Of a stretch of DNA of 64,000 nucleotides, positions 1 to 64,000 are shown in pieces. The stretch lies in assembly GCA_956465555.1 (NCBI GenBank), contig OY101115.1, forward strand, positions 1,178,001 to 1,242,000. The letters run 5' to 3'. The position numbers and the translations under genes were made by a program. The stretch is from Nitzschia sp. pyKryTriq1. Its lineage: Eukaryota; Bacillariophyta; Bacillariophyceae; Bacillariales; Bacillariaceae. The notes under the pieces were generated by a model. The model was not told the DNA's origin. It saw only the letters and a list, made by a program, of their open reading frames with translations, and ran no database searches. The stretch's first letter is position 1. Each line of letters opens with the position of its first letter.

Positions 1-2936
1 AGCAAACTGAGCACCCATGACTCTGCAAAACCCACCCACTAAATCACAAGCAGCTTGGGTAACAATGTCATGGTCATCGTCATCCTCGGGTTGTTCTCCG
101 TATAATTCATCCGACACCTGACATGGGGCAGTCTTTGTGAGCAAATCATGCGCGCACTGCATGCATTCATTCGATACCGGCATCAACGCATGGGGGCCGC
201 AAAGCTCGATTACAGACTGAACTCCTTCGCATGCTTTGGCGACCGTCGTTTTGTCGTCGTCTTTCATTAGTGCAATCAGTTCAGTCAGCACGGCAGATAC
301 AATGGCAGCAGTGTGTTGGCTCATGGGGTTTGCTCCCGCGACGTCACCCTTGGTCCACTGAACTTCGCCATTGTGGTATGCAGAGACACTGGGAATCACA
401 AGGTTGGGCATGGCATCCGCAACTTCGCTTTTGATGAGTGGGTGCCAGTTGCTTGCTGCCTTTTGGAGAACTTGCATCACCGCCTCCAAATGTGGACAGA
501 AAGCCGAGCCAGTGTGGGCTGCCATCTCTCCGACCGCAGTGATTGCGCCTTTCTTAACTTCTAGAAGCGCTGTTCGGACGTGCAAAACAAAATTTCCACC
601 GTCTTCGTCTTCGTTGTCTGAATCATCGAAAGCACCGAAATCTGCTGACTGGGGTGTCGTATAGAGAAGAGATTGGAGTTCACGCTGGTAAGTTCTAGTG
701 AGCAGCGTCATAGTTTTGGGGGCGCATTGAGAAATAATAAAATCTTACCTGTTCAGCATCCTCGGCTGGCTCGAGCTGCCCCTCATCGGTGCCAATCACC
801 TGACACAAATGCGGGACAAGTTCAGCTAGTGCTGGTGCAAACTCTTCCTTCATGACTTTGGCCAGATTTGCAAACACAGCATACGCGAATTCATGGAGAT
901 CCGTGGAATCTCGGGTCAGACCCTCACAGGCACATTCCATGGTGACCTGGAAGTAAGGTCGAAATGTATCACGGCCTACCGCAATGGCCATATGACCCAT
1001 GCATTCCAAGGCCCGACCTCGCAGCGAGTATAAACGTTCCTCGGTTAGCGCCATACACTTTGTCATCAAAGCGGCAACGCCACCAACGTAGGGTGTGAAT
1101 TCTTCTTCAGCAGCGACAGCGGTTGCAGCCAAGGCAGCGACTGCCATCTCTTGTACGCTTCGCTTAGAGGTAGCTTCCAACATGCCAGCAAGCTTCTTGA
1201 CCAGGGAATCCAATAACGGACGTACGGCATCAGGCTCCAATCTTTCGCAGAACATTTCTAGGACATAGCAAGAAGTGGCCTGGACAGCGACGGTTTGATC
1301 GTCAAGCAGATTGAAGACAATCGGCAAAATTTGTTCAGAGTAAGCCAATACTTCCGGCTGACAATGCTCCGAAATCTGACCCAGACAAAAGCATGCGCAC
1401 TCGCGGACTTGTGGATCAGAGTCGCGGGCAGCATTCAATACATGAGGCATGACCTCGTGCAAATACTCTCTCAATGGCTCGGAGCAACCTTCGGCAATAA
1501 CTCCAAGACAAGCGATTCCAGCCTTCCGATGATTGGGTTGAGGAGAAGCCAATCTTTGTACACAACGGCTCACGGCGGGTTGGAAAATATACTTCTTCGG
1601 TATCTCGCATGCTAACATGTCTAGTGTTCCTTGAGCCATAGATGTCTCGGTGGGCGAGTCCATCTCGTCAGGGTCGAAGTCACCGTCTTCCGCATCTTCC
1701 AGATCTTGCCTCCACGCAGGATTGGACTCAAACAATGCTCCAGCAGCTGAGTCTGGCGAATTTTCAATCAGAGCAAATAAGACTTCCAACACTTGAGCAA
1801 TCAAGGCCTCCTCCTTTCCAAAGCTCTTGGGCTTTGCTTCTGCCAGCGTGGCGATGACGAGAGCAGCAGAGTCACGGACACCCATCTCCATGTTCTGTGC
1901 CTTGACACATTCGAGTGCAAAATGGACCATTGGGATCAAATGAACTCCAACAGAGTGCGATGGTGAGTATGCCAGATCATACATAACATCCAGTACAGTG
2001 GAGACAAACTCTTCATCATTTGCCTGTTGACTAGCCACCTGCAGAATCGGTGGAATCAAGCCTGCGAACACATCAACTTCTGGTTCATCAGCCAAGTAGG
2101 AGAGCAGTTGCCCTAAGGCCTTGACGGCTGCCTTCTGCACCCTTTGATCCTCGGTCGGAACCAGTGCCTGCTGGAATAAACCCGCAATGGGTACGAACTG
2201 TGCCTTTAGGTGGGTTGCAATCGTCTCAGTCATCTCCGACAACAGCCAGAAAGCCAGCTCACGTGCTTCTGCCTGCTGCCCCTCAGCCGCAGCGGCTGCT
2301 GCGATGAATTGGAATAGTTCAGGCCAAGACGTTCCTCCATCATCGCATTCGAGTTTCGCCATCGAGGCTGCCACACCAACAATACCATTTCTCACTGTAC
2401 GCTCAGGTTCTTGAGACAAAATCACCAGCACCTCAGCTTTGAGAGCAGTTTTAGTATTGGCATCGAACTTTGAATAGTGACCTGGTAAACGTTTTCGAAG
2501 TAGAATACCAGCAACATGACGAACAGGAGGCGCCTAGAGTAGTAAGAACGAAGGGCAGCACACGGAGAGACAGACAAACAGCAAAAAAAGTCAGAAGACT
2601 TGACGATCGTAGCCCAAAATGTATGTACACAAAGAAATGTCGTCAATAACACCAAACAGCTCATTCGGAATCGAGATCGTCTTTCGGATGGAACCCTACC
2701 AAGAAGGAGGGGTCGACACAAAAAACAATGACTCCTCCCCCTCCCTCATTGTTGGAAAACGAAGAACTCACCTGCGAATCCTTCGATTTGAGAATTTCCA
2801 CTAGAGCAGGCACACAACGGGGATCTTTCAATAGAGGCTTGAGTGCAGCTTCCGCTTGTCGAATGGCCTCAGTATCTGGCTGGGTCAAAACAGCCAACAA
2901 GCTCGAAAGCTGGGCGGCATCGGCAGAGAGGGCCAT
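1..2936 (-). CDS. IPO4: Importin-4/Kap123-type karyopherin beta (partial, runs off window start)
   Basis: Nuclear transport receptor that carries histones or ribosomal proteins through the nuclear pore (family knowledge). Three exons are visible: 2936-2772, 2533-749 and 684-1, all joined in frame with GT-AG introns; 878 residues are present and the C-terminus lies outside the window. The start is the ATG at 2936 (context GCCATGG); the longer open frame to 2963 would need TTG. The N-terminus (MALSADAAQLSSLL...PDTEAIRQAEAAL) is the importin-beta N-terminal HEAT repeat, followed by VRHVAGILLRKR, the usual second-helix motif. HEAT repeats continue throughout, with stretches such as RKAGIACLGVIAEG and VRECACFCLGQISEH that match IPO4 order. 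An acidic loop (DFGAFDDSDNEDED) follows intron 2 at the same place as the acidic loop of human IPO4. IPO5 is the alternative; the IPO4 assignment is from remembered similarity. Confidence 0.88.
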
Positions 2937-3760
2937 GGCGGATCTTGGTGCAAAAGGCTTCAACGAGCGACAACAGATAAATCAATCGGGAAGGTCGTCT
3001 TGGTTTATAACGATCCTTTTCTGAAACAACCCAAGAAACGGTTTGGGAAGAGCGCAAAGGTACGGTTACTGTAGTGCTCACCGATGATAACGATGGTGTA
3101 TTGTATGTACTGGACCGTATTCTTGGAATGCTGAAATGATACCGGCAGCAACCAACGTCCATTGGCCATTGGAGATTGGAGGACCTCGATTTGCGAAAGC
3201 GCATCCACCATCCACCGCCACCACCGACCGTGCACTCGCATCACGCGCCACCATTTCGATCCAGAACGAAAAGCCAGGCATTGCTTTTGTTGAGTGGTTC
3301 CGAGATAATGAACGGCCGAAGGCCAGGCCAATACGGGGGACCTAAAAACTAAAAAGCTCAAAAGATCACAACGACAACCGCCCCCCACATACAATGCCCG
3401 TCCTTCCCGCCGCTGCGCAAAGACAGAAAGACCCCGCGATCTTAGATTATCACATCGTCTTTTTCCCGCCAGCACCGATACCGGTACAGTACTTGTACCT
3501 GTAGACTTGTACGACGCCTACAGTACTCTCTCTCTCTCTCTTTCTCTACGGTACCGGTACGAGTACAGTACGAGTACCTGTAAGAGTAGTGGACAGAGTT
3601 GATGCATCTACCGGTACTGGTACTGTTCCGGTACGAGTATGTGATGGTTGAGTACCGGTAGTTCATTTATTGTTTCACAGCTTCTCACACAAATCAACCA
3701 TCACCAGATTCACGATACCTTATCTGAGGGAGATGTCGCGGTGAAACACCAGCCAGGAAT
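2937..3760. other. Divergent intergenic region with microsatellite DNA
   Basis: Lies between the divergent importin and DTW genes, so it should hold both promoters. It contains a (CT)n run at 3525-3540 and four TACCGGTA palindromes at 3479, 3552, 3609 and 3653 embedded in GTAC-rich sequence. No convincing gene is seen; open frames here overlap simple sequence. Confidence 0.6.
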
Positions 3761-4912
3761 ATGTACATGTTGCCAATCAGTGCTGGCGGTCGCCGTCGGA
3801 ATATGTCGATTGCGTACCTCGGTACTAGTTCATTGGCACTACTGACTTTGAATTGGGGCATTTTTAACATCGGTGTCCACGCCCTGTCGACCCCTCGGCC
3901 CGCAAAGAATACTGCGAGTTTTCTGGACAATGCTATTATTGATGATTCCTCCGTATCATTGGCGACTCTGATCTCGAGTCCAGAACGTTACGCTGCAGCC
4001 CTCAATATGACGGTGGAACAGATCCAGCAGACCAAGAACGCTCAGGAGCAGGCTTCGGAAGCACTACATCGCGAGTTAGCTTCCGACGCTTTATCAGGTC
4101 CACAGAAACATACTCTTCTGTGTCGGCATCGTTTGGAATATGGGCGCCACCCGTTCGCGTGTCCCCGCTGCTGGTCCTATCTTCCTGTATGTGTATGTTC
4201 GCGTGTACGACCCGAGAAAATTTCCATGCAGCCGGGCGACGATAATAAGTTATCCGTTGTCGTATGGACACACCACAGAGAATGGGGTTTGACCTCAAAT
4301 ACAGGTGGACTATTGGGTCTCATGCTCGAGGATTGTCACGTGCTCATGAAGGGTCTACCAGAACACGATTCTCAATTTGACGAACTCATCCAGGATCCCG
4401 AAAATCTCGTGGTTGTCTTGTGGCCGGATCAAAATAATGGATACGACCCTGATGTTGATGGTGATACTGATGTCGGTGGATATACGAGTTCGCGTTACAT
4501 GTCTTTGGAACAAGTACGAGACAACAAGTCTCAGAAAAAGCGTATTGTCTTGGTTGCTGTTGACGGGACGTGGAGAAATGCCAGGCGCATGGTAGCACGG
4601 CTACCCAGGGAAAAGATCTTCTTCACCGACCTTTCGGAAGAAACTGTTCAAAAGCTTTTCCTCGATACAGATTGTGAAAAACCTAATCATCATCGCGATG
4701 CTCCTGGCAGCCAGTCGTTATTGGCACCGCTACGGGGTAGGGGCCCAAACACCGACGAGAACCAAGTTTGTACTGCTGAAGCTGTTGCTGGGGCCTTGCT
4801 ACAACTTGGCATCGACGAAAAGGATGTTGAAGATATTCTGTCTCTTGCGCGACAAAAAGTTGATTTGATTTGCAGGTATCGAGCGAAAGTACCCACATCC
4901 ATGCGAGGGTGA
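3761..4912 (+). CDS. DTW-domain protein, probable tRNA-uridine aminocarboxypropyltransferase, with possible C-terminal frameshift
   Basis: DTW-domain (TapT/DTWD) enzymes move a 3-amino-3-carboxypropyl group from SAM to uridine in tRNA. Visible marks are a Cys cluster (CRHRLEYGRHPFACPRCW, then CVCSR) near residue 125, the strand VVVWTHHREW, and the family signature D-x-T-W in VAVDGTWRNARRM about residue 270. The N-terminus has a basic stretch then a hydrophobic segment (MSIAYLGTSSLALLTL), suggesting a signal or organelle presequence; an internal ATG at 3803 is an equally possible start. The open frame ends at 4912, but another frame continues without a stop to the TGA at 5038 with coding-like sequence. 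A 5-nt tandem duplication (GATTT GATTT, about 4861-4871) sits exactly where the two frames would join; removing one copy would fuse them. A tiny intron (4876-4907, 32 nt) is a less likely explanation. It is single-exon as annotated. Confidence 0.82.
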   Translation: MYMLPISAGGRRRNMSIAYLGTSSLALLTLNWGIFNIGVHALSTPRPAKNTASFLDNAIIDDSSVSLATLISSPERYAAALNMTVEQIQQTKNAQEQASEALHRELASDALSGPQKHTLLCRHRLEYGRHPFACPRCWSYLPVCVCSRVRPEKISMQPGDDNKLSVVVWTHHREWGLTSNTGGLLGLMLEDCHVLMKGLPEHDSQFDELIQDPENLVVVLWPDQNNGYDPDVDGDTDVGGYTSSRYMSLEQVRDNKSQKKRIVLVAVDGTWRNARRMVARLPREKIFFTDLSEETVQKLFLDTDCEKPNHHRDAPGSQSLLAPLRGRGPNTDENQVCTAEAVAGALLQLGIDEKDVEDILSLARQKVDLICRYRAKVPTSMRG

Positions 4913-5679
4913 TCCAAGAATACACTGGGCGCTTATTGCTCCAAGAACATGGCGTTTCAGCAGCAAGAGCCAACAAATTCCTACTAGCTACTATTAAGCA
5001 CATTGAAGCCCACGGCTTAAACTCGTGTTTGCGAAAGTGAGGAATCGCACAAACAAAAACACGATCAAGTCAGGCATGGTAGAGACTCTCCTCCACAACT
5101 AGAAAGAGCGAGTCATACCAGCCTCTCTTCGCGGATTTGCTCTGCTATGAAGAATACGTTTTCGGCACTGGCACTACGACGAGTATTCATCTTCGTGCTC
5201 TACCATAATCAATCTACTAGTAGTTCTAGGTAGTCACTCGTACGAATAGACTACATTACCAGTATCCGGTATGATACTACTAGAGTAACAAAAGCCATGA
5301 TCTCCCGATGGTGATGATTCAGACCGGTACCTGGTACTTGTACCCGCTGCAGTATTCCCGAGAGGACGCCGCCGCGCGCGCCCTGCAGCCGCTTCGAGCT
5401 TCGAGCGTCGCAGTCTGTGTCTCTGTCCCGCGCCGTCGATCAGCCATCAATAAACGAACAAAACAAAACTTCGAGCCGGCGAAGATATCTCACATTTTAT
5501 TTGTTGCGCGCGCCGCTCGGGCATCCTCGCTCTCATCGCGCGAAAATCCGTTGCATTGATTTGGCGCACCCAAGTCTGTTCTCTATCAACAACTGTTCCC
5601 ATACAAATTTAAAAAATTTCTTGCCTCGACGCCGAAAGTCGACAACCACAACATTCTCATCGACGACAACATCGAGACC
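4913..5679. other. 3' end of DTW gene and intergenic DNA
   Basis: The first ~125 bases (to 5038) look like the displaced C-terminal coding region of the DTW gene. The rest is intergenic: CTAGTAG-rich sequence near 5210-5290, a GTAC-rich patch near 5320-5345, and the 5' leader of the next gene. No other gene is seen. Confidence 0.55.
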
Positions 5680-6613
5680 ATGGTTAATTCAACTCAACAA
5701 TTCGTGCCGCAAGACGCATCCATCGGGTCCATTGGAGCATTGAAGTCAGGACATCCAACTGGCACACGACGTCCTTTCCAGCCTCGAAGCGTCAACGCGC
5801 CATCGTCGCCATCTCCCGCAAAATCTTCAAAGGTGCGTGATATTCGTGACATCCGGGTTCTTTATAACGGTCTTTTCTCGTTTGAAGGTTTTGCTAGCAT
5901 ACGTGTATGCATAAATTTTATTCTCGAACCGTTCGATTAATTGAATATCATTCGTCGCTGTATAGTTTTATCTTCAATCATGTGTATCGCCAATCTACTT
6001 GCGGATGGGATTGGCCGGCTGTCGTGGAACGGAAATCAATTATTTTCTATCCCCGCACCTGTCACAAAACTTCAAAACTCCTACCGCCACAATTTACATC
6101 CAAGCCCACAATTTCTATTATCCATCAAACCAAACCACCAACATGCCGATCAACTCACGAATCCTCACTTGCTCTTACAATCGTCGACGTGCTCGCATCT
6201 CGCCTCAACACCACGACGAATCGACACAGCAGACCAACAAAGCACAAATGAATCCTCTCAAGTCACGACCAGAGACCGTTAAGAAACTGGAAGTGGTTTC
6301 CGAGAATATCTCCGAATGGCCCGCGATCGAGGAAGAGGCTCCTACCCCTTCTCTAGACTCGGAACCAGAGACAAACATCCACCCGTCGATCTTCCGGCGG
6401 AGAACTGATGATTTCGACCACGATGAGCAAGACCTTGATATGTTCACTCTGAAGAGAGCCAACCCTGTTTACGAAAGCGACGATGAAGAAGAGTACATGT
6501 CGAGCGCCTCCAAGAGACAACGAACAGCAGCACCTTCGGTGCTACATTGGGGCGATCAACTTTCAGATGATGAAGATGTTGGCTTCTCGGTCTCCTTCTT
6601 GCCAATTCGTTAG
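5680..6613 (+). CDS. Hypothetical acidic nuclear-type protein, two exons
   Basis: I do not recognise this protein. Exon 1 (5680-5832) encodes a Ser/Pro-rich N-terminus beginning MVNSTQQFVPQDAS and ends at a good donor (AAG|GTGCGT). Exon 2 most likely starts at 6230 after ACACAG, in the same phase, and runs to the stop at 6613, giving about 178 residues. The acceptor is uncertain because the same frame is open well upstream (ATG at 6143), so a separate start or a different acceptor is possible. Exon 2 is rich in Asp/Glu (SDDEEEYM, SDDEDVGF) and has one basic patch, KRQR, that could be a nuclear localisation signal. No enzymatic motif is visible. It lies downstream of the DTW gene on the same strand. 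Confidence 0.55.
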
Positions 6614-8862
6614 ATGAACGATCATCAACCTTGTCAAGACGTCCTTGATTACCTCACGCTAGCAGAGAGCTGCTTTCAGCTGACTCTTAGCAACTTGTCA
6701 CATGAATCACAACATAAGCATTGTAAAAACATGTATCTTAAACTTTTCTATCGGTAGAATTATTCCTTGTACGCTTATCTTCCTGCTGCATCCTAATCTG
6801 CCTGCCGATCTACTGTTCATTTTGTGATGTCCATGGTTATCACCGATAATACTACTTGTCATGTCCATCGTACGATCAGCAACTCGTGGACGATGTTTCA
6901 AAGTAACCGGCCAAGGGATTAGTCCATCGTTTGCAACGGTCAATATTCAATATACCACTTTTCTCATGAAAGTTGTCTATGAGACGAGACCAGAAGCCCA
7001 AAAACTATGGTTCGGATAGGTAGCGTTCAGGCTTCTCGATCACCTTGTTCCAGCATAGTGTCTCCGACGACTTTCTACTCCTAGTAGTATTTAGCTAAAG
7101 ATGGACGCCTCCTCCTCTCTACGGGTATTCAAAAACAATATTTATGCTTTGAAGAAGGCTTATGTGGTCGATGAAAGCCACGGTAGTGACTCTTTCTACT
7201 ACTAGCTATGACCACATTTTCATCAATCATGGTAGGTAGTACTAGGAGTGGCCCGCCCTGGTCCGACTACTACTAAAATCTCTCTCTATGCAAAAGCATC
7301 TCTAGGCTAGTAAAATCATATGAATATATGCAACTTTCCTCCTGCTGCCCTTGACATTAAAAAGAGCAAAGAGTTAGCTATCATACGTACAGGTAGGATG
7401 AAACCATCCCTCTCTACTAGAGCTACAAGTACATTTACGATATTAGAGAGTACTACGGTACAGCAGTAGTACGAGTACTACGGTACTACTACCGGTACAG
7501 TAGTAGTATCCTTCCTAAAATTTTGAGGTGCTCGATACCAGGTACCGGTAGTAGTCGTGGATTTGCACTTCTATGGTGCATCGAATATTCTATTGTTGAA
7601 CTGGCGAGAACCGTTTGAATGGCGAACGGACGTCTTCAACGGAGTGAGAGAACCCTGGTTGCGCTTCGTACGACAAAATAATGTCTACTCGTGCAGTACT
7701 TATGCCACTGTTCCCGCCATAAAAATAGCGGTAAAATAACGGCCAACATATCAAAAAGGCCGTTTTCGAAAATTCATTGGGAGTGTTTGAGCTGATCCCG
7801 AGTGGAGGGAACTTCGTTCCCCCCTCCAAACGTCACAAGACCATTCAAAGAACTTGCTTTGGCGCGAACATTGATACGAGTACAGTAGTTGCAGGCGACA
7901 ACAACAATGACGACGACAACAAGAGTCTACCTCTCTACCGGTACAGCTCTTATAGTAGAATCTCAGCTATACTGATGTACTGTACTACTACCAAAATGTA
8001 GGAGTAATTGAGACTCCTGCTGGACCTTCTAAAGTTCGACTGCTGTGTAGTACGAGTAGTAGTACCACACCACTAAGAGTAGTACTTTCCATGATCGAAT
8101 GCACCCTAATACTGTACTTGTAAGTCCTCTGACAGTAGCAACCATTAGGTTCGGTGCAGAATTCTAAACACTGAAATGAGCAGTAGACGTAGCAGTCACA
8201 TTGGTACCATTTACGCTCAATGGGAGTACATCATGTAGATGAAGGAGCACCACCAACACAAACAGGTCCAACTAACCCAGCTCGACTCTAGCAGCCTGTG
8301 AGTACTACCAAGAAATGACGTGTAGTACTCCCTTATTGCTCTGTTGGGGAACACCAACAAGTACATTATAGGTGATCCGATGACCAAGGCTCTACATCAC
8401 TCTATCAGCTCAGGAATTTCATTTATTGTTCTTCCATCTGCAACTACGGGTACCGGTACAAGTGCAGTAAATCTAATCCGACGACCAAGAACGCGAGGCG
8501 GGCGCTGGCGACGGGCGGGAGTATAAACAGTTGACCAGCCCGACTAACTCCCAAAATGGGATCATCCTGGAATTCCAGGCGGAACCCACAGAACAGGAAC
8601 GCCGGAGTCTCCGCTCCTACTAGTAGACTACCGGTACTACGTACCGGTAGCTTGTGACTTCCGACACAAAAATTCGCTCCGATCTTATCCGAGCATCATG
8701 AAAAAGTACCGTAGCTAGCTAGTATTCTCATTAATTTATCGTAACATCCTCTACAGTACATGCCATTTGTCACCATCGCAGTAGCAAGAACAAGAACAAA
8801 TTACCCAACAACCAGCACATTGTAATTCCTCGCTATTATATTCCAAGAAAACAAAAACGAAA
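6614..8862. other. 2.2 kb gene-poor region
   Basis: No supportable gene. The sequence is dominated by CTACTAG/GTAGTAC-type simple sequence, with six TACCGGTA palindromes (7490, 7543, 7936, 8451, 8629, 8642). A short near-perfect hairpin is present at 7804-7827 (GGAGGGAAC ... GTTCCCCCCTCC). The minus strand there encodes the octapeptide GGTKFPPL, which recurs in the intergenic region near 16440. The last ~100 bases are the leader of the small basic membrane protein gene. Confidence 0.6.
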
Positions 8863-9156
8863 ATGAGGGCACTAAAAGACCATCCTCCTCTCCCATATGA
8901 TGATCAAACGCCGGATTATCACCAGCAGAAGGCGCTACTGGCTCTCGTCCTATTTATATTAGTATTGACGCTACTGTGGTCTCGTCGGTGGTTCCGAAAA
9001 CCGATAAAACGCGTCTTCCACAGATACGCTCGCAAGTACGGCCGACAATGGGCTCGAAAGTGGGTCCGAAAGCATGCCCAACGAGCGTTCCGCAGGATGC
9101 GGTTCGTACGGAATTATCGTCAAAATCATAAGAAGAACGCGATCCACTCAAAATAA
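8863..9156 (+). CDS. Small single-pass membrane protein with very basic Arg/Lys-rich tail
   Basis: Unrecognised 97-residue protein. The start ATG at 8863 follows an A-rich context (AACGAAAATG) typical of stramenopile genes. Residues 1-21 are polar, 22-41 form one hydrophobic helix (KALLALVLFILVLTLLW), and the remaining ~55 residues are dominated by Arg, Lys, His and aromatic residues with repeated R-K-x(2-3)-R/W spacing (RKYGRQWARKWVRKHAQ). The tail would form a strongly cationic amphipathic helix and, by the positive-inside rule, should face the cytosol or matrix. It is convergent with the downstream histidine phosphatase gene. No family assignment is offered; the long uninterrupted composition bias and the good start context argue that it is real, but it could be a chance ORF. 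Confidence 0.5.
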   Translation: MRALKDHPPLPYDDQTPDYHQQKALLALVLFILVLTLLWSRRWFRKPIKRVFHRYARKYGRQWARKWVRKHAQRAFRRMRFVRNYRQNHKKNAIHSK

Positions 9157-9378
9157 TAGCACGACGAACTATACGAGGTCCCTGTGTTTCAACCGTAGAT
9201 CAACTCTGCTGCATCAATGGCAAGCGAGGACTGTGACTTTGTGGCGGGAGTGAAGAAGACACTGACCATCCCTCTGTTGAACCCCAAAGGTGCCGCTTGC
9301 GCACACATGCATCGTTTTTCTTCTGTTACAGGACAGTGATCTGGTGGATCGTGGCCCAATAAATTGACAGTTAGTTTG

Positions 9379-10158
9379 TCACCGGTTTGTATCTTCTAAC
9401 AAAAGGTCGCCGTTGGCGTGAAGTTTGCAACGGATCGGTGTGGCGTTCATTGGTCGAAGCTGTTCTCCGTCAGTGACTGCAGAGCGTATGACATTGTAGT
9501 GACATACCACCGCAATGATCGTTTCTGGTCTCTCGTGAAATAACCACTCAAAAACGCGTCGAATTCGTTCCATTTTGATAACACGTGGAGAATAATCGCG
9601 AGGCCAGTCCTTGGGCTGGAGTGAAGTAACGTCGAAAAGAAGCTGCTCGTCTCGGTAGCTGAGTACTTCGTCAAGGTCGCGGATCACTGCGTTGATGGCT
9701 CGAGGAATATTTTCTGGGACCTTACAACCAACCTCTCTGAGATCAAAATTTACGAGGATATTCTTCGTGGGAAACGCCAGGATTGCTGTGTGAAGGGCGC
9801 GGGTCAACGGGGACGACAGCACTAGTTCAAGCGATTGCAATTCTTCGATTGTGAATCGGTCTCCAATGCCCATCGCCTCCGATTCGCCCTGTTTTGTCAG
9901 ACCACAGTCACGCAATCGCTGATCGGTCTTGCGATCGAGACCGTTATGTTTGGCTGCCTGCCCTTGCGATTGCCCATGCCTAATCAGGTAAATTGTTTTG
10001 GTGGGCAGATCGGGGTTTACGGGAAGTACAGGTGATCCATTGTTCCTTCTGCGTAATTTCTTCGGTGTTTCGAGCTTTTTCGGTGTTGTTTTTGTGGCAG
10101 CAATTCCTTTCGTTGATTCGAGTGTGAATTTGACGTTTTCTTGAAGGGGGGTTTGCAT
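9379..10158 (-). CDS. Histidine phosphatase (phosphoglycerate mutase-like) family protein
   Basis: Single-exon gene of 259 residues with start ATG at 10158. It belongs to the histidine phosphatase superfamily, whose members transfer or hydrolyse phosphate through a phosphohistidine. The catalytic RHG motif is at residues 60-62 (TIYLIRHGQSQG), the SSPLTRALHTA motif with its second Arg is at about 115-125, an acidic partner sits in DLREVG near 142, and the second histidine is in AVVCHYNV (H220). The layout matches the fungal and plant small PGM-like branch rather than true glycolytic phosphoglycerate mutase, so the substrate cannot be stated. The N-terminal ~50 residues are Lys/Thr/Pro-rich with no clear targeting signal. 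Confidence 0.88.
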   Translation of the reverse strand: MQTPLQENVKFTLESTKGIAATKTTPKKLETPKKLRRRNNGSPVLPVNPDLPTKTIYLIRHGQSQGQAAKHNGLDRKTDQRLRDCGLTKQGESEAMGIGDRFTIEELQSLELVLSSPLTRALHTAILAFPTKNILVNFDLREVGCKVPENIPRAINAVIRDLDEVLSYRDEQLLFDVTSLQPKDWPRDYSPRVIKMERIRRVFEWLFHERPETIIAVVCHYNVIRSAVTDGEQLRPMNATPIRCKLHANGDLLLEDTNR

Positions 10159-10921
10159 TTATCCCCGTGTGATATTTAGAAGATTTAAGGTCGAGGCCCC
10201 GCCTTTCAACCGTTCGTTACCACTTCCAGACTTGTCCAGATCCACTCCAAGGATGCAGGATGCCGAGAAAGGCGATAGGTTGGGGATGGTTGTTGGGTAC
10301 GAGTATAATAAGTTGCAGGAGTACTCTTTTGGAGCAGAAGATGAAAGAAACTGCAGTACCAGGTACGTAAATTAGAAAACGAGAATGTACCGATTGCCGA
10401 CCTTCCGCGCGCGCCATTATCGATACGAACGAGTATCATAGCAATCGTACTGGTGGTACCTGGTACTGTAGTAAGGCACAGTGGTACTGGTAGACTCCGA
10501 CTGACAACTGCGGTGATTTTTTTTGTTCTCATGGTGGCTCCCGCTTCAATCATCTCTACAGTAACTTCCCTGCCTATTCGTAGCGGTACAAGTACTGTTG
10601 TTGTATAGTGCCAGGTACCCTGGTAATAGTTCATGGCACGTGTAGAAAGAGTAGCTCTGTCTACTTTTCTACGCTGCTTTTGTAGCTCTACTCATAGTAG
10701 TAGAGAGAAAGAAGAAGCGATGGCTACTCTACTAGCTAGTAGAGTAGTAGCTAGTAGAGTATCTGGCTACGACGAAGTTCAATATCTCTACTAGCCTAAT
10801 GTTGCGTAACAAACTACCAGGTACTCCTGCTCTCTCGCTCTACTAGAAAATAGAAAAGATGGTCAATTTGACACTCTCGAGATATTAGGTATGCTACTAG
10901 CCTATCACTGCACATCGAAGA
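10159..10921. other. Intergenic region with CTAGTAG and GTAC-rich repeats
   Basis: Between the histidine phosphatase start and the stop of the PP4 subunit gene. It contains dense CTACTAGTAG-type simple sequence (about 10680-10860) and GTACC-rich patches near 10455-10480. No gene is seen. Confidence 0.6.
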
Positions 10922-13903
10922 CTATATGTGTGCCATTGAAGCGGTCTCTTGTCCAAATGCAGTGTTGCCCTGGACTTGTTGGTTTTCGTGGCCCTTTCTC
11001 TTGTCACGCTTTGGCTTTTTCTTCCCGAGTTTCTTGTCGCTATCGTCGACGCGACCAGTCCCTCCGTTGACACCGGGTCCCATGCCCTTGATCGGGGGCT
11101 GGGCAGGCGGTGATGGCGCCGATTCGGCCATTCCATTAAAACTTTCCCATGTTTCAACTTCTTCTTCCAAACTCTGGATGGCTTCTTTGAAATGGGGCAA
11201 CTTTGTCATGTCGTCCGGCATGAGATGAAGAGCTTTCCTGAGGGAGAGCCGGACATTAGTAACTCGATCGTCCTTAAATTCCAATGCGATAGGTAGGAAA
11301 TATCTGCTCAATAGCTGGACCAAGTGCGTGCGCTCAGCTTTTGTTAATCGCCGATAAGGACCATATTCCTCGATCGAAGTAGATTCGTCTTTCGTGGCTA
11401 GCCCATTCCTGAATTTCGATTCCAGTTCAAGCACAGGGTCATCCGGATCCTTCAAACCGTCACCAAAACGAAGGGCCAGTGCGATGGCAGAGCAAATCTG
11501 GCAGTAGAGTTGCCGTTGACTGAAAGTGCTGTTAGCTCGTCCGTTGGAGGTGCCGTTTCGCTTTGACGACGATTTCAAAATGTTATCTTTTATCCAAGTC
11601 ACAATTTCCTTACAGACTGATTGGCTCCATAATTCCTTTGATTTTGTTTTGTCTCCTGCCTCCGCCTTGACTACGACATTTTCAGGACAACAGCTTTTCA
11701 AGAGCATCGGAATTCCCCAAATGGCATCTTCACGGACAAGGCTTATACCGTCCGTCAGTACAGAAGTAAGGATCGGCCAGAGGTTTGTGTGAGCAAAACT
11801 AGAATCAACCAGCCCCATCAATTCCGGTAGACTGCGAGAAACATAATCTCTCTGTCGCCAGTTCAACACAAGCGGATTCGTGGCGCTGCGTTTCAGGGCA
11901 CCCAAGACTTCCTCGCCGCGAATAGTTTCGCACCACTGGAGAAGATATTCACTTCGTTGATCGGGGTGAAGGAGGCTAAGCAGTGCTGGGAAGTTCCGAA
12001 TCATATTAAGGCGAACGGATTCATCGGTATCCCGTAGGAAGTTGTCACGGAAAACAGGCATGACGTCCTCCGCTGTGATTTGGGGACCAAGGACATGCGC
12101 TACAGTGTGTAGACTCGACGCAAGACATCGCTTTACAGGGAGGGGAGGGACTCCCGCCTCTTTTGCGTCATTTAAACCGTAATTTGGGTTGAGAAGAGTG
12201 AAAAAACAGTCCCGCAAACGCCCCTCCCAATTTTCAGGACCCAACAGCAGGACGACAGCAGGATACGAGTAGGCGCAATAGACGCGCATCTCTGCGTCAG
12301 TGTTTTCGTCCCCGGTGTTGACTTTGGCCAATCCTGTAAAGTGATCCAACAGCTTGCCTTTCACTGCAGTAATATCATCTGGATCCGGTGGATGATTCCG
12401 CCGATGAGCCACCACAGCCTTGAGAGAGATAGACGATGATCTGCTTGCGTGGATGAATGCAGGGAGTGTTTGTTGTAGCTCCTTGACAAGGGGAATCTCG
12501 TTTTCCAGGTTCAGGTCGGCTAGAGTGGGTGTCGGAGCGCTGGTGGTCGCAGCCGCTGAGGAATTGAGTCGACTGACCATGCTACTAGCATGAGGGAAGA
12601 ATTGAGCAACGATACCAGAATGGTTACTTCCATCGGATTCGGAGACACCAGGCAAAATGGAATACAAGGGCGAGCCAACAAAGGGATAAAAGGAGGCAAG
12701 AAAGGGTCCCAGAAATTGCATCATTCCGTGGCGTACGAACTTGTTGGCGTCCGCGAGAAGACTTTCGGCAATCGGTATCAAAGAACTCCGTCTCAGCGCA
12801 TTGACAGCCCTTGGGTTTGGATCTTTGGCAGATAAAATCATCATAGACCGACTCATATCAACCAAGCACTCCCCCGTACTTTTTCGCACTCTATATATTT
12901 CATCTCGACTGAGAGACTCGAATGCCGGTAGGATCTTGCTGTAGGCATCCTCCACAGTGGTTCCGCCCAGGACTCTGGGGAGAGCCTGAGCTGCTGCCCT
13001 CCTCACCCGAAAACCCGGGTCCTTGCACAGTGCAAGGACAGCCGGCAAGATAACTTCTCGCACCAACTCGGTTGGAATGCTTTGACTTTCAGCAGCTCCT
13101 CCTAGTTCGGCCAACAAGTTGGCGGCTGTGATTCTTAGTTCTTCTGTGAGTCCCTCCTGTTCATCTTGTTTTGGTTGTTGCTTTTTATTCGTAGGCCTTG
13201 CGGGCTGTTGTTGTGCAAGTTTAAGTGGGATAGGGAGGATGCAGTGTGCCACATCTTCGTTACGAATCAGAAACGCCAAGCCTGCCAGAGAGTCACTCGC
13301 AGAGCGTCGTACATCTACGTCTCCGTCCATCACCAACGCTTCAAGATAGCCAACAACGGTAGTCGTGACCACTCTGTAACCTTCCGCATCATACAGCTTG
13401 GGCAGCGTCCGATCGTCTAGCATATCTGATACTTTGTATTTCTGACCGTGCCCGACATTTCGCACCATCGACATCAAACATAGCGGAAGCAACTGAGACG
13501 CCAAGTGCTGCCGAATAACACTTTCTTGGTCGTCCACTAGGGACGACAAGAGAGGGATTAGTGTTGCTAGTGTTTCCTTTGTACTGAGATTGATAAAAAA
13601 CAAACAAACAAACAAACAAACAAACAAACAAACAAGCGAGCAGTGAATCCGTGAGTGTCTTTGGTGAAACTTACGAGTGCTGCGTGGCGAGGGAGGAACA
13701 GCAACAGCAAAAGCTCAGACTTACCCTACGGTTTCCGCCGTCTCGGCCAGCATTTTCACATGCACTAGCCTCTGCAATGCGATGCCGCTCCGACAATAAC
13801 GAACGATCCGATCAGTCAAGGGAAGGTCGTCGTCGACGGTCAAGTCCTCAAATCGAAGCGCATAGTCCTGCGCCTCATTCATAGGAGGCTCGGAACCGTC
13901 CAT
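10922..13903 (-). CDS. PPP4R1: Serine/threonine protein phosphatase 4 regulatory subunit 1 (HEAT-repeat scaffold)
   Basis: Regulatory scaffold of PP4, which binds the catalytic subunit and sets its targets. Two exons, 13903-13725 and 13583-10922, are joined in phase across GG|GTAAGT and CTCAG|T, giving about 946 residues. The start is the ATG at 13903; longer frames need GTG. HEAT repeats run through the whole protein. The central stretch YCAYSYPAVVLLLGPENW closely resembles the PPP4R1 segment CAYSLPGVALTLGRQNW, and the following HTVAHVLGPQITAEDVMPVF and LLSLLHPDQRSEYLL segments keep the same order. A basic Lys-rich C-terminal extension (KKLGKKKPKRDKRKGHENQQ) looks like a nuclear signal. PP2A-A (PR65) is a more distant alternative. 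The intron carries a (TTTG)n tract just before the acceptor. Confidence 0.88.
13601..13634. repeat. (CAAA)n microsatellite in the PPP4R1 intron
   Basis: About eight and a half perfect CAAA units. On the coding strand they read TTTG and lie roughly 20 nt before the acceptor used for PPP4R1 exon 2, in the position of a polypyrimidine tract. Four-base units are prone to length variation. Confidence 0.9.
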
Positions 13904-15163
13904 GGTACTCGTGCTTGTAGAAAGCCTGTGCACACTCTTTCAGGACTGGCAACAAGATAGTGAGACAGCTCAGCTCTTGCTACGTTTTCAATCCTGGATG
14001 TTAACAGCAAACTCGGAAGCAATGATGGGCGAGACCAAAGCGCTTGTTAGCTTGCTTGCGTTTGCTGCAACCCCTACAGTAAACTCTTCGTCTTGCACTG
14101 TCTCCGCCCGCCATTGTCGCTCGGCCATGGTCCTTGCATTTCAAACACAAGCAACGTATTACGACCCGCCCAACCACCGGCAAAGCTTTCCCGCGCCTCT
14201 CTCCTCTCCTTTCTTCTTCGATTACGCTGAATGGAGTTTACGTACAATACAGTAGGCTTTCTACGCACACGGCCACTCCGACGTGAATGAATTGCCCTGC
14301 GGGCGCGCGCGCGGGCCGACCGTGTGCTTTTTAGAGTTTTTAGGGGGATGTACTACATGTACTCTGCACTCGCCCCTTGTTTTGAGGCATCTGTGTCCCT
14401 CATCCCTCACGTTTTCGGTTCTTTTCACATCTTGTTGTCGTTGTATTATCACGATGACGCACATGTTCATGTCGTCATCTTTAAACGCTGGCTTCGGTCC
14501 TGCAATGGCAAGACAACAAGTGTTCTCCATGTTTGTTTCGTATGTAGTGGTTTGCAAGGAAAAGCAGCCAATAAAGACAGTTAATCTGAAAACAGCTACT
14601 AGAAAACTATATAAATGTGAATTATGATACAGTATTGATGACCGTTGTGAGTCAGGGATACATAAAGAACAATGTATCCCTGGTGTGAGTGCAATCTATG
14701 AAAGTCTGGTAGTATTGTGCTTGAGCCAGAAGTGGAATACTGGAATTCCGGATTCCGGATTCTTCCTCGTTATCATCATCACGCTGTTGTTCTACCGGTA
14801 TCGGTACCTGGTACTGTATGGAAGAGTACCAGTATGATACCAGTACAGTACTTGTACCAGTGCTACTACTAAGATCATGCCAGTGAGGCTCCCACGCCAG
14901 TGCTACTAGTTGCACAGCCCATCAATTGTATTGTCAAAGAAGTTAGTCTCCCCCTATGCTATGAAATCCTAAGTAATGTAGCAGCCTATATCGCCCTATT
15001 ACTGTAGTATTTTTTGTGTCGACTGCTTGTTTTCTTCTTGTTCTTCTTCCAACAATACAACGGCAGCATTCCCGCAGAGTTAGCATGAAATGTCAGAGGT
15101 CTCCGCCAATTTTTCTGTAAAGTGTAGCATAGTTTTCTCCCCGAATAATGACGATAGAGGAAT
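13904..15163. other. Intergenic region between PPP4R1 and Psb31 genes
   Basis: Contains the PPP4R1 promoter side and the 3' flank of the Psb31 gene. Visible items are a GC-alternating patch near 14300-14316 (GGGCGCGCGCGCGGGCC) and a TACCGGTA palindrome at 14793 within GTAC-rich DNA. Small open frames on both strands lack any recognisable domain. No gene is claimed. Confidence 0.55.
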
Positions 15164-15844
15164 TTACTGGTAAAAGTTGCCCAAGTCTTTTTCGACGTTG
15201 GGCGACTGTTGGAAGGATATTTCAGCCTTCAAACTTTGGTAGCTGCAAAAAAGAAGGAAGATAGAAAAAATATCGAGATGAGGCACTCGCTCGCTCAAGG
15301 CATGAATTACGCATTCCCTTTTCGCACAATTCTGATGATTACAGTATTTCACTTACGCAACTTCCACCGCTGTTGGCCAGAATCCCTCGGCTTTCTTGGT
15401 TCGGATAATCTTGTACATTTCCTCTTTCTTGATTCCTTGCGGCAAGCCACCCGTCTTGGCGACCAGAGCTTGGATATCTTTGAGATCTTTAATAAGAGCG
15501 TCTTCATCATTGGATTCTGCTACCAATTTATCCAGAGCTGTCGTGAACGCTTTCTTGGCAGCTAGCTGTTGGCGTTTGAATTCGGCAGCCTTGGCTTCGC
15601 TGTCCTTGAATTCGTCGGTGGGTTCGGTCAAATACATGGGACGAGGTTCTGCTGAGGCGGCAGCAGGTCCCAAAAATGCGGCAGCAGCGGCGGCAGCCTC
15701 CAAGAAAATACGACGGCTGCTACCGCTACTGCTGGCGGACAAGGAAGTATCACTGATACGATAAACTTGCGGATTCGTCGGCATGAATGCAGCGGTTGTT
15801 GACATGCCCGAGATTGAGAGCAAGAAAAGGGAGTTGGATTTCAT
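15164..15844 (-). CDS. Psb31: Photosystem II extrinsic protein Psb31-like (diatom type), two exons
   Basis: Probable lumenal extrinsic subunit of diatom photosystem II that supports the oxygen-evolving complex. Exon 1 is 15844-15357 and exon 2 is 15242-15164, joined in frame (GC|GTAAGT ... GCAG|C) to give about 188 residues. The presequence is bipartite: a signal peptide ending in the diatom plastid motif AAF|MP, then a twin-arginine thylakoid signal (SSRRIFLEAAAAAAAF ending ASA). The mature part has TEPTDEFKDSE, then helices, TGGLPQGIKKEEMYK and KAEGFWPTAVEVAYQ, and ends SPNVEKDLGNFYQ, which is the pattern I associate with Psb31. The helical-bundle mature domain of ~120 residues fits the known 13 kDa size. 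The name rests on remembered similarity; another PsbQ-like extrinsic protein is the alternative. Confidence 0.8.
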
Positions 15845-16566
15845 GATTCTTTCGTTGTTTGGCTAGTATAACTATCAAACTGTTTGTAACACCATATATT
15901 TTAATGCGACCAAATACAGAGCTAGTCGGGTTGGGAAGAGTAAGAAGCTATACCGTAGCAGTTGCTTGTTGTCGATGTGTCGGGTGTCATCCAAGGATTT
16001 TGTTTCGACACACCACACGGTTCGACATCGCAGACAACAACTAACATCTCCATGACGAATGACGATGGAGCTGGCTGGATACGCTTGGTTCGCTTTCAAC
16101 ACGTACTTCATCGTTCGTGTTTGGGACTTTTTCTGATCCAATTTGAGTCGTGTCAGTCGATTAGATCTTGTTCCTTCGTCCCTCCGTCTTCCGGTTGGTC
16201 AGTTCTCGGACGGACGGAGGAGGACTTTTGGTTTTGAAACCGCAGAGCGGCCGATGGCGCAGCTGTTCGGCCCAATGCGCTTCGGCGATCGGTACGTTTT
16301 CCACGTAGAATTCCCGTAGAATCCACGGAAACCAAGGGACGGGCGTTCTTTCGTAGGATCGCAGTACACGCCTACGCGGGATTGCTCGTTGTCGTGACTT
16401 TTTCCCAGAGACATGATCAAAGTTGCCGCCAGTGGTGGAAATTTCGTGCCGCCGTCTGTTGAGATCCAACACCCAGTAAAATAGACCCGGTCGCATTTCA
16501 TATACCTTTCGTTGAATGGATGCTACTGTAACCTATACACTTGACGTCTAAAAGATTGAGCATATC
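15845..16566. other. Divergent intergenic region, Psb31 and hypothetical gene
   Basis: Should hold the light-responsive promoter of the Psb31 gene and the promoter of the gene at 16567. I see no clear TATA box. Near 16430-16456 the minus strand encodes GGTKFPPL, also found near 7805 with different third codon bases. No gene is claimed. Confidence 0.5.
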
Positions 16567-18293
16567 ATGATGACAAAGGTCGAAGAGCTGATTGAGAAGG
16601 AAGCGCCCGAGGAGCTGGGGCTGAAGCTGTCTGTTCCGGAGAAGGTGAACAAGACTCCTCCATCAGATATGACCCAACCGGCTTCCGCTCGTCCGACCGA
16701 GACCTCGGAACGCCGTGAGGAAGAGCCGGAGGCGGCTGAAGAGGACGAAGATGAAGATCAAGTTCCATCTTCCCAACTTAGCTGTAGTCAGGCGCTGAGC
16801 CAGACTGATGAAACGATTCGAAGGCTCGAAAAAGAGGGCGAACTCGAGCAGGTTGTGGGTTCGCAGTCGATGCTCTCGCAGGAACTCATTTACTCGTCTC
16901 AGAAAAGTGAGGACGACGACGAAGACGATCAAGGATTTCAGCTTTCACAGCAAGCTGAAACCTCCGCTGCCATGGCAAGGCGTCTCGGACTTCTTAGCCA
17001 AGAAGTCAAGGAGGAACCAGAGGAGGATCTACCCCCTCCACAAGGCCCCGTCAAAACGGAAGGCACAGTGGTCACCGCTGCTGGTACAGCAGAAGCTGCT
17101 CCGACGAAGAAGAAGAAGACGACTCGATCGTCTTCTGCTGCGGCTACCGCAGCTGCTCCAGTCGTTGAGATTTCGCATGCCAAGACTCCGCCTGCTGCTG
17201 CTCGGGGTGCGGCAATCTCCGACACCCCCTTCCGAGAAAGTGAATGCTTCAGCTCTCTTTTGGAGGCTGTAGACAAGATCACAAAGGCAGAGGAAATGAA
17301 CGCCAAGATACTGGCATGGCAGCACAATACCGGTGGGTCAGATGGGGATTCCAACTCACACAACCCGCAAGAGGGCTCCGTCCAAGGCGCTAGCGGCGCC
17401 AAGAGAAAACTGCCTCTTTCTGCTAAAGACAACAGCAACTCACCTTCTTCGGCGAACAAGAAATCGCGAAAATCCACTGTTACCAAGAAGAAAGAACTGG
17501 AGCAACGCAAGGCACAGGAGGTTGCAAAGCGTGCTGCGACGCTAGCGGAACGAACTATCACTGATCCAGAGATGGCCAAGAAATTGCTTCTCAGTATGGC
17601 CCTGGTGCGTGAGAATCCTCGATCGATTCCCAGTGTCCTTCCGCCGAAAGGATCTGTGGTGCCGGAAGGATTCTTTTGGGCGCACTACCCTCCGCTGGAA
17701 GCTGGTAAGTCATCAAAGGCTACTCTAGTGTGGAATTGTTACCCCTCGTCCACGACTCGTTTTCTCACTTTTTGCTTTGTCCTCATTTCTCAGTCCTAAA
17801 GAAGCACATGGCCGAGTACTACGACCTTTCGACAACCAAATGCCAGTCCGCTCAGCAACAAGCATTTAACAACGATCTTGTTGTTCTGGTTCGGGATGTT
17901 GCTAAGGCACGGGGCTGGAAGTTCCATGATACGTTCACTGACAAGGGTTTGCGAGATCGCATTCGATGCTACTACAAGACCCACATTCAGAATGCCAAGA
18001 AGCGTCTTCGGACGATGGTTCGCAACCCGACCAAACGTGCGAACGCTAGGCATCTGTGTGCCCATTTAGACTTAATCGAGCAGCACGGTAATGACAATCC
18101 TGGTGATGGGGAATCGTATGGGCACGGGGCTTTCGATGACGACGACGATGACGGTGAGGAGGAGGAAGGCGACGACAACGACGAGGAGGATGGGCAAGAC
18201 AGAGATGTCTACGACGACGCAGGTGCGGATATGTCCCGTGCTCAGACTATGAAATCGGAGCCTGCCTCCCAGGCGGTCGTCGTAGGGATCTGA
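16567..18293 (+). CDS. Nuclear-type acidic protein with conserved C-terminal helical domain, function unknown
   Basis: Two exons, 16567-17704 and 17794-18293, separated by an 89-nt GT-AG intron; 545 residues. The N-terminal ~200 residues are acidic and SQ-rich (clusters such as SQLSCSQALSQ and SQSMLSQELIYSSQ), resembling an SQ cluster domain that ATM/ATR-type kinases phosphorylate. The middle is Lys/Ala-rich with strong nuclear-signal-like patches (KKKKTTRSS, GAKRKLPL, NKKSRKSTVTKKKE). The C-terminal block from about residue 350 (PEGFFWAHYPPLEA, spanning the intron, then LKKHMAEYYDLS) to about residue 475 (KRANARHLCAHLDLIEQH) is compact, aromatic-rich and basic, and looks like a folded domain; I recall similar unnamed sequences in other diatoms. 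The tail is almost pure Asp/Glu. A role in DNA damage signalling or chromatin is only an inference. Confidence 0.75.
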
Positions 18294-18643
18294 ACCCCCA
18301 CCCTGCAATAGCATTACACTGCGGCGCGTTTTTTTCTCATTGAAACATAAACCAACAACATTATAATGGATACTGTAATTTTACTTATTCGGTTTATAGC
18401 TGTATTGTACTTTAGTATAGCGTTTTTGTGCATTTTGATAGATAGAACGTCGAGCGTTGACAGTGACAGGACAGTAGCTTCGTCGGCACAAAATCTCGAT
18501 TTCGCGATTGGGACATTAAAGGCATGTTAGTTCAGACACGGATGGGGGTACTGTACATTTTGAGGGACATGTAAATAGGCATACATAAATAGCATAGAGG
18601 TGACAAGGGGAGCTCAAGGCTCCAGTTGGGCGTGAAGGCTTCT
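18294..18643. other. Convergent 3' intergenic region
   Basis: Lies between the stops of the two convergent genes. It is AT-richer than the flanking coding DNA (18340-18440) and holds the 3' untranslated regions. No gene or hairpin stands out. Confidence 0.6.
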
Positions 18644-20047
18644 TCATGTCTGCATCGCCGCCTTGGACTTGAGAGTAAATAGGAGACGCAGGAACTCCGA
18701 AACAGTGAGCCTGTCGCCGGGATAGTCCAAACTGGCATCTCGAGTATCAATGACGCTATCAAAGATCTTTTCGACGTCTTCTTGTGGGGGGATGACACTG
18801 TCTTGTAGAAAGGCGTAGTTGACTGCTCGAAAGACGTCAGAAAGACAAAGACTACCCTTGTGCTCGTAGTCGAAAGCATAGAAGAAGCGACGCGCAAAGT
18901 TGAGAGTCTCGTCGTTGAGCGATGGTCCTGCTTGTCTTTGCATCATCGCGAGGGCTTCCACCTCTTTGGTGTCGAGATCCCGTTGGAAGGCGTCTTGCGT
19001 GTAATCCATTTGTTTGTTGATGCTGCACCATGTCTCACAAAGGACGTGCATGTCATAAAGCGCATGGGCGATGATGCAAGGTACAATATCGCCTCCACTA
19101 GCAGCGTAGACAAGGCCATACCAAAGACCATTTGCGAGCTGGAGTCCACCCACAACCTTGTTTTCTCCTGGCGATGACTTTGGCGATATGTGAGCAAGCG
19201 CGAATAAGACTGCTTGGCCAAGTAACGCCAGAGGCAAAGAGTGAGACACGGATTCTATTGCTGTTGGAATGTAGCCTCGGAAAACCATCTCTTCTGATAT
19301 TCCAGTCGATAAGGCGATGAGTCCCGACAAAATCATCACTGTGGATGAGTTTGTGGCTTCCGGGTCACGACTCGATCTTCTCCTCCCGAAGAGGCTTATC
19401 ACCATGTTGATAGTCGAGAAGTTGACTTGAGAGGCTTCCCGCCGGTCAGAGTTTTCCACCAATGTTCCCAGCGCTATCATTGGGATGGTAGCCAAGATTC
19501 CTTCTAGAAGTCTTATTTCGTTCAAGCTCCAGTCGAAGAAGGAATGAAAATCCGAGCCCCCGTTCCAGTGCAGGGATGATAGACCCACTGCACCGCTAGA
19601 AAGAAAGGTGGCCACTGTTGCCAACGCTGTTCCGAAGAGGAGGATGGCACCTTGGTTCAGCCAGATGGCATGTATGAGATCCATTGACTGTTTAGAGCGT
19701 TGAACCTCTTGATTAGTGTCTGAGGAACTTGTTGAAGCGGGCGTTTCTTTGATCTCAGATGGTGGGATGGCACTGTTGACACTACCCAGTGGTTGTTCCG
19801 ATGGCTTTGAGTCCCTGTAACGAAAAAACGGTGACACTTGAAAGGCTGATAGTTGAAGGCTTGAGCGCAATTGGGAAAGGTGGCACCTATCCGACAGTGG
19901 CCCGGTAAATGCATCGACCTTGTTGATTTGCCCGTGCAGTAAACAAATCGCCAGCAAACGAAGTAAGGATGGAGCCATAATTTTCTTAGAAGAATGAGAT
20001 GATTTTCTATGGGAATGAAAACTTGTGGAGGAAGAAGGCTCCGTCAT
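18644..20047 (-). CDS. CPBP-family intramembrane protease with C-terminal EF-hand-like region
   Basis: Single-exon protein of 467 residues. The N-terminus carries a hydrophobic segment after an internal Met24 (APSLLRLLAICLL) followed by VDAF|TGP, the diatom plastid signal cleavage motif, so plastid targeting is likely. Several membrane helices follow from residue ~130. The CPBP (Rce1/Abi-type) signature is complete: EEMVFRG at 252-258 (EExxxR), FALAH at 282-286 (FxxxH) and HALYD at 328-332 (HxxxD). These glutamates and histidines form the active site in this family. After the protease the chain continues about 120 residues with two acidic loops, at 393-404 (DYEHKGSLCLSD) and 434-452, spaced like an EF-hand pair. 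The fusion suggests calcium-modulated proteolysis, but the loops are not perfect EF consensus, so that part is inference. Confidence 0.85.
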   Translation of the reverse strand: MTEPSSSTSFHSHRKSSHSSKKIMAPSLLRLLAICLLHGQINKVDAFTGPLSDRCHLSQLRSSLQLSAFQVSPFFRYRDSKPSEQPLGSVNSAIPPSEIKETPASTSSSDTNQEVQRSKQSMDLIHAIWLNQGAILLFGTALATVATFLSSGAVGLSSLHWNGGSDFHSFFDWSLNEIRLLEGILATIPMIALGTLVENSDRREASQVNFSTINMVISLFGRRRSSRDPEATNSSTVMILSGLIALSTGISEEMVFRGYIPTAIESVSHSLPLALLGQAVLFALAHISPKSSPGENKVVGGLQLANGLWYGLVYAASGGDIVPCIIAHALYDMHVLCETWCSINKQMDYTQDAFQRDLDTKEVEALAMMQRQAGPSLNDETLNFARRFFYAFDYEHKGSLCLSDVFRAVNYAFLQDSVIPPQEDVEKIFDSVIDTRDASLDYPGDRLTVSEFLRLLFTLKSKAAMQT

Positions 20048-20947
20048 GGAAGCAATTATGTATTCAATTAGCGATAGATGGCTTGATGGAATGGATGCCA
20101 GTAGTCATCTGCTGTGAGAATGTTTTCCTGGAAAGCCGATCAGGATTGTGATTGTGATTGTGAGAAGAAGAATCATCAATCAGCCATCAATGCAATTTAC
20201 CAATCAGAAAATGTGAGAAGGACGTCGAAATTCGCTCAACGATCGGCCAAAGTGGGCACACTTTGACTTTTACTCGGCTATATATTTCCCACCATCATGT
20301 CTCGTTCGTGTCATGCAGGTTTACAACTACCGGTACAAGTGCATATTACACAGTGCCTGTACTACTCGTACCGGTACATAAACTGGCGATGAACCGCGTG
20401 ACGTTCACATGGGTGTCAAAAAATCGTCATCAAGAGCACGCATGTTTATGAGGACACGGCGGACGGCGGCTAGACCGCGGGCGAGGAAAATTTTCGCGCG
20501 CTTTTTTGTGATGCCGCCGGGCTAGCTGCTTTGCATCATCATCTTTGGTCTTTGCATGCATGCTGATTTTGCACTCATACCGGTACAAGTACCGCCGGTA
20601 CATAAGGTACAGTGCAGTACAGTACGTACACAGTACAGTACTGTATTTAATACTGTACTTGCTCGGAACCATAAATAAAAAATAATTCAAGTTCAGCACA
20701 GTTCAAGGGACGAACCCACGCTCGGCTATGGTGCTGATTTGTGAAGAAGAAGCCAAGCTTCAAAGTTCTCTCGTGACTGTGCGACTTTTCAAAGATTTTT
20801 TGCAGATTTCCTTTTTTCTTCGTCTTGTTCCTCTTGTTGGATATGTTCATAAAAATGGTCCGTAAAGTGTAAAGTAGTACCGGTACTCGAGTTCAGGATC
20901 CACTCGCCTCCTCCCACTGAATTCATTCTTCTTGAAAGTGGGCGACA
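20048..20947. other. Divergent intergenic region, rich in TACCGGTA
   Basis: Between the divergent CPBP protease and 7TM genes. It holds four TACCGGTA palindromes (20328, 20369, 20578, 20878) and repeated GTAC words around 20590-20660. No gene is seen; the short open frames are simple sequence or read against the leaders. Confidence 0.6.
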
Positions 20948-22212
20948 ATGGCAGTGCTAGAAGGACTCAGCCCCCAAGACAAGGCGCTTGTCGTCTTGCC
21001 ATGCATTTCGGGGTCGATTTCATTTGTGTCGTCGTCGATCATGACATTCATGATTTTATCTGATCGAAAAGAAACAAAAATACGCGCAAAACACAGCCTT
21101 CTCCTGGGCCTTTGCATTTCGGATCTCTTTCTTTCGTCGGCATACGCCTGCTCAACTTTCCCGGGTCCCTCTTATCTCGTCCCATTTATCGAGAGTGAAG
21201 ATGGTGTGGGAATTGGTTCCACACTGGTGGGAACAGACTTTACGTGCTCGCTGCAAGCTGTTTTCAGTCAACTTGGTTCTAGCCAACCGAGCTACAATGC
21301 CGCGCTATGTTTATACTACTTGCTAATCATCAGATTCAACAAAACAGACTTGCAGCTGACAAAGTGGGTATTGCCTACCATGCATGTCTTCATCGTATCA
21401 TATAATGTCCTTGGAGCTATTCTTGGGGTCTCGCTAAATGCTTTCCATTATGCTGGCAGCCTTGGGTGCTATTTCGAAGATCCTTGTCATGGTGAGGACA
21501 TGCCGGGTTGTCCCACTGAATCTCCGCCAGACTATTCTTTGCTGCTCTTCGTCTTCGCTGTTTTACCAATTGGCATTGACTTCTTGATTGTCGTTGTCGG
21601 AATGATAACCATCTACCTGACACTACGGAAGATTGAGCGGAGAGGAAAACGGTGGAGCTTTGAAGAATCGATGAAAAATCATCAACAAAGTTCACTCGAT
21701 GGGCCTAGTTTGAGATCAGGCGATGCGTTTGAGCCATCGGTGGAGCTTCAGGGAGTCCCTGATTGCACTGAAACCAGAACGCAGCTAGATGCTTCAGAGT
21801 CCACAACTCATCGGGTCACTTTCGAACCAAAGACGACTCCTGCTCGAAGAAGTAGAAAAACGATATCAAGCGGAGCCCGAGACGTCGGTCTTCAATACGG
21901 TGTGTACTTTCTTTTCTTCGCTGGACTACGTGCTGCGTGCCTGTTTCTGGCTTTTGCTTACCTTGTATCTCTGGTTCTCTTTTCCCAGTGATTTCCTTCT
22001 TGATAACATACGTCCCTCTGGGTATTAGTGGCGTGGTCTCGGTCGGTTGGGTGCGTTTAGTCATGGTTATATTCACCCCACTTCAAGGTTTTTGGAATTT
22101 TGCCTTCTTTTTGCGTGACCGCGTATATCAACTCGACAAAAGGTATCCAGATGAAACGCTATCTTGGAAAATATGGGTGGCTATTGTTGAGTATCCAAAG
22201 TACGCAAGATGA
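20948..22212 (+). CDS. Seven-transmembrane receptor-like protein (cAMP-receptor/secretin-like)
   Basis: Two exons, 20948-21899 and 21989-22212, with an 89-nt intron (G|GTGTGT ... TTTCCCAG|TG); 391 residues. Without removing the intron the frame would end early and lose the last two helices. Predicted helices: about 13-37, 50-69, 114-130, 139-163, 197-225, then after a ~90-residue polar Ser/Thr-rich third cytoplasmic loop 318-340 (VISFLITYVPLGISGVV) and 345-365 (RLVMVIFTPLQGFWNFAFF). The last helix motif PLQGFWN resembles the helix 7 of cAMP-receptor-like and secretin-like GPCRs. Paired cysteines (C100 and those in FEDPCHGEDMPGC) could form the usual extracellular disulphide. Ligand and G-protein coupling are unknown. 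Confidence 0.75.
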
Positions 22213-22528
22213 CGCTGTTACGTCGTGACACTTTCACGCAGGAGCTTCACACCGCAGAGAGACACACGACCCATAGTCCCAGTGTCATCAGAATCTTAAG
22301 GATTCGGTGGTTGAGGTGCTGTCAAGCTACTCTAGTACTGGTGGAGCGAGGTCGATCATCTCAGAGCAGATCCTATGAGACACAAGTCTTCGATCAATGC
22401 AACTTTGTGTAGATTTATTACCGAGATTACACCTGAATCTTGAACCTCCCCGAGCTGCTCAAAAGTCATGCTTAGCTGACAGCGACAAGCTCGCGGGACA
22501 CAAATCCAACCCCCAGCATAAGGTAATT
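22213..22528. other. Convergent 3' intergenic region
   Basis: About 315 bases between the stops of the 7TM gene and the next minus-strand gene. Only 3' untranslated sequence is expected and nothing else is seen. Confidence 0.55.
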
Positions 22529-24085
22529 CTAAAATTGGGCGTGCGCCACTTCACCGTCTTCCATAGAAGCCAAAGCCCGCAGGACATGGATCCTTGCAAA
22601 CTGCCGTCGAATCCATTCACTTCTTGTACCTGCCTGAGCATCACTCTCTCTGTCGTCTTCCTCTTCAGCATCTGAATCTATTTCTCGAAAGATAAATGCG
22701 TCGACATTTGCCCGCTGATATTGGTGTTCTTCTTCATCATCAGACCATTCCTCGTCGTCTTCGTCTTCGTCTTCTTCCTCCTCGAAATCTTCATCGTCGT
22801 CCTCATCGTCCTCACCATTACCATCCTCCATTTTAACATCTCCTTCAGCGTCAACACAACTGACTTTTTGATCTTCGTCACAGTCTTCCTCCTCCTCCTC
22901 GTCGTCGTCGTCTTGTATTGCGCAAACTCGAGCTGTTTTGCATCTTCGGGTGCGAGATGCCGGTGGCTTTTGGTCTTCGACGGCGATGCAGTCGGCAGCT
23001 AGAGCTAGTGCTTCCTCTCGTTTTGCTTCTTCCAAAGCTTTTTGTTCAGCTTCTGCCTTTTGTTTCTGTAGCTTTGCCTTTTCTTGTTTCCGTCGCTGCT
23101 TCATAGTATCCGAATCATCGTGGAACCAGTCCCAACGACACATGTTCAAAATGTAAAAGATGCATTCATCTGGAAGCCTGCTCCATGGGGATTCCCATCG
23201 TCTCTGGCAAAGAAAAAGTGCACGCGCTCCATCTTGGAAGTTTCCTCCAAATTTGGGTTGCACTTGAGGATTCCACAGCTTGTAGACGGTGCCGTAGTTG
23301 AGGCGGCCTACAAACTCGCGACGATCCCTCCAGGCGTTTCCCCAACCCCAGATAGGTTCCTGACCGAAGACATCATTTGAAACATGAGCACGCCCGGTCA
23401 TGATGGACAACTTGTCGTCTTCGTATCGCTTGGATGTAGCTCCGTAGTAAGAGTTATCGTAGACAATAGCCTCATCCCCCGGTAGAGTCGAATGAATGTA
23501 TATGACCCGCGTCTGTCCGGGGACCAAACGAATAGGAGCATCCAGTTCCAGCTCCTTGTAGTCATGACGAGACGCCGCGTGAGTCTTCTCGTAAAGCTTG
23601 GTCCAGTACTTCTTATCCAGACGGATTCGTTGCTGGGCCGGCTGCTGATCATCGTTTCCTAAAGGCTGATGCTCGTCTGGATTGCTGACCCAGACAGTCA
23701 AAGGACCGAGGCGGCCACGAACTGCTACGCTCTTGATCAGCAAATGGTCCAAAGGGAGAAGGTCCTTGCATTTAACCGGGAACATGATACCACTGCAGAG
23801 ATCAGAACCGATCGTGGGTGAGAGACAGAAAAATATTTACGACTACGGCAGAGAGTTCTTCGCCAGCGCCCACCACTTACCAAAACGTGTGATCTTCATT
23901 ATCTACAGTCAGAAGTCAAGATGGAGGAACACGTTAGCTCTTGGTGAGGTGCATCTAGAGGGGGTATAGTATAGTATGTTTGAGCAGACGAGCTTCGCCG
24001 CACCGCGGACCTTACCTTGCGTGTCGACCGAAATATTCTCGTGGACTTCGTAGGTTGCTTCTGTGGGACGATTGAAGGCCGCCAT
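22529..24085 (-). CDS. Diatom family protein with F-box/SOCS-like motif and acidic tail, three exons including a 22-nt microexon
   Basis: Exons 24085-24016, 23902-23881 (only 22 nt) and 23792-22529 join in frame to 451 residues; every border is GT-AG. The N-terminal half begins around DNEDHTFCGIMFPVKCKD and contains GRLGPLTVWVSN, VIYIHSTLPGDEAIVYDN and WRDRREFVGRLNYG, a beta-rich block I recall as a multi-copy family in diatoms. It is followed by RWESPWSRLPDECIFYILNMCRWDWF (two pieces: RWESPWSRLPDE and CIFYILNMCRWDWF), which has the LPxE...I.hhhW look of an F-box or SOCS-box. A Lys/Glu coiled-coil-like segment and a long Asp/Glu tail end the protein. A role as a ubiquitin-ligase adaptor is an inference from the box-like motif only. 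Confidence 0.72.
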
Positions 24086-25101
24086 GATCGGATCTACGTA
24101 CGGAAGAAGTAGACGGATACCAAGTGTTTTCTGGGAGTAGTGGCAATGGACCGATCAATGGAATGGGGGTGTATTGGGGTAATATCTGTTTCACTGTATG
24201 GTAATGAGATTCTGGAGACAGAGAGCAGGGTGCTGATGCTGCCTGCGGTCGATGTTCGGTGTTCTGTGGGTCCATTTTCTTCGGTGTACTGAGTGCTTTT
24301 GATGCGACGGATCGCGATGAAAAGGAAGGCGATGCAAAGATTTCCGTCAAAAAACTCGAATTTGCTGCTTGGGGGTCCATGATCACCGTAGACAGCGAAA
24401 TGATCATCGAAACTGACCCCTGAATTCTTTGCGTCAGCCTGCAACGTCATACCGTACCTATTGCGTGTACTGTACCGGTGCCGGTACGTAAACGCGATAA
24501 GATACGGCCGGCATCCGCCCGAACTTTCAACTTGTAGCATAGTCTAGTAGAGCTGAAGGCAGAACAACGCGAAACGAGCGTTGGAGACAAGGCTTCTCCT
24601 CTCTTGCTGTAGATAGTACATACAATACTTGTACTTGAACATGTAGCAAAGGAAAGCCAGCAAGACATGATGGCAAATCCACACTACAGTAGAGCCTTCA
24701 GTCAGGAGTCTTTACTGCAACTTGCTGTTTCTACAAGCTAGCTGTTAGAACTTTGGTGCTACGAGCTCTCGAAGAAGTATCACCTGCCGTCGTTGCTATT
24801 GAGCAGCAACGAAACGCCCCTCTCTCTAGAGAGGTATGCTCTGCACGAAGAACAAACACAGCAGCTTTATTGTGGGTAGGAAAGGTAATAGCTCTACTAT
24901 ATGCGTACAGCGCCCTGCAATGAACGAAATCCATGCGTTCAATCTGATTTCAAATTCTTTCTATGATAAGCGCTGGTGCTGGTATTATTATAAAATAAGT
25001 GCTGACAACACTGAAGCTCTTCTGCATCCTTCGTCCTCTATGATAAAATTTAGGACCACAAATCTGCTCCTTCTCGTTGGCGGGTTTGGCCTACAAATAA
25101 C
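24086..25101. other. Intergenic region upstream of the F-box-like gene and 3' of the myosin gene
   Basis: About 1 kb with no supportable gene. Contains GTAC-rich patches near 24470-24490 and CTAG-rich sequence near 24680-24760. The final ~100 bases are myosin 3' untranslated sequence. Open frames on the minus strand near 24094-24540 have no domain and no good start context. Confidence 0.55.
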
Positions 25102-28100
25102 TTAGACCGCATTCTTGACCCACAGCCCTTCCATCAGCATCCACTTGAAGTTTCCAGTGGGGGTCTGTTTGCCCCATTCATGTCGTGGAACTGGATTATG
25201 AAGGCCGGATCGAATCTGTGTGGCCCAGACTTCGACGAGCGAAGGCATTTCGCCATTGTACGAATTGTACGAGTTGCGCAATCGGATCAAATTGCTGAAT
25301 TGATGGTCGTCGCCAAAGTCTTGCTCTTTTGATTCCTTATATTCGTTTTCGTAACGAATCAGATCATGCATACTGTGACGGACAGCATTGCGAACATGGA
25401 CATAGGCGCGGCGGGCAAGGTACATCCTCATGACAGAATTGATCTTGCTAGCAGCAAGTCCTTGCACTTGGCTTCGAAGTCGTTCAAGGGCTTCGAAGGC
25501 CGAGTGACGAAGGAACACTTTTGTCTTTCCGACTTGGATTCCGGCCTTGGCCAGATCAGTATTCGATGCACCACTTGCTCCACCCGAGCGCATGGAGAAT
25601 CGTGGTTTTGTTGGGGCTGGGCTGGCCGGAGGACGAGAGTCGATGGCTTTCTTCTCCCAAGCGCTACCGCGATTGCCTTTTCCAGGCGTCGTCCTGGGAG
25701 GGAGGCCGGTAATGCTTGGGGCTCCCAAGGTAGCCGCCGATCCTGTTGAGCCTTTTACCCAAGCAGGTGGTGGAGTGCCCTGTTGGTAAGTGTGAGTTTT
25801 GGCTTGGACTGACGGGGCGGAGGGCAGGGGTTGTACATTGCTGCTTCCACTGTGCTCATTCTCGCTGTTGTCCTCTTTCGGCATGTCCGTTTTAATCTTT
25901 CGGAACAAGACCTTGATAAGCTCTCTGCAATTGGCTTTGGCATCCGAGGCCAGCAGTGTCACGCTTGAATTAGAACCGGAACTGAGTCTGAAATTGTTGT
26001 GGCCGCGGAAAGCCGCATTGCTCGCTGAGGCTTCCCATTGTGCTTGCTGATGAGTTGAAGTTTCAAGCTCTTTCTGCCCAAGACAACGATACCGACGAAG
26101 GAAGTCGGCATGGGGATAGTGATTTGAGAAACCGGCACGGGCAACACGAACAGCCTCGAGGATTCCTCCGCAGCTCAGCTGCTCGGCCACGGCAGCACGA
26201 TTAAATTGGTCAGGAACCAACTCATCGTTGGGCTTGAGACAGCGGATGTAATGGGGGGACATTTCGTCAATTTTCTCACGCAAATGCTTCAATTGCTTGC
26301 GGAACTGGCCTCCGACAGTGGTGCGTGCCAAGGCAGAATCTTGGCGGCGAAACAGTTTGTTGGGCGTGTCGCTCTTGGCCGACGAGCGTTCAATGCTGCT
26401 CATTTCGATGATATCAGCAAGCATCTGAATGAATGGGTTGTAGCTGTTTTGCAATAGCTCAGTGGCTTCCTTAGGCAGTTCATCGCGATTCTTCTCAAGG
26501 AAACCATCGGTACTGTATTCGACGGGACCTGCGTAGTGGTGGACAGCGAACTGGAGACGGGCAGTTTGTTTTCTGCTTGCACTGAAGCGTGACTGGTTCT
26601 TACATTTGTTGTACACATCCAATGCGAACGACTTGTCAGAAGTACCAGGAGCTCTGCACTGATCATCCAAAATTCCCAGGATTCCTGATCCACGCTTATC
26701 AATCAAGTCAATAACGTCTTGGTTTTCAGGAAATTCGACGAAACTCCAGTCGATGCCTTCGCGCTCGTACTCGGCTTGTTCGTTCTTTAGCACAAATGCG
26801 TTGAATTGCTGTTGAAGCGCCTCATTACAGTAGTTTATGCAAAGTTGCTCGAAGGAATTCTTTTGGAAAGATTCAAAGCCAAAGATATCAAGAACCCCAA
26901 TACTTGCGGCGGGTTGCATTGCGGGATCGTCGACATGCAGTTCATCCCCGTCCATTCTGTGTTCACTTTGGAAGGAGATAGAATCATTGATGCGGCTCAC
27001 CAGGTAATTGAAAAGGGCGCCATACGTTGCCTTCAACAAGGCTTCAAGGCCCTTGGTGGCTCCATCAACATTCAATGATCGTTGAACATGGGTGTCGCGC
27101 CCTGCCGTGATAGAAAAATGGCAAAGAGCCCTGTTAAGATCCTGTGCAGTGACTCCAAGTAGGTAACAGACAGGCTGCAAGTGGACATTGCACTCATCTA
27201 GCGCGCATTCAGTATCATCAAAGTCCTTGAACGTCAAGTTGGAAGCATGCAACAATGCGGCCGCAGCAGCAAAGATATCTCTCTGTTCCTCCTGGGGGAA
27301 TTGCATTGTGTTCATTGCCGCGTGAAGAGCACGAAATGTTTCCTTGTCCGTGACACCATCACGACGGTCATATGTTCCACTGGCTGTCATTTTAAAGTCA
27401 TCTGCCGTTGCGGTGGGTGCGATGAAGAAGTTTCGAAGTTCTTGGGCAGACATAGCACCAGAAAGCATCTCATAAAAGATGTGGTAGTTTCGTTCTCCCA
27501 AAGACTGTGTCACCAGGCGAACCTTCTCAAGAAGGTATGTATCGATTTGTGCTCCAACTAGACGTCCCATCCGGGTGAACTGGATCTCAATGAATTTCCC
27601 GAAACGACTCGAGTTGTCGTTTCGAACGGTTCGAGCATTTCCAAAACTCTCCAAGATGGGGTTGCTTTGCAACACTTGGGCCTCGATGGAGTTGGTAGCG
27701 CCTGCTCCGGTCAAGGAAGTAACAGTTGCCAGGCCCTTATCCAAGTCTTGGACTTCCTTCGGGGTATTCCAGGGCATGGCACTCGAATTCCGTTTCTCCT
27801 CTACCTTCTGATACGCGCGCTTTTCCTTCGGGACATTGCCAGCTCGCTGTGACAGAGCGGCAAGGTACTTCATCACAAATTTGGTAGTAACCGTTTTACC
27901 CGCACCAGATTCTCCACTGACAAGAATACTTTGATCACAGCCAACAGGGGCAGCATCACCAAGGGTTTCATCTAGACGTCGCATCATACTTCGGAAGGCA
28001 TCATCGGCGATGGCATATACATGTGGTGGGAGATCCTCTTTCTTCGCACTCGATTCGGCTTTCTCCCAGTATTTCTTCATTGTGCTCTCACCGTAAAGTC

Positions 28101-28704
28101 CTCGAATTGCCTGAAATGGATTCACAGCCAGGAGGACGGGACCAGTCGCCGTGTAGATATTATCATCATTGTATCGGGCTTCCAAACATTCGACCACCGC
28201 GGGTTCATGAAGATGAATAAGTGAAATGAGATCATGGGGGCACACAGGAGTACCTTCTTTTGACATTTCATAGCTATTTCCCATGACAACATCGCCGTCG
28301 CTCAAAGCTGCGGCAGGAAGCTGAACAGGACCATTGCTAGACTCCGGACCGTCTTCATCGAGACAGACGGTCACACTTCCTTGCGAAGACTCAGTCATGT
28401 AACCAGACTTCCAGCCCCACTCATGGGTTCGGTTAGCTTGTAAGCCGCCTGCTGAAAAGTTGCTCACCGATCCCACTTCACTATCAAGATCAAAGTCTCT
28501 AACGTGTGAAGAGAAAGAGGCGACTGATCCAGCAGTCGAAGTGACCGAGTTATGCCGGGAGAAACTCGAAAATGATGAGTTCAAATTCACAGATGGTTTC
28601 CTGGTCACCTTATCTTTAAACGAAAGTCGTGGGTTCCGGATGCTATCGATAGCGGATTGCTTTACCCAAACGCGAGTTCCACTTTCTGGCTGAGAAGACA
28701 ACAT
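25102..28704 (-). CDS. Unconventional myosin heavy chain with long insertions before the end of the motor
   Basis: Actin-based motor of 1200 residues in a single exon, starting at the ATG at 28704. A ~150-residue Ser-rich N-terminal extension with VWVKQ and VTVCLDEDG pieces (degenerate SH3-like) precedes the motor. Motor landmarks: P-loop GESGAGKT at 264-271, switch I NDNSSRFGKF at 362-371, switch II DIFGFE at 606-611, and MSPHYIRCLKPND near 815-827. Loop 1 is long (about 30 extra residues). Between FLRRYRCLG and IQVGKTKVFLR, in the converter, two insertions interrupt the fold, about 40 and 115 residues, the second Pro/Ser/Thr-rich. One IQ-like segment (SVMRMYLARRAYVHVRNAV) follows, then a short tail of ~80 residues ending in a Trp-rich piece (NFKWMLMEGLWVKNAV). 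No coiled coil is seen, so it is probably monomeric. The class cannot be fixed by eye. Confidence 0.92.
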   Translation of the reverse strand: MLSSQPESGTRVWVKQSAIDSIRNPRLSFKDKVTRKPSVNLNSSFSSFSRHNSVTSTAGSVASFSSHVRDFDLDSEVGSVSNFSAGGLQANRTHEWGWKSGYMTESSQGSVTVCLDEDGPESSNGPVQLPAAALSDGDVVMGNSYEMSKEGTPVCPHDLISLIHLHEPAVVECLEARYNDDNIYTATGPVLLAVNPFQAIRGLYGESTMKKYWEKAESSAKKEDLPPHVYAIADDAFRSMMRRLDETLGDAAPVGCDQSILVSGESGAGKTVTTKFVMKYLAALSQRAGNVPKEKRAYQKVEEKRNSSAMPWNTPKEVQDLDKGLATVTSLTGAGATNSIEAQVLQSNPILESFGNARTVRNDNSSRFGKFIEIQFTRMGRLVGAQIDTYLLEKVRLVTQSLGERNYHIFYEMLSGAMSAQELRNFFIAPTATADDFKMTASGTYDRRDGVTDKETFRALHAAMNTMQFPQEEQRDIFAAAAALLHASNLTFKDFDDTECALDECNVHLQPVCYLLGVTAQDLNRALCHFSITAGRDTHVQRSLNVDGATKGLEALLKATYGALFNYLVSRINDSISFQSEHRMDGDELHVDDPAMQPAASIGVLDIFGFESFQKNSFEQLCINYCNEALQQQFNAFVLKNEQAEYEREGIDWSFVEFPENQDVIDLIDKRGSGILGILDDQCRAPGTSDKSFALDVYNKCKNQSRFSASRKQTARLQFAVHHYAGPVEYSTDGFLEKNRDELPKEATELLQNSYNPFIQMLADIIEMSSIERSSAKSDTPNKLFRRQDSALARTTVGGQFRKQLKHLREKIDEMSPHYIRCLKPNDELVPDQFNRAAVAEQLSCGGILEAVRVARAGFSNHYPHADFLRRYRCLGQKELETSTHQQAQWEASASNAAFRGHNNFRLSSGSNSSVTLLASDAKANCRELIKVLFRKIKTDMPKEDNSENEHSGSSNVQPLPSAPSVQAKTHTYQQGTPPPAWVKGSTGSAATLGAPSITGLPPRTTPGKGNRGSAWEKKAIDSRPPASPAPTKPRFSMRSGGASGASNTDLAKAGIQVGKTKVFLRHSAFEALERLRSQVQGLAASKINSVMRMYLARRAYVHVRNAVRHSMHDLIRYENEYKESKEQDFGDDHQFSNLIRLRNSYNSYNGEMPSLVEVWATQIRSGLHNPVPRHEWGKQTPTGNFKWMLMEGLWVKNAV

Positions 28705-29632
28705 GGCGTGTGTTTTTCTTTTCTGTTGGATCAACAAAATATATGATGAAATGCCGCTATTTTCATGCACCAATTACGATTTGTACGCTATGGAGGAGTA
28801 GCTTATCTTGTTGCCTTTAGTGGAGTGTAGAGTGTCGAGTCGGAGGGGGCTCTTGCGGAGTCTATTGAATGGAATAAGAGGAAGATGGGAGGAGTGAGTC
28901 GCTTTCTTCTTTTCGTGGATCCTTCTATATGATTAGGCTATTATTGTTGGTGAACGTTGGTTTTTGGATACTCGCAACCCTATGAAAGAAAATGTGTCGT
29001 TGCTCGTTGCTACTCGCCAGTCGGCTCGGACGCCTCGGAATGTATATAAATATACATCAACGAATATCTATGTCGCCCATCGAACGTTTCCCCGCTTTTT
29101 CTTTCCCGCAAAAACCACGTCAAATCGCCAGTAGTGGAGTTTCGCGTGCTGGTAATGTAATATGTGTGTCGCAGTCACAACTAAATACTCCAATTGGGGC
29201 ATATATTCGAGTCTCCGATGTAGTCCTATGTCTCCTTATTCGAGCTGAGTAAAATTGTAACGCCCGCGCCTCCGCTATTTCATGTGTAAAGGCGATTGTT
29301 GGCGTGACAGGCGTGATAGGCAGTGTAAAACGGGGAAGCATTTTTTATTCCCCCTAATCTAAAAGTCCAGAAACTGATGACGGAAAGAACGCCTTGATTC
29401 ATTCGATTCTTTGATCAAGTCTGAGACAGAGCCGGCGAATTTGAGCTGAATTTGACATCGTCACGGTCCCGTCGAACTCTCGTCGAGAAACGCCGTTTGG
29501 ACGGTGCCAGTTCTTTCTGTTGGATGCATGGTGGTAACTTGTGTTGCATTTCGATCATACGAATTCATATTCTAATAGGCTACCGATAGCAACTTGCAAG
29601 GGATCACTTTATTAAAATTGAAGCAAGGAACC
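28705..29632. other. Divergent intergenic region, myosin and m-AAA protease genes
   Basis: Shared upstream region of ~930 bases. AT-rich words such as TGTATATAAATATACATC occur at 29040-29057 but are far from either start. No gene is seen. Confidence 0.55.
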
Positions 29633-32406
29633 ATGATAACTCGAGTGTCTCAGATGCCGGCGCTGCGGCGGCAACTCCTCACGCAACCCGATCGGCTCTC
29701 CAATAATAAGGCACTACTATTACGGAGCAGGTTTGGGCGGTATCACGATCGAAAATTCTTTTCCTCCTCTAAGCTAAACAACAAGCAAACGCCGCCGATG
29801 TTTGAGTCGATGAGTACTCGATTAGATCAGCTGATTCAGGATGCACAATGGCTCATACCGAGAAAAGGATCAGGTAATTCGATCGAAGATTTAAATAAAT
29901 TTCGTTTGTGCACACATGCTCAAGCTAACCGCCGCACACACTTGTCGAAATACCCAGGCTTTGATAATTTCTTCCCAAAGAATAAGAAAGAAGACAAGGA
30001 AGGCGACGGAGAGAAGTCAGAGAAGAATGGCAACAAGGAAGACGGCGACGACAAATCAAAGAAGTGGGCAGGTGGAGGCTTCGGGTCCTTTGGTTCCAAA
30101 GATAATAAGAACTACTCCAAGGGAGGAGCAGGCGGTGGTGGGGGAGGGAATGTGCCGCCTAACTTCACCAGCACCATGTTGACGGGAGCCGCCATGATAT
30201 TTTTGACCTATATGATGATGCGGTTTGACGACGACAGTAGCAGTGCTTCCGGAGACTTTTCCTCCAAGGAGATCACGTGGGGTGAATTCTGCAACCATTT
30301 GCTGGAGACGGGGCAGGTCGAAAAGATTGTTGTTACTAATAACCGAACTGTCGCGAAGGTTTTTCTTAAGAAGGGTGCTCCGGGTCTTCCGCAGCACCAG
30401 ACGCGACAATTTCGTTACACAGAGCGGCGTCAACAGGCGGTGGGTGACGAGTCGTCGGGGGATTTTGGAAACTCCACCAACATTGATGGCTTCGGCGACT
30501 CTTCTAGCGATAATTTTTCGGGTTCCCTTGCCAAGGGCACAAATCAACACCAAATCGTGTACCGCTTTGCCATTGGAAGCGTTGATGCCTTTGAAAAGAA
30601 GTTGGAAGAAGCCCAGCGCGCTGTGGGAATGGATCCATCCAAGGAAATTCCAGTACAATATACCGCAGAATCGACGATGGCTTCCGAAATCCTAGGTGTG
30701 GTCCCCTCGCTTTTATTGATGGGGGCTGTTTTCTACTTTACGAGATTTGCTGCTGGGTCCATGATGGGTGGTGGCAGTGGCGGAGGCCGAGGCGGTGGCA
30801 TGGGTGGAATCTTTCAAATCGGCAAGTCGACAGCAAAGAAAGTCGCCAAGGAAGACGTTAACGTCGACTTTTCCAGTGTGGCTGGATGCGACGAGGCAAA
30901 GAAGGAGATCATGGAATTTGTTGACTTTCTCAAGGAGCCGGACCGATTCACCAAGCTCGGAGCCAAGATTCCAAAGGGAGCGCTGCTGTGTGGTCCGCCG
31001 GGTACTGGAAAGACCTTGCTGGCCAAGGCTGTGGCTGGAGAAGCAGGAGTTCCATTCTTCTCTATTTCGGGTTCTGACTTTATCGGTAAGTAGTTCCACT
31101 ATTTTATCGAAAAGCCCAAGAAGAAGATACGCTAACCTTGAACATGTTTATCACAGAAATGTTTGTCGGTGTTGGACCATCGCGTGTTCGTGATCTGTTC
31201 AAAGAAGCTCGTGAATCGGCTCCATGCATCATCTTCATCGATGAAATTGATGCTGTGGGGCGTCAACGTGGTCGTGGCGGCATGGGGGGCAACGACGAAC
31301 GAGAGAATACGCTCAACCAGTTGCTTGTGGAAATGGACGGCTTTAACCCAACAACGGGAATCGTGGTGCTTGCTGGTACAAATCGCGTTGATATTTTGGA
31401 TCAAGCCTTGACACGACCTGGTCGCTTCGATCGTCAAATTACCGTCGACAGGCCTGATCTGAAGGGCCGAAAAGAAATTTTCAAGGTTCACCTGCAAGGA
31501 ATTACGCTGCACGACGATGTTGATGATGTTGCCAGCCGACTAGCGGGCCTCACGCCTGGCTTCGCGGGAGCCGACATTGCCAACATTTGTAATGAAGCTG
31601 CTATCGTTGCTGCTCGTCGAAACGGTGATTCTGTTGAAATGGATGACTTTGAGAAGGCTACCGATCGTATTATTGGTGGGCTGGAATCCAACAAGGTTAT
31701 GAGCAAGGAAGACCGTGAGATAGTGGCACATCACGAGGCAGGCCATGCAGTCGCTGGTTGGTTCTTGGAACATGCCGATCCACTCTTGAAGGTTACGATC
31801 ATTCCTCGTACAAGTGGGGCACTTGGTTTCGCACAGTATCTTCCAAAGGAAGTATACCTCCAAACCCAAGAACAAATTATGGACATTGTTTGCATGGCGT
31901 TAGCCGGACGAGCAGCAGAAGACATCTTCTTTGGCAGGGTCACCACCGGGGCTTCAGACGACTTGCGTCGAGTCACTGATCTGGTGTACAGCACCATTCA
32001 GGTATACGGAATGAACTCTCGACTGGGACAGCTCGCATTCCCGAAGGATCCAAATGCCATGTTTGACGAAAGACCGTACTCGGAGAAGACTGCCAAGGCG
32101 ATGGACGAAGAGGCCAAACAGATTGTAGATGAGGCGTACCAACGGACGCTTGCTCTCCTCAAGGAGCACAAGGAAGACGTTGAAAAAGTCGCTCAGATGC
32201 TCCTTGACAAGGAGACAATCACACACGATGATGTCTTTGAACTCATTGGACCACGACCATACGCCGGAAATCCACAGTACGATGAATTTGTGCGGCGCTT
32301 CAAGGAAGCTAAAGGCGAAACGTTAAAACCCGACAAAGACGAGGATTTGAAGCCAAACGATGCAAGCGAAGGATTGAGTCCCGGACTTGCGTTTCGTGGC
32401 TATTAG
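29633..32406 (+). CDS. Mitochondrial m-AAA protease (FtsH/AFG3L2 type)
   Basis: ATP-dependent membrane zinc protease that degrades and processes inner-membrane proteins. Exons 29633-31085 and 31157-32406 (71-nt intron) join within SGSDFI|EMFVGVG to give 900 residues. The ATG at 29633 begins an Arg-rich presequence ([16 protein letters not shown]), consistent with mitochondrial import. Order: Lys/Gly-rich linker, membrane helix 1 at about 178-198, an intermembrane-space FtsH extracellular domain with a Ser/Gly/Asp-rich insertion, helix 2 at about 353-372, Gly-rich linker, Walker A GPPGTGKT at 454-461, Walker B IIFIDEID at 509-516, second region of homology ([20 protein letters not shown]), and the zinc protease site HEAGH at 677-681. 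All catalytic residues are present. The intron-split peptide confirms the splice. A plastid FtsH is less likely because of the insertion pattern and presequence. Confidence 0.95.
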
Positions 32407-33273
32407 CTAATCGCTTTATTTGGGCGACTATAAGAATTGGCTAGTCGAGACTACATTCGATTTTTCGCCGTTGTTATTGGAGAGAAGGCATGGAGCTCCA
32501 TATTACATACTACCACCACAGGGACATTGTTCCATCCAGTCCTTGCAGTCCTCTCAGTCTGCAACTTGCAACTACGAGTACCTGCTTTCTACTTTGTAAT
32601 CACTCTAATACTACTCTACTACTAAACAGTCTACGAGTACCTACGCACCTTCTATCTAGAGTAGAGAGCTTGCTCTCTCTCTCTCTCTCTTTGAAAGACG
32701 CGATATACGCGTGTCTCTACTTGTACTCTAGCTCTCTACTACTAGAGTGAGTAGAGTGGTGAAAATAATGCTCTCCTCTCTCCCTCTACTCACTCTCTAC
32801 GAGTAGTAGAGGGTACCAGTACAGTAGAGCTATCACTACGTGTGCGAAGGGTAGTCTACTCTCTCTCTCTAATTTAGAGTATAGAGGTACCGGTAGCAGA
32901 AGAGATTCACGTGAGATTCAACAGATCTTCTGAGTATAAAAAGGCCGTGGCGTTTGTGTAGATTGGACAAAAAGGTACTGTAAGTTTTTGCGTACGTTCT
33001 TCTCACTGCGTGTGCTTATGACGCACGCACACATCATCCCTTGCTTGGGGTGCTGTACCGGTACCGGTATGGTACAGTACAACTGTACGGTAGGTGGATG
33101 GATCTTGCGATTGTGTCGTTCATGTTTCCGTGTGTTTCCGCCCGCATCCATCCACCAACAATCCTTTTCTAACCTTTCTCGTGTCCTCATTATCGAGAAC
33201 CTCTACGAACACAAACAGTGTTCCATCAAAAAGAAAGTACAAAAGGTTACGCTCGCTTTACGATTGTGATAAT
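32407..33273. other. Intergenic region and leader upstream of the GAPDH gene
   Basis: Contains (CT)n at 32673-32690, dense CTCTAC/GTAGAG sequence, and TACCGGTA at 32888 and twice overlapping at 33056 and 33062. The TATA-like box of the GAPDH gene is listed separately. An in-frame extension of the GAPDH frame back to 33094 is judged untranslated leader. Confidence 0.6.
32935..32944 (+). promoter_or_regulatory. Probable TATA box of the GAPDH gene
   Basis: TATAAAAAGG is the clearest TATA-type element I noticed in the window. It lies 330 bases before the GAPDH ATG, which would imply a leader of about 300 bases, possibly with an intron. TATA boxes are not universal in diatom promoters, so this is a suggestion from sequence only. 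Confidence 0.4.
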
Positions 33274-34329
33274 ATGGTCAAGTGCGCAGTCAACGGTTTT
33301 GGACGTATCGGGCGTCTCTGCTTTCGTTATGCTTGGGATGATCCCACCCTTGAGATTGTTCATGTCAACGATCTTTGCTCCTGTGAAAGTGCAGCCTACC
33401 TGGTCAAGTACGACTCTGTTCACGGTACCTGGGGTAAGGAAGTGGAAACGAAGGAAGATGATTCTGGCTTCACCGTGGATGGCAAGCTCGTGACCTTCTC
33501 GCAGAAGAAGGATTTCACTGAGGTCGATTTTGCTGCCATGGGCGTCGAGATGGTCATGGAGTGCACTGGGAAGTTTTTGACTGTGGCTACGCTTTCCCCA
33601 TATTTCGACAAGTGTGGGATCAAGCAAGTTGTTGTCTCTGCGCCCGTGAAGGAAGAGGGTGCCTTGAATGTAGTTTTGGGCTGCAACCACGAAAAGCTCT
33701 CGAAGGAAACCACTTTGGTGACTAACGCTTCTTGCACTACCAACTGTCTAGCTCCCGTCGTCAAGGTTATTCATGAACAGTTTGGTATCGTCCATGGATG
33801 CATCACTACCATTCATGATGTGACTGGTACTCAAACTATCGTGGATATGCCAAACACGAAGAAGAGCGACCTTCGTCGTGCACGATCTGGTATGGTGAAT
33901 CTTTGCCCTACTTCGACTGGTTCTGCGACCGCCATTATCGAAATCTACCCAGAACTCAAAGGAAAATTGAATGGTCTAGCTGTACGTGTTCCACTGTTGA
34001 ACGCCAGCATCACAGATTGCGTCTTTGAGGTTAAGCGTCCCGTCACCAAAGAAGAGGTCAACGCAGCATTGGAGGCAGCTTCGAAGGATGGCCCACTTAA
34101 AGGAATTTTGGGCTTCGAAATGAAACCACTAGTGAGTACCGACTACACAAATGATACTCGCAGCGCCATTATAGATGCCCTCTCGACCCAGGTCATTGAC
34201 GGTACCCTCATCAAAATTTATGCGTGGTACGACAACGAAGCCGGATACTCCAAGAGAATGGCAGAGCTCTGTAACATTGTCGCGGCGCAAAACATCTCTG
34301 GAACTGAACCTACTTTCAAGTACGAGTAA
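33274..34329 (+). CDS. Glyceraldehyde-3-phosphate dehydrogenase, ArsJ-associated type
   Basis: Single-exon protein of 351 residues. The ATG at 33274 precedes the NAD-binding start [14 protein letters not shown], so the longer frame from 33094 is rejected. The catalytic cysteine is C154 in NASCTTNC. After it the chain reads [29 protein letters not shown] instead of the canonical HSYTATQ...DGPS; this IHDxTxTQT...DLRRAR pattern and [12 protein letters not shown] are what I know from GAPDHs encoded beside arsJ in bacteria, which make 1-arseno-3-phosphoglycerate for export. The end motif is [12 protein letters not shown], with Ala where most GAPDHs have Trp. No targeting peptide is seen, so it is probably cytosolic. 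Whether it acts in arsenate handling or glycolysis cannot be decided here; no ArsJ transporter gene lies in the window. Confidence 0.92.
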
Positions 34330-34424
34330 GACAGCAATTACCTCAAAGCGTGGTCGTTGATCCAGTAGCTCGAGAACTGAAAAGAAATAGTAGTAGCAAA
34401 ATGGAAACTATAAAATATTGTCAA

Positions 34425-37253
34425 TTAGTGTCTGAGATGCTGTCTCCTTTCATCGGGGTCTGGTGGAGGGCAACCAGTGATGACGTTGCATTCCCGTTGA
34501 CATTTCATGTAAACGGGCTGGTTGTCGTTCCAAAGGTCGGCCGTGTTGCAGAATTCCATCGGGTCTCGCTTGTCTGGTTTGATGAACTGACATTGCTTCA
34601 CAGTATACTTGGTTGGATTTTGCCCGATGCCCGTGAACTGGAATTCTTCAAATTTTGAGTTGTCGCAAGAGTACTCTCCTCCACTCTCTGACTCCTCAGG
34701 CACGGCAGTTGTTGCATCGACTGGCGAGGCGACAGGAGCATCCGTAGACGACACCACAGGCGCATCGGCTGCCAACGCTACAGGGGCGTCAGTCGGTGAA
34801 GCAACAGGTGCATCGGTAGGTGACGCCACAGGAGCATCGGTTGCCAACGCTACAGGAGCGTCGCTAGGCGAAGCCAACGGGGCATCCGTAAGTGAAGCCA
34901 CAGGAGCGTCGGTAGTGGGTGCGGCGACGGGTGCATCGGTCGGGGAAGCGACAGCAGCCTGAGTGGGGTCGTTACCCCCAGGGCTATCTCCAGTATAACT
35001 GAAACGGTTGAAAATAGAAGACGTTGAACCACCGACCTGCGTAATGCTGTTTGCGTCAGAATTCTCACCGCTAGAAGTGTCGGATGGTGTACTGGATTCA
35101 TTAGCTCCTACGCTTTCAGTTTTAACAACGCTGTCTGCTTGAGCCTGACTACTGCTCTCAGAACTTCCAGATTGTCCAGACCCCTCACCATCAGAGCCTT
35201 GCTGACCACCAGTGCTTGGTCCAGTTTCTTCAGCTCTAGCTTCTAGCCCGGGTGATGGTGCGTCTATGGAGACCCCATCTTCGTCCAGAAGTGTGATTTT
35301 GACTCTCATGACATTTTGAGGTTTATCGAGAATTTCAATGCTGATGCCGGTCTCTCTCTCCTCGCCATAAGCAATCGATTTGGTATTTGGGTACTGCTTG
35401 ACGTCCCCATTGTTCATCGTAACACCTTCATTTGAGATCATCTTGGCAATTTTTGTAGCACCCCCTTGGACGCGGAACGAGTCAGTGTGGTCACCACGAT
35501 TCTCGTTGTTCTCTAGGTCGTGTAATCCATCTCCTTGAAGGACGGAGACTCTAGCATGAACCATCGGCCATTCTGGATCAGTCGGAGCCCTATCGGTGTC
35601 GAAGCTAATTATATCGCTTCCATCGTTTTGACCACCTAGTGCAGTATGATCGACTCGAAAGATGACGATGCCTTGTCGATCTTTTTTATCATACTGAAGC
35701 TTCACATCATGACCACATGGTTGTCGATTCTCTATCAACAAGTACCTGCAAAATTGAAAAGAGTCGAAGAGTCAGTCTACTGTGACATGGATGGGTTTAG
35801 GCCAACGACTGAAGAATCATCTACTTACTCTTCCCCAATCTCATCGCTCCCCATCCGGTGAGTAATTCGAAAGATCTGGTCAGAATCACAAGAACTCGTA
35901 ACGGAAATAGTTTGAGAGTAAGTGATATCAATCACATCTACCCATCCAAGCAGGTGGCGGGAGTATCCTGACATGAGTCCTGGATAGTTCCCACTGGAAT
36001 CCCATCCATACATGTTTCCTGCGTTATGTATAGACAATTTCAAAGAAGGTGAGAAAATGGAATTGGAGCAAGATACATACGTTTCGAGAAGGGTGTTTTA
36101 AAAGCTACTCACCCATGAATCCCCAATTTCCAATTCCTCGACTCGAGCCGGCCTTTCCGTACAAGTCTTTCAGACCTAAAAAGTGTCCTCCCTCGTGTAC
36201 GCCTGTAGCAATACGACCTGGCACCCATGGCGATCCGACCCCGTATTCAGGGCACACTCCATGGACAGCTGAAAAGACATAAAAACGCCCTGTCTTCACA
36301 CCAATGTCGAGCCCAAACTCGCTTGTGAGTTCAAAGTTTTTCACAGAATGGGACCAAATTCGATTGTTGAACACAGAACCAGTTTCACAGTCCTCTCCGT
36401 TCAACTCTGCGGCCGCACCGGAATGCACAATGACCATGCCATCCATGTAGCCATCGGCATCACCATCGAACATGGACAATCCATTCTCTCCTAAGGTTTC
36501 TGCGTACATTTTCAGCGCTTCACTCCAGCATTCTCTTGTTACTTCCAGGTTGAAACCGTTCTTGCCGCCAGAGCAATACTCCTCGGTTTTAGAGATCTGG
36601 ATCCAGGGTGAAACGTGAGTGTCCAGCACAAACGTATCAAAGGAGTTGGCTCTGTAGACATCAGCAATGGAGCCGGTGGCAGCCACGTTGGTTCCAGTAG
36701 GACCATTATTGTTGAAGAGTACATTGATATCTTCTGGCGAGGGCAACTTTCGCGTTTCATGATCCGCAAATCGAACCAAGAGTGCCAGTTGCTTGAGATA
36801 GCATGGATCCATCGCAGTCGCTTCGTGTTCGCATAGAATAGCTTTGGGTTTTCCCGCCAGTTTGCGACGCTGGCGTAATCTCAAAAGTTCTTGTTCGTCA
36901 TCATCGTCGCTGTTGTTATCAAACGCGTGATCGTGAAGCAAATTGGGTTGCAATCCTAATGATTCCACGTCGTCGACTTGTCCCACCCTTGCCTGCTCCA
37001 TAGGTTCCAGATTGCCCCCATCATTCTTTCGAGCATAAAGAAACCACCCTTTCGAATCTTTGATAATTGTGTATCCATTAGAGTCGCTTAACCAAGCATA
37101 GTGTTCGTCCCCACGTAGGAAAAGCTCTGGAGTTTTGCTTCCATCGGGTTGTGAATAGTTTGCGGGATGGGGAGAGGCGGGGGCAGCCACGGAGAATGAT
37201 GGAAGTCTGCTCAGGGATACAGCAGAGAGCGCTGTTAATAAAGATACTTTCAT
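34425..37253 (-). CDS. Secreted M6-family metalloprotease with octapeptide repeat stalk and Cys-rich C-terminus
   Basis: Three exons, 37253-36113, 36018-35829 and 35745-34425, join in frame to 883 residues. The start at 37253 begins a signal peptide (MKVSLLTALSAVSLSRL); the longer frame to 37409 lacks one. The N-terminal part (LFLRGDEHYAWLSDSNGY) is typical of the M6 propeptide, and LRQRRKLAG near 127-134 is a likely propeptide cleavage site. The zinc site HEGGHFLGLKDLY is at 353-365, with the catalytic Glu354. Exon 2 supplies MYGWDSSGNYPGLMSGYSRHLLGW, the family continuation. The second half holds a Ser/Gly/Gln-rich linker, about ten PTDAPVAS-like octapeptides and a final ~80-residue domain with six to seven cysteines. 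It is probably exported or wall-bound; the repeat resembles an O-glycosylated stalk. Confidence 0.88.
34705..34960. repeat. 24-bp tandem repeat coding for (S/A)PTDAPVA octapeptides
   Basis: About ten degenerate 24-base units inside exon 3 of the M6 protease gene; the period is kept exactly so the frame never breaks apart from one extra codon. Units vary (SPTDAPVA, SLTDAPLA, LATDAPVA, LAADAPVV), which indicates age and selection on the Pro/Thr/Ala composition. Confidence 0.88.
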
Positions 37254-37955
37254 ATTGAAGATTGAAGGATTATTGACGAAAGAAAGAGATGTGTCCCTCA
37301 AGGATATGGTTGTTTCATCGTGTTTTGGGAAAGCAAAACCATACCGGTAGAGCTTAGTGCAGCAAAGCGTCGCCTTGTTACTCGTTTGCATTCGAGCTGG
37401 TGCTTCCAAGCAAGTAGTCTACTCGTAGAAAGCGCTTCGTGTCTGCAGTCGGTACTTGTAGTTCGTCCTGATCGCAAAGAAAAGGGCTTAATGCAATCTC
37501 CTTCAATATATGCCTTTCTAATCCTTGAAAGTCAGTTGGGCTCGAAATATTTATGTTATTCAATTTCCGCTTTCGCGGATTCAATTAATGCCCAAGACTA
37601 ATTTCAGAAGACACGAAGCATAGATGACTGTCGTCCTCCTGTCGACCGATGTATTTATTTTCGACTTGTTCCAAGAAGTCAATTTATTATCTTTTCCCTG
37701 TGACGTTTGGCAGACATACCGAAGAGGTGCACGACGCAAAATTCCTGATTCCACCGTGTACCGTGTACTCGTACTGGTTCCAAGCGTACCAGTAGAGTAG
37801 CTTTTTCGACAACACGACGGTGACATTCCAAGAAGGGGAGCTCCTCCATCTCACATCCTCCGTCGCAACCCGGCACCCAGCATACCCGCCGGTCGTATTT
37901 GTGTTGTTTCTCGTTTCATTATTTCAGAGTTTCAGATAAAGTAAAAAGCAACGCA
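37254..37955. other. Divergent intergenic region, M6 protease and cystathionine gamma-synthase genes
   Basis: About 700 bases of shared upstream DNA. One TACCGGTA palindrome is at 37342 and a GTAC-rich patch at 37757-37795. No gene is seen. Confidence 0.55.
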
Positions 37956-39872
37956 ATGATGCTGGGAAGAACGTCTACAGGCATCAGCAGAAAGCTGGTG
38001 TCTTCTGCAGTTTCGACGAGCAGTAGAAAGAGCCGAAACGTTCGCTGCTTGCTAGCTTCTCAACAACAGCCACAAACGTGCGGATTGGCTACTTTGCCCA
38101 ATAATGACGACTTTCCAGATTTTGAGAAGGTTTTAAGATCGGAGCTTCCTTATGAGAGTAAACCATTGGGCAGCCCGTTACCATTTGACGAGCACGCTTG
38201 TTCCGTGTCTCTCCCTACTTGGAGCTCAGTGGTCGGATACGAAGAAGGAGACGAGGCTGTTACTTCGGCAATGCTATGTGGATACCCACGCTTTGTGTAC
38301 CATCCTTATGTCCTTCAGGTGGCGCAAATTTTTCTCGATACTTACTCGAATGGTGGTGGTGAGGATTGCCTGGTACTCCCCACAAAAGAATCTGCGTTGC
38401 GGTGTCAATCCTTTTTACAACAAGCACTGGAGAAGGAAACTGCAACCACCGATGTTGCCTTGTTGGAACGTCCCGAAAATACGGCCTCCACTCCTCCTAC
38501 TTCTTCTTCTAAAATTCGAGTCGAATCCTTTGAGAATGCGAGGGTACATGCGGCGATTTTTCCGGCCCAGACGGAGGCTGGTACGGCTGCCAAGGCCTAC
38601 TGGCAGCACACGGGTGAGCTGGTGAGTAGTCGCCGCGCTTCTCGCGCCCTACAGATTCTGGGGCATGCGCATCAGAAACGAGTGACCTGTTGTCCCAAGG
38701 AGGGAACTCCTGTTATTTATCACTCCTGCGAGGAAGTGGTAGTGAGCAGCAATCCTCAATCACCATCATCGCTCGGTGATTTACCGCACTTACAACTCCA
38801 ACAACGAATTTCGGAATGGACCAATGTATCGACGGACAATATATTTTTGCTACCTAGCGGTATGGCCAGTATTTACAAGGCCCTGCGTTCGGCTCGTCGG
38901 TACCAGCTAGAAAAGAACCCTGCCTCTCGTGGTGGAACGTCGATTGTATACGGATTTCCTTATCTTGATACCTTGAAGATGTGCAGCCGCACCGAATTTT
39001 CTCCAGGTGGTGTGGAGTTTTTCGGCAAGGGGGATGCCAAAGATTTGGCAAATTTAGAACGGGTCTTGGCGGAGCGACCGAACACTCGCTGGAGTGGCCT
39101 CTTCACCGAAGTTCCATCAAATCCTCTGCTGCAATGTCCTGATCTGGAAAGATTGCGCGAATTGGCGGACAAACACGATTTTTGTCTGGTCGTTGATGAT
39201 ACCATTGGCAATTTTCTGAACATTGACATGATCGAGTCTGGTCTCGCGGATGCCGTATGCACAAGTCTCACCAAACTCGTATCGGGACGAGGGGATGCCA
39301 TTGCCGGCAGTGTGGTGTTAAATCCTTACACGGAGAAGGGCCGATGGATGAGGGATGACATGGCCAAAGATACCGATGCCCATGGGGGTCTCTTCGAGGC
39401 GGATGCTCGAGCGATGGTCTACAATAGCCGTGATTTTGTCGAACGCAACGCCAAGATTAATGAGACAAGTGAGAAACTGGCGGACTTTCTCTATGAGCAT
39501 CCCGATGTTGAAATGGTCTGGTACCCAAAATATGTGGCACCACTCTACCCGAAATACCAGAAAAGAAAAAATGCTGGGTTCGGAGGACTCATGTCGATAC
39601 ATTTACATTCACATATTTGTCAGCGGACGTTCTACGACGCCTTGGATGTTGCCAAGGGGCCGTCGCTGGGAACAAATTTCACTTTGGTTTGTCCCTACAC
39701 CTTGCTGGCGCACTATCACGAATTGGATTTCGCAATAAGCTACAACGTACCGCCCAATCTCATTCGAATCGCAGTGGGTCTCGAAAACTTCGAGGAACTT
39801 CGGGCCAAATTCGAGGCGGCTCTTTCGAAAAGCCGGCTGCACCCGAAGATCAAAACGAAAGCATCTACTTAA
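37956..39872 (+). CDS. Cystathionine gamma-synthase-like PLP enzyme (fungal Str2/Met-7 type)
   Basis: Enzyme of transsulfuration that joins cysteine with an activated homoserine to make cystathionine on the way to methionine. Single exon, 638 residues, start ATG at 37956. The N-terminal ~35 residues are Ser/Arg-rich (MMLGRTSTGISRKLVSSAV) and look like a mitochondrial or other organelle presequence. The N-terminal half (to ~290) is longer than in bacterial CGS, as in the fungal branch. The Cys/Met-metabolism PLP fold follows: DNIFLLPSGMASIYKALRSAR, SGLFTEVPSNPLLQCPDL, VVDDTIGNFLN, and the lysine that should hold PLP, K440, in CTSLTKLVSGRGDAIAGS. The C-terminus (PPNLIRIAVGLENFEEL) is the standard ending. 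Substrate specificity among CGS, CBL and related enzymes is inferred from the SLTKLVSGRGD motif. Confidence 0.87.
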   Translation: MMLGRTSTGISRKLVSSAVSTSSRKSRNVRCLLASQQQPQTCGLATLPNNDDFPDFEKVLRSELPYESKPLGSPLPFDEHACSVSLPTWSSVVGYEEGDEAVTSAMLCGYPRFVYHPYVLQVAQIFLDTYSNGGGEDCLVLPTKESALRCQSFLQQALEKETATTDVALLERPENTASTPPTSSSKIRVESFENARVHAAIFPAQTEAGTAAKAYWQHTGELVSSRRASRALQILGHAHQKRVTCCPKEGTPVIYHSCEEVVVSSNPQSPSSLGDLPHLQLQQRISEWTNVSTDNIFLLPSGMASIYKALRSARRYQLEKNPASRGGTSIVYGFPYLDTLKMCSRTEFSPGGVEFFGKGDAKDLANLERVLAERPNTRWSGLFTEVPSNPLLQCPDLERLRELADKHDFCLVVDDTIGNFLNIDMIESGLADAVCTSLTKLVSGRGDAIAGSVVLNPYTEKGRWMRDDMAKDTDAHGGLFEADARAMVYNSRDFVERNAKINETSEKLADFLYEHPDVEMVWYPKYVAPLYPKYQKRKNAGFGGLMSIHLHSHICQRTFYDALDVAKGPSLGTNFTLVCPYTLLAHYHELDFAISYNVPPNLIRIAVGLENFEELRAKFEAALSKSRLHPKIKTKAST

Positions 39873-40057
39873 AAGCTAAAAAACCATTTGTGAAAAACCA
39901 ATTTTCATGTAGATAAACACTACAGTGGTACGGTACATGCCGTCCTACAAGTAGTGTGGTTGAAACATTCATCAAAATGTCGTGAAATTGGGGTAGTATT
40001 ACTTTTGTATAGAAAGCAGTACTACCTAGTCTACCAAGACACCGCCATTGGAAAGAA

Positions 40058-40624
40058 TCACTCTCCAATGAACTCTCCATCTGCCTTTTTGGTGACGCTA
40101 GAAATAGTCCCTCCCGATTCCTTGAAATCAGCCCAGGCCTTGTAGTGGTCTTGAGTTTTGTGAAAGTCAACATCGGAGGGCGACTTGTAGACTTCGTAGA
40201 AGAAAAACTTGTTCGGACTATCTTGGGCTTTCAAGACGTCTGCGAAAATAAAAGGTGTTGTTGACCACCAACGGTTTCAGCAATTCCAAAATGGATTAGG
40301 AAACTACAGTACTTCTCAGCTAGATTATTCGTTGATACGGACGGTTCTTCCAAGGCAAGACTTACCAAAGCGCAAGCATCCAGGTTCCTTCCGGGAGTTG
40401 ATAGCATTGTGTTCGATCATTTTGAGGAATTCATCCATGCGATCGGGCTGGATCTCCGCCTCCACGATGACAGCAAACGGCTTGGACATTTTCAGAGTCG
40501 TCGAAGAAGAGTACAATCTGTTTGAAGTGGCAATGAGGGAGGGTCTGCTAGGAGAGCTAAAGGCTTGGGAAGAGCGGAGCAAGAGAAGGCAAGCACTACT
40601 GGAGAGCACCTTCATGTTGTTCAT
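40058..40624 (-). CDS. Plastid-targeted antibiotic biosynthesis monooxygenase (ABM) domain protein
   Basis: Two exons, 40624-40366 and 40239-40058, join through G|GTAAGT ... TCGCAG|AC to give about 146 residues. The N-terminus has a signal peptide ending SSQAF|SSPS, the diatom plastid motif, then a Ser/Arg-rich transit-like stretch to about residue 45. The mature part is a single ABM (dimeric alpha/beta barrel) domain: FAVIVEAEIQPDRMDEFLKMI, then SRKEPGCLRFD, FFFYEVYKSPSDVDFHKTQ and HYKAWADF. Such small proteins include heme-degrading and quinol monooxygenases and many of unknown role, so no substrate is given. The gene is divergent from the RRM gene. Confidence 0.83.
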
Positions 40625-41210
40625 TTCGTGCTCGGAGAGAAGAAGTATTGGATGCGTTACGTAGCGAACGCTCCTCGCGAAATCTTGTTGTTGTCATGTC
40701 GTCTTCCATCTCGCACCTCGCTCGCTCGGATCTTGGAAGGACTGTAGTGCGTTTTGCGTGCGAAAAGATCGCGATAGGAAGTAAAAAATGCTGTTAGATA
40801 CGCAGTAGTGGTTATTTCACGATGACGACTCATCCGAATCAGCACATGGTCGACGCGCGATGCGTGCGCATCCAATCCACCTGGCGGGCGCGCTGACGCC
40901 CCGTGACGCTGTCGCCACTCGCCACCGCCGCCATGCATTCAACCGGCATGGCCAACCACCACTCATCAAAACGTGCTTCCGTCAGAGACAACAAAAGCGA
41001 AGAACAAAGTGATGGGTCATGAAGATCGATGATCGATGGTGAATGGAACAAAAACACATCGACAACATTCACCACCGCCACAACATACATCATCCAGCAT
41101 TCAAGCACCACGTGTCATCCAAACCGTCGAGCATCACCACAAGCTCGAGAAATAGCATTAGAATATTGTGATTGAAGATAAAACCAATAGGCACTACACG
41201 CACAAAAATA
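40625..41210. other. Divergent intergenic region, ABM and RRM genes
   Basis: About 590 bases. It holds the two promoters; GATCGATGATCGATGG near 41025 is a small repeat. No gene is seen. Confidence 0.5.
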
Positions 41211-42038
41211 ATGAGAATACCTGTCGTCCTCGTGGTGCTGAGCACGTTCCTTTTCACAGAAGCATGGGTTCCCAAGAACTCGGTGGTACAAGTCGATCGG
41301 TTGTTCATAACGCGCTTGGAAGAACAACCGAGATTTGCTCAAGCAAAACCGACTAAGAGTTATGTGGGCGATTCGAAGCTTGGTGAAAATTATAAACAAC
41401 GAATTTCAACGGCAGGTCGGAAGGGTACTAAACGATTTGTCGACCCCTGCAAGGTATTTGTCGGAAATCTTCCTTTTTCGACCGACGAGGATGGACTGGC
41501 TAGATTCGTCTTGGATACCATGGGTCAGTCGCGACTGGTCTTGCACTCGTCCAAGGTTATCTATGACTGGAAGACTGGAAAATCAAAGGGATATGGTTTT
41601 ATCGTCTTCACCGATCCTATTTACGCTTCCGTTTGTATGGAAGTTGTCAGTGGGAAAATGATCGATGGACGAGCTGTTACTGTCTCTCAAGGCAAAAAGA
41701 AGGATCAAGAGAATCAAGTCTACCTGAAAAAGAAACGAAAAGACCCTCTGACCGATGAGGATGCCGCTATCGCCAGTGCCTTGGAGGAAGCTGAAAGTGA
41801 CGTTGAAGTAGATGAAGATGGAATTGCAGTATTCGGTGCTAGCGACGATGATCTCGAGCTAGACGCGATGCTCTTCGGTATCACTGCTGATGACGATGAT
41901 GACGACGATTACGATGGTGTCTTTTTGGAGCGAAAACCAATCTACGAAGATATGGACCCTAACCTTAACAGAGAACAACGGCGAGAGGAGGCGAAACGTT
42001 TGAAACGTAAAAAGCTACCGCACAAAGGATTCGGATAA
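41211..42038 (+). CDS. RRM RNA-binding protein with signal/transit-type presequence
   Basis: Single exon, 275 residues from the ATG at 41211; the longer frame to 41172 would need TTG. The N-terminus is a signal peptide (MRIPVVLVVLSTFLFTEAW|VP) followed by a basic stretch, a layout compatible with plastid import although W replaces the usual F. One RRM follows: RNP2 KVFVGNLPF near residue 83 and RNP1 KGYGFIVF near residue 125. The C-terminal half is acidic with an Asp run, then ends in a basic Arg/Lys patch (RREEAKRLKRKKLPHKGFG). A role in organellar RNA processing or ribosome assembly is inferred; the basic end also resembles nucleolar RRM proteins such as Nop6-like factors, in which case the hydrophobic start would be misleading. 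Confidence 0.8.
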   Translation: MRIPVVLVVLSTFLFTEAWVPKNSVVQVDRLFITRLEEQPRFAQAKPTKSYVGDSKLGENYKQRISTAGRKGTKRFVDPCKVFVGNLPFSTDEDGLARFVLDTMGQSRLVLHSSKVIYDWKTGKSKGYGFIVFTDPIYASVCMEVVSGKMIDGRAVTVSQGKKKDQENQVYLKKKRKDPLTDEDAAIASALEEAESDVEVDEDGIAVFGASDDDLELDAMLFGITADDDDDDDYDGVFLERKPIYEDMDPNLNREQRREEAKRLKRKKLPHKGFG

Positions 42039-42825
42039 GGAATTATCTCCCATTAGACTCTAAAGTCGTTCCTGTAAAACTAGTTTTGTAGTGTTGTAAT
42101 ATTCATTATCCTAGCGGGTGTTCGCAAGCGGACTATCAAAATGGTTAAGAGCGGTTTCTGGCTAGCAAATGGGAGCAAACAGGATGATGATTCGTCGTCA
42201 ACAGCCGAAAATGTTAGCTAATAGCTTTGAGCTTCTCTCGTTGACGATGCTGCTCTGTAGGTACCATAACGACGGGTTAAAAGCTTCGACACCCTTTCGT
42301 TGGACTACGGAATCGGTTAGTCATTAGGTCAATGGAGTAAACAAGTTCCAAAAGGAGCATTCATTTTACTCTACGACAACCACAGGTTGTAAATTATACT
42401 ATGTGATGGTGGTTCGTCTATGTATTTACTCTATATCTACGTACATAGAGTGGAGCCGCGCTCCTCCTTGATACACCCACACACAGTCAGTGACTTTTCT
42501 CGCGACGGATCAGATAGATAGACTACCAGTACCCTCTGGCTAAAGCAATGTAGCTCACTGCACATGATGTTCGTACTGGGTCTAAAGCGATACCAGAACA
42601 AAAATATCTCACCCCAAAGCAATCAGGACGAATAGCAATAGCGGCACTTCAAGCTTTCAATCAGCAGCATTGGAAGCCCAGAGTGCAAGTTTAGACGATA
42701 CGCGGAGGCCGAATGCAGCAGCAATCCTCTCGGACCACAAAGTAAAAAAAACGTAGGGCGTGGGATGAAGTACAGTACAGAGCAAAGTGCTCGTATACTT
42801 GGCTGTCTCCAGCGACTCCTCCTCC
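42039..42825. other. Convergent 3' intergenic region
   Basis: About 790 bases between two gene ends. It contains 3' untranslated sequence and no recognisable gene, palindrome or repeat. Confidence 0.5.
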
Positions 42826-43608
42826 TCATCCGAACATGGAACGAAGCAGCATCGGCCTTCTTTTCGGCTTGTTTGGTTGGTTTTGCTGCTTGTTCCTTTC
42901 ATCTGCCACAACGATCGAACGGGCAGCGTCACGCGACCGTTGTTTGTAGAATTGTGCCGCCTCCTTGGTGGCTTGTTTCAGCTCCTTTTGAGCATACCCG
43001 TACTTAATCATCATCCCGTACCGATCGCTCCCGTTCGTCCGCTTCATTCGACTTTCACCCCCATGCGAGGAAGAAACGCTGTACTTGCTTGCTTTGTTCT
43101 TTTCCCTGACCGGCGTTGGCACCTTGTCGTTGTAGTTCCACCCCAATGCAAGCCCCATGTACATATTAGTGGAATCAATGACCCGCTCGTACTCTCTCAC
43201 TCGGACAGAGCCGAAGCTGACCGAAGAGTTCGACGCTTCACTATTGTCAAAGGAAGTGCAGTGTAATGCGTTCTTCTCTTTTTTGCTCTTTGCTCCATCA
43301 ACAATGTGTACCGTCTCCACGAGATTGGTGATTTCAATCATCGCATCTTTCTTTTCTTGTGCTGCAGCAATTGTAGTGGATGGATCATCACTATTTTTCT
43401 TTTCTTGTTTCTTACTTGTACAAGTAGAGGATCCATCGTCGCGGTCATCCTCCTCTTTCTTGTCCTTCTCGGGATCGGCGGCTACGACTACTTCAATCCC
43501 GGCAGAAGAAGAAGAATCATCTTTTGTCTTTGGGGGTTCCACGCTTGGCTGCTCTTCAAAACCTATCGTCTCCCCTATCGTGTCAACGATCTGCTGTAGC
43601 AACGACAT
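42826..43608 (-). CDS. Hypothetical protein with diatom VREYER...GLALGWNY motif
   Basis: Single exon, 260 residues from the ATG at 43608; the frame is open to 43689 but only with TTG. The N-terminal third is rich in Ser, Lys and Asp. The central block SVSFGSVRVREYERVIDSTNMYMGLALGWNY (given as SVRVREYERVI and GLALGWNY) has the form S-V-x-[VI]-R-E-[YF]-x-R ... G-x-x-L-x-[IL]-G-W, which I recall as a short motif at the core of many otherwise unrelated diatom proteins. The C-terminal third is basic (KQATKEAAQFYKQR, KPKRRPMLLRSMFG). No enzyme domain is visible. The function is unknown. Confidence 0.65.
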   Translation of the reverse strand: MSLLQQIVDTIGETIGFEEQPSVEPPKTKDDSSSSAGIEVVVAADPEKDKKEEDDRDDGSSTCTSKKQEKKNSDDPSTTIAAAQEKKDAMIEITNLVETVHIVDGAKSKKEKNALHCTSFDNSEASNSSVSFGSVRVREYERVIDSTNMYMGLALGWNYNDKVPTPVREKNKASKYSVSSSHGGESRMKRTNGSDRYGMMIKYGYAQKELKQATKEAAQFYKQRSRDAARSIVVADERNKQQNQPNKPKRRPMLLRSMFG

Positions 43609-44520
43609 GTTGATCAGAGGATTCTTTCTTATATTCTGTATCCGATTATAAACAGTGTCCAGTGTTGCAAACCCGCTCCGCTCTTGCAACCGCCTTGCTA
43701 CTGTAAGAATGGGATGGGATCAACTTTTTTCGTTGGAGTTTCTTGGACAACAATCGGACTGCGTGCTATGTGCCTGCCTGCTCGGTTGGTGGTGGTGGTG
43801 GTGGATGTGTGCGGGAGGCGAGAATTATTACGTCTCTTTACATACCGGTATGTACAGTACATAATAATATGTGTGTGGCGTTCCCGGCGGGCGGGCGTTC
43901 CCATTCTTACGGCTTTTTACGTACGTATGTACGAACGCCGTTCGCGCGCGCAGACCTCTTTTCTCGGTTTTGAAGCAAGGCGGGGATGGATGATGACGAC
44001 CATGCATGATCATGTTGGATCGGAGTTTGATTTACTCAATTCCATCCAATGCATCGCCAACCCTAAGTAAATTTTTCGATCGTCTACGTTCCTCACGCAG
44101 GGCCGTCACGTAATTAGACGTGTTGGAGAAACTGACAATCGCCCTTTATTTTTTTAACTTCGCGTGACTGACACTTTCCTCTTGACATCCATGACTCAAC
44201 AAAGTCATCCTCCCTCCAGCTTCCAGCTGTGCATGCATGAGACGGAAGAAAAGATCCAACATTTTGCGGTTCGCGGTTTGTGGTTTGTGGTTTGAGGATC
44301 GTGCACCGACCATGGCGGCGGTAAATGCGGAAAGATGAGGGCACCACCGTACTGCTTTCGGTCAGCAGCGCCCGCAAGGTGCCTCTTCTTCATTCAAAAT
44401 CTGAAGGGAATTTGTGCCCGGCGACTCTGGTAGCCTACCAGATCTGGAGGCTTGTTGTTGCGACTTCTGTTTGCTGATTCATTTTGATTGCTAGAGACAA
44501 GGATTTACATACCAGGTAAC
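43609..44520. other. Divergent intergenic region upstream of the ABCG transporter
   Basis: About 910 bases. It has GTGGTGGTG repeats at about 43791-43804, a TACCGGTA palindrome at 43843 and a short GCGGTTCGCGGTTTGTGGTTTG series near 44266. No gene is claimed. Confidence 0.5.
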
Positions 44521-46712
44521 ATGATCCGCCGAATCATCCTGAGCGTCGCGTTCGTAGCAATATGGTTATATGATGTTGCCTCTGCTACCTACGGGAACAA
44601 AACAAAATCAGCAGCAGCAGGAGGAGCTGGTGGTGGCGGTGGAGGTGGCGATGGCGGTGGTGGACTGTACTGGAACGATTTGTCGGTACAGATGACCGAC
44701 GGAACTTTCCTCTTGCACAACTGTCACGGGTTTATTGCGGATGGGCACATGTGCGGCATTCTCGGTCCCAGCGGAGCTGGAAAGGTGCGTGCAAATGCTA
44801 TGCAGTTTGGGCGAGCATTTTTCTCGGTTCCAACCACCAGCTCAATTCTTTCCGTGCAATATTTTTTGTTGTACTAGTCAACCACTCTATCGGCTCTAGG
44901 AGGGACGATAGCACCGCAAAGTGGTCTGGAGGTGAATGGCGACATTTTGTATTACAATGCAGATACTCAAACCACAGAACACTTACAAGTACAAGGTGGT
45001 CGTGTGGCATGGCTCCAACAGAAGGACGCTTTTTTCAATATGCTGACAGTCGAGGAGACGTTGGAACTCGCCGCATTCCTCGAGCTTCCACAATTTTCAG
45101 AACGACAACGGGTCAGACGTGTAAGGAAGATGATTGATTCTTTAGGATTGGCGAAATTGAAAGACAGATTGATAGGAGACTCTGCATTGCACCACGGGCT
45201 GTCCGGCGGGGAGAAGCGAAGATTATCACTGGCCTTGGAACTCATTTCTTCCCCGAAACTCTTTATTGGTGATGAGCCAACATCTGGCCTGGTAAGTGCG
45301 ACCAAAATAAGGTTCTTTGTTGTTGATGCATGTATCGATTCGCTCAACCAGTGGACACGAAAAAGGACTCGACTTTGAGTGAGAAGGTGGTGAGACTCAT
45401 AAAAAAGCTAGTCAAAGAACGGGAAATCCCTTGCATACTCTCTCTCCACCAACCAAGATCTAGCATTTGGCGAATGCTGGATTCCGTGATTCTTCTCGCC
45501 CCCGGTGGGCGAGTTTGTTATTTTGGTCCCACTCATTCTGCTGTAGCGTACTTTGCGAAACTGGGGTATAGCTGTCCTACGCAGACGAATCCGGCCGAAT
45601 TCCTCCTGGATCTTGTCTCAATCGATTCCGAAGACCCACGTGCGGCGGGTGAGGACGAAGCTAGAATTATGAAATTGGCAGCAGCATTTGCAGACACCAG
45701 ACATGCAGCGGTTGCAACAATTCCGAAGAATGCGGTCAATATCGATCAAGACAAAATGATTGCCACTGAAAAGAGACGAAGTGGTTTCCGTTTTCGACGA
45801 ATACAGCGTTTTGGGCGTCTTCTGCTGCGATCATGGCGTCAGAACATTCGAAACTATCGTGTCAATATTCTTAGGCTTTTGGTATCCGCAGGTAATGCGT
45901 ATCTATTCACAAATGTCTTTGGCTCTATCAAGAAGGGTCTGTTCACAGCCAAATCCGTTGCAGATAGAACAGCCTTGCTTACATTTGGGATTGTCAATAT
46001 GACGATGATGGCTCTAATGAAAACGATCGACTTATTTGCGAAGGAGAAACCGGTAGTGCGACGTGAACAACAACGGAATCAATACTCGAGTATGGAATAT
46101 CTCCTCTCCAAGTCTCTTGCCGAAATCCCACTGGATAGCGTCTTTGCCGCCATTTTCACATCGGTCCTCAAGGCGACCAGCGGAATCAGAATAGGTTGGA
46201 AAGAACTGACTGGTACTTTTGCCTTGATGACAGTCAGTGGAGCCTCACTTGGTTTTGCCATCGGTTCCCTCAGTCCAACGGCAGAAATAGCCATGAGTGC
46301 AGGTGTACCCCTGATGGTGCTTCTGATGAGCGTTGGCGTGATCAACCCAAGTGGAGTCGATCCTTCGGAGCCGCCTCCTGCAGTTGTAGACACCTTGAAA
46401 GCTTTGAGCCCTGTTGCTTATGCAATCAAGGCAGTCTGTATTGCAGAGTACCGCGGTGCGGAATTCCAGGACCCGAGCGGAGGGAAACGCGGTATATTTG
46501 GAAGGGGAAGGAGCTTGTTGAGAGATCTACCCAAAATGGGAGCACTGGCATTGGTAAGAAATGGTGACCAGGTTCTCCAAGAATTAGGCCTAGGCAATGA
46601 AACGTACGAAGGAGCCATGTGGCATTTGATATATCTATCCGCTATCAATCTTGTTATTAGCTGGATCGGACTAAACATTCACTCTGCAGGTGGTCCGGGC
46701 AGCAAACAATAA
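44521..46712 (+). CDS. ABCG-type half transporter
   Basis: Exporter with one nucleotide-binding and one membrane domain, which must dimerise. Exons 44521-44784, 44878-45291 and 45366-46712 give 674 residues; introns are 93 and 74 nt. The first intron splits Walker A (GPSGAGK|STTL, about residues 82-91) and the second splits the Walker B/D-loop region (DEPTSGL|DSTLSEK); using the frame PTSGLDST fixes the second acceptor at 45365, which is a poor AAAAAG site. The signature LSGGEKRRLS and Q-loop WLQQKD are present. The membrane domain starts RFGRLLLRSWRQNIRNYRVN, typical ABC2. Before the NBD there is a signal-like segment (MIRRIILSVAFVAIWLY) and a 15-residue Gly linker, unusual for ABCG proteins. 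Substrate unknown. Confidence 0.9.
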
Positions 46713-47436
46713 GGCACCAAAATCCCTCTCTCCCTCCGTCACTACAAATAGAAAAGCTAATCCACTATTTCCTTTTACTAGTAGACTAATAATAACGTGT
46801 ACAGAAGTAGAGAGGACTACCTGGTACTCCGAGACGTCAGCTCGTACAGTACCACTGACGCATGCATGAGGCAGTGAATGAAGAAATCTGTGGAATCACC
46901 GCGATATCCTACTAGATTACTAATTACAATAGGAGTTGTAGACTACTGTTGCCCTTTACACCCGAGACTACTCGTACTCAGATAGATTGTTTCAGACTTT
47001 CGAAGCTCTGCTACTACTAGAGTGACTCATCCAAGAGAGAAGTATTACTCGTCTAACGAGTAGCCACGACTCCTCCGACTCGGCTCGGCGACCTCACGAC
47101 GACTCCTCACTCGATTTGGATCGAGTGTTGGCACTTGGCACTTATTGGGCACACTCTTGCTACTGTACCAGGTACTCGTACCAGGTACAGACCTCCTCCA
47201 GGGGTGATGGTACTTGTACCGTACAGTTACTTGTACCGGCACGTACCAAACGAGAACGGCGCGAAGTCGCAACTTGCAACGCGGGATCCGGGATCTACGG
47301 GATCGCCATCATTCGCCATCATCGCCATCAACAATCAACACGACAAAACCAAAACCAAAACGACCCCGAGCCTCGAGACTCCTCCTCCTCCTCCTCTCTT
47401 CCTCCTCGAGAGTACAAGTACAGTAAAAATCATCAA
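46713..47436. other. Intergenic region between ABCG and K+ channel genes
   Basis: About 720 bases with CTAGTAG-rich stretches near 46780-46800 and 46900-47010 and GTAC-rich repeats at 47163-47250. It should contain the channel promoter. No gene is seen; the upstream extension of the channel frame is simple sequence. Confidence 0.5.
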
Positions 47437-49331
47437 ATGCACAACAACTCATCAATCGACAACTATTACGAGCATCCAACGATGAGCGAGAAGAAAGGAA
47501 GCATACAGATCAAGACCGAACCCAACGAGGTCGTTGAAATCGCCGTAAAGGAGCCGTCTTCGACGGTACAGCATGGTGGTCCTACCCTCAGCCGCGGGTC
47601 CGTGGTACGAAAGAGTGGCGATCTGTCACACGTGTTGACAAGCATTCGAAAAGGAGGTGCGACAAGGTGGAGAAATCGAGTCGCCATTGGTGGTAATGAC
47701 ATGATTTGACATAGTATTAGAACAGCGTCTAACCTGCCACTATTTTGTACCGGTATAGAGTCCGACATCGAAACCTTGGCCAAGAAAATTGAAACCCGAA
47801 GAGCCAACAGAATTCCTGTACCTTTCTCGATCAGAAAGCTCTTCCTCCAAGTTTGCCGAGATGCTGCCAAAGCAGAAGGACAGGTGAACCGGTTGAGTAA
47901 AGGGGCCTTGGTAAAACTTCGATGTCAATATAGGGAAAATGTCGAGGGCCGAGCAGATCCATTGTCAAAAACCAAGAATTTCACAGGAAAGTTGTTTGGG
48001 TTCTGGGACAAGGAAATTGCGATGCTAGAGCTTCTTGATGCTGCATGTGATATGATTGACCAATTGGATACGTCTTGGTTCTTTTTCCGGGACTTCAATT
48101 ATTACAATACGGTGGTTGCCAATCGGATCAGATTGTTCCGTAGTCCAGTCGTGGCTGCAAGTGTCTACCTATTGATGTTTTACCTTGGAAGCGCTATCCT
48201 ATTTTGCCCCATTATGAAGGACGACAATGTTTGTCCCGATAGAGACAGCTACGATGGCTGGTTGACTTCAGTATATTTTGCGTCCGTCACCATGGTACGT
48301 TTTGAAGGTGAAGAAAAACTAGACTATTATCAGTATTTTGCCGTGTACACTCTCTGACCTCTGGCCGGGAAATTTTCCGTGGGGTTTATTCAGTCTACTG
48401 TCGGCTATGGAGATGTCAGTCTGGCTGGGGAAGGTACGTGGAGAACCTTCATTGGCACAATTTACATGCTGGTATCCATGATATTTGCCTATTTTGTGTT
48501 CTCTACAGCGGCATCCGCGGCTATTGATAAAGCTCAAATTGATCGAGATAGCTCGTCGGACAACAATGGATCTATTTTTCAGCGAATTTTTGGAATGGCG
48601 TCCGACGACATGGACTTGCCACTGTATCAGCGCGTTCGTCGCGTTACAGCGTTTCGCGTTTTTGAGTTGCTTTTCTGGTTCTTCTGTTTGAATTTCCTAG
48701 GCATGTTTGTGGCTCTTGGTTTTGTCAGTGCGTCCGATGTCGAGGGACAACAGTGGAACTTGATGACCTCATTCTACTGGGCGGTTCAGACGACTACGAC
48801 TATCGGTAAGCAGATATATCGTAGCTCCTCTTTGAGAGTTTTCTTTCCCGTGTGATACAAGTATTCGACAGCGTCTGACATTGACTCCCGTATATTGCAG
48901 GATACGGTGATCTCAATATGCCCTTTGATATGAGATGGTTCAATATTTTCTTCACTACATTTGGTACAGCATTTGTCGGGGCTGTCTTTGGGGCTGCTGC
49001 TGGTCTCAAAGACGAAGTGGCCGATATGCGTCGATATTATGCATGGAAGAGACGTGAGGTTTCAAAACAATTGATCGATGACATGCAGGGATCCAGTGCC
49101 GATGAAAAGGTGGATCAGTATGAATTCATGGTGGCGTCTTTGTTGATGCTGAACAAGATCAATGGTAGCGACGTGGAAAAGATTATGGACAAGTATCGTG
49201 AGCTTGCTGGCGACAAGGGATTCATTCTTGCGGAAGATTTGGTACAGGAAGGAGTGAAGAATGCCGAGCGGGATGACCAAAATCCCACAGCAGCGGAAGA
49301 CGAAGATATGAAATGTGAGATTGATGGATAG
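47437..49331 (+). CDS. Two-pore potassium channel (TPK/KCO-like)
   Basis: Four exons, 47437-47692, 47759-48294, 48394-48805 and 48901-49331 (introns 66, 99 and 95 nt), give 544 residues; a second start at 47482 is possible. Pore 1 has the selectivity filter STVGYGD at the start of exon 3, and pore 2 has TTTIGYGD across the exon 3/4 border. Helices flank both: VVAASVYLLMFYLGSAILF, GTIYMLVSMIFAYFVF, FELLFWFFCLNFLGMFVALGF and FFTTFGTAFVGAVFGAAAGL. The long cytosolic N-terminus has basic and Ser-rich sites. The C-terminus (DEKVDQYEFMVASLLMLNKI ... GDKGFILAEDLVQEG) resembles the EF-hand pair of plant TPK channels, but the loops are degenerate. Plasma or vacuolar membrane cannot be told apart. TACCGGTA lies inside intron 1. 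Confidence 0.9.
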
Positions 49332-49509
49332 TAGTGTAGTGTAGTGTAGTGTACTTCGTAGAGTATTGAGTATCCTCTTGGAATCGTGTTGTCTTTTTAG
49401 TAACAGAAGAGCATGATACTAGCAATAGCAATATGAATATCTATTTTACGTAGTCCTTTGGTAGCCATTCCCAGAGGAGTGGACAATCGCAGAGATCTAC
49501 GGGGAGGCG

Positions 49510-50694
49510 TTAACAACCTAAAGTAAGCACGTATTCATTCCATTCGAGGTAGTAAGACCGAGGGGCGGGGTGTAGGATTTGATCGGGAATGGTCGCTGTA
49601 ATGGTGTCGTCGGGGTTGATTTGTATAGTGAGGGGTCGGGAGTCGGAATCGGGGGACCACGGAGTGGAGTGTATGGGGATAAAAAGGGTGGGGTCGTAGG
49701 CATTGGGGTGATATTCCCAATAAGCGTCGTCGCGCCAATGGTAAATGATGGGCCACACTGATTTTGTGTAGTAGGTCTCCCGACGGAGGCGAGGTGTGGT
49801 GATCGTCCAGGGTCCTAATTGTACATCGGGGGCTGCTCGTCCGTCGTCGTAACTCCATTCGCGGCATAGGCGACGCCATGGTCTGTTGATTTGGTAAGTG
49901 CTCGGTCTGCGTTGGAGAGTAGTAATAACTGTGGGGTCAAACCACGCGGGCCGTTCGCAATGGAGCATGTGGGTCATTATGTTGGTGCCGGATGCGTCGA
50001 AAAGTTCAGACATGGTAGTGATGTGGAGATACAATCTGCAATAATTGATAATTGCTAGGTCTTCGGGTGAAAAACATTCCATGTGGATGGCGTGGTCCAT
50101 GAGACCAATGTCGCCGGTGCGTTCGAGGATAGGTAAGTAAGGTTGGGAGACTAGAATTTGACCGCCAATGTAGGCGAGAAATTCCCTGATGGCAATCAGC
50201 AATCGTTCCTTTAGTTCATCCGTGTCTGCGGTCTTGTGGTGCTCCTGGGTATAGAACGCGACGAAAGAGGCTTTAATGCCGTTCAAAAAGCCTCCTTTGT
50301 GGATGCGGAGATAGATGTGGCGAGCCGACAAATATTCCATCGTGCGCGATTTCAGGGTCGAAATCGGGGTCGTCGTTTTCATCTTGAATCCCATCGCTAC
50401 TTTGCGATTACGTCCTTCGGTTGTCTCCACGCAAAACGCTGCTTCGTACTGGGCGCTGGTGAGTACTTCGGTATCCTTGTATGGATGGTCCTTGGTATCG
50501 AGAATAACAAGGGAATGGCCCGCGGCATCCGTTAAAGTTTTAATCAAATCCTTGAAAATCACCGGTACGGGGACGGTTGACATCCCTTCTTCGACTCCTA
50601 TCTCCATCTTGAGATCGTACGAGTACACCTTTCCGCCGCCGGTACCATACTCCGCATTCGGGTACGTTGGAATAGTCGTCTCTAGAGTGGTCAT
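49510..50694 (-). CDS. Repeat-family ORF, possibly derived from a retroelement
   Basis: Single exon, 394 residues, start ATG at 50694. It contains MRIHKGGF-like (LRIHKGGFLNGIKASFVAFYTQEHH), GGQILVSQPYLPILERTG, INYCRLYLHITTMSELFD and RPSTYQINRPWRRLCREW blocks that I recall, loosely, from multi-copy diatom proteins that elsewhere continue into RNase H-like DG(S/A)xK domains. Here no RNase H or reverse transcriptase follows. The frame stays open after the stop for another ~22 codons (to a TAG near 49446), with Trp-containing coding-like sequence, so the stop at 49510 may be a nonsense change in a longer ancestral protein. Its Pro/Thr-rich end differs in composition from neighbouring genes. A host gene of unknown role is the alternative. 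Family naming is uncertain. Confidence 0.5.
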   Translation of the reverse strand: MTTLETTIPTYPNAEYGTGGGKVYSYDLKMEIGVEEGMSTVPVPVIFKDLIKTLTDAAGHSLVILDTKDHPYKDTEVLTSAQYEAAFCVETTEGRNRKVAMGFKMKTTTPISTLKSRTMEYLSARHIYLRIHKGGFLNGIKASFVAFYTQEHHKTADTDELKERLLIAIREFLAYIGGQILVSQPYLPILERTGDIGLMDHAIHMECFSPEDLAIINYCRLYLHITTMSELFDASGTNIMTHMLHCERPAWFDPTVITTLQRRPSTYQINRPWRRLCREWSYDDGRAAPDVQLGPWTITTPRLRRETYYTKSVWPIIYHWRDDAYWEYHPNAYDPTLFIPIHSTPWSPDSDSRPLTIQINPDDTITATIPDQILHPAPRSYYLEWNEYVLTLGC

Positions 50695-51199
50695 GGTAGT
50701 AAGATTTCTACGTAGGATTCCTACTGGCTTTCTACAGCTAAGTTTTTTGCACTTCAGCGTTCTCCACTTGTGGAAAAGTAGAAGAGCATGATACTACTAG
50801 ATTCCGTTCCAGATGATTATTTGTGTGGTGATTTCAAAAGACCGATTATGGTTACTATAAGCACTGGCACTGTACCGGTACTGACTGGGCTATCGCGGCA
50901 GCTGCAGTATGTACCAGTACCTGTAATATCGGCCCACCGGCACGAACCAGAGAATGGTTCTCTGGTACGAACCGATAGACTGTAGTAGACCTGTAGACTT
51001 CGAGGAGTGAGTCACTCTTGAGAGTCAGGTCACGAGCATTGAGTCGTACGCTTGAGAACTTGCACGCGATGAAAAGAGGCACTGGGATTTTCTCGTTATC
51101 TTCCTTCTGACTTTTCTGACATCGCGAATCGCGATGCCTTTTGTCTCTTCGATGACGATCGACGATTGACGATGACAACCCATTTCATTTCATACTCAA
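50695..51199. other. Divergent intergenic region
   Basis: About 500 bases between the repeat-family ORF and the prolyl hydroxylase gene. Contains TACCGGTA at 50873 and a GTAC-rich neighbourhood. No gene is seen. Confidence 0.5.
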
Positions 51200-52302
51200 A
51201 TGAAGTCATTGATCAAAGACGGCTCGTTTGGCGCGAAACATAAAAAAGCAATGGGTCTCAACGACGAGAATACCGCCAATGACACTACAGATGAAACAAG
51301 CGACGCAGTACTAATAAGGCCTCGAACCCGCGCCTGTGCATTGGAAGAAGAGCGGCTCCGAAAGGAAAAGGAGGCCAAGGAAAACGAGCCGAGAAGATCG
51401 AACCGCGACCATGATGTGAGTTACAAACAATGCAATCTTGGTTCATCAAACCTCTGGCCTCTATCCTCGGCGGCACTCACCACGCTAGCTGCTGTATCCG
51501 TTTCCAGTGTATTCGAGTCAAGGGCGGTGGGGCCTTTTACTGGCGGCTCGAGGCGCTCTTCTTCCTGCCGGCTCCGAACAAGTCTTGGAAAAGGGTTGGC
51601 GGTAACAGTCGCCTACAGCTTCGTCGGGTACATGGTCGTCCACATATTTACGAGATTGACAATTTCTTGATTGAATCCGAGCTGAAATATTTTGATGAGT
51701 TTATCCAAACTTGTCCCTTTCAAAAAAGTTTCGTCGACAATATGGAATTCGACAGTGTCGAGGCAAACCCAACAAACCCAGATGAGAAAAGCTCCAAGAG
51801 AAGACGACGGACGATCCTGGATTCCACCCACCGAACTAGCACCTTCTTCGGCTTCAAGCACCGAGCCAACGCTAGCATCCGTGCCATAGAACAGCGAACT
51901 GCTGACTTGCTCGGATGCTGGACACATCAATTGGAGGGCCTGCAGTTGGTGCGATATAGAGCGGGCGATTTCTTTGGTGTTCACCATGACCTTGGGGATT
52001 TACTTGACGATGATCAAGTCCAGTTGCCACCAAAACACTTTGCAGTCAAGCGACGACTCGTCACCATTTTCGTCTATTTGAACGACCTCGACAAGGGCCA
52101 GGGGGGATGTACCTACTTTCCAAAATGTGGCAATTTGCGTGTAACACCGAAAAGAGGAAAGGCTGTTTTGTGGAGCAACATAACGGCCGATGGTTATCCT
52201 GATCCAGGCACAATTCACGCCGGGGAAATGGTCAAGTCTACTAGTAGTGGCGACAACAGTGTTGTCAAGTACGGACTCAATATTTGGATTACAGAAGAGT
52301 AA
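51200..52302 (+). CDS. Prolyl 4-hydroxylase-type 2OG-Fe(II) dioxygenase
   Basis: Two exons, 51200-51415 and most likely 51508-52302 (92-nt intron), give 336 residues; a later acceptor after CCGAACAAG would remove ~16 residues. The catalytic domain has the iron ligands H231-x-D233 in FGVHHDLGD and H309 in GTIHAGEMV, and the 2-oxoglutarate lysine K326 in VVKYGLNIW, with the supporting VTIFVYLNDLDKGQGGCTYFP and GKAVLWSN motifs of the P4H family. The substrate may be a secreted hydroxyproline protein, relevant because diatom frustule proteins contain hydroxyproline, but the gene has no clear signal peptide: the N-terminus is Arg/Lys/Glu-rich, with a moderately hydrophobic stretch (AFYWRLEALFFLPAP) after the intron that might anchor it. 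The basic insert SSKRRRR is unusual. Confidence 0.88.
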
Positions 52303-52329
52303 AAAGTACTGGATAACATCACAGAACTA

Positions 52330-54942
52330 CTATCGGAGGCTCTTGTTGCTCGAGCTTCTCTTCATGGAAGTGGTCTCCTCTGTAATGCGCCGGGAACTTC
52401 TGCGATCCTCCCTGGATCCATCCTTGTAACTTTCAAGGTCCCCAGCGCTCTTAGACTTTTTGATTTTTGTGCCCTGCTCCATATCTTCAAATATATCCCC
52501 AATAAGGGCGACCGCCTTTTTCTTTGAAGCCTCCACAGGTCGTCCTTTCTTATTAGTTCTGAAGTAACGTATATCACCGACCTCTTTCTTGATAAGTCTA
52601 TAGGCGTGTGGTCCGTAAGATTCATCCGGTGAGCTCTTTCGGAATTGCCGAATGGCCTTAACAAGTTTCTTGGTCCCGGGGTGGGACTCGTCGCCGAAAA
52701 TCACATCATACTTTTCAGGCTCAAGATCAGCAGACCCATCAGATATGCTCAATCCGCTCCTTGACGAGCTCTTTCTGTGCCGACCTGATCCTGCAGTAGA
52801 GTCCGTCTCGTCGCAGCCCAGCAGGAGACTTTTCGAGGAGGAGCTCTTTTTTGTAGTGTTGGATAGAACATTTTCATCTTTGGAAGACTTGAAATCTACG
52901 TTCACCTTGATATTTCCTTCGCTGTCCTTTTCGATTATCTCCTCATCGTCTCTCCGTTCAGAAAGGCAGGGGCAACACCAGCACCAAAGTAAAGAGCAGG
53001 CAATCGCGGCGAGGATCCCGACTAACACGCCAATGTACATGTATCTGTCATTAATCGGCTCCTCCACCCACCATTCGGAGACTTTTTGTTCGTATTGGCA
53101 CTTTTCTGAGAGCTCGTTCTTCGATTTCTTCTGCACTGGCGTGTTTACCCCCACTTCTACCATTCCTGCGATCGGGCTCCTTTGCCCACCCACCTGAAGA
53201 TGGCGAGATGTCGAGTGGGAACTCTCGAGGTTTCGTCGACGTGATAAAGCTAAACTCCAAAGGTCGTCTTCTTCCAGCAATGCATACTGCAGCACCACAT
53301 TACCTACACCCACCGCCTCGCCATCGGAAGTGTAGAAGTCTTCAGTGAATTGCGTCCGAAAAATACACATAGTTGCTCCATCAACACAGACGAGAATGGT
53401 AAACCCATCCTCAGCTTGACCACCCCCAACTTCTGCCGAAATTTGTGAGGCCCCCTCTGGGCTCGTCCAATTCCATGAATCCAGCCGGTTGATCGTCATC
53501 CCAAATTCATTGGATATTTCGTCCGGTGTGATGCAGATTTTCACAGACGCCCCCAGCGTCTTGGGAGATGGGTCAGGGATCTTTTTATTCTGGCTATCAC
53601 ACTCGTATGCCACGGCTCCAAACTTAAACTCTTCTCCAGGAGCGACAAAAAACTCAACATTAAATAGTGCCGACCCAGCAAAGCCGCCCTCAACATCCTG
53701 AAGACTCCGAGCGTGACGATTTCGGCCAGTAATTGCAAATTTCAACTTTCGAGAGGAGCCACTTCCAAACTACACGTACGGAGGGAAAGAATACAAAAGA
53801 AGCAGAATGAGTAATCGATCCAGTTGACGAATCATCGTTTCACCCCCCCCCCCCCCCCGCGCGCGACGTACCTGTAGCCACGCTTCTCCGTAACCAAAGA
53901 CACGACCAGTTCCGAAATAAAAGTCGGACTTTAGGAGCGTGTCAAAATGGCACAGCTCCCATCCACGCTCACAAAAGAGCTCCGTCAACGCCGGGTTTGC
54001 ACTTTCACCATCCGTCAACGCTATTTGAGTTACAGTTGCTCCAGCTGTTGGGTTGTCTCGCCAGTATGTGAAACTATCCACACGCCGCATATAAACTCCG
54101 TCCGCGAGGGCATCGTCGGTAGGTTTGACACAGACTTTGACCTTTTCTCCTTGCACAAGAGGATATAGGTACACGATTTCCTCTAAATTGTCGTCGCATA
54201 GAAACCCTTCTACAAAGTAATTTTGAAAAACATTTTCACTCCCTGGATCATTGGGCCTGGGGAAGCAGAGAGACACAGGAGTCAGTCAGCGAAACGATTC
54301 TTCCTCTGTCAAACCAAAGAGACTCTGGATGTGCTCGCCATTCACTCACAAGACATCCACCTCAACACCAAAGTCACCAACGAGATCCACCTGTAGACGC
54401 ACCACTGTTTCTAATGATGCCTTTTCCATGGTGGTCTCAGCATCTCCTTCATGAAGGCTCAAACTCATGCAGAAGTTCATGAAAAACTGTTTTTTCTCGT
54501 CTTGTACCCATACTTCTGTTTCTTGGATGGCTGTTGGATCGACGTCATATCTCACGGTAACCTGTCGATTCTTTGTACCATCGGGGGCTGGGTTGTCGTC
54601 GTAGATTATGCTTGGCACCAAAAAGTCATTCCCTGTAATGTTGGTTTCACAGTCTGCTAAAAAAGTTTGTGTGGAAACGCTGCCATCAGAAACTAGATCA
54701 TTCAGAGGGTAAATGAGCTGGATGACTGTTCCACCAAACGTTATTCTCGAGTCTCCAATCTGGAATCGGTCAAGTGCAGCAGCTTGAAGAATTCTTTGAA
54801 CATGGTTTCCACCACTCTCGGGGAAAATACTGTCCGATGATTCTTCTTGGATGTGAAATGGAGTTGCGGAGCACGTAATGAACCCCACAACGACCAGTAG
54901 CACTAAGAAAGCGGAAGTTGAAAAGGGGGTTGATTGCATCAT
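52330..54942 (-). CDS. Type I membrane protein with two 4-Cys repeats, silicanin-like; DUF6824-like tail
   Basis: Exons 54942-54350, 54256-53872 and 53769-52330 join in frame to 805 residues. Signal peptide (FLVLLVVVGFITCSA). Two copies of a ~140-residue domain follow, about 180-325 and 350-490, each with the pattern x-C-D ... V-x-[VI]-C-[VI] ... G-[VM] ... C-x-x-G/A-x-x-[LM]-C-x-F ... F-Y ... G-x-[GA]-x-x-x-L-Q. R-x-L-Q sites (QRILQ, RSLQ, RHLQ) sit at domain borders. A Trp-rich segment (SEWWVEEP) precedes one membrane helix at about 570-592 and a CWCCPC palmitoylation-like cluster. The cytosolic tail is Lys/Ser-rich and includes DVIFGDESHPGTKKLVKAI and YGPHAYRLIKKE, resembling the diatom domain DUF6824. 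Signal peptide, RxL, Cys repeats and single helix recall silicanins, silica-vesicle membrane proteins; that link is from memory of family layout. Confidence 0.78.
53843..53858. repeat. Poly-C run (poly-G on the coding strand) next to a splice donor
   Basis: Sixteen consecutive C followed by GCGCGCG. On the coding strand it reads CGCGCGC then G16, beginning about 13 nt after the exon 2 donor of the silicanin-like gene. Length may be inaccurate in assembly, and it could affect splicing through G-quadruplex formation. Confidence 0.85.
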
Positions 54943-55387
54943 GGTTAGTATAATATATGAGTATGAGTGTCGACGATCGACGACTCCTCACTCTATCCAA
55001 ATGTTGTCTTCATGAAGTTTGCGGCATGCGATCGCAGCGGGTCTCTTCATTCGCATCATCGCGTGTTTACGCGAGTATTCCTCATCACTCTCGTCGTACC
55101 TGGTCCTTTTTCGGAGAACCTTTTTGCCGTTGTAAGCAATTATGCCATGTACCTTCTCGGGTTTCGGAGAATTGTGTTGCTCCAGTCCCGCGGGAACTCT
55201 TTCTCTACTAATTTCTGGTGCTCTATTAGCTAGAGCTAGTAGGCTTGAGAGCTCTCTCTCTCTCAACATGGTCATAGTACAGATATGAAGCAGTCACTCT
55301 CTCTCTTACTCTTATAGAGTAGAGTCCCGAGAGCTAGTAACAGAAAATATAGAGCACGAGAGTGCTGTATCGTCTAATTTCTCGTCG

Positions 55388-55420
<33 letters not shown>

Positions 55421-55555
55421 CCAATCTACCGGTACAGTTGGTAGAGTAGCAAAGAATAAGATGTTGGGTGCGGTTTCGTTGAAAAATGGGGCGAACGATC
55501 CAAAGATTGAACTCTTCTTTCACTACTATCATCTATGCATGCAATTGCTCAATTA
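54943..55555. other. Intergenic region with (GA)n tract
   Basis: Upstream of the silicanin-like gene and 3' of the class C GPCR. It includes CTCTCT sequence at 55254-55264, a (GA)n microsatellite at 55389-55415 and TACCGGTA at 55427. Nothing gene-like is visible. Confidence 0.55.
55389..55415. repeat. (GA)n microsatellite
   Basis: About thirteen GA units just downstream of the class C GPCR gene end. Similar CT/GA tracts occur at 3525-3540 and 32673-32690, all intergenic. Confidence 0.9.
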
Positions 55556-58187
55556 TCACAGCTCGTCGGACCCTCCTGGCTCCGCTGTCATGCTGGGGTC
55601 ACCATTACTTTCCTGGGCACTCTCGTGCAGCAAATTTCCGCTCTCTTCTGGCGGCGCCGCCTTATCTACAGGAGGCTGCTGAAGTTCCGCGCTTTGAAAC
55701 GAGCTTTGAATTTTGGAAAGGGCGCCGCTTTTATTAAAACTTTGCGCGAGGCCTGAGATTCGACGACCATTCTCCACGAAGGGATCATCGTCGTTGTCCG
55801 AGGCAGTCAATTTTGGAAGGAAATATATCACACAAGTCATTATTTGATCGAGGGCGTAGATCAAACTGCGAGCGTAGTTGAGGGTGCTTCCCTGCACATT
55901 TCCTGTCAGTAGGAAGGTGACTATTCGAAGAACCACAAATACAAAGTGGGAATAAATCAAAAAGGCAAGGGTTCTTGACTCGTTGAACTGTTGGACTACA
56001 TTTCGAGACTGAAATGCCAGAACAGAAGCACACAACAGTAACAATGCATTCCATGATACTGCCGCGAAATCCCATGCATTGGTTGTACCACCACTGCAAT
56101 AGAACCGCTTATCCACGACGCTATCGCCATACTCGTTGGTGGATCCCGTCATGGAATATTCAGGTTGTTGCTGGGGAGGATTCAACGCGGTCCAGCACGC
56201 CAAATAAATGACAAGACAAAGTCCAATGAGCGCACTCGTCTTGTATAGAGCTTCCCGCTTGATCTTAATCCGCCGCAATTCTCTCGCTGCTTCCGTGAGA
56301 CGGTTGATAGCTGCGACCTTGACGATAAGTGGTACAAGCTCAACAGTATAACCCAGTTGAACGAACCAAATCGAGGCGATGCATGTGGCATCAGAAGCTG
56401 GCAGGCCCAATAAAATGGATCCGATTCCTACCAAAAATGAGCCTGTCAGCAAAAGAGACAAGAAGTCTAGTTGCGCGAATTGAATCGAACTCTTGTCTTT
56501 ATTTCGGTGAACACCCCAAGCTGTCAAGGCTACCACCAAAGTGGCGACACATCCAAAAGCAACTGCAACGGAACCAAACGGGACATGTGTTTCTTCCAAG
56601 GCCACACGTGGGTACGTTGGTGGGATGAATGAATTCAAAACTTCCCTGTTCTCCACGGCCCACTTGCAAACGGCATCGCGCGGGTTCGATTCGGACATCC
56701 AAAGTTCGAACAATTCCCCCAATTGAATTCCATCGATTTGAAACAGCCGCAGAACGTCGTAAGCGGGGTTGTGCGCCTCCTCCAAGATATCTGGTGACTC
56801 TAATATCTCTCTGAGCCCAACGTTGATAAGTTTACGCAGCGGCTCCACCGGATTATCACACGCTTCCTCGGGAGCGCCGACTCTGGTTTCCAGATCATCG
56901 GCGCACTCATCTTTCCACTCCACCCGCGCACGTGCACATTCTCGTGTATAAGGCTTCAATACCACTTTCTCAAGTTCGGCATCTGTACCCAGATATTGTT
57001 GATACAATGGTTCCGGTGACCACCAGGCCATCATGAGGTGAGACCGAGTAGCATTCGCTGCATGCCACATTTCCTTTAATTGATCTGCTGTGTACCCATT
57101 TGGACCACCATTTGGTCCATTGTTGGCATCCAAAGGAATTTTCATGTAGTACAGGTTTGATTTCATATTGCTTGACCATCCGCAGGGATAATTCGCAATA
57201 TGTCCAGTACAGTTGGTGGGATACATAGTACAATTATTCTTCTCAGTGTATCGAAAGTGTCCAGTGTAGAGGCCAGACTGAAACATTCGTGCTGCTTCAA
57301 TATCATCAAGGGGCGCACGCTTGACAACTAGGTCTGGCGTAGTACAATTGTCTAGCGAGACTAATTCACAATAGTCTTTCCATGTCGTCGGCCGTTTGAA
57401 TGTGGCTGCCAATCTTTCTCGATTTTCCTCTTTCTGGAGTCCATGATATGAGACAAACTCCGGAAACTCGTCCGCAGTAAACTTTGTCATGAACCACGTT
57501 TCTTCTCCCAAAAAGCCGATACCCTGCGGCGGTTCGATCTTTTGTTCCAGGACAAGTTCAAGGGGGTTGCCCCAGAACTCTGGATAAAAATGAGCACATG
57601 CCTGATATTTATCGTCCGATGTTGCGGGTGGCAGTGATCGGCAATCACCGTCGGGGAGTTCCGATGCCGTCACCAAGGGTTCTGGACTTACGCCTCTATC
57701 ATAATCTAAAATTTCAAACGAAAGTATTGAGTCGATACGCTACGCGAATCTGTCGCTATCCAATCCTCTGTAGATACTGACCTATTGCTCCCCGCGGATC
57801 GTAGAAGTCTCTAGAGGATCCGTACATATTTGATTCGATCGAAGACGGAACACCCAGCATTTCGCTGAGAACAATCTGCGTTAACCAGCCCAGCGCCGTT
57901 GCAGAATCCCAGTTTCCCGTTGCGATTCTGATTTCCATGTAATCAAAAGGATTTTTCCGGCAGAGTCCCTTTTCTAGAGCGTTTGGCGGGTCATATCGGT
58001 CTATGCAAACTCTTGGTTTCGTCCAGCCCTCCAGTTTTTGCTGCAGACAACCGCTAAAATAAGGATTGGTGATGTTGCTTTTAGATAGGTTCCTATTGCT
58101 TGCGTTGCCACTGGCTTTGAAGAACGCCGCCAGTAAAAGGACGACTCTGGTCACAGCAGCCGTTTTTTGTCTTGGTTTCATGTACAT
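55556..58187 (-). CDS. Class C (GABA-B-like) GPCR with periplasmic-binding-type ectodomain
   Basis: Two exons, 58187-57782 and 57705-55556, joined ATAG|GTCAGT ... TTTTAG|AT, giving 851 residues. Signal peptide (VVLLLAAFFKASG). The ectodomain (about 30-505) begins YMEIRIATGNWDSATALGWLTQIVLSEMLG, and later has LMMAWWSPEPLYQQYLGTDAELEKVVL; strand-helix order and the Trp-Ser-Pro-Glu-Pro segment resemble OpuAC glycine-betaine binding proteins rather than the usual Venus-flytrap domain of animal GABA-B receptors. Many cysteines and N-x-T/S sites fit an extracellular location. Seven helices follow from about 511 (VPFGSVAVAFGCVATLVVALTAWGV) to about 785, with GSTLNYARSLIYALDQIMTCVIYFLP as the last. 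The cytosolic tail is Ser/Glu/Pro-rich. It sits between two silicanin-like genes on the same strand. The ligand class is inferred. Confidence 0.83.
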
Positions 58188-59007
58188 TTTCTTTCTCCGG
58201 TTTCTTGTGTGTGTGGTGTGAGATATCCAGATTGACAGAGTCAGTCTTTTGCTCTCTCTCTCTCTACTCTGCTAGACGTTCGGTAGGTTTAGGTGGATGT
58301 GATACGTTCTGCCCCGCAGCGATCTGATGATGATGATGAAGAAGAAGATGACGATGATACTAACGATGATACTCGCTCGTAGAAGATAGAAGTGAAAAGG
58401 GGTTAGAAAAGACGCGATGCGCAGGTTAGGAGTCCCTCTACTATTATGCGTAGCGGTACCGGTAGTAGAGCGACGTGGCGCTCTGGACTCAATACAAGTA
58501 CTACTACACTACTACCGGTAGAGTTGTAGAATTCTCCCTCCCCCCCGGTCACTAAATACCAGTGCACCACTGTTCACTGTTGAGCACTAAATAATTCAAA
58601 TATGCCCTTCACAAGATCCTTCGCCCAACGGTTGTACCAGGTATGCATGGTACATACCGGTACGAGTATCATACTGTACCTGGTACGAGTAGTGGCGCAA
58701 CAGACGCAACGCATGGGGTAGGACTGAACTCAAGGACCACACTCCTCCTCTCGCACCCTCATCCGGCAACGTTTTCATGCTCCTGGCTCTTCACGTGGGG
58801 GTTCATAACCCAAACCATGGCGCATCACACTACGCAAAAGAGAGCTAAATGCTTAACCTCGCTTCATGTCGTAGCCAATCATATGGCTATTTGGAGCGTG
58901 CCCGAAAATCTCCGAGAGCCCGGCTTTCCAGCCACCGGAACGAGGCTACCTGGAAAGAAGCGATCGCGGTAATAGCTAAGAACAACTGTACAGAGACTGG
59001 AGTCAGC

Positions 59008-59270
59008 GGCATCGAGAGAGGAGGGTCCGCCCCAACGGCGCTATGGGTTTGGCCTATGGCTGCACGGTGGGGACCGACCGTATCCTCTTGATGCTGTTGT
59101 TGTTGTTGTTGTTGTTGTTGTCAATATGTACGTACGGGCATCGAGAGGAGGGTCCGCCCCAACGGCGCTATGGGTTTGGCCTATGGCTGCACGGTGGGGA
59201 TCGACCGTATCCTCTTGATGCTGTTGTTGTTGTTGTTGTTGTTGTTGTTGTCAATATGTACGTACGTACA
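59008..59270. repeat. 129-bp tandem duplication ending in (TTG)n
   Basis: Two copies begin GGCATCGAGAG at 59008 and 59137. They share the segment GTCCGCCCCAACGGCGCTAT through CCTCTTGATGCTG, a (TTG)n run of about nine or ten units and TCAATATGTACGTACG. Differences are a 2-base GA deletion and a C to T change, so the duplication is recent. Confidence 0.9.
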
Positions 59271-59435
59271 ACAATGTCTATTACTAGCGCTATCGCACGA
59301 ACGAATGTACAAAGATGTCTATTACTAGCGCTATCGCGTGAGTGAATGTACAATAATGTCTATTACTAGCGCTATCGCGTGAATGAATGTACAACAATGT
59401 CTATTACTAGCGCTATCGCGCGAACGAATTTACAA
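59267..59435. repeat. 41-bp minisatellite, four copies
   Basis: The core TCTATTACTAGCGCTATCGC recurs at 59277, 59318, 59359 and 59400, an exact 41-base period. Between cores the spacer varies (GTGAATGAATGTACAACAATG and close forms). Each unit contains the palindromic word AGCGCT. It directly follows the 129-bp duplication. Confidence 0.92.
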
Positions 59436-60173
59436 AGAAAGAAAGCTCACGAGACTCGGCGCCATCGCGCACATTCAGGCTAGTCCAACGGTCGTTATGG
59501 GGCACCCCAATTTTTGCGCGCACCTTTTTCGATAGTTTCCCTTTTTTCTTTCCCCCTTTTTTTCTCGGCCAGGAGCACTAAAAAAATGCCCCTCATCCCT
59601 CACCTTCCCACTCTCCGCCGCCTCTATTGCCACAAAACTTATTTTGCATCGTCCATATCATACATCATCACGCATTTAGCCTATGAAAGACCGCCAAAGG
59701 CAAAGAGAATACGTGTAGTCAACTCCCGTCTCCATGTCGTGCTGTGGGTAGACCTGGTACTTGTACCCCATTCAAAGATGGGGCATGGTGTCTTCTTGCC
59801 TTCAATAACAAGTCAGTCATGGGCGGGTCGTTCGTTCGTACGATACGCACGACGACTCTTCGACCGAGACCTATCTATTTGCTTCACTGTGTACTACTCG
59901 GAGACTAGTACGAATGGAAACGGTAGTCCAGAGCTACAGTACTACTTAAAAGACATGCCCCAGCTTGTCTCGAAGGATCGAAGCACTCTCTGGACCCATA
60001 GCCTTGTCGTCTTGCAAGTACGTACCTGTATAACTACACGTAGTCTTCAACGACCTAAACATTTTACACCAGGCCGATTCGTGACGAGATAACCGTCTCG
60101 ATAGCTAGACTATCTGCACTTGTAGAAGCAAAATATTAGACACTATTTCCCCAGCAGCACCAAAGCAAAGAAT

Positions 60174-62931
60174 CTAGAAGGGCAAGTCATCCGGCAACTT
60201 CAACTTCTTCTCCTTGTCCCCCACGGCCGCCCGTCGAGTACGCGCAGGTGCGCTTGCTGGCGCTTTCCTAACCGAAGAACGGTCCGAATTGTCGAGAGAG
60301 GCATGGCGTCCGCCGGGAGATTTGAGGTTGCGGGTGCTGGGCGACATGCCTGTTCTGGAGCTAGCTCCTCTTCGGGGCAAGGGAGACTTGGCACTAGACA
60401 CGGACCGCGCCGACGAGCCAGTTGAATCCATGGCTCGTTTCGAGCGTCGAGGCTTTGGGGACCGGGTGGAAGAAGTTGGAGACCTGGTGGAAGAATTGAG
60501 AGCCGAATCATTGAGCGACACCTTCCTTTTGGGAGACTTGGGAGACATGCTAGCCGAAGTCACCGTTCCGCCTCCCGGGTTAACCGACTTCTTCTTTCTG
60601 GGAGATTTGGGAGACATGCTAGCCGAAGCTGCAATTCCGTCTACATCGACCGACTTCTTTTTGGGCTTTGGGGATTTAGATGATCCACCCTTCGTTGAAT
60701 TTCTTCGTTTTGGCGACTTGGCGCTACCTGTATCATCAGCCGACATTCGTCGCGACGACTTCTTTTTTGGAGACCTTGGAGACTTGGAGTAATCGGGCTC
60801 AATTTTCGCAAAAGACTCGTGGAACGCGTTGGTGCCCGGTGTCGCAAAGTGCGCCGACTCAGCCTCTGGTACAGCATCCATGGGAGCATTCTCCAAGCGC
60901 CGACTGGCACTGATCGTATTGGTGTCGGCCGTTTCCCAGTCATTGGAAGTATCCCTATCTTGAGGTTCACCTTGATTGTTGGTAGAGTTCTCCTCGTCTC
61001 CCGCATCATTGCCCTTGTTTTGTCGCATAAAGACTGGCTGGATAAAGATTTTCCTCGACTTGCGCCCTTCTGGTACCGTCTTCCTTTTGGCAAAGGGATT
61101 ACCACAGCAAATAGCCCAGAGGAAGCACATCAAGATCAAAAACCCAATCACGGCAGCGAAAACATAGACAATTCGCAGGAAGAGAGGAGTGGTGTGCCAC
61201 CAGTCATCAGCCTTCTCTTGCCATGTCTGTTCCGAGGGAGGAATGTAGGTAGGATCCGTATCAAATTGAACTAGAACGTTGGTTCGGCCAGCAAAGCCTG
61301 CATCGACGGTCGGATCGGCTTCGCCGTCTTGCAAGCGACGACTGGTGCTTGTACTTGTATATGGCTCGGTCCCATACTGCAGCAATACCTCGCCCACGCC
61401 CACAACATTCATATTCTTGTCGTAGAATTCATCCGATAGGTGAATCTTGAAGGCGCACAACGGTTCTCCAGAATTGCAGATATACAGTGTGTTATTGGCC
61501 TGTAGGGCCGAGGGTTGTATGGCAAATTGGATGAGTTCACCTTGTTCAAAATAAAAGGATGAAATTTCTCGGACGTACACGCCCCGTTCTCGCGCTTCCT
61601 TGCTAGGCATGACACAGACCCGAATATCATCGTCCTTGTTACGCGATCGCGTCAGTTCGTTTCCCAGCAAGGGCAGGTTACGACCGTCACAAAGAAATGC
61701 AACGGCTTCCCAGTCCGTTCCCGACGGTTCGACTTCAAAGGTGAGACTAATATCTCGAGCTCCGATGAAACCACCTGCCTCCAGTGTTTGACGGTTCCAC
61801 ATTTCCAAGGGTGGTGCCAGCTGTGGCTGGGGCGATTCGTTCGAGACGCCGACTCGAAAGGGGACCTCAATGAGACCACGGCGTTCCCCGGCATATGCGT
61901 ACTGCAGCCAAGCGACTCCCTCCACTGACACCGACCCTCTAGAATAAAAGAAGCGGTTTGATACTTCCGTCGTCAGATGACAAACAACGTCACCAGGTGT
62001 ACAGCGATATTGCGTCATAATCAGATCTTTGATCACCCCATCCGGCACGATGACATCCTCCTCCACGTCTCCTCGAATGAGTTTGAATCGGTTGATGCTC
62101 TTCATCACCACACCAAATTCTCGTGTGAAGGAGTCGGGTTGGACGCACACACGGATACGAGCGCCCTGCGTTTTGAGGGCAGGTTCTAGAATTCGCTCGT
62201 TGTTGTCATCGCACTCAAAGGCTTCTGCGCCGTAATTGTCTTCCTCGTCCTCCAGAATGGCCAAAATTTCAAATCGTTGCGTAATATCGACGCGCACCGC
62301 GACGGGAGTATCCAGGAAATTCGCGACTTGACCGGGGTTACTGGGATCAATCAGGTTGAAGCGAGTGCAAAACGAAACGATCGGGTCTTCTGCGGTGTAA
62401 GTGATAATTCGCGAATTCCCAATAGTGGTGGGGTTGATATTGTAGTTCACAGAAATCTGTTAAGGACGAGCGACAGTGAGTTTTGTAAAAGCTTCCACGC
62501 ATCCCTCCATTCTACTTGTACCTTGATTTCAACAACCAATATACGAAACATACCTGTCGGGTCCCCGACCCGTCTCCAAATGCCGTCAAATCATTCACCA
62601 CATCCACTGCTAGGTAATTGTTGCTGCCTGCATCGATGGGAATAGAGCAAGCTTCATCCCGAAAGAGATCAATTCGAACATAGCTCGTTCGCACTTGGTC
62701 CCGGACGGTGTGCGTCAAATCCAGCTGCATCCCGGAGGTGCCCAGGACGGGCTCCGAAATATCCCAAAGACGGGAGGTAGATTGCAAGTCTCGCTGCTGA
62801 TGTTGGGAGAGATCCCGGGGCGGTGCCACCGACCCCATGACGCCGCCGCCGCTGCCCACCCAAAAAATATGCAGCATCCAGAAGAGCTGGCCTGCCGCCA
62901 TGGTGGTGCGCCAAGAAATCACCGTCTTCAT
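60174..62931 (-). CDS. Type I membrane protein with two 4-Cys repeats and SPK-rich tail, silicanin-like
   Basis: Exons 62931-62554 and 62456-60174 (phase 0, CAG|GTATGT ... AACAG|ATT) give 886 residues. Signal peptide at the start (TTMAAGQLFWMLHIFWVG), then QRDLQ, an RxL-type site. The same ~140-residue 4-Cys domain as in the gene at 52330 occurs twice, about 175-313 (AEAFECDD, IRVCVQP, YRC, VVCHL) and 356-488 (VAFLCDG, IRVCVMP, YICNSG, PLCAF), each ending G-V-x-x-L-Q-Y. RRLQDGE follows the second copy. Then EQTWQEKADDWWHTTP and a membrane helix at about 553-577. The cytosolic tail (~300 residues) is Ser/Lys/Pro-rich with many S-P-K-S-P and K-S-P units, typical proline-directed phosphorylation sites. 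Single-helix type I topology, RxL sites and Cys repeats suggest a silicanin-like silica-vesicle or surface protein; this remains inference. Confidence 0.78.
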
Positions 62932-63805
62932 TCTTTTCGTTCGTTGATAGACGTCTAGTCGAGTCAAGCAGCTTGATGGAAGTAAAGATGCTCCGACCGT
63001 GAACCAATTTTTACCGACTCTATTTTTTAAAACCCTACTCTGTATGAGCTTTGAGCTTTCAACGACGACGACGACGACAACGAAGGCGGAACTGGGAACT
63101 ATCCTGGGAAAATTGAAATGAAGATTATTTCTCCCCCGGTTCTTTATCTTGTGTTGTCTTATGTGGCAGCACTCAGCACTGTACAAGTTCGAGCACAGGT
63201 GGTAGGTAGTCAGTACGAAGAGTGGTGGGTACATCAACATTGCGGGGGACTAGTTTTAGAGGAAGAAGACTTTGACAGATATGGTACGGAGCGAAGCATG
63301 CATGGAGTTTGATAGCTTATTTTCTTTGTCAAGGAACTGATTTTAATGGTATGTTTTCGAAATTAATATTTATGACATGACCCTTAAGTAATTCTTCTCT
63401 AACAACCTGAAATACTTATAGGCATTCGTGACAAAAAGGCTTAAATGGAGCCGACCGGCGTGCCGAAACCACGAGTAGCATGCACTTTACGAGTAGTAGC
63501 CAATCCTGCATGCTTTCACCGGCTCGGTCCTAAACAAAGATGTCGATCGTTTATCTGCCTGGACTGCTTGCTTTTGCTTGCACCAAGAAAGTGGTACCGG
63601 TACTGTACTTGGACGTGCACCGTGGTAGTGTACGTGCCGGTACCTTGCTGCTTATATTTCCTTCCACAGCTACCGGTACAGTGGCTGCCTCTTGAGCTAC
63701 AAACCAAAAACCAAAACCAAAACTCTGCAAAGCACACCATCCATCTTTATCAAGAGGCGATTTTACCGGTATTGCTACATTTAAACTAGACTACGGACGA
63801 ACACC
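62932..63805. other. Divergent intergenic region between two silicanin-like genes
   Basis: About 870 bases shared by the divergent starts at 62931 and 63806. It contains a (CGA)n-like run at 63061-63077, TACCGGTA at 63595, 63671 and 63764 (the last 35 bases before the next ATG), and an AAACCAAAACC repeat near 63700-63722. No gene is seen. Confidence 0.6.
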
Positions 63806-64000
63806 ATGAAGTATTATTCGCTTTCCTTCTGGACGGCGGCCGTGCTCTTCGTGACAACAACTCACGCGGCGACGGCCGCGACGGAAGGAGACGATCGTCG
63901 TGATTTGCAATCGTCCAATCCGCGAGTCATCGCCGAAGCCTATGAATGTGATGAATACCTTCAAATTCTACCGGAAGAAGTTCGCAAGGCCCCGAAACCT
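63806..64000 (+). CDS. Start of a third silicanin-like family member (partial, runs off window end)
   Basis: The ATG at 63806 begins a signal peptide (MKYYSFSFWTAAVLFVTTTHA), followed by GDDRRDLQSSN, the same R-x-L-Q site just after the signal as in the gene at 60174 (QRDLQSTS). The next residues, AEAYECDEYLQILP, match the opening of the 4-Cys domain (AEAFECDDNNERIL). Only 65 codons are inside the window. It is divergently transcribed from the 60174 gene. Family membership rests on these two matches in the right order. Confidence 0.65.
   Translation, partial: MKYYSLSFWTAAVLFVTTTHAATAATEGDDRRDLQSSNPRVIAEAYECDEYLQILPEEVRKAPKP

Follow-up and report, generated by a model that had tools for sequence, protein, structure and literature searches.

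What kind of protein do the three related genes at the end of this diatom DNA encode, and does it belong to the silicanins, as the earlier note proposed? We refer to the whole analyzed stretch of 64,000 nucleotides as the window, to the genes as A, B, and C, and to the four-cysteine domain common to them as the CRD.

Gene structure and domain layout

All three genes encode type I membrane proteins, with two CRDs in A, two in B, and one in C. We confirmed the positions given previously, with ATG codons at 54942 for A and 62931 for B (minus strand) and at 63806 for C (plus strand). Exactly four cysteines are present in each of the five CRDs (A1, A2, B1, B2, and C), as had been claimed; the claim of two domains per protein holds for A and B but not for C, with its single CRD. 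Signal peptides, the RXL motif, and the single helix were assigned by sequence inspection, and the introns of A and B were predicted from homology, GT/AG splice sites, and continuity of the reading frame. Between A and B sits a gene for a class C 7TM receptor.

Gene A (52330..54942, minus strand) was modeled from open reading frames and intron choice as three exons (54942..54350, 54256..53872, and 53769..52330) with introns at 54349..54257 and 53871..53770. Following its signal peptide is an N-terminal domain (54352..54774) in the position that ZP-N holds in zona pellucida (ZP) modules. CRD1 (53872..54225; profile i-Evalue, 1.9e-33), predicted to be ZP-C-like, ends at an exon boundary and is followed by a linker with RKL and RSL and then a G-strand-like segment, GFAG...FNVEFFV (53635..53769). 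CRD2 (53287..53628; i-Evalue, 1.5e-20) is likewise followed by an RXL linker (RNL, RHL) and a terminal strand (53143..53286), both assigned from sequence. A hydrophobic stretch marks the transmembrane helix (52972..53043), and the 213-residue cytoplasmic tail contains a DUF6824-like domain with an HPGT motif (52474..52713), found by hhalign.

Gene B (60174..62931, minus strand) encodes 886 amino acids in two exons (62931..62554 and 62456..60174) separated by a single intron (62553..62457). After the signal peptide, its N-terminal domain is divided between exon 1 (62554..62769) and exon 2 (62262..62456). CRD1 (61902..62240) is followed by a linker with RGL and the strand GFIGARDISLTFEVEPS (61722..61901), and CRD2 (61377..61718; i-Evalue, 2.4e-24) by a linker with RRL and the strand GFAGRTNVLVQFDTD (61254..61376). 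The transmembrane helix (61104..61181) leads into a basic tail of 309 amino acids with KSPK repeats (60177..61103). In the structure model of P0008, a relative of gene B, the first of these strands and the helix are present, and the tail has low confidence (disordered). A Pfam row for Imp-YgjV on the exon 1 frame of gene B (E of 0.0026, under the cutoff) was judged a chance match.

The window holds the first 65 codons of gene C (63806..64000, plus strand), with a signal peptide, RDLQ at 63899, and the start of the single CRD. The gene encodes 437 amino acids and runs beyond the window to G000:C1:1243119, with an RXL linker, a transmembrane helix, and a DUF6824-like tail. The basic tail described in the earlier note applies to B; the tail of C is acidic (38 D+E versus 23 K+R in about 162 residues). 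The N-terminal domain of A and B, and the RXL linker and further strand after each CRD, are additional to that description.

Extent and kinship of the family

A CRD profile with no window sequence inside, though with orthologs of B and one ortholog of C among its members, found all five window CRDs (i-Evalues of 1.5e-20 to 5.2e-39). Applied to the window and to 21 loci from gene B's search of the genome, it detected no fewer than 27 CRDs, distributed over 23 genes (30 profile rows minus 3 repeats from overlapping loci, with further fragments left out). Exactly four cysteines occur in 24 of the 27; one has six, and two truncated ones have two and three. One locus, C3:349-351k, has three tandem CRDs. 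Many further loci in the genome match gene B (best E, 2.2e-27), and outside the genome 6 of its 14 relatives, self excluded, share 64 to 80% identity with it; an additional match, P0014, has 65% identity across 46% of the query. Judged by these sequences, the CRD family is no chance pattern.

One search for relatives returned 174 protein clusters at E ≤ 0.001, mostly unnamed metagenome proteins with a few named diatom proteins; it was limited to proteins whose length lay between 0.55 and 1.75 times that of the query, so that long-tailed members are under-sampled. The family, a large and unnamed one of predicted membrane-anchored outer proteins, very probably belongs to diatoms. A DUF3854 Pfam row in one relative of gene C (E of 0.00013) was judged to be chance.

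The idea that the cluster arose by local duplication found no support. On a CRD tree, the five window CRDs required 5 label changes, against a shuffle mean of 4.7, and their single origin appeared in 0% of 200 bootstrap trees. CRD2 of A pairs with a locus on a different contig (support, 97/94), in a tree in which most forks are weak and the bootstrap had not settled. Some kinship is indicated by B1, whose highest identity is to C (38%), and by gene C, which, apart from itself, matches gene A best in the genome (E of 5.6e-25). We rejected a viral or prokaryotic origin on alignment scans covering the gene C type, which confirmed no relatives in viral contigs (0 of 59 pattern matches) or in genome contigs (0 of 45).

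Predicted fold

We modeled two structures, gene C and P0008. In fold searches, the predicted CRDs matched the ZP-C fold of the ZP module: the best ZP row stood 3.5 Z units over the best non-ZP row for both models, the first ten rows were all ZP entries for one of the two, and endoglin and betaglycan were among the best matches. In one fold search, ZP entries made up 5 of 50 rows, with antibody-type rows following from an E of 8.7e-4, and in Foldseek with the longer model a CfaB pilin fusion and antibodies outranked uromodulin (rank 28). Antibody rows also covered the last strand. Generic immunoglobulin likeness thus contributes to the ZP matches of these models, and a ZP-C-like immunoglobulin fold is well supported as a prediction for the CRD. 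A viral fold search was uninformative, with low TM-scores for the glycoproteins (herpesvirus ones among them) and phage proteins that it returned.

ZP-N carries four conserved cysteines; family alignments show two in the N-terminal domain, in addition to the four of the CRD, and a match to ZP-N was seen only inside one alignment, with an rmsd of 17.1.

No Pfam ZP match was found for window open reading frames (E ≤ 1) or for P0016 and P0008 (P0008 at E ≤ 10), and no ZP family was among the best 25 of 40 and best 25 of 29 Pfam families listed for other members. PF00100 searched against the genome, in a run without positive control, had no match at E ≤ 10. PDB profile searches gave no sequence-level link of the family to ZP. 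The sole row of one such search, FliL (E of 0.13), falls on the transmembrane part, and 23 PDB chains up to an E of 10 (sodium channels from 0.00012, CBF5, and others) matched only profile positions 361 to 578; these chains were discarded because the matches were taken as chance hits to the low-complexity tail of the profile.

Among the open-access papers listed as pairing zona pellucida with diatoms or protists, we found no report of ZP proteins in diatoms, and passages of PMC3879662, PMC5741210, and PMC7737619 contained none; the match in PMC5741210 is a reference only, and the diatom mention in PMC7737619 is diatomaceous earth. The abstract of PMC7737619 describes ZP modules as conserved "from hydra to humans." The passages of the Seminavis mating paper (PMC8027222) contained nothing on the CRD family.

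RXL linkers, anchors, and a possible assembly mechanism

We counted RXL in the linker after the first CRD in an alignment of 82 proteins (68 of 120 listed relatives from the wide search and 14 of 15 from the gene B search), leaving out P0014, which has a gap at the anchor column. RXL was present in 77 of 81 linkers: all 68 in GPI-like proteins and 9 of the 13 in gene B-type proteins, the group to which all four proteins without it belong; the accompanying shuffles treat sequences without regard to relatedness. The second linker of P0008 also has no RXL. Among the best 120 of the 174 clusters, 119 relatives have a GPI-like end by a heuristic and no cytoplasmic part, and the anchor in A, B, C, and P0008 is a hydrophobic helix. 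As a motif, a protease-type site is present between the domain body and the last strand, a likely point of cleavage.

Our tentative reading, to which we give slightly less than an even chance, is a ZP-like family of surface or wall matrix proteins, with RXL cleavage as the gate to their assembly. To the observed homology within the family, the domain layout, and the position of RXL, it adds a mechanism. A, B, and C would be anchored at the outer surface or in the secretory lumen and built on a ZP-like module, in which the N-terminal domain of A and B takes the place of ZP-N and each CRD is followed by a flexible RXL linker, the last (G) strand, and then a helix or GPI signal. The anchored precursor would be kept inactive by its own last strand. 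A putative diatom RXL protease would cut the linker, and the domain, having lost its strand, could accept that of another subunit, forming filaments or a matrix at the membrane, either the cell surface or the silica vesicle. A and C, through their conserved cytoplasmic domain, may be membrane-linked or signaling members. Against the ZP-type part stand the lack of a sequence-level ZP match, the contribution of generic immunoglobulin likeness, the two rather than four conserved cysteines of the N-terminal domain, and the lack of that domain in C; against RXL gating stand the 4 of 13 gene B-type proteins and the second P0008 linker that do without the motif.

These could also be ordinary Ig-like adhesion or wall-linker proteins, with a ZP likeness arising by convergence of small beta sandwiches and with RXL serving only for release, a role already suggested for other biosilica-associated proteins. 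We regard this as unlikely, given the Z-score gap in both models, the ten leading ZP rows in one, and the order of RXL, last strand, and GPI or transmembrane anchor, which mirrors ZP precursors; the count of RXL by type shifts a little weight toward it from the assembly reading.

The cytoplasmic domain and the receptor alternative

We aligned 23 tail sequences, including that of A, with 30 DUF6824 (PF20710) loci using hhalign, and obtained a colinear match over 80 columns (score, 33.9; P, 9.3e-6), compared with at most 21.5 for 100 column permutations and 13.0 for a CRD control. In A, C, and their relatives, the cytoplasmic domain aligns along the whole of DUF6824 as a distant branch that single-sequence Pfam scans did not report: gene A frames and P0016 had no Pfam DUF6824 match, and DUF6824 was absent among the best 25 of 40 Pfam families listed for the other 19 members. 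We found no mention of DUF6824 in the open-access papers searched.

This domain figures in a further alternative, in which the proteins are nonpolymerizing surface receptors or adaptors: the CRD binds a ligand in the style of betaglycan and endoglin, RXL serves for ectodomain shedding, and the DUF6824-like tail signals inward. Besides those two fold matches, it is favored by the conservation of the cytoplasmic domain in A and C (D-x-C-F...HPGT is among the invariant parts of a 20-sequence alignment of the gene C type), by the occurrence of the tail domain separate from CRDs, and by the missing N-terminal domain of C. We still consider it improbable, as nearly all listed relatives have a GPI-like end and no tail, albeit in a search poor in long-tailed proteins; the tail of B is repetitive, that of P0008 is predicted to be disordered, and the position of RXL ahead of the last strand is left unexplained.

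Extending the assembly reading, diatoms would own a ZP-type polymerization system, ancient or convergent, with the RXL protease as counterpart of furin and hepsin, a linker cut that frees the last strand so that subunits assemble by strand exchange into a matrix of the cell surface or frustule, and DUF6824-tailed members that report matrix state to the cell. This extended proposal is rather unlikely. If true, the ZP assembly principle would reach silica-walled algae through a large algal family, a domain missed by our Pfam scans would gain a name, and RXL, long seen in wall proteins, would gain a testable role in strand release that starts assembly. Were the ZP likeness only convergent, there would still be a large surface family of mostly uniform, cleavable-looking architecture.

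Comparison with known systems

Membership in the silicanins is very improbable: a signal peptide, RXL, a single helix in type I orientation, and lumenal cysteines are shared, and the genome has eight silicon-transporter places, but passages of PMC5525289 describe 18 position-conserved cysteines, a lumenal region rich in N/Q, and a cytosolic tail of 20 residues, whereas the CRD family has four cysteines per domain (10 lumenal in B, 4 in C), lumenal N+Q of 9.9% in B and 8.9% in C with never three or more in a row, long tails, and predicted models that match another known fold, ZP-C. A match to a known unrelated fold is an outcome that the earlier note itself named as refuting its idea. We rejected membership on these three features of the published description, a comparison by definition that bears on membership only and not on a silica-vesicle location. 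What stands of the proposed silica-vesicle or surface system is its surface or secretory-membrane part, supported by the signal-peptide-like start, RXL, and single helix in a genome with silicon transporters.

In silicalemma associated proteins (SAPs), the lumenal part is serine-rich and a conserved segment of 28 amino acids comes directly after the helix (PMC5647440). SAPs share with the CRD family a signal peptide, RXL, one helix, and a conserved cytoplasmic part, and differ by description from its folded CRDs and its domain of about 80 amino acids away from the helix.

Betaglycan and endoglin, though among the best fold matches, have no sequence similarity that we found, and the DUF6824-like tail and RXL linker set the CRD family apart from them. 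Both have a single-pass receptor-like layout, as in the CRD family.

Uromodulin, ZP1-4, and GP2 differ from the CRD family in several respects: sequence similarity is not detectable, the N-terminal domain has its two conserved cysteines, ZP-C-like domains occur as a tandem pair in A and B and as three at the C3 locus, and some members have a conserved cytoplasmic domain. The CRD family has RXL rather than furin or hepsin sites. Shared with these animal proteins are the predicted ZP-C-like fold, a preceding domain, a protease-type motif between the domain body and the last strand, and a GPI-like or transmembrane anchor.

Gene models and neighborhood

The window spans C1:1178001-1242000 of a 40.65-Mb, 20-contig genome, and the three genes lie where the earlier note had placed them, with starts at 54942 (gene A, minus strand), 62931 (gene B, minus strand), and 63806 (gene C, plus strand). 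B and C are also divergent as claimed, their start codons 874 bases apart. Gene B encodes 886 residues once 62553..62457 is spliced out, the gene A model requires two introns, and gene C is one uninterrupted 437-residue frame running past the window edge. Relatives P0011 (of B) and P0036 (of C) sit on contigs of 7,782 bases each, both jgi, so B and C may have kept their divergent pairing elsewhere. A class C GPCR-like gene (7tm_3; 55556-58271, minus strand; E 1.2e-29 on the 55556-57739 frame) separates A from B. Convergent with gene A, the ends 27 bases apart, is a 2OG-Fe(II) oxygenase gene (PF13640, E 8.7e-9; 51415-52302, plus strand), prolyl 4-hydroxylase-like by eye; a 427-amino-acid open frame at 49510-50793 (minus strand) has no Pfam match at E<=0.01.

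A shared four-cysteine domain with a predicted ZP-C-like fold

The three genes do share a four-cysteine domain (CRD), in five copies with four cysteines apiece. Using a profile built from relatives, we counted 27 CRDs in 23 genes across the window and the genomic loci matched by gene B, 24 of the 27 having exactly four cysteines. The window's CRDs do not cluster on the CRD tree, contrary to the suggested local duplication. Among the matches listed, the CRD genes had no family above cut-off in Pfam, NCBIfam, or PDB sequence searches. Predicted structures of gene C and the gene B relative P0008 give good support for a fold resembling ZP-C, the filament module domain of animal egg-coat proteins; the likeness is one of predicted fold, with no match to ZP among those that the sequence searches listed. 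In relative P0118, a CUB domain above cut-off is joined to the CRD family, and CUB and ZP domains are known to pair in animal ZP proteins. Relative P0137 has an additional match to DUF7640, slightly below cut-off. Two CRD proteins, at C17:515k (L035) and C8:27k (L042), have an extra N-terminal region that contains CHRTC...NPWVRITID and has no Pfam match.

The ZP-C likeness replaces the silicanin family assignment of the earlier note, whose underlying observation was right. B and C depart from silicanins as these are defined in the Sin1 paper (PMC5525289), and the tail of A is likewise too long; this rejection concerns family membership, not silica-vesicle location. Silicon transporters match at eight places in the genome (seven nearly full length), five of them on C1 (79892-317295), with three within about 10 kb (307-317 kb). 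Together with a gene C relative named as Nitzschia sp. Nitz4, they mark the source organism as very probably a diatom.

Family size and layouts

Gene B has 14 relatives and gene C has 22, the query's own entry excluded, with a named gene C relative from Nitzschia sp. Nitz4. Searching with a profile built from eight genomic members that combine the N-terminal domain and the CRD gave 174 clusters at E<=0.001, scored among candidates sharing most words and 0.55-1.75 times the query's length. The matches listed (120 of 174) are mostly unnamed metagenome proteins, named members being from a Bacillariaceae MAG and an MMETSP transcript. One nr member, P0080, is labeled Geosiphon pyriformis, a fungus, perhaps through algal contamination of that assembly.

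Several layouts occur. One consists of N-terminal domain, CRD, and GPI-like end; judged by hydrophobicity, it fits 119 of the 120 listed relatives, and the remaining one is truncated. Seven such genes are 90-99% identical to P0039: five over 116 kb at C9:208241-324671, with fragments interspersed, and one each at C2:234696 and C3:269679. Judged from sequence, this is a recent amplification. A and B have an N-terminal domain, two CRDs, a transmembrane segment, and a tail; the C3:349-351k locus would have three CRDs if both frames are a single gene. C and C8:453k have a single CRD, transmembrane segment, and tail, and C1:4086k and C3:2942k are 212-residue frames with no obvious anchor.

Gene B has a basic, repetitive tail. 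A conserved cytoplasmic domain containing HPGT forms the end of A, C, and the C3:349k gene. When 23 tail sequences were aligned by hhalign to 30 DUF6824 loci from this genome, the score was 33.9 (P 9.3e-6, 80 colinear columns), versus at most 21.5 in 100 column permutations. The genome shows a very strong expansion of DUF6824, with no fewer than 150 places (150 of 237 candidates scored), and we found no mention of it in the open-access literature searched. The HPGT domain also occurs without a CRD (C13:616855-618684, C5:415759, and C12:134226), including three times within one 1174-residue frame.

The RXL linker and a proposed assembly mechanism

Of 81 aligned proteins, 77 carry R-x-L in the linker that joins the first CRD to the strand after it. 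Shuffling these linkers 2000 times, a test that ignores kinship, gave 23.0 such proteins on average and 35 at most. The density of the motif is 46.4 per 1000 residues in the linker versus 1.9 in the preceding part. All five linkers of the window's genes have it: RKL and RSL (first) and RNL and RHL (second) in A, RGL and RRL in B, and RQL and REL in C. By type, it is present in 68/68 GPI-like proteins and in 9/13 of the gene B type (absent from P0003, P0005, P0009, and P0010). The second linker of P0008 lacks it too. R167 and L169 are invariant in 20/20 gene C-type sequences. According to PMC5525289 and PMC5647440, RXL serves as a processing site in biosilica-associated proteins, with its protease yet to be found.

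We tentatively favor a ZP-like surface or wall matrix family whose assembly is gated by RXL cleavage, at somewhat below even confidence. That diatoms have their own ZP-type polymerization system, with the RXL protease in the role of furin or hepsin, seems rather unlikely. The R-x-L counts by type slightly lower our confidence in both. A protease would cut the linker, which would free the last strand and so trigger assembly, a concrete proposal open to testing. In uromodulin and ZP3, according to PMC7737619, the last ZP-C strand lies within a C-terminal propeptide that blocks polymerization until protease release, and this requires membrane anchoring. We propose the mechanism because the A/B/C family has its parts in the same order as uromodulin and ZP3: domain, protease-type motif, last strand, and anchor.
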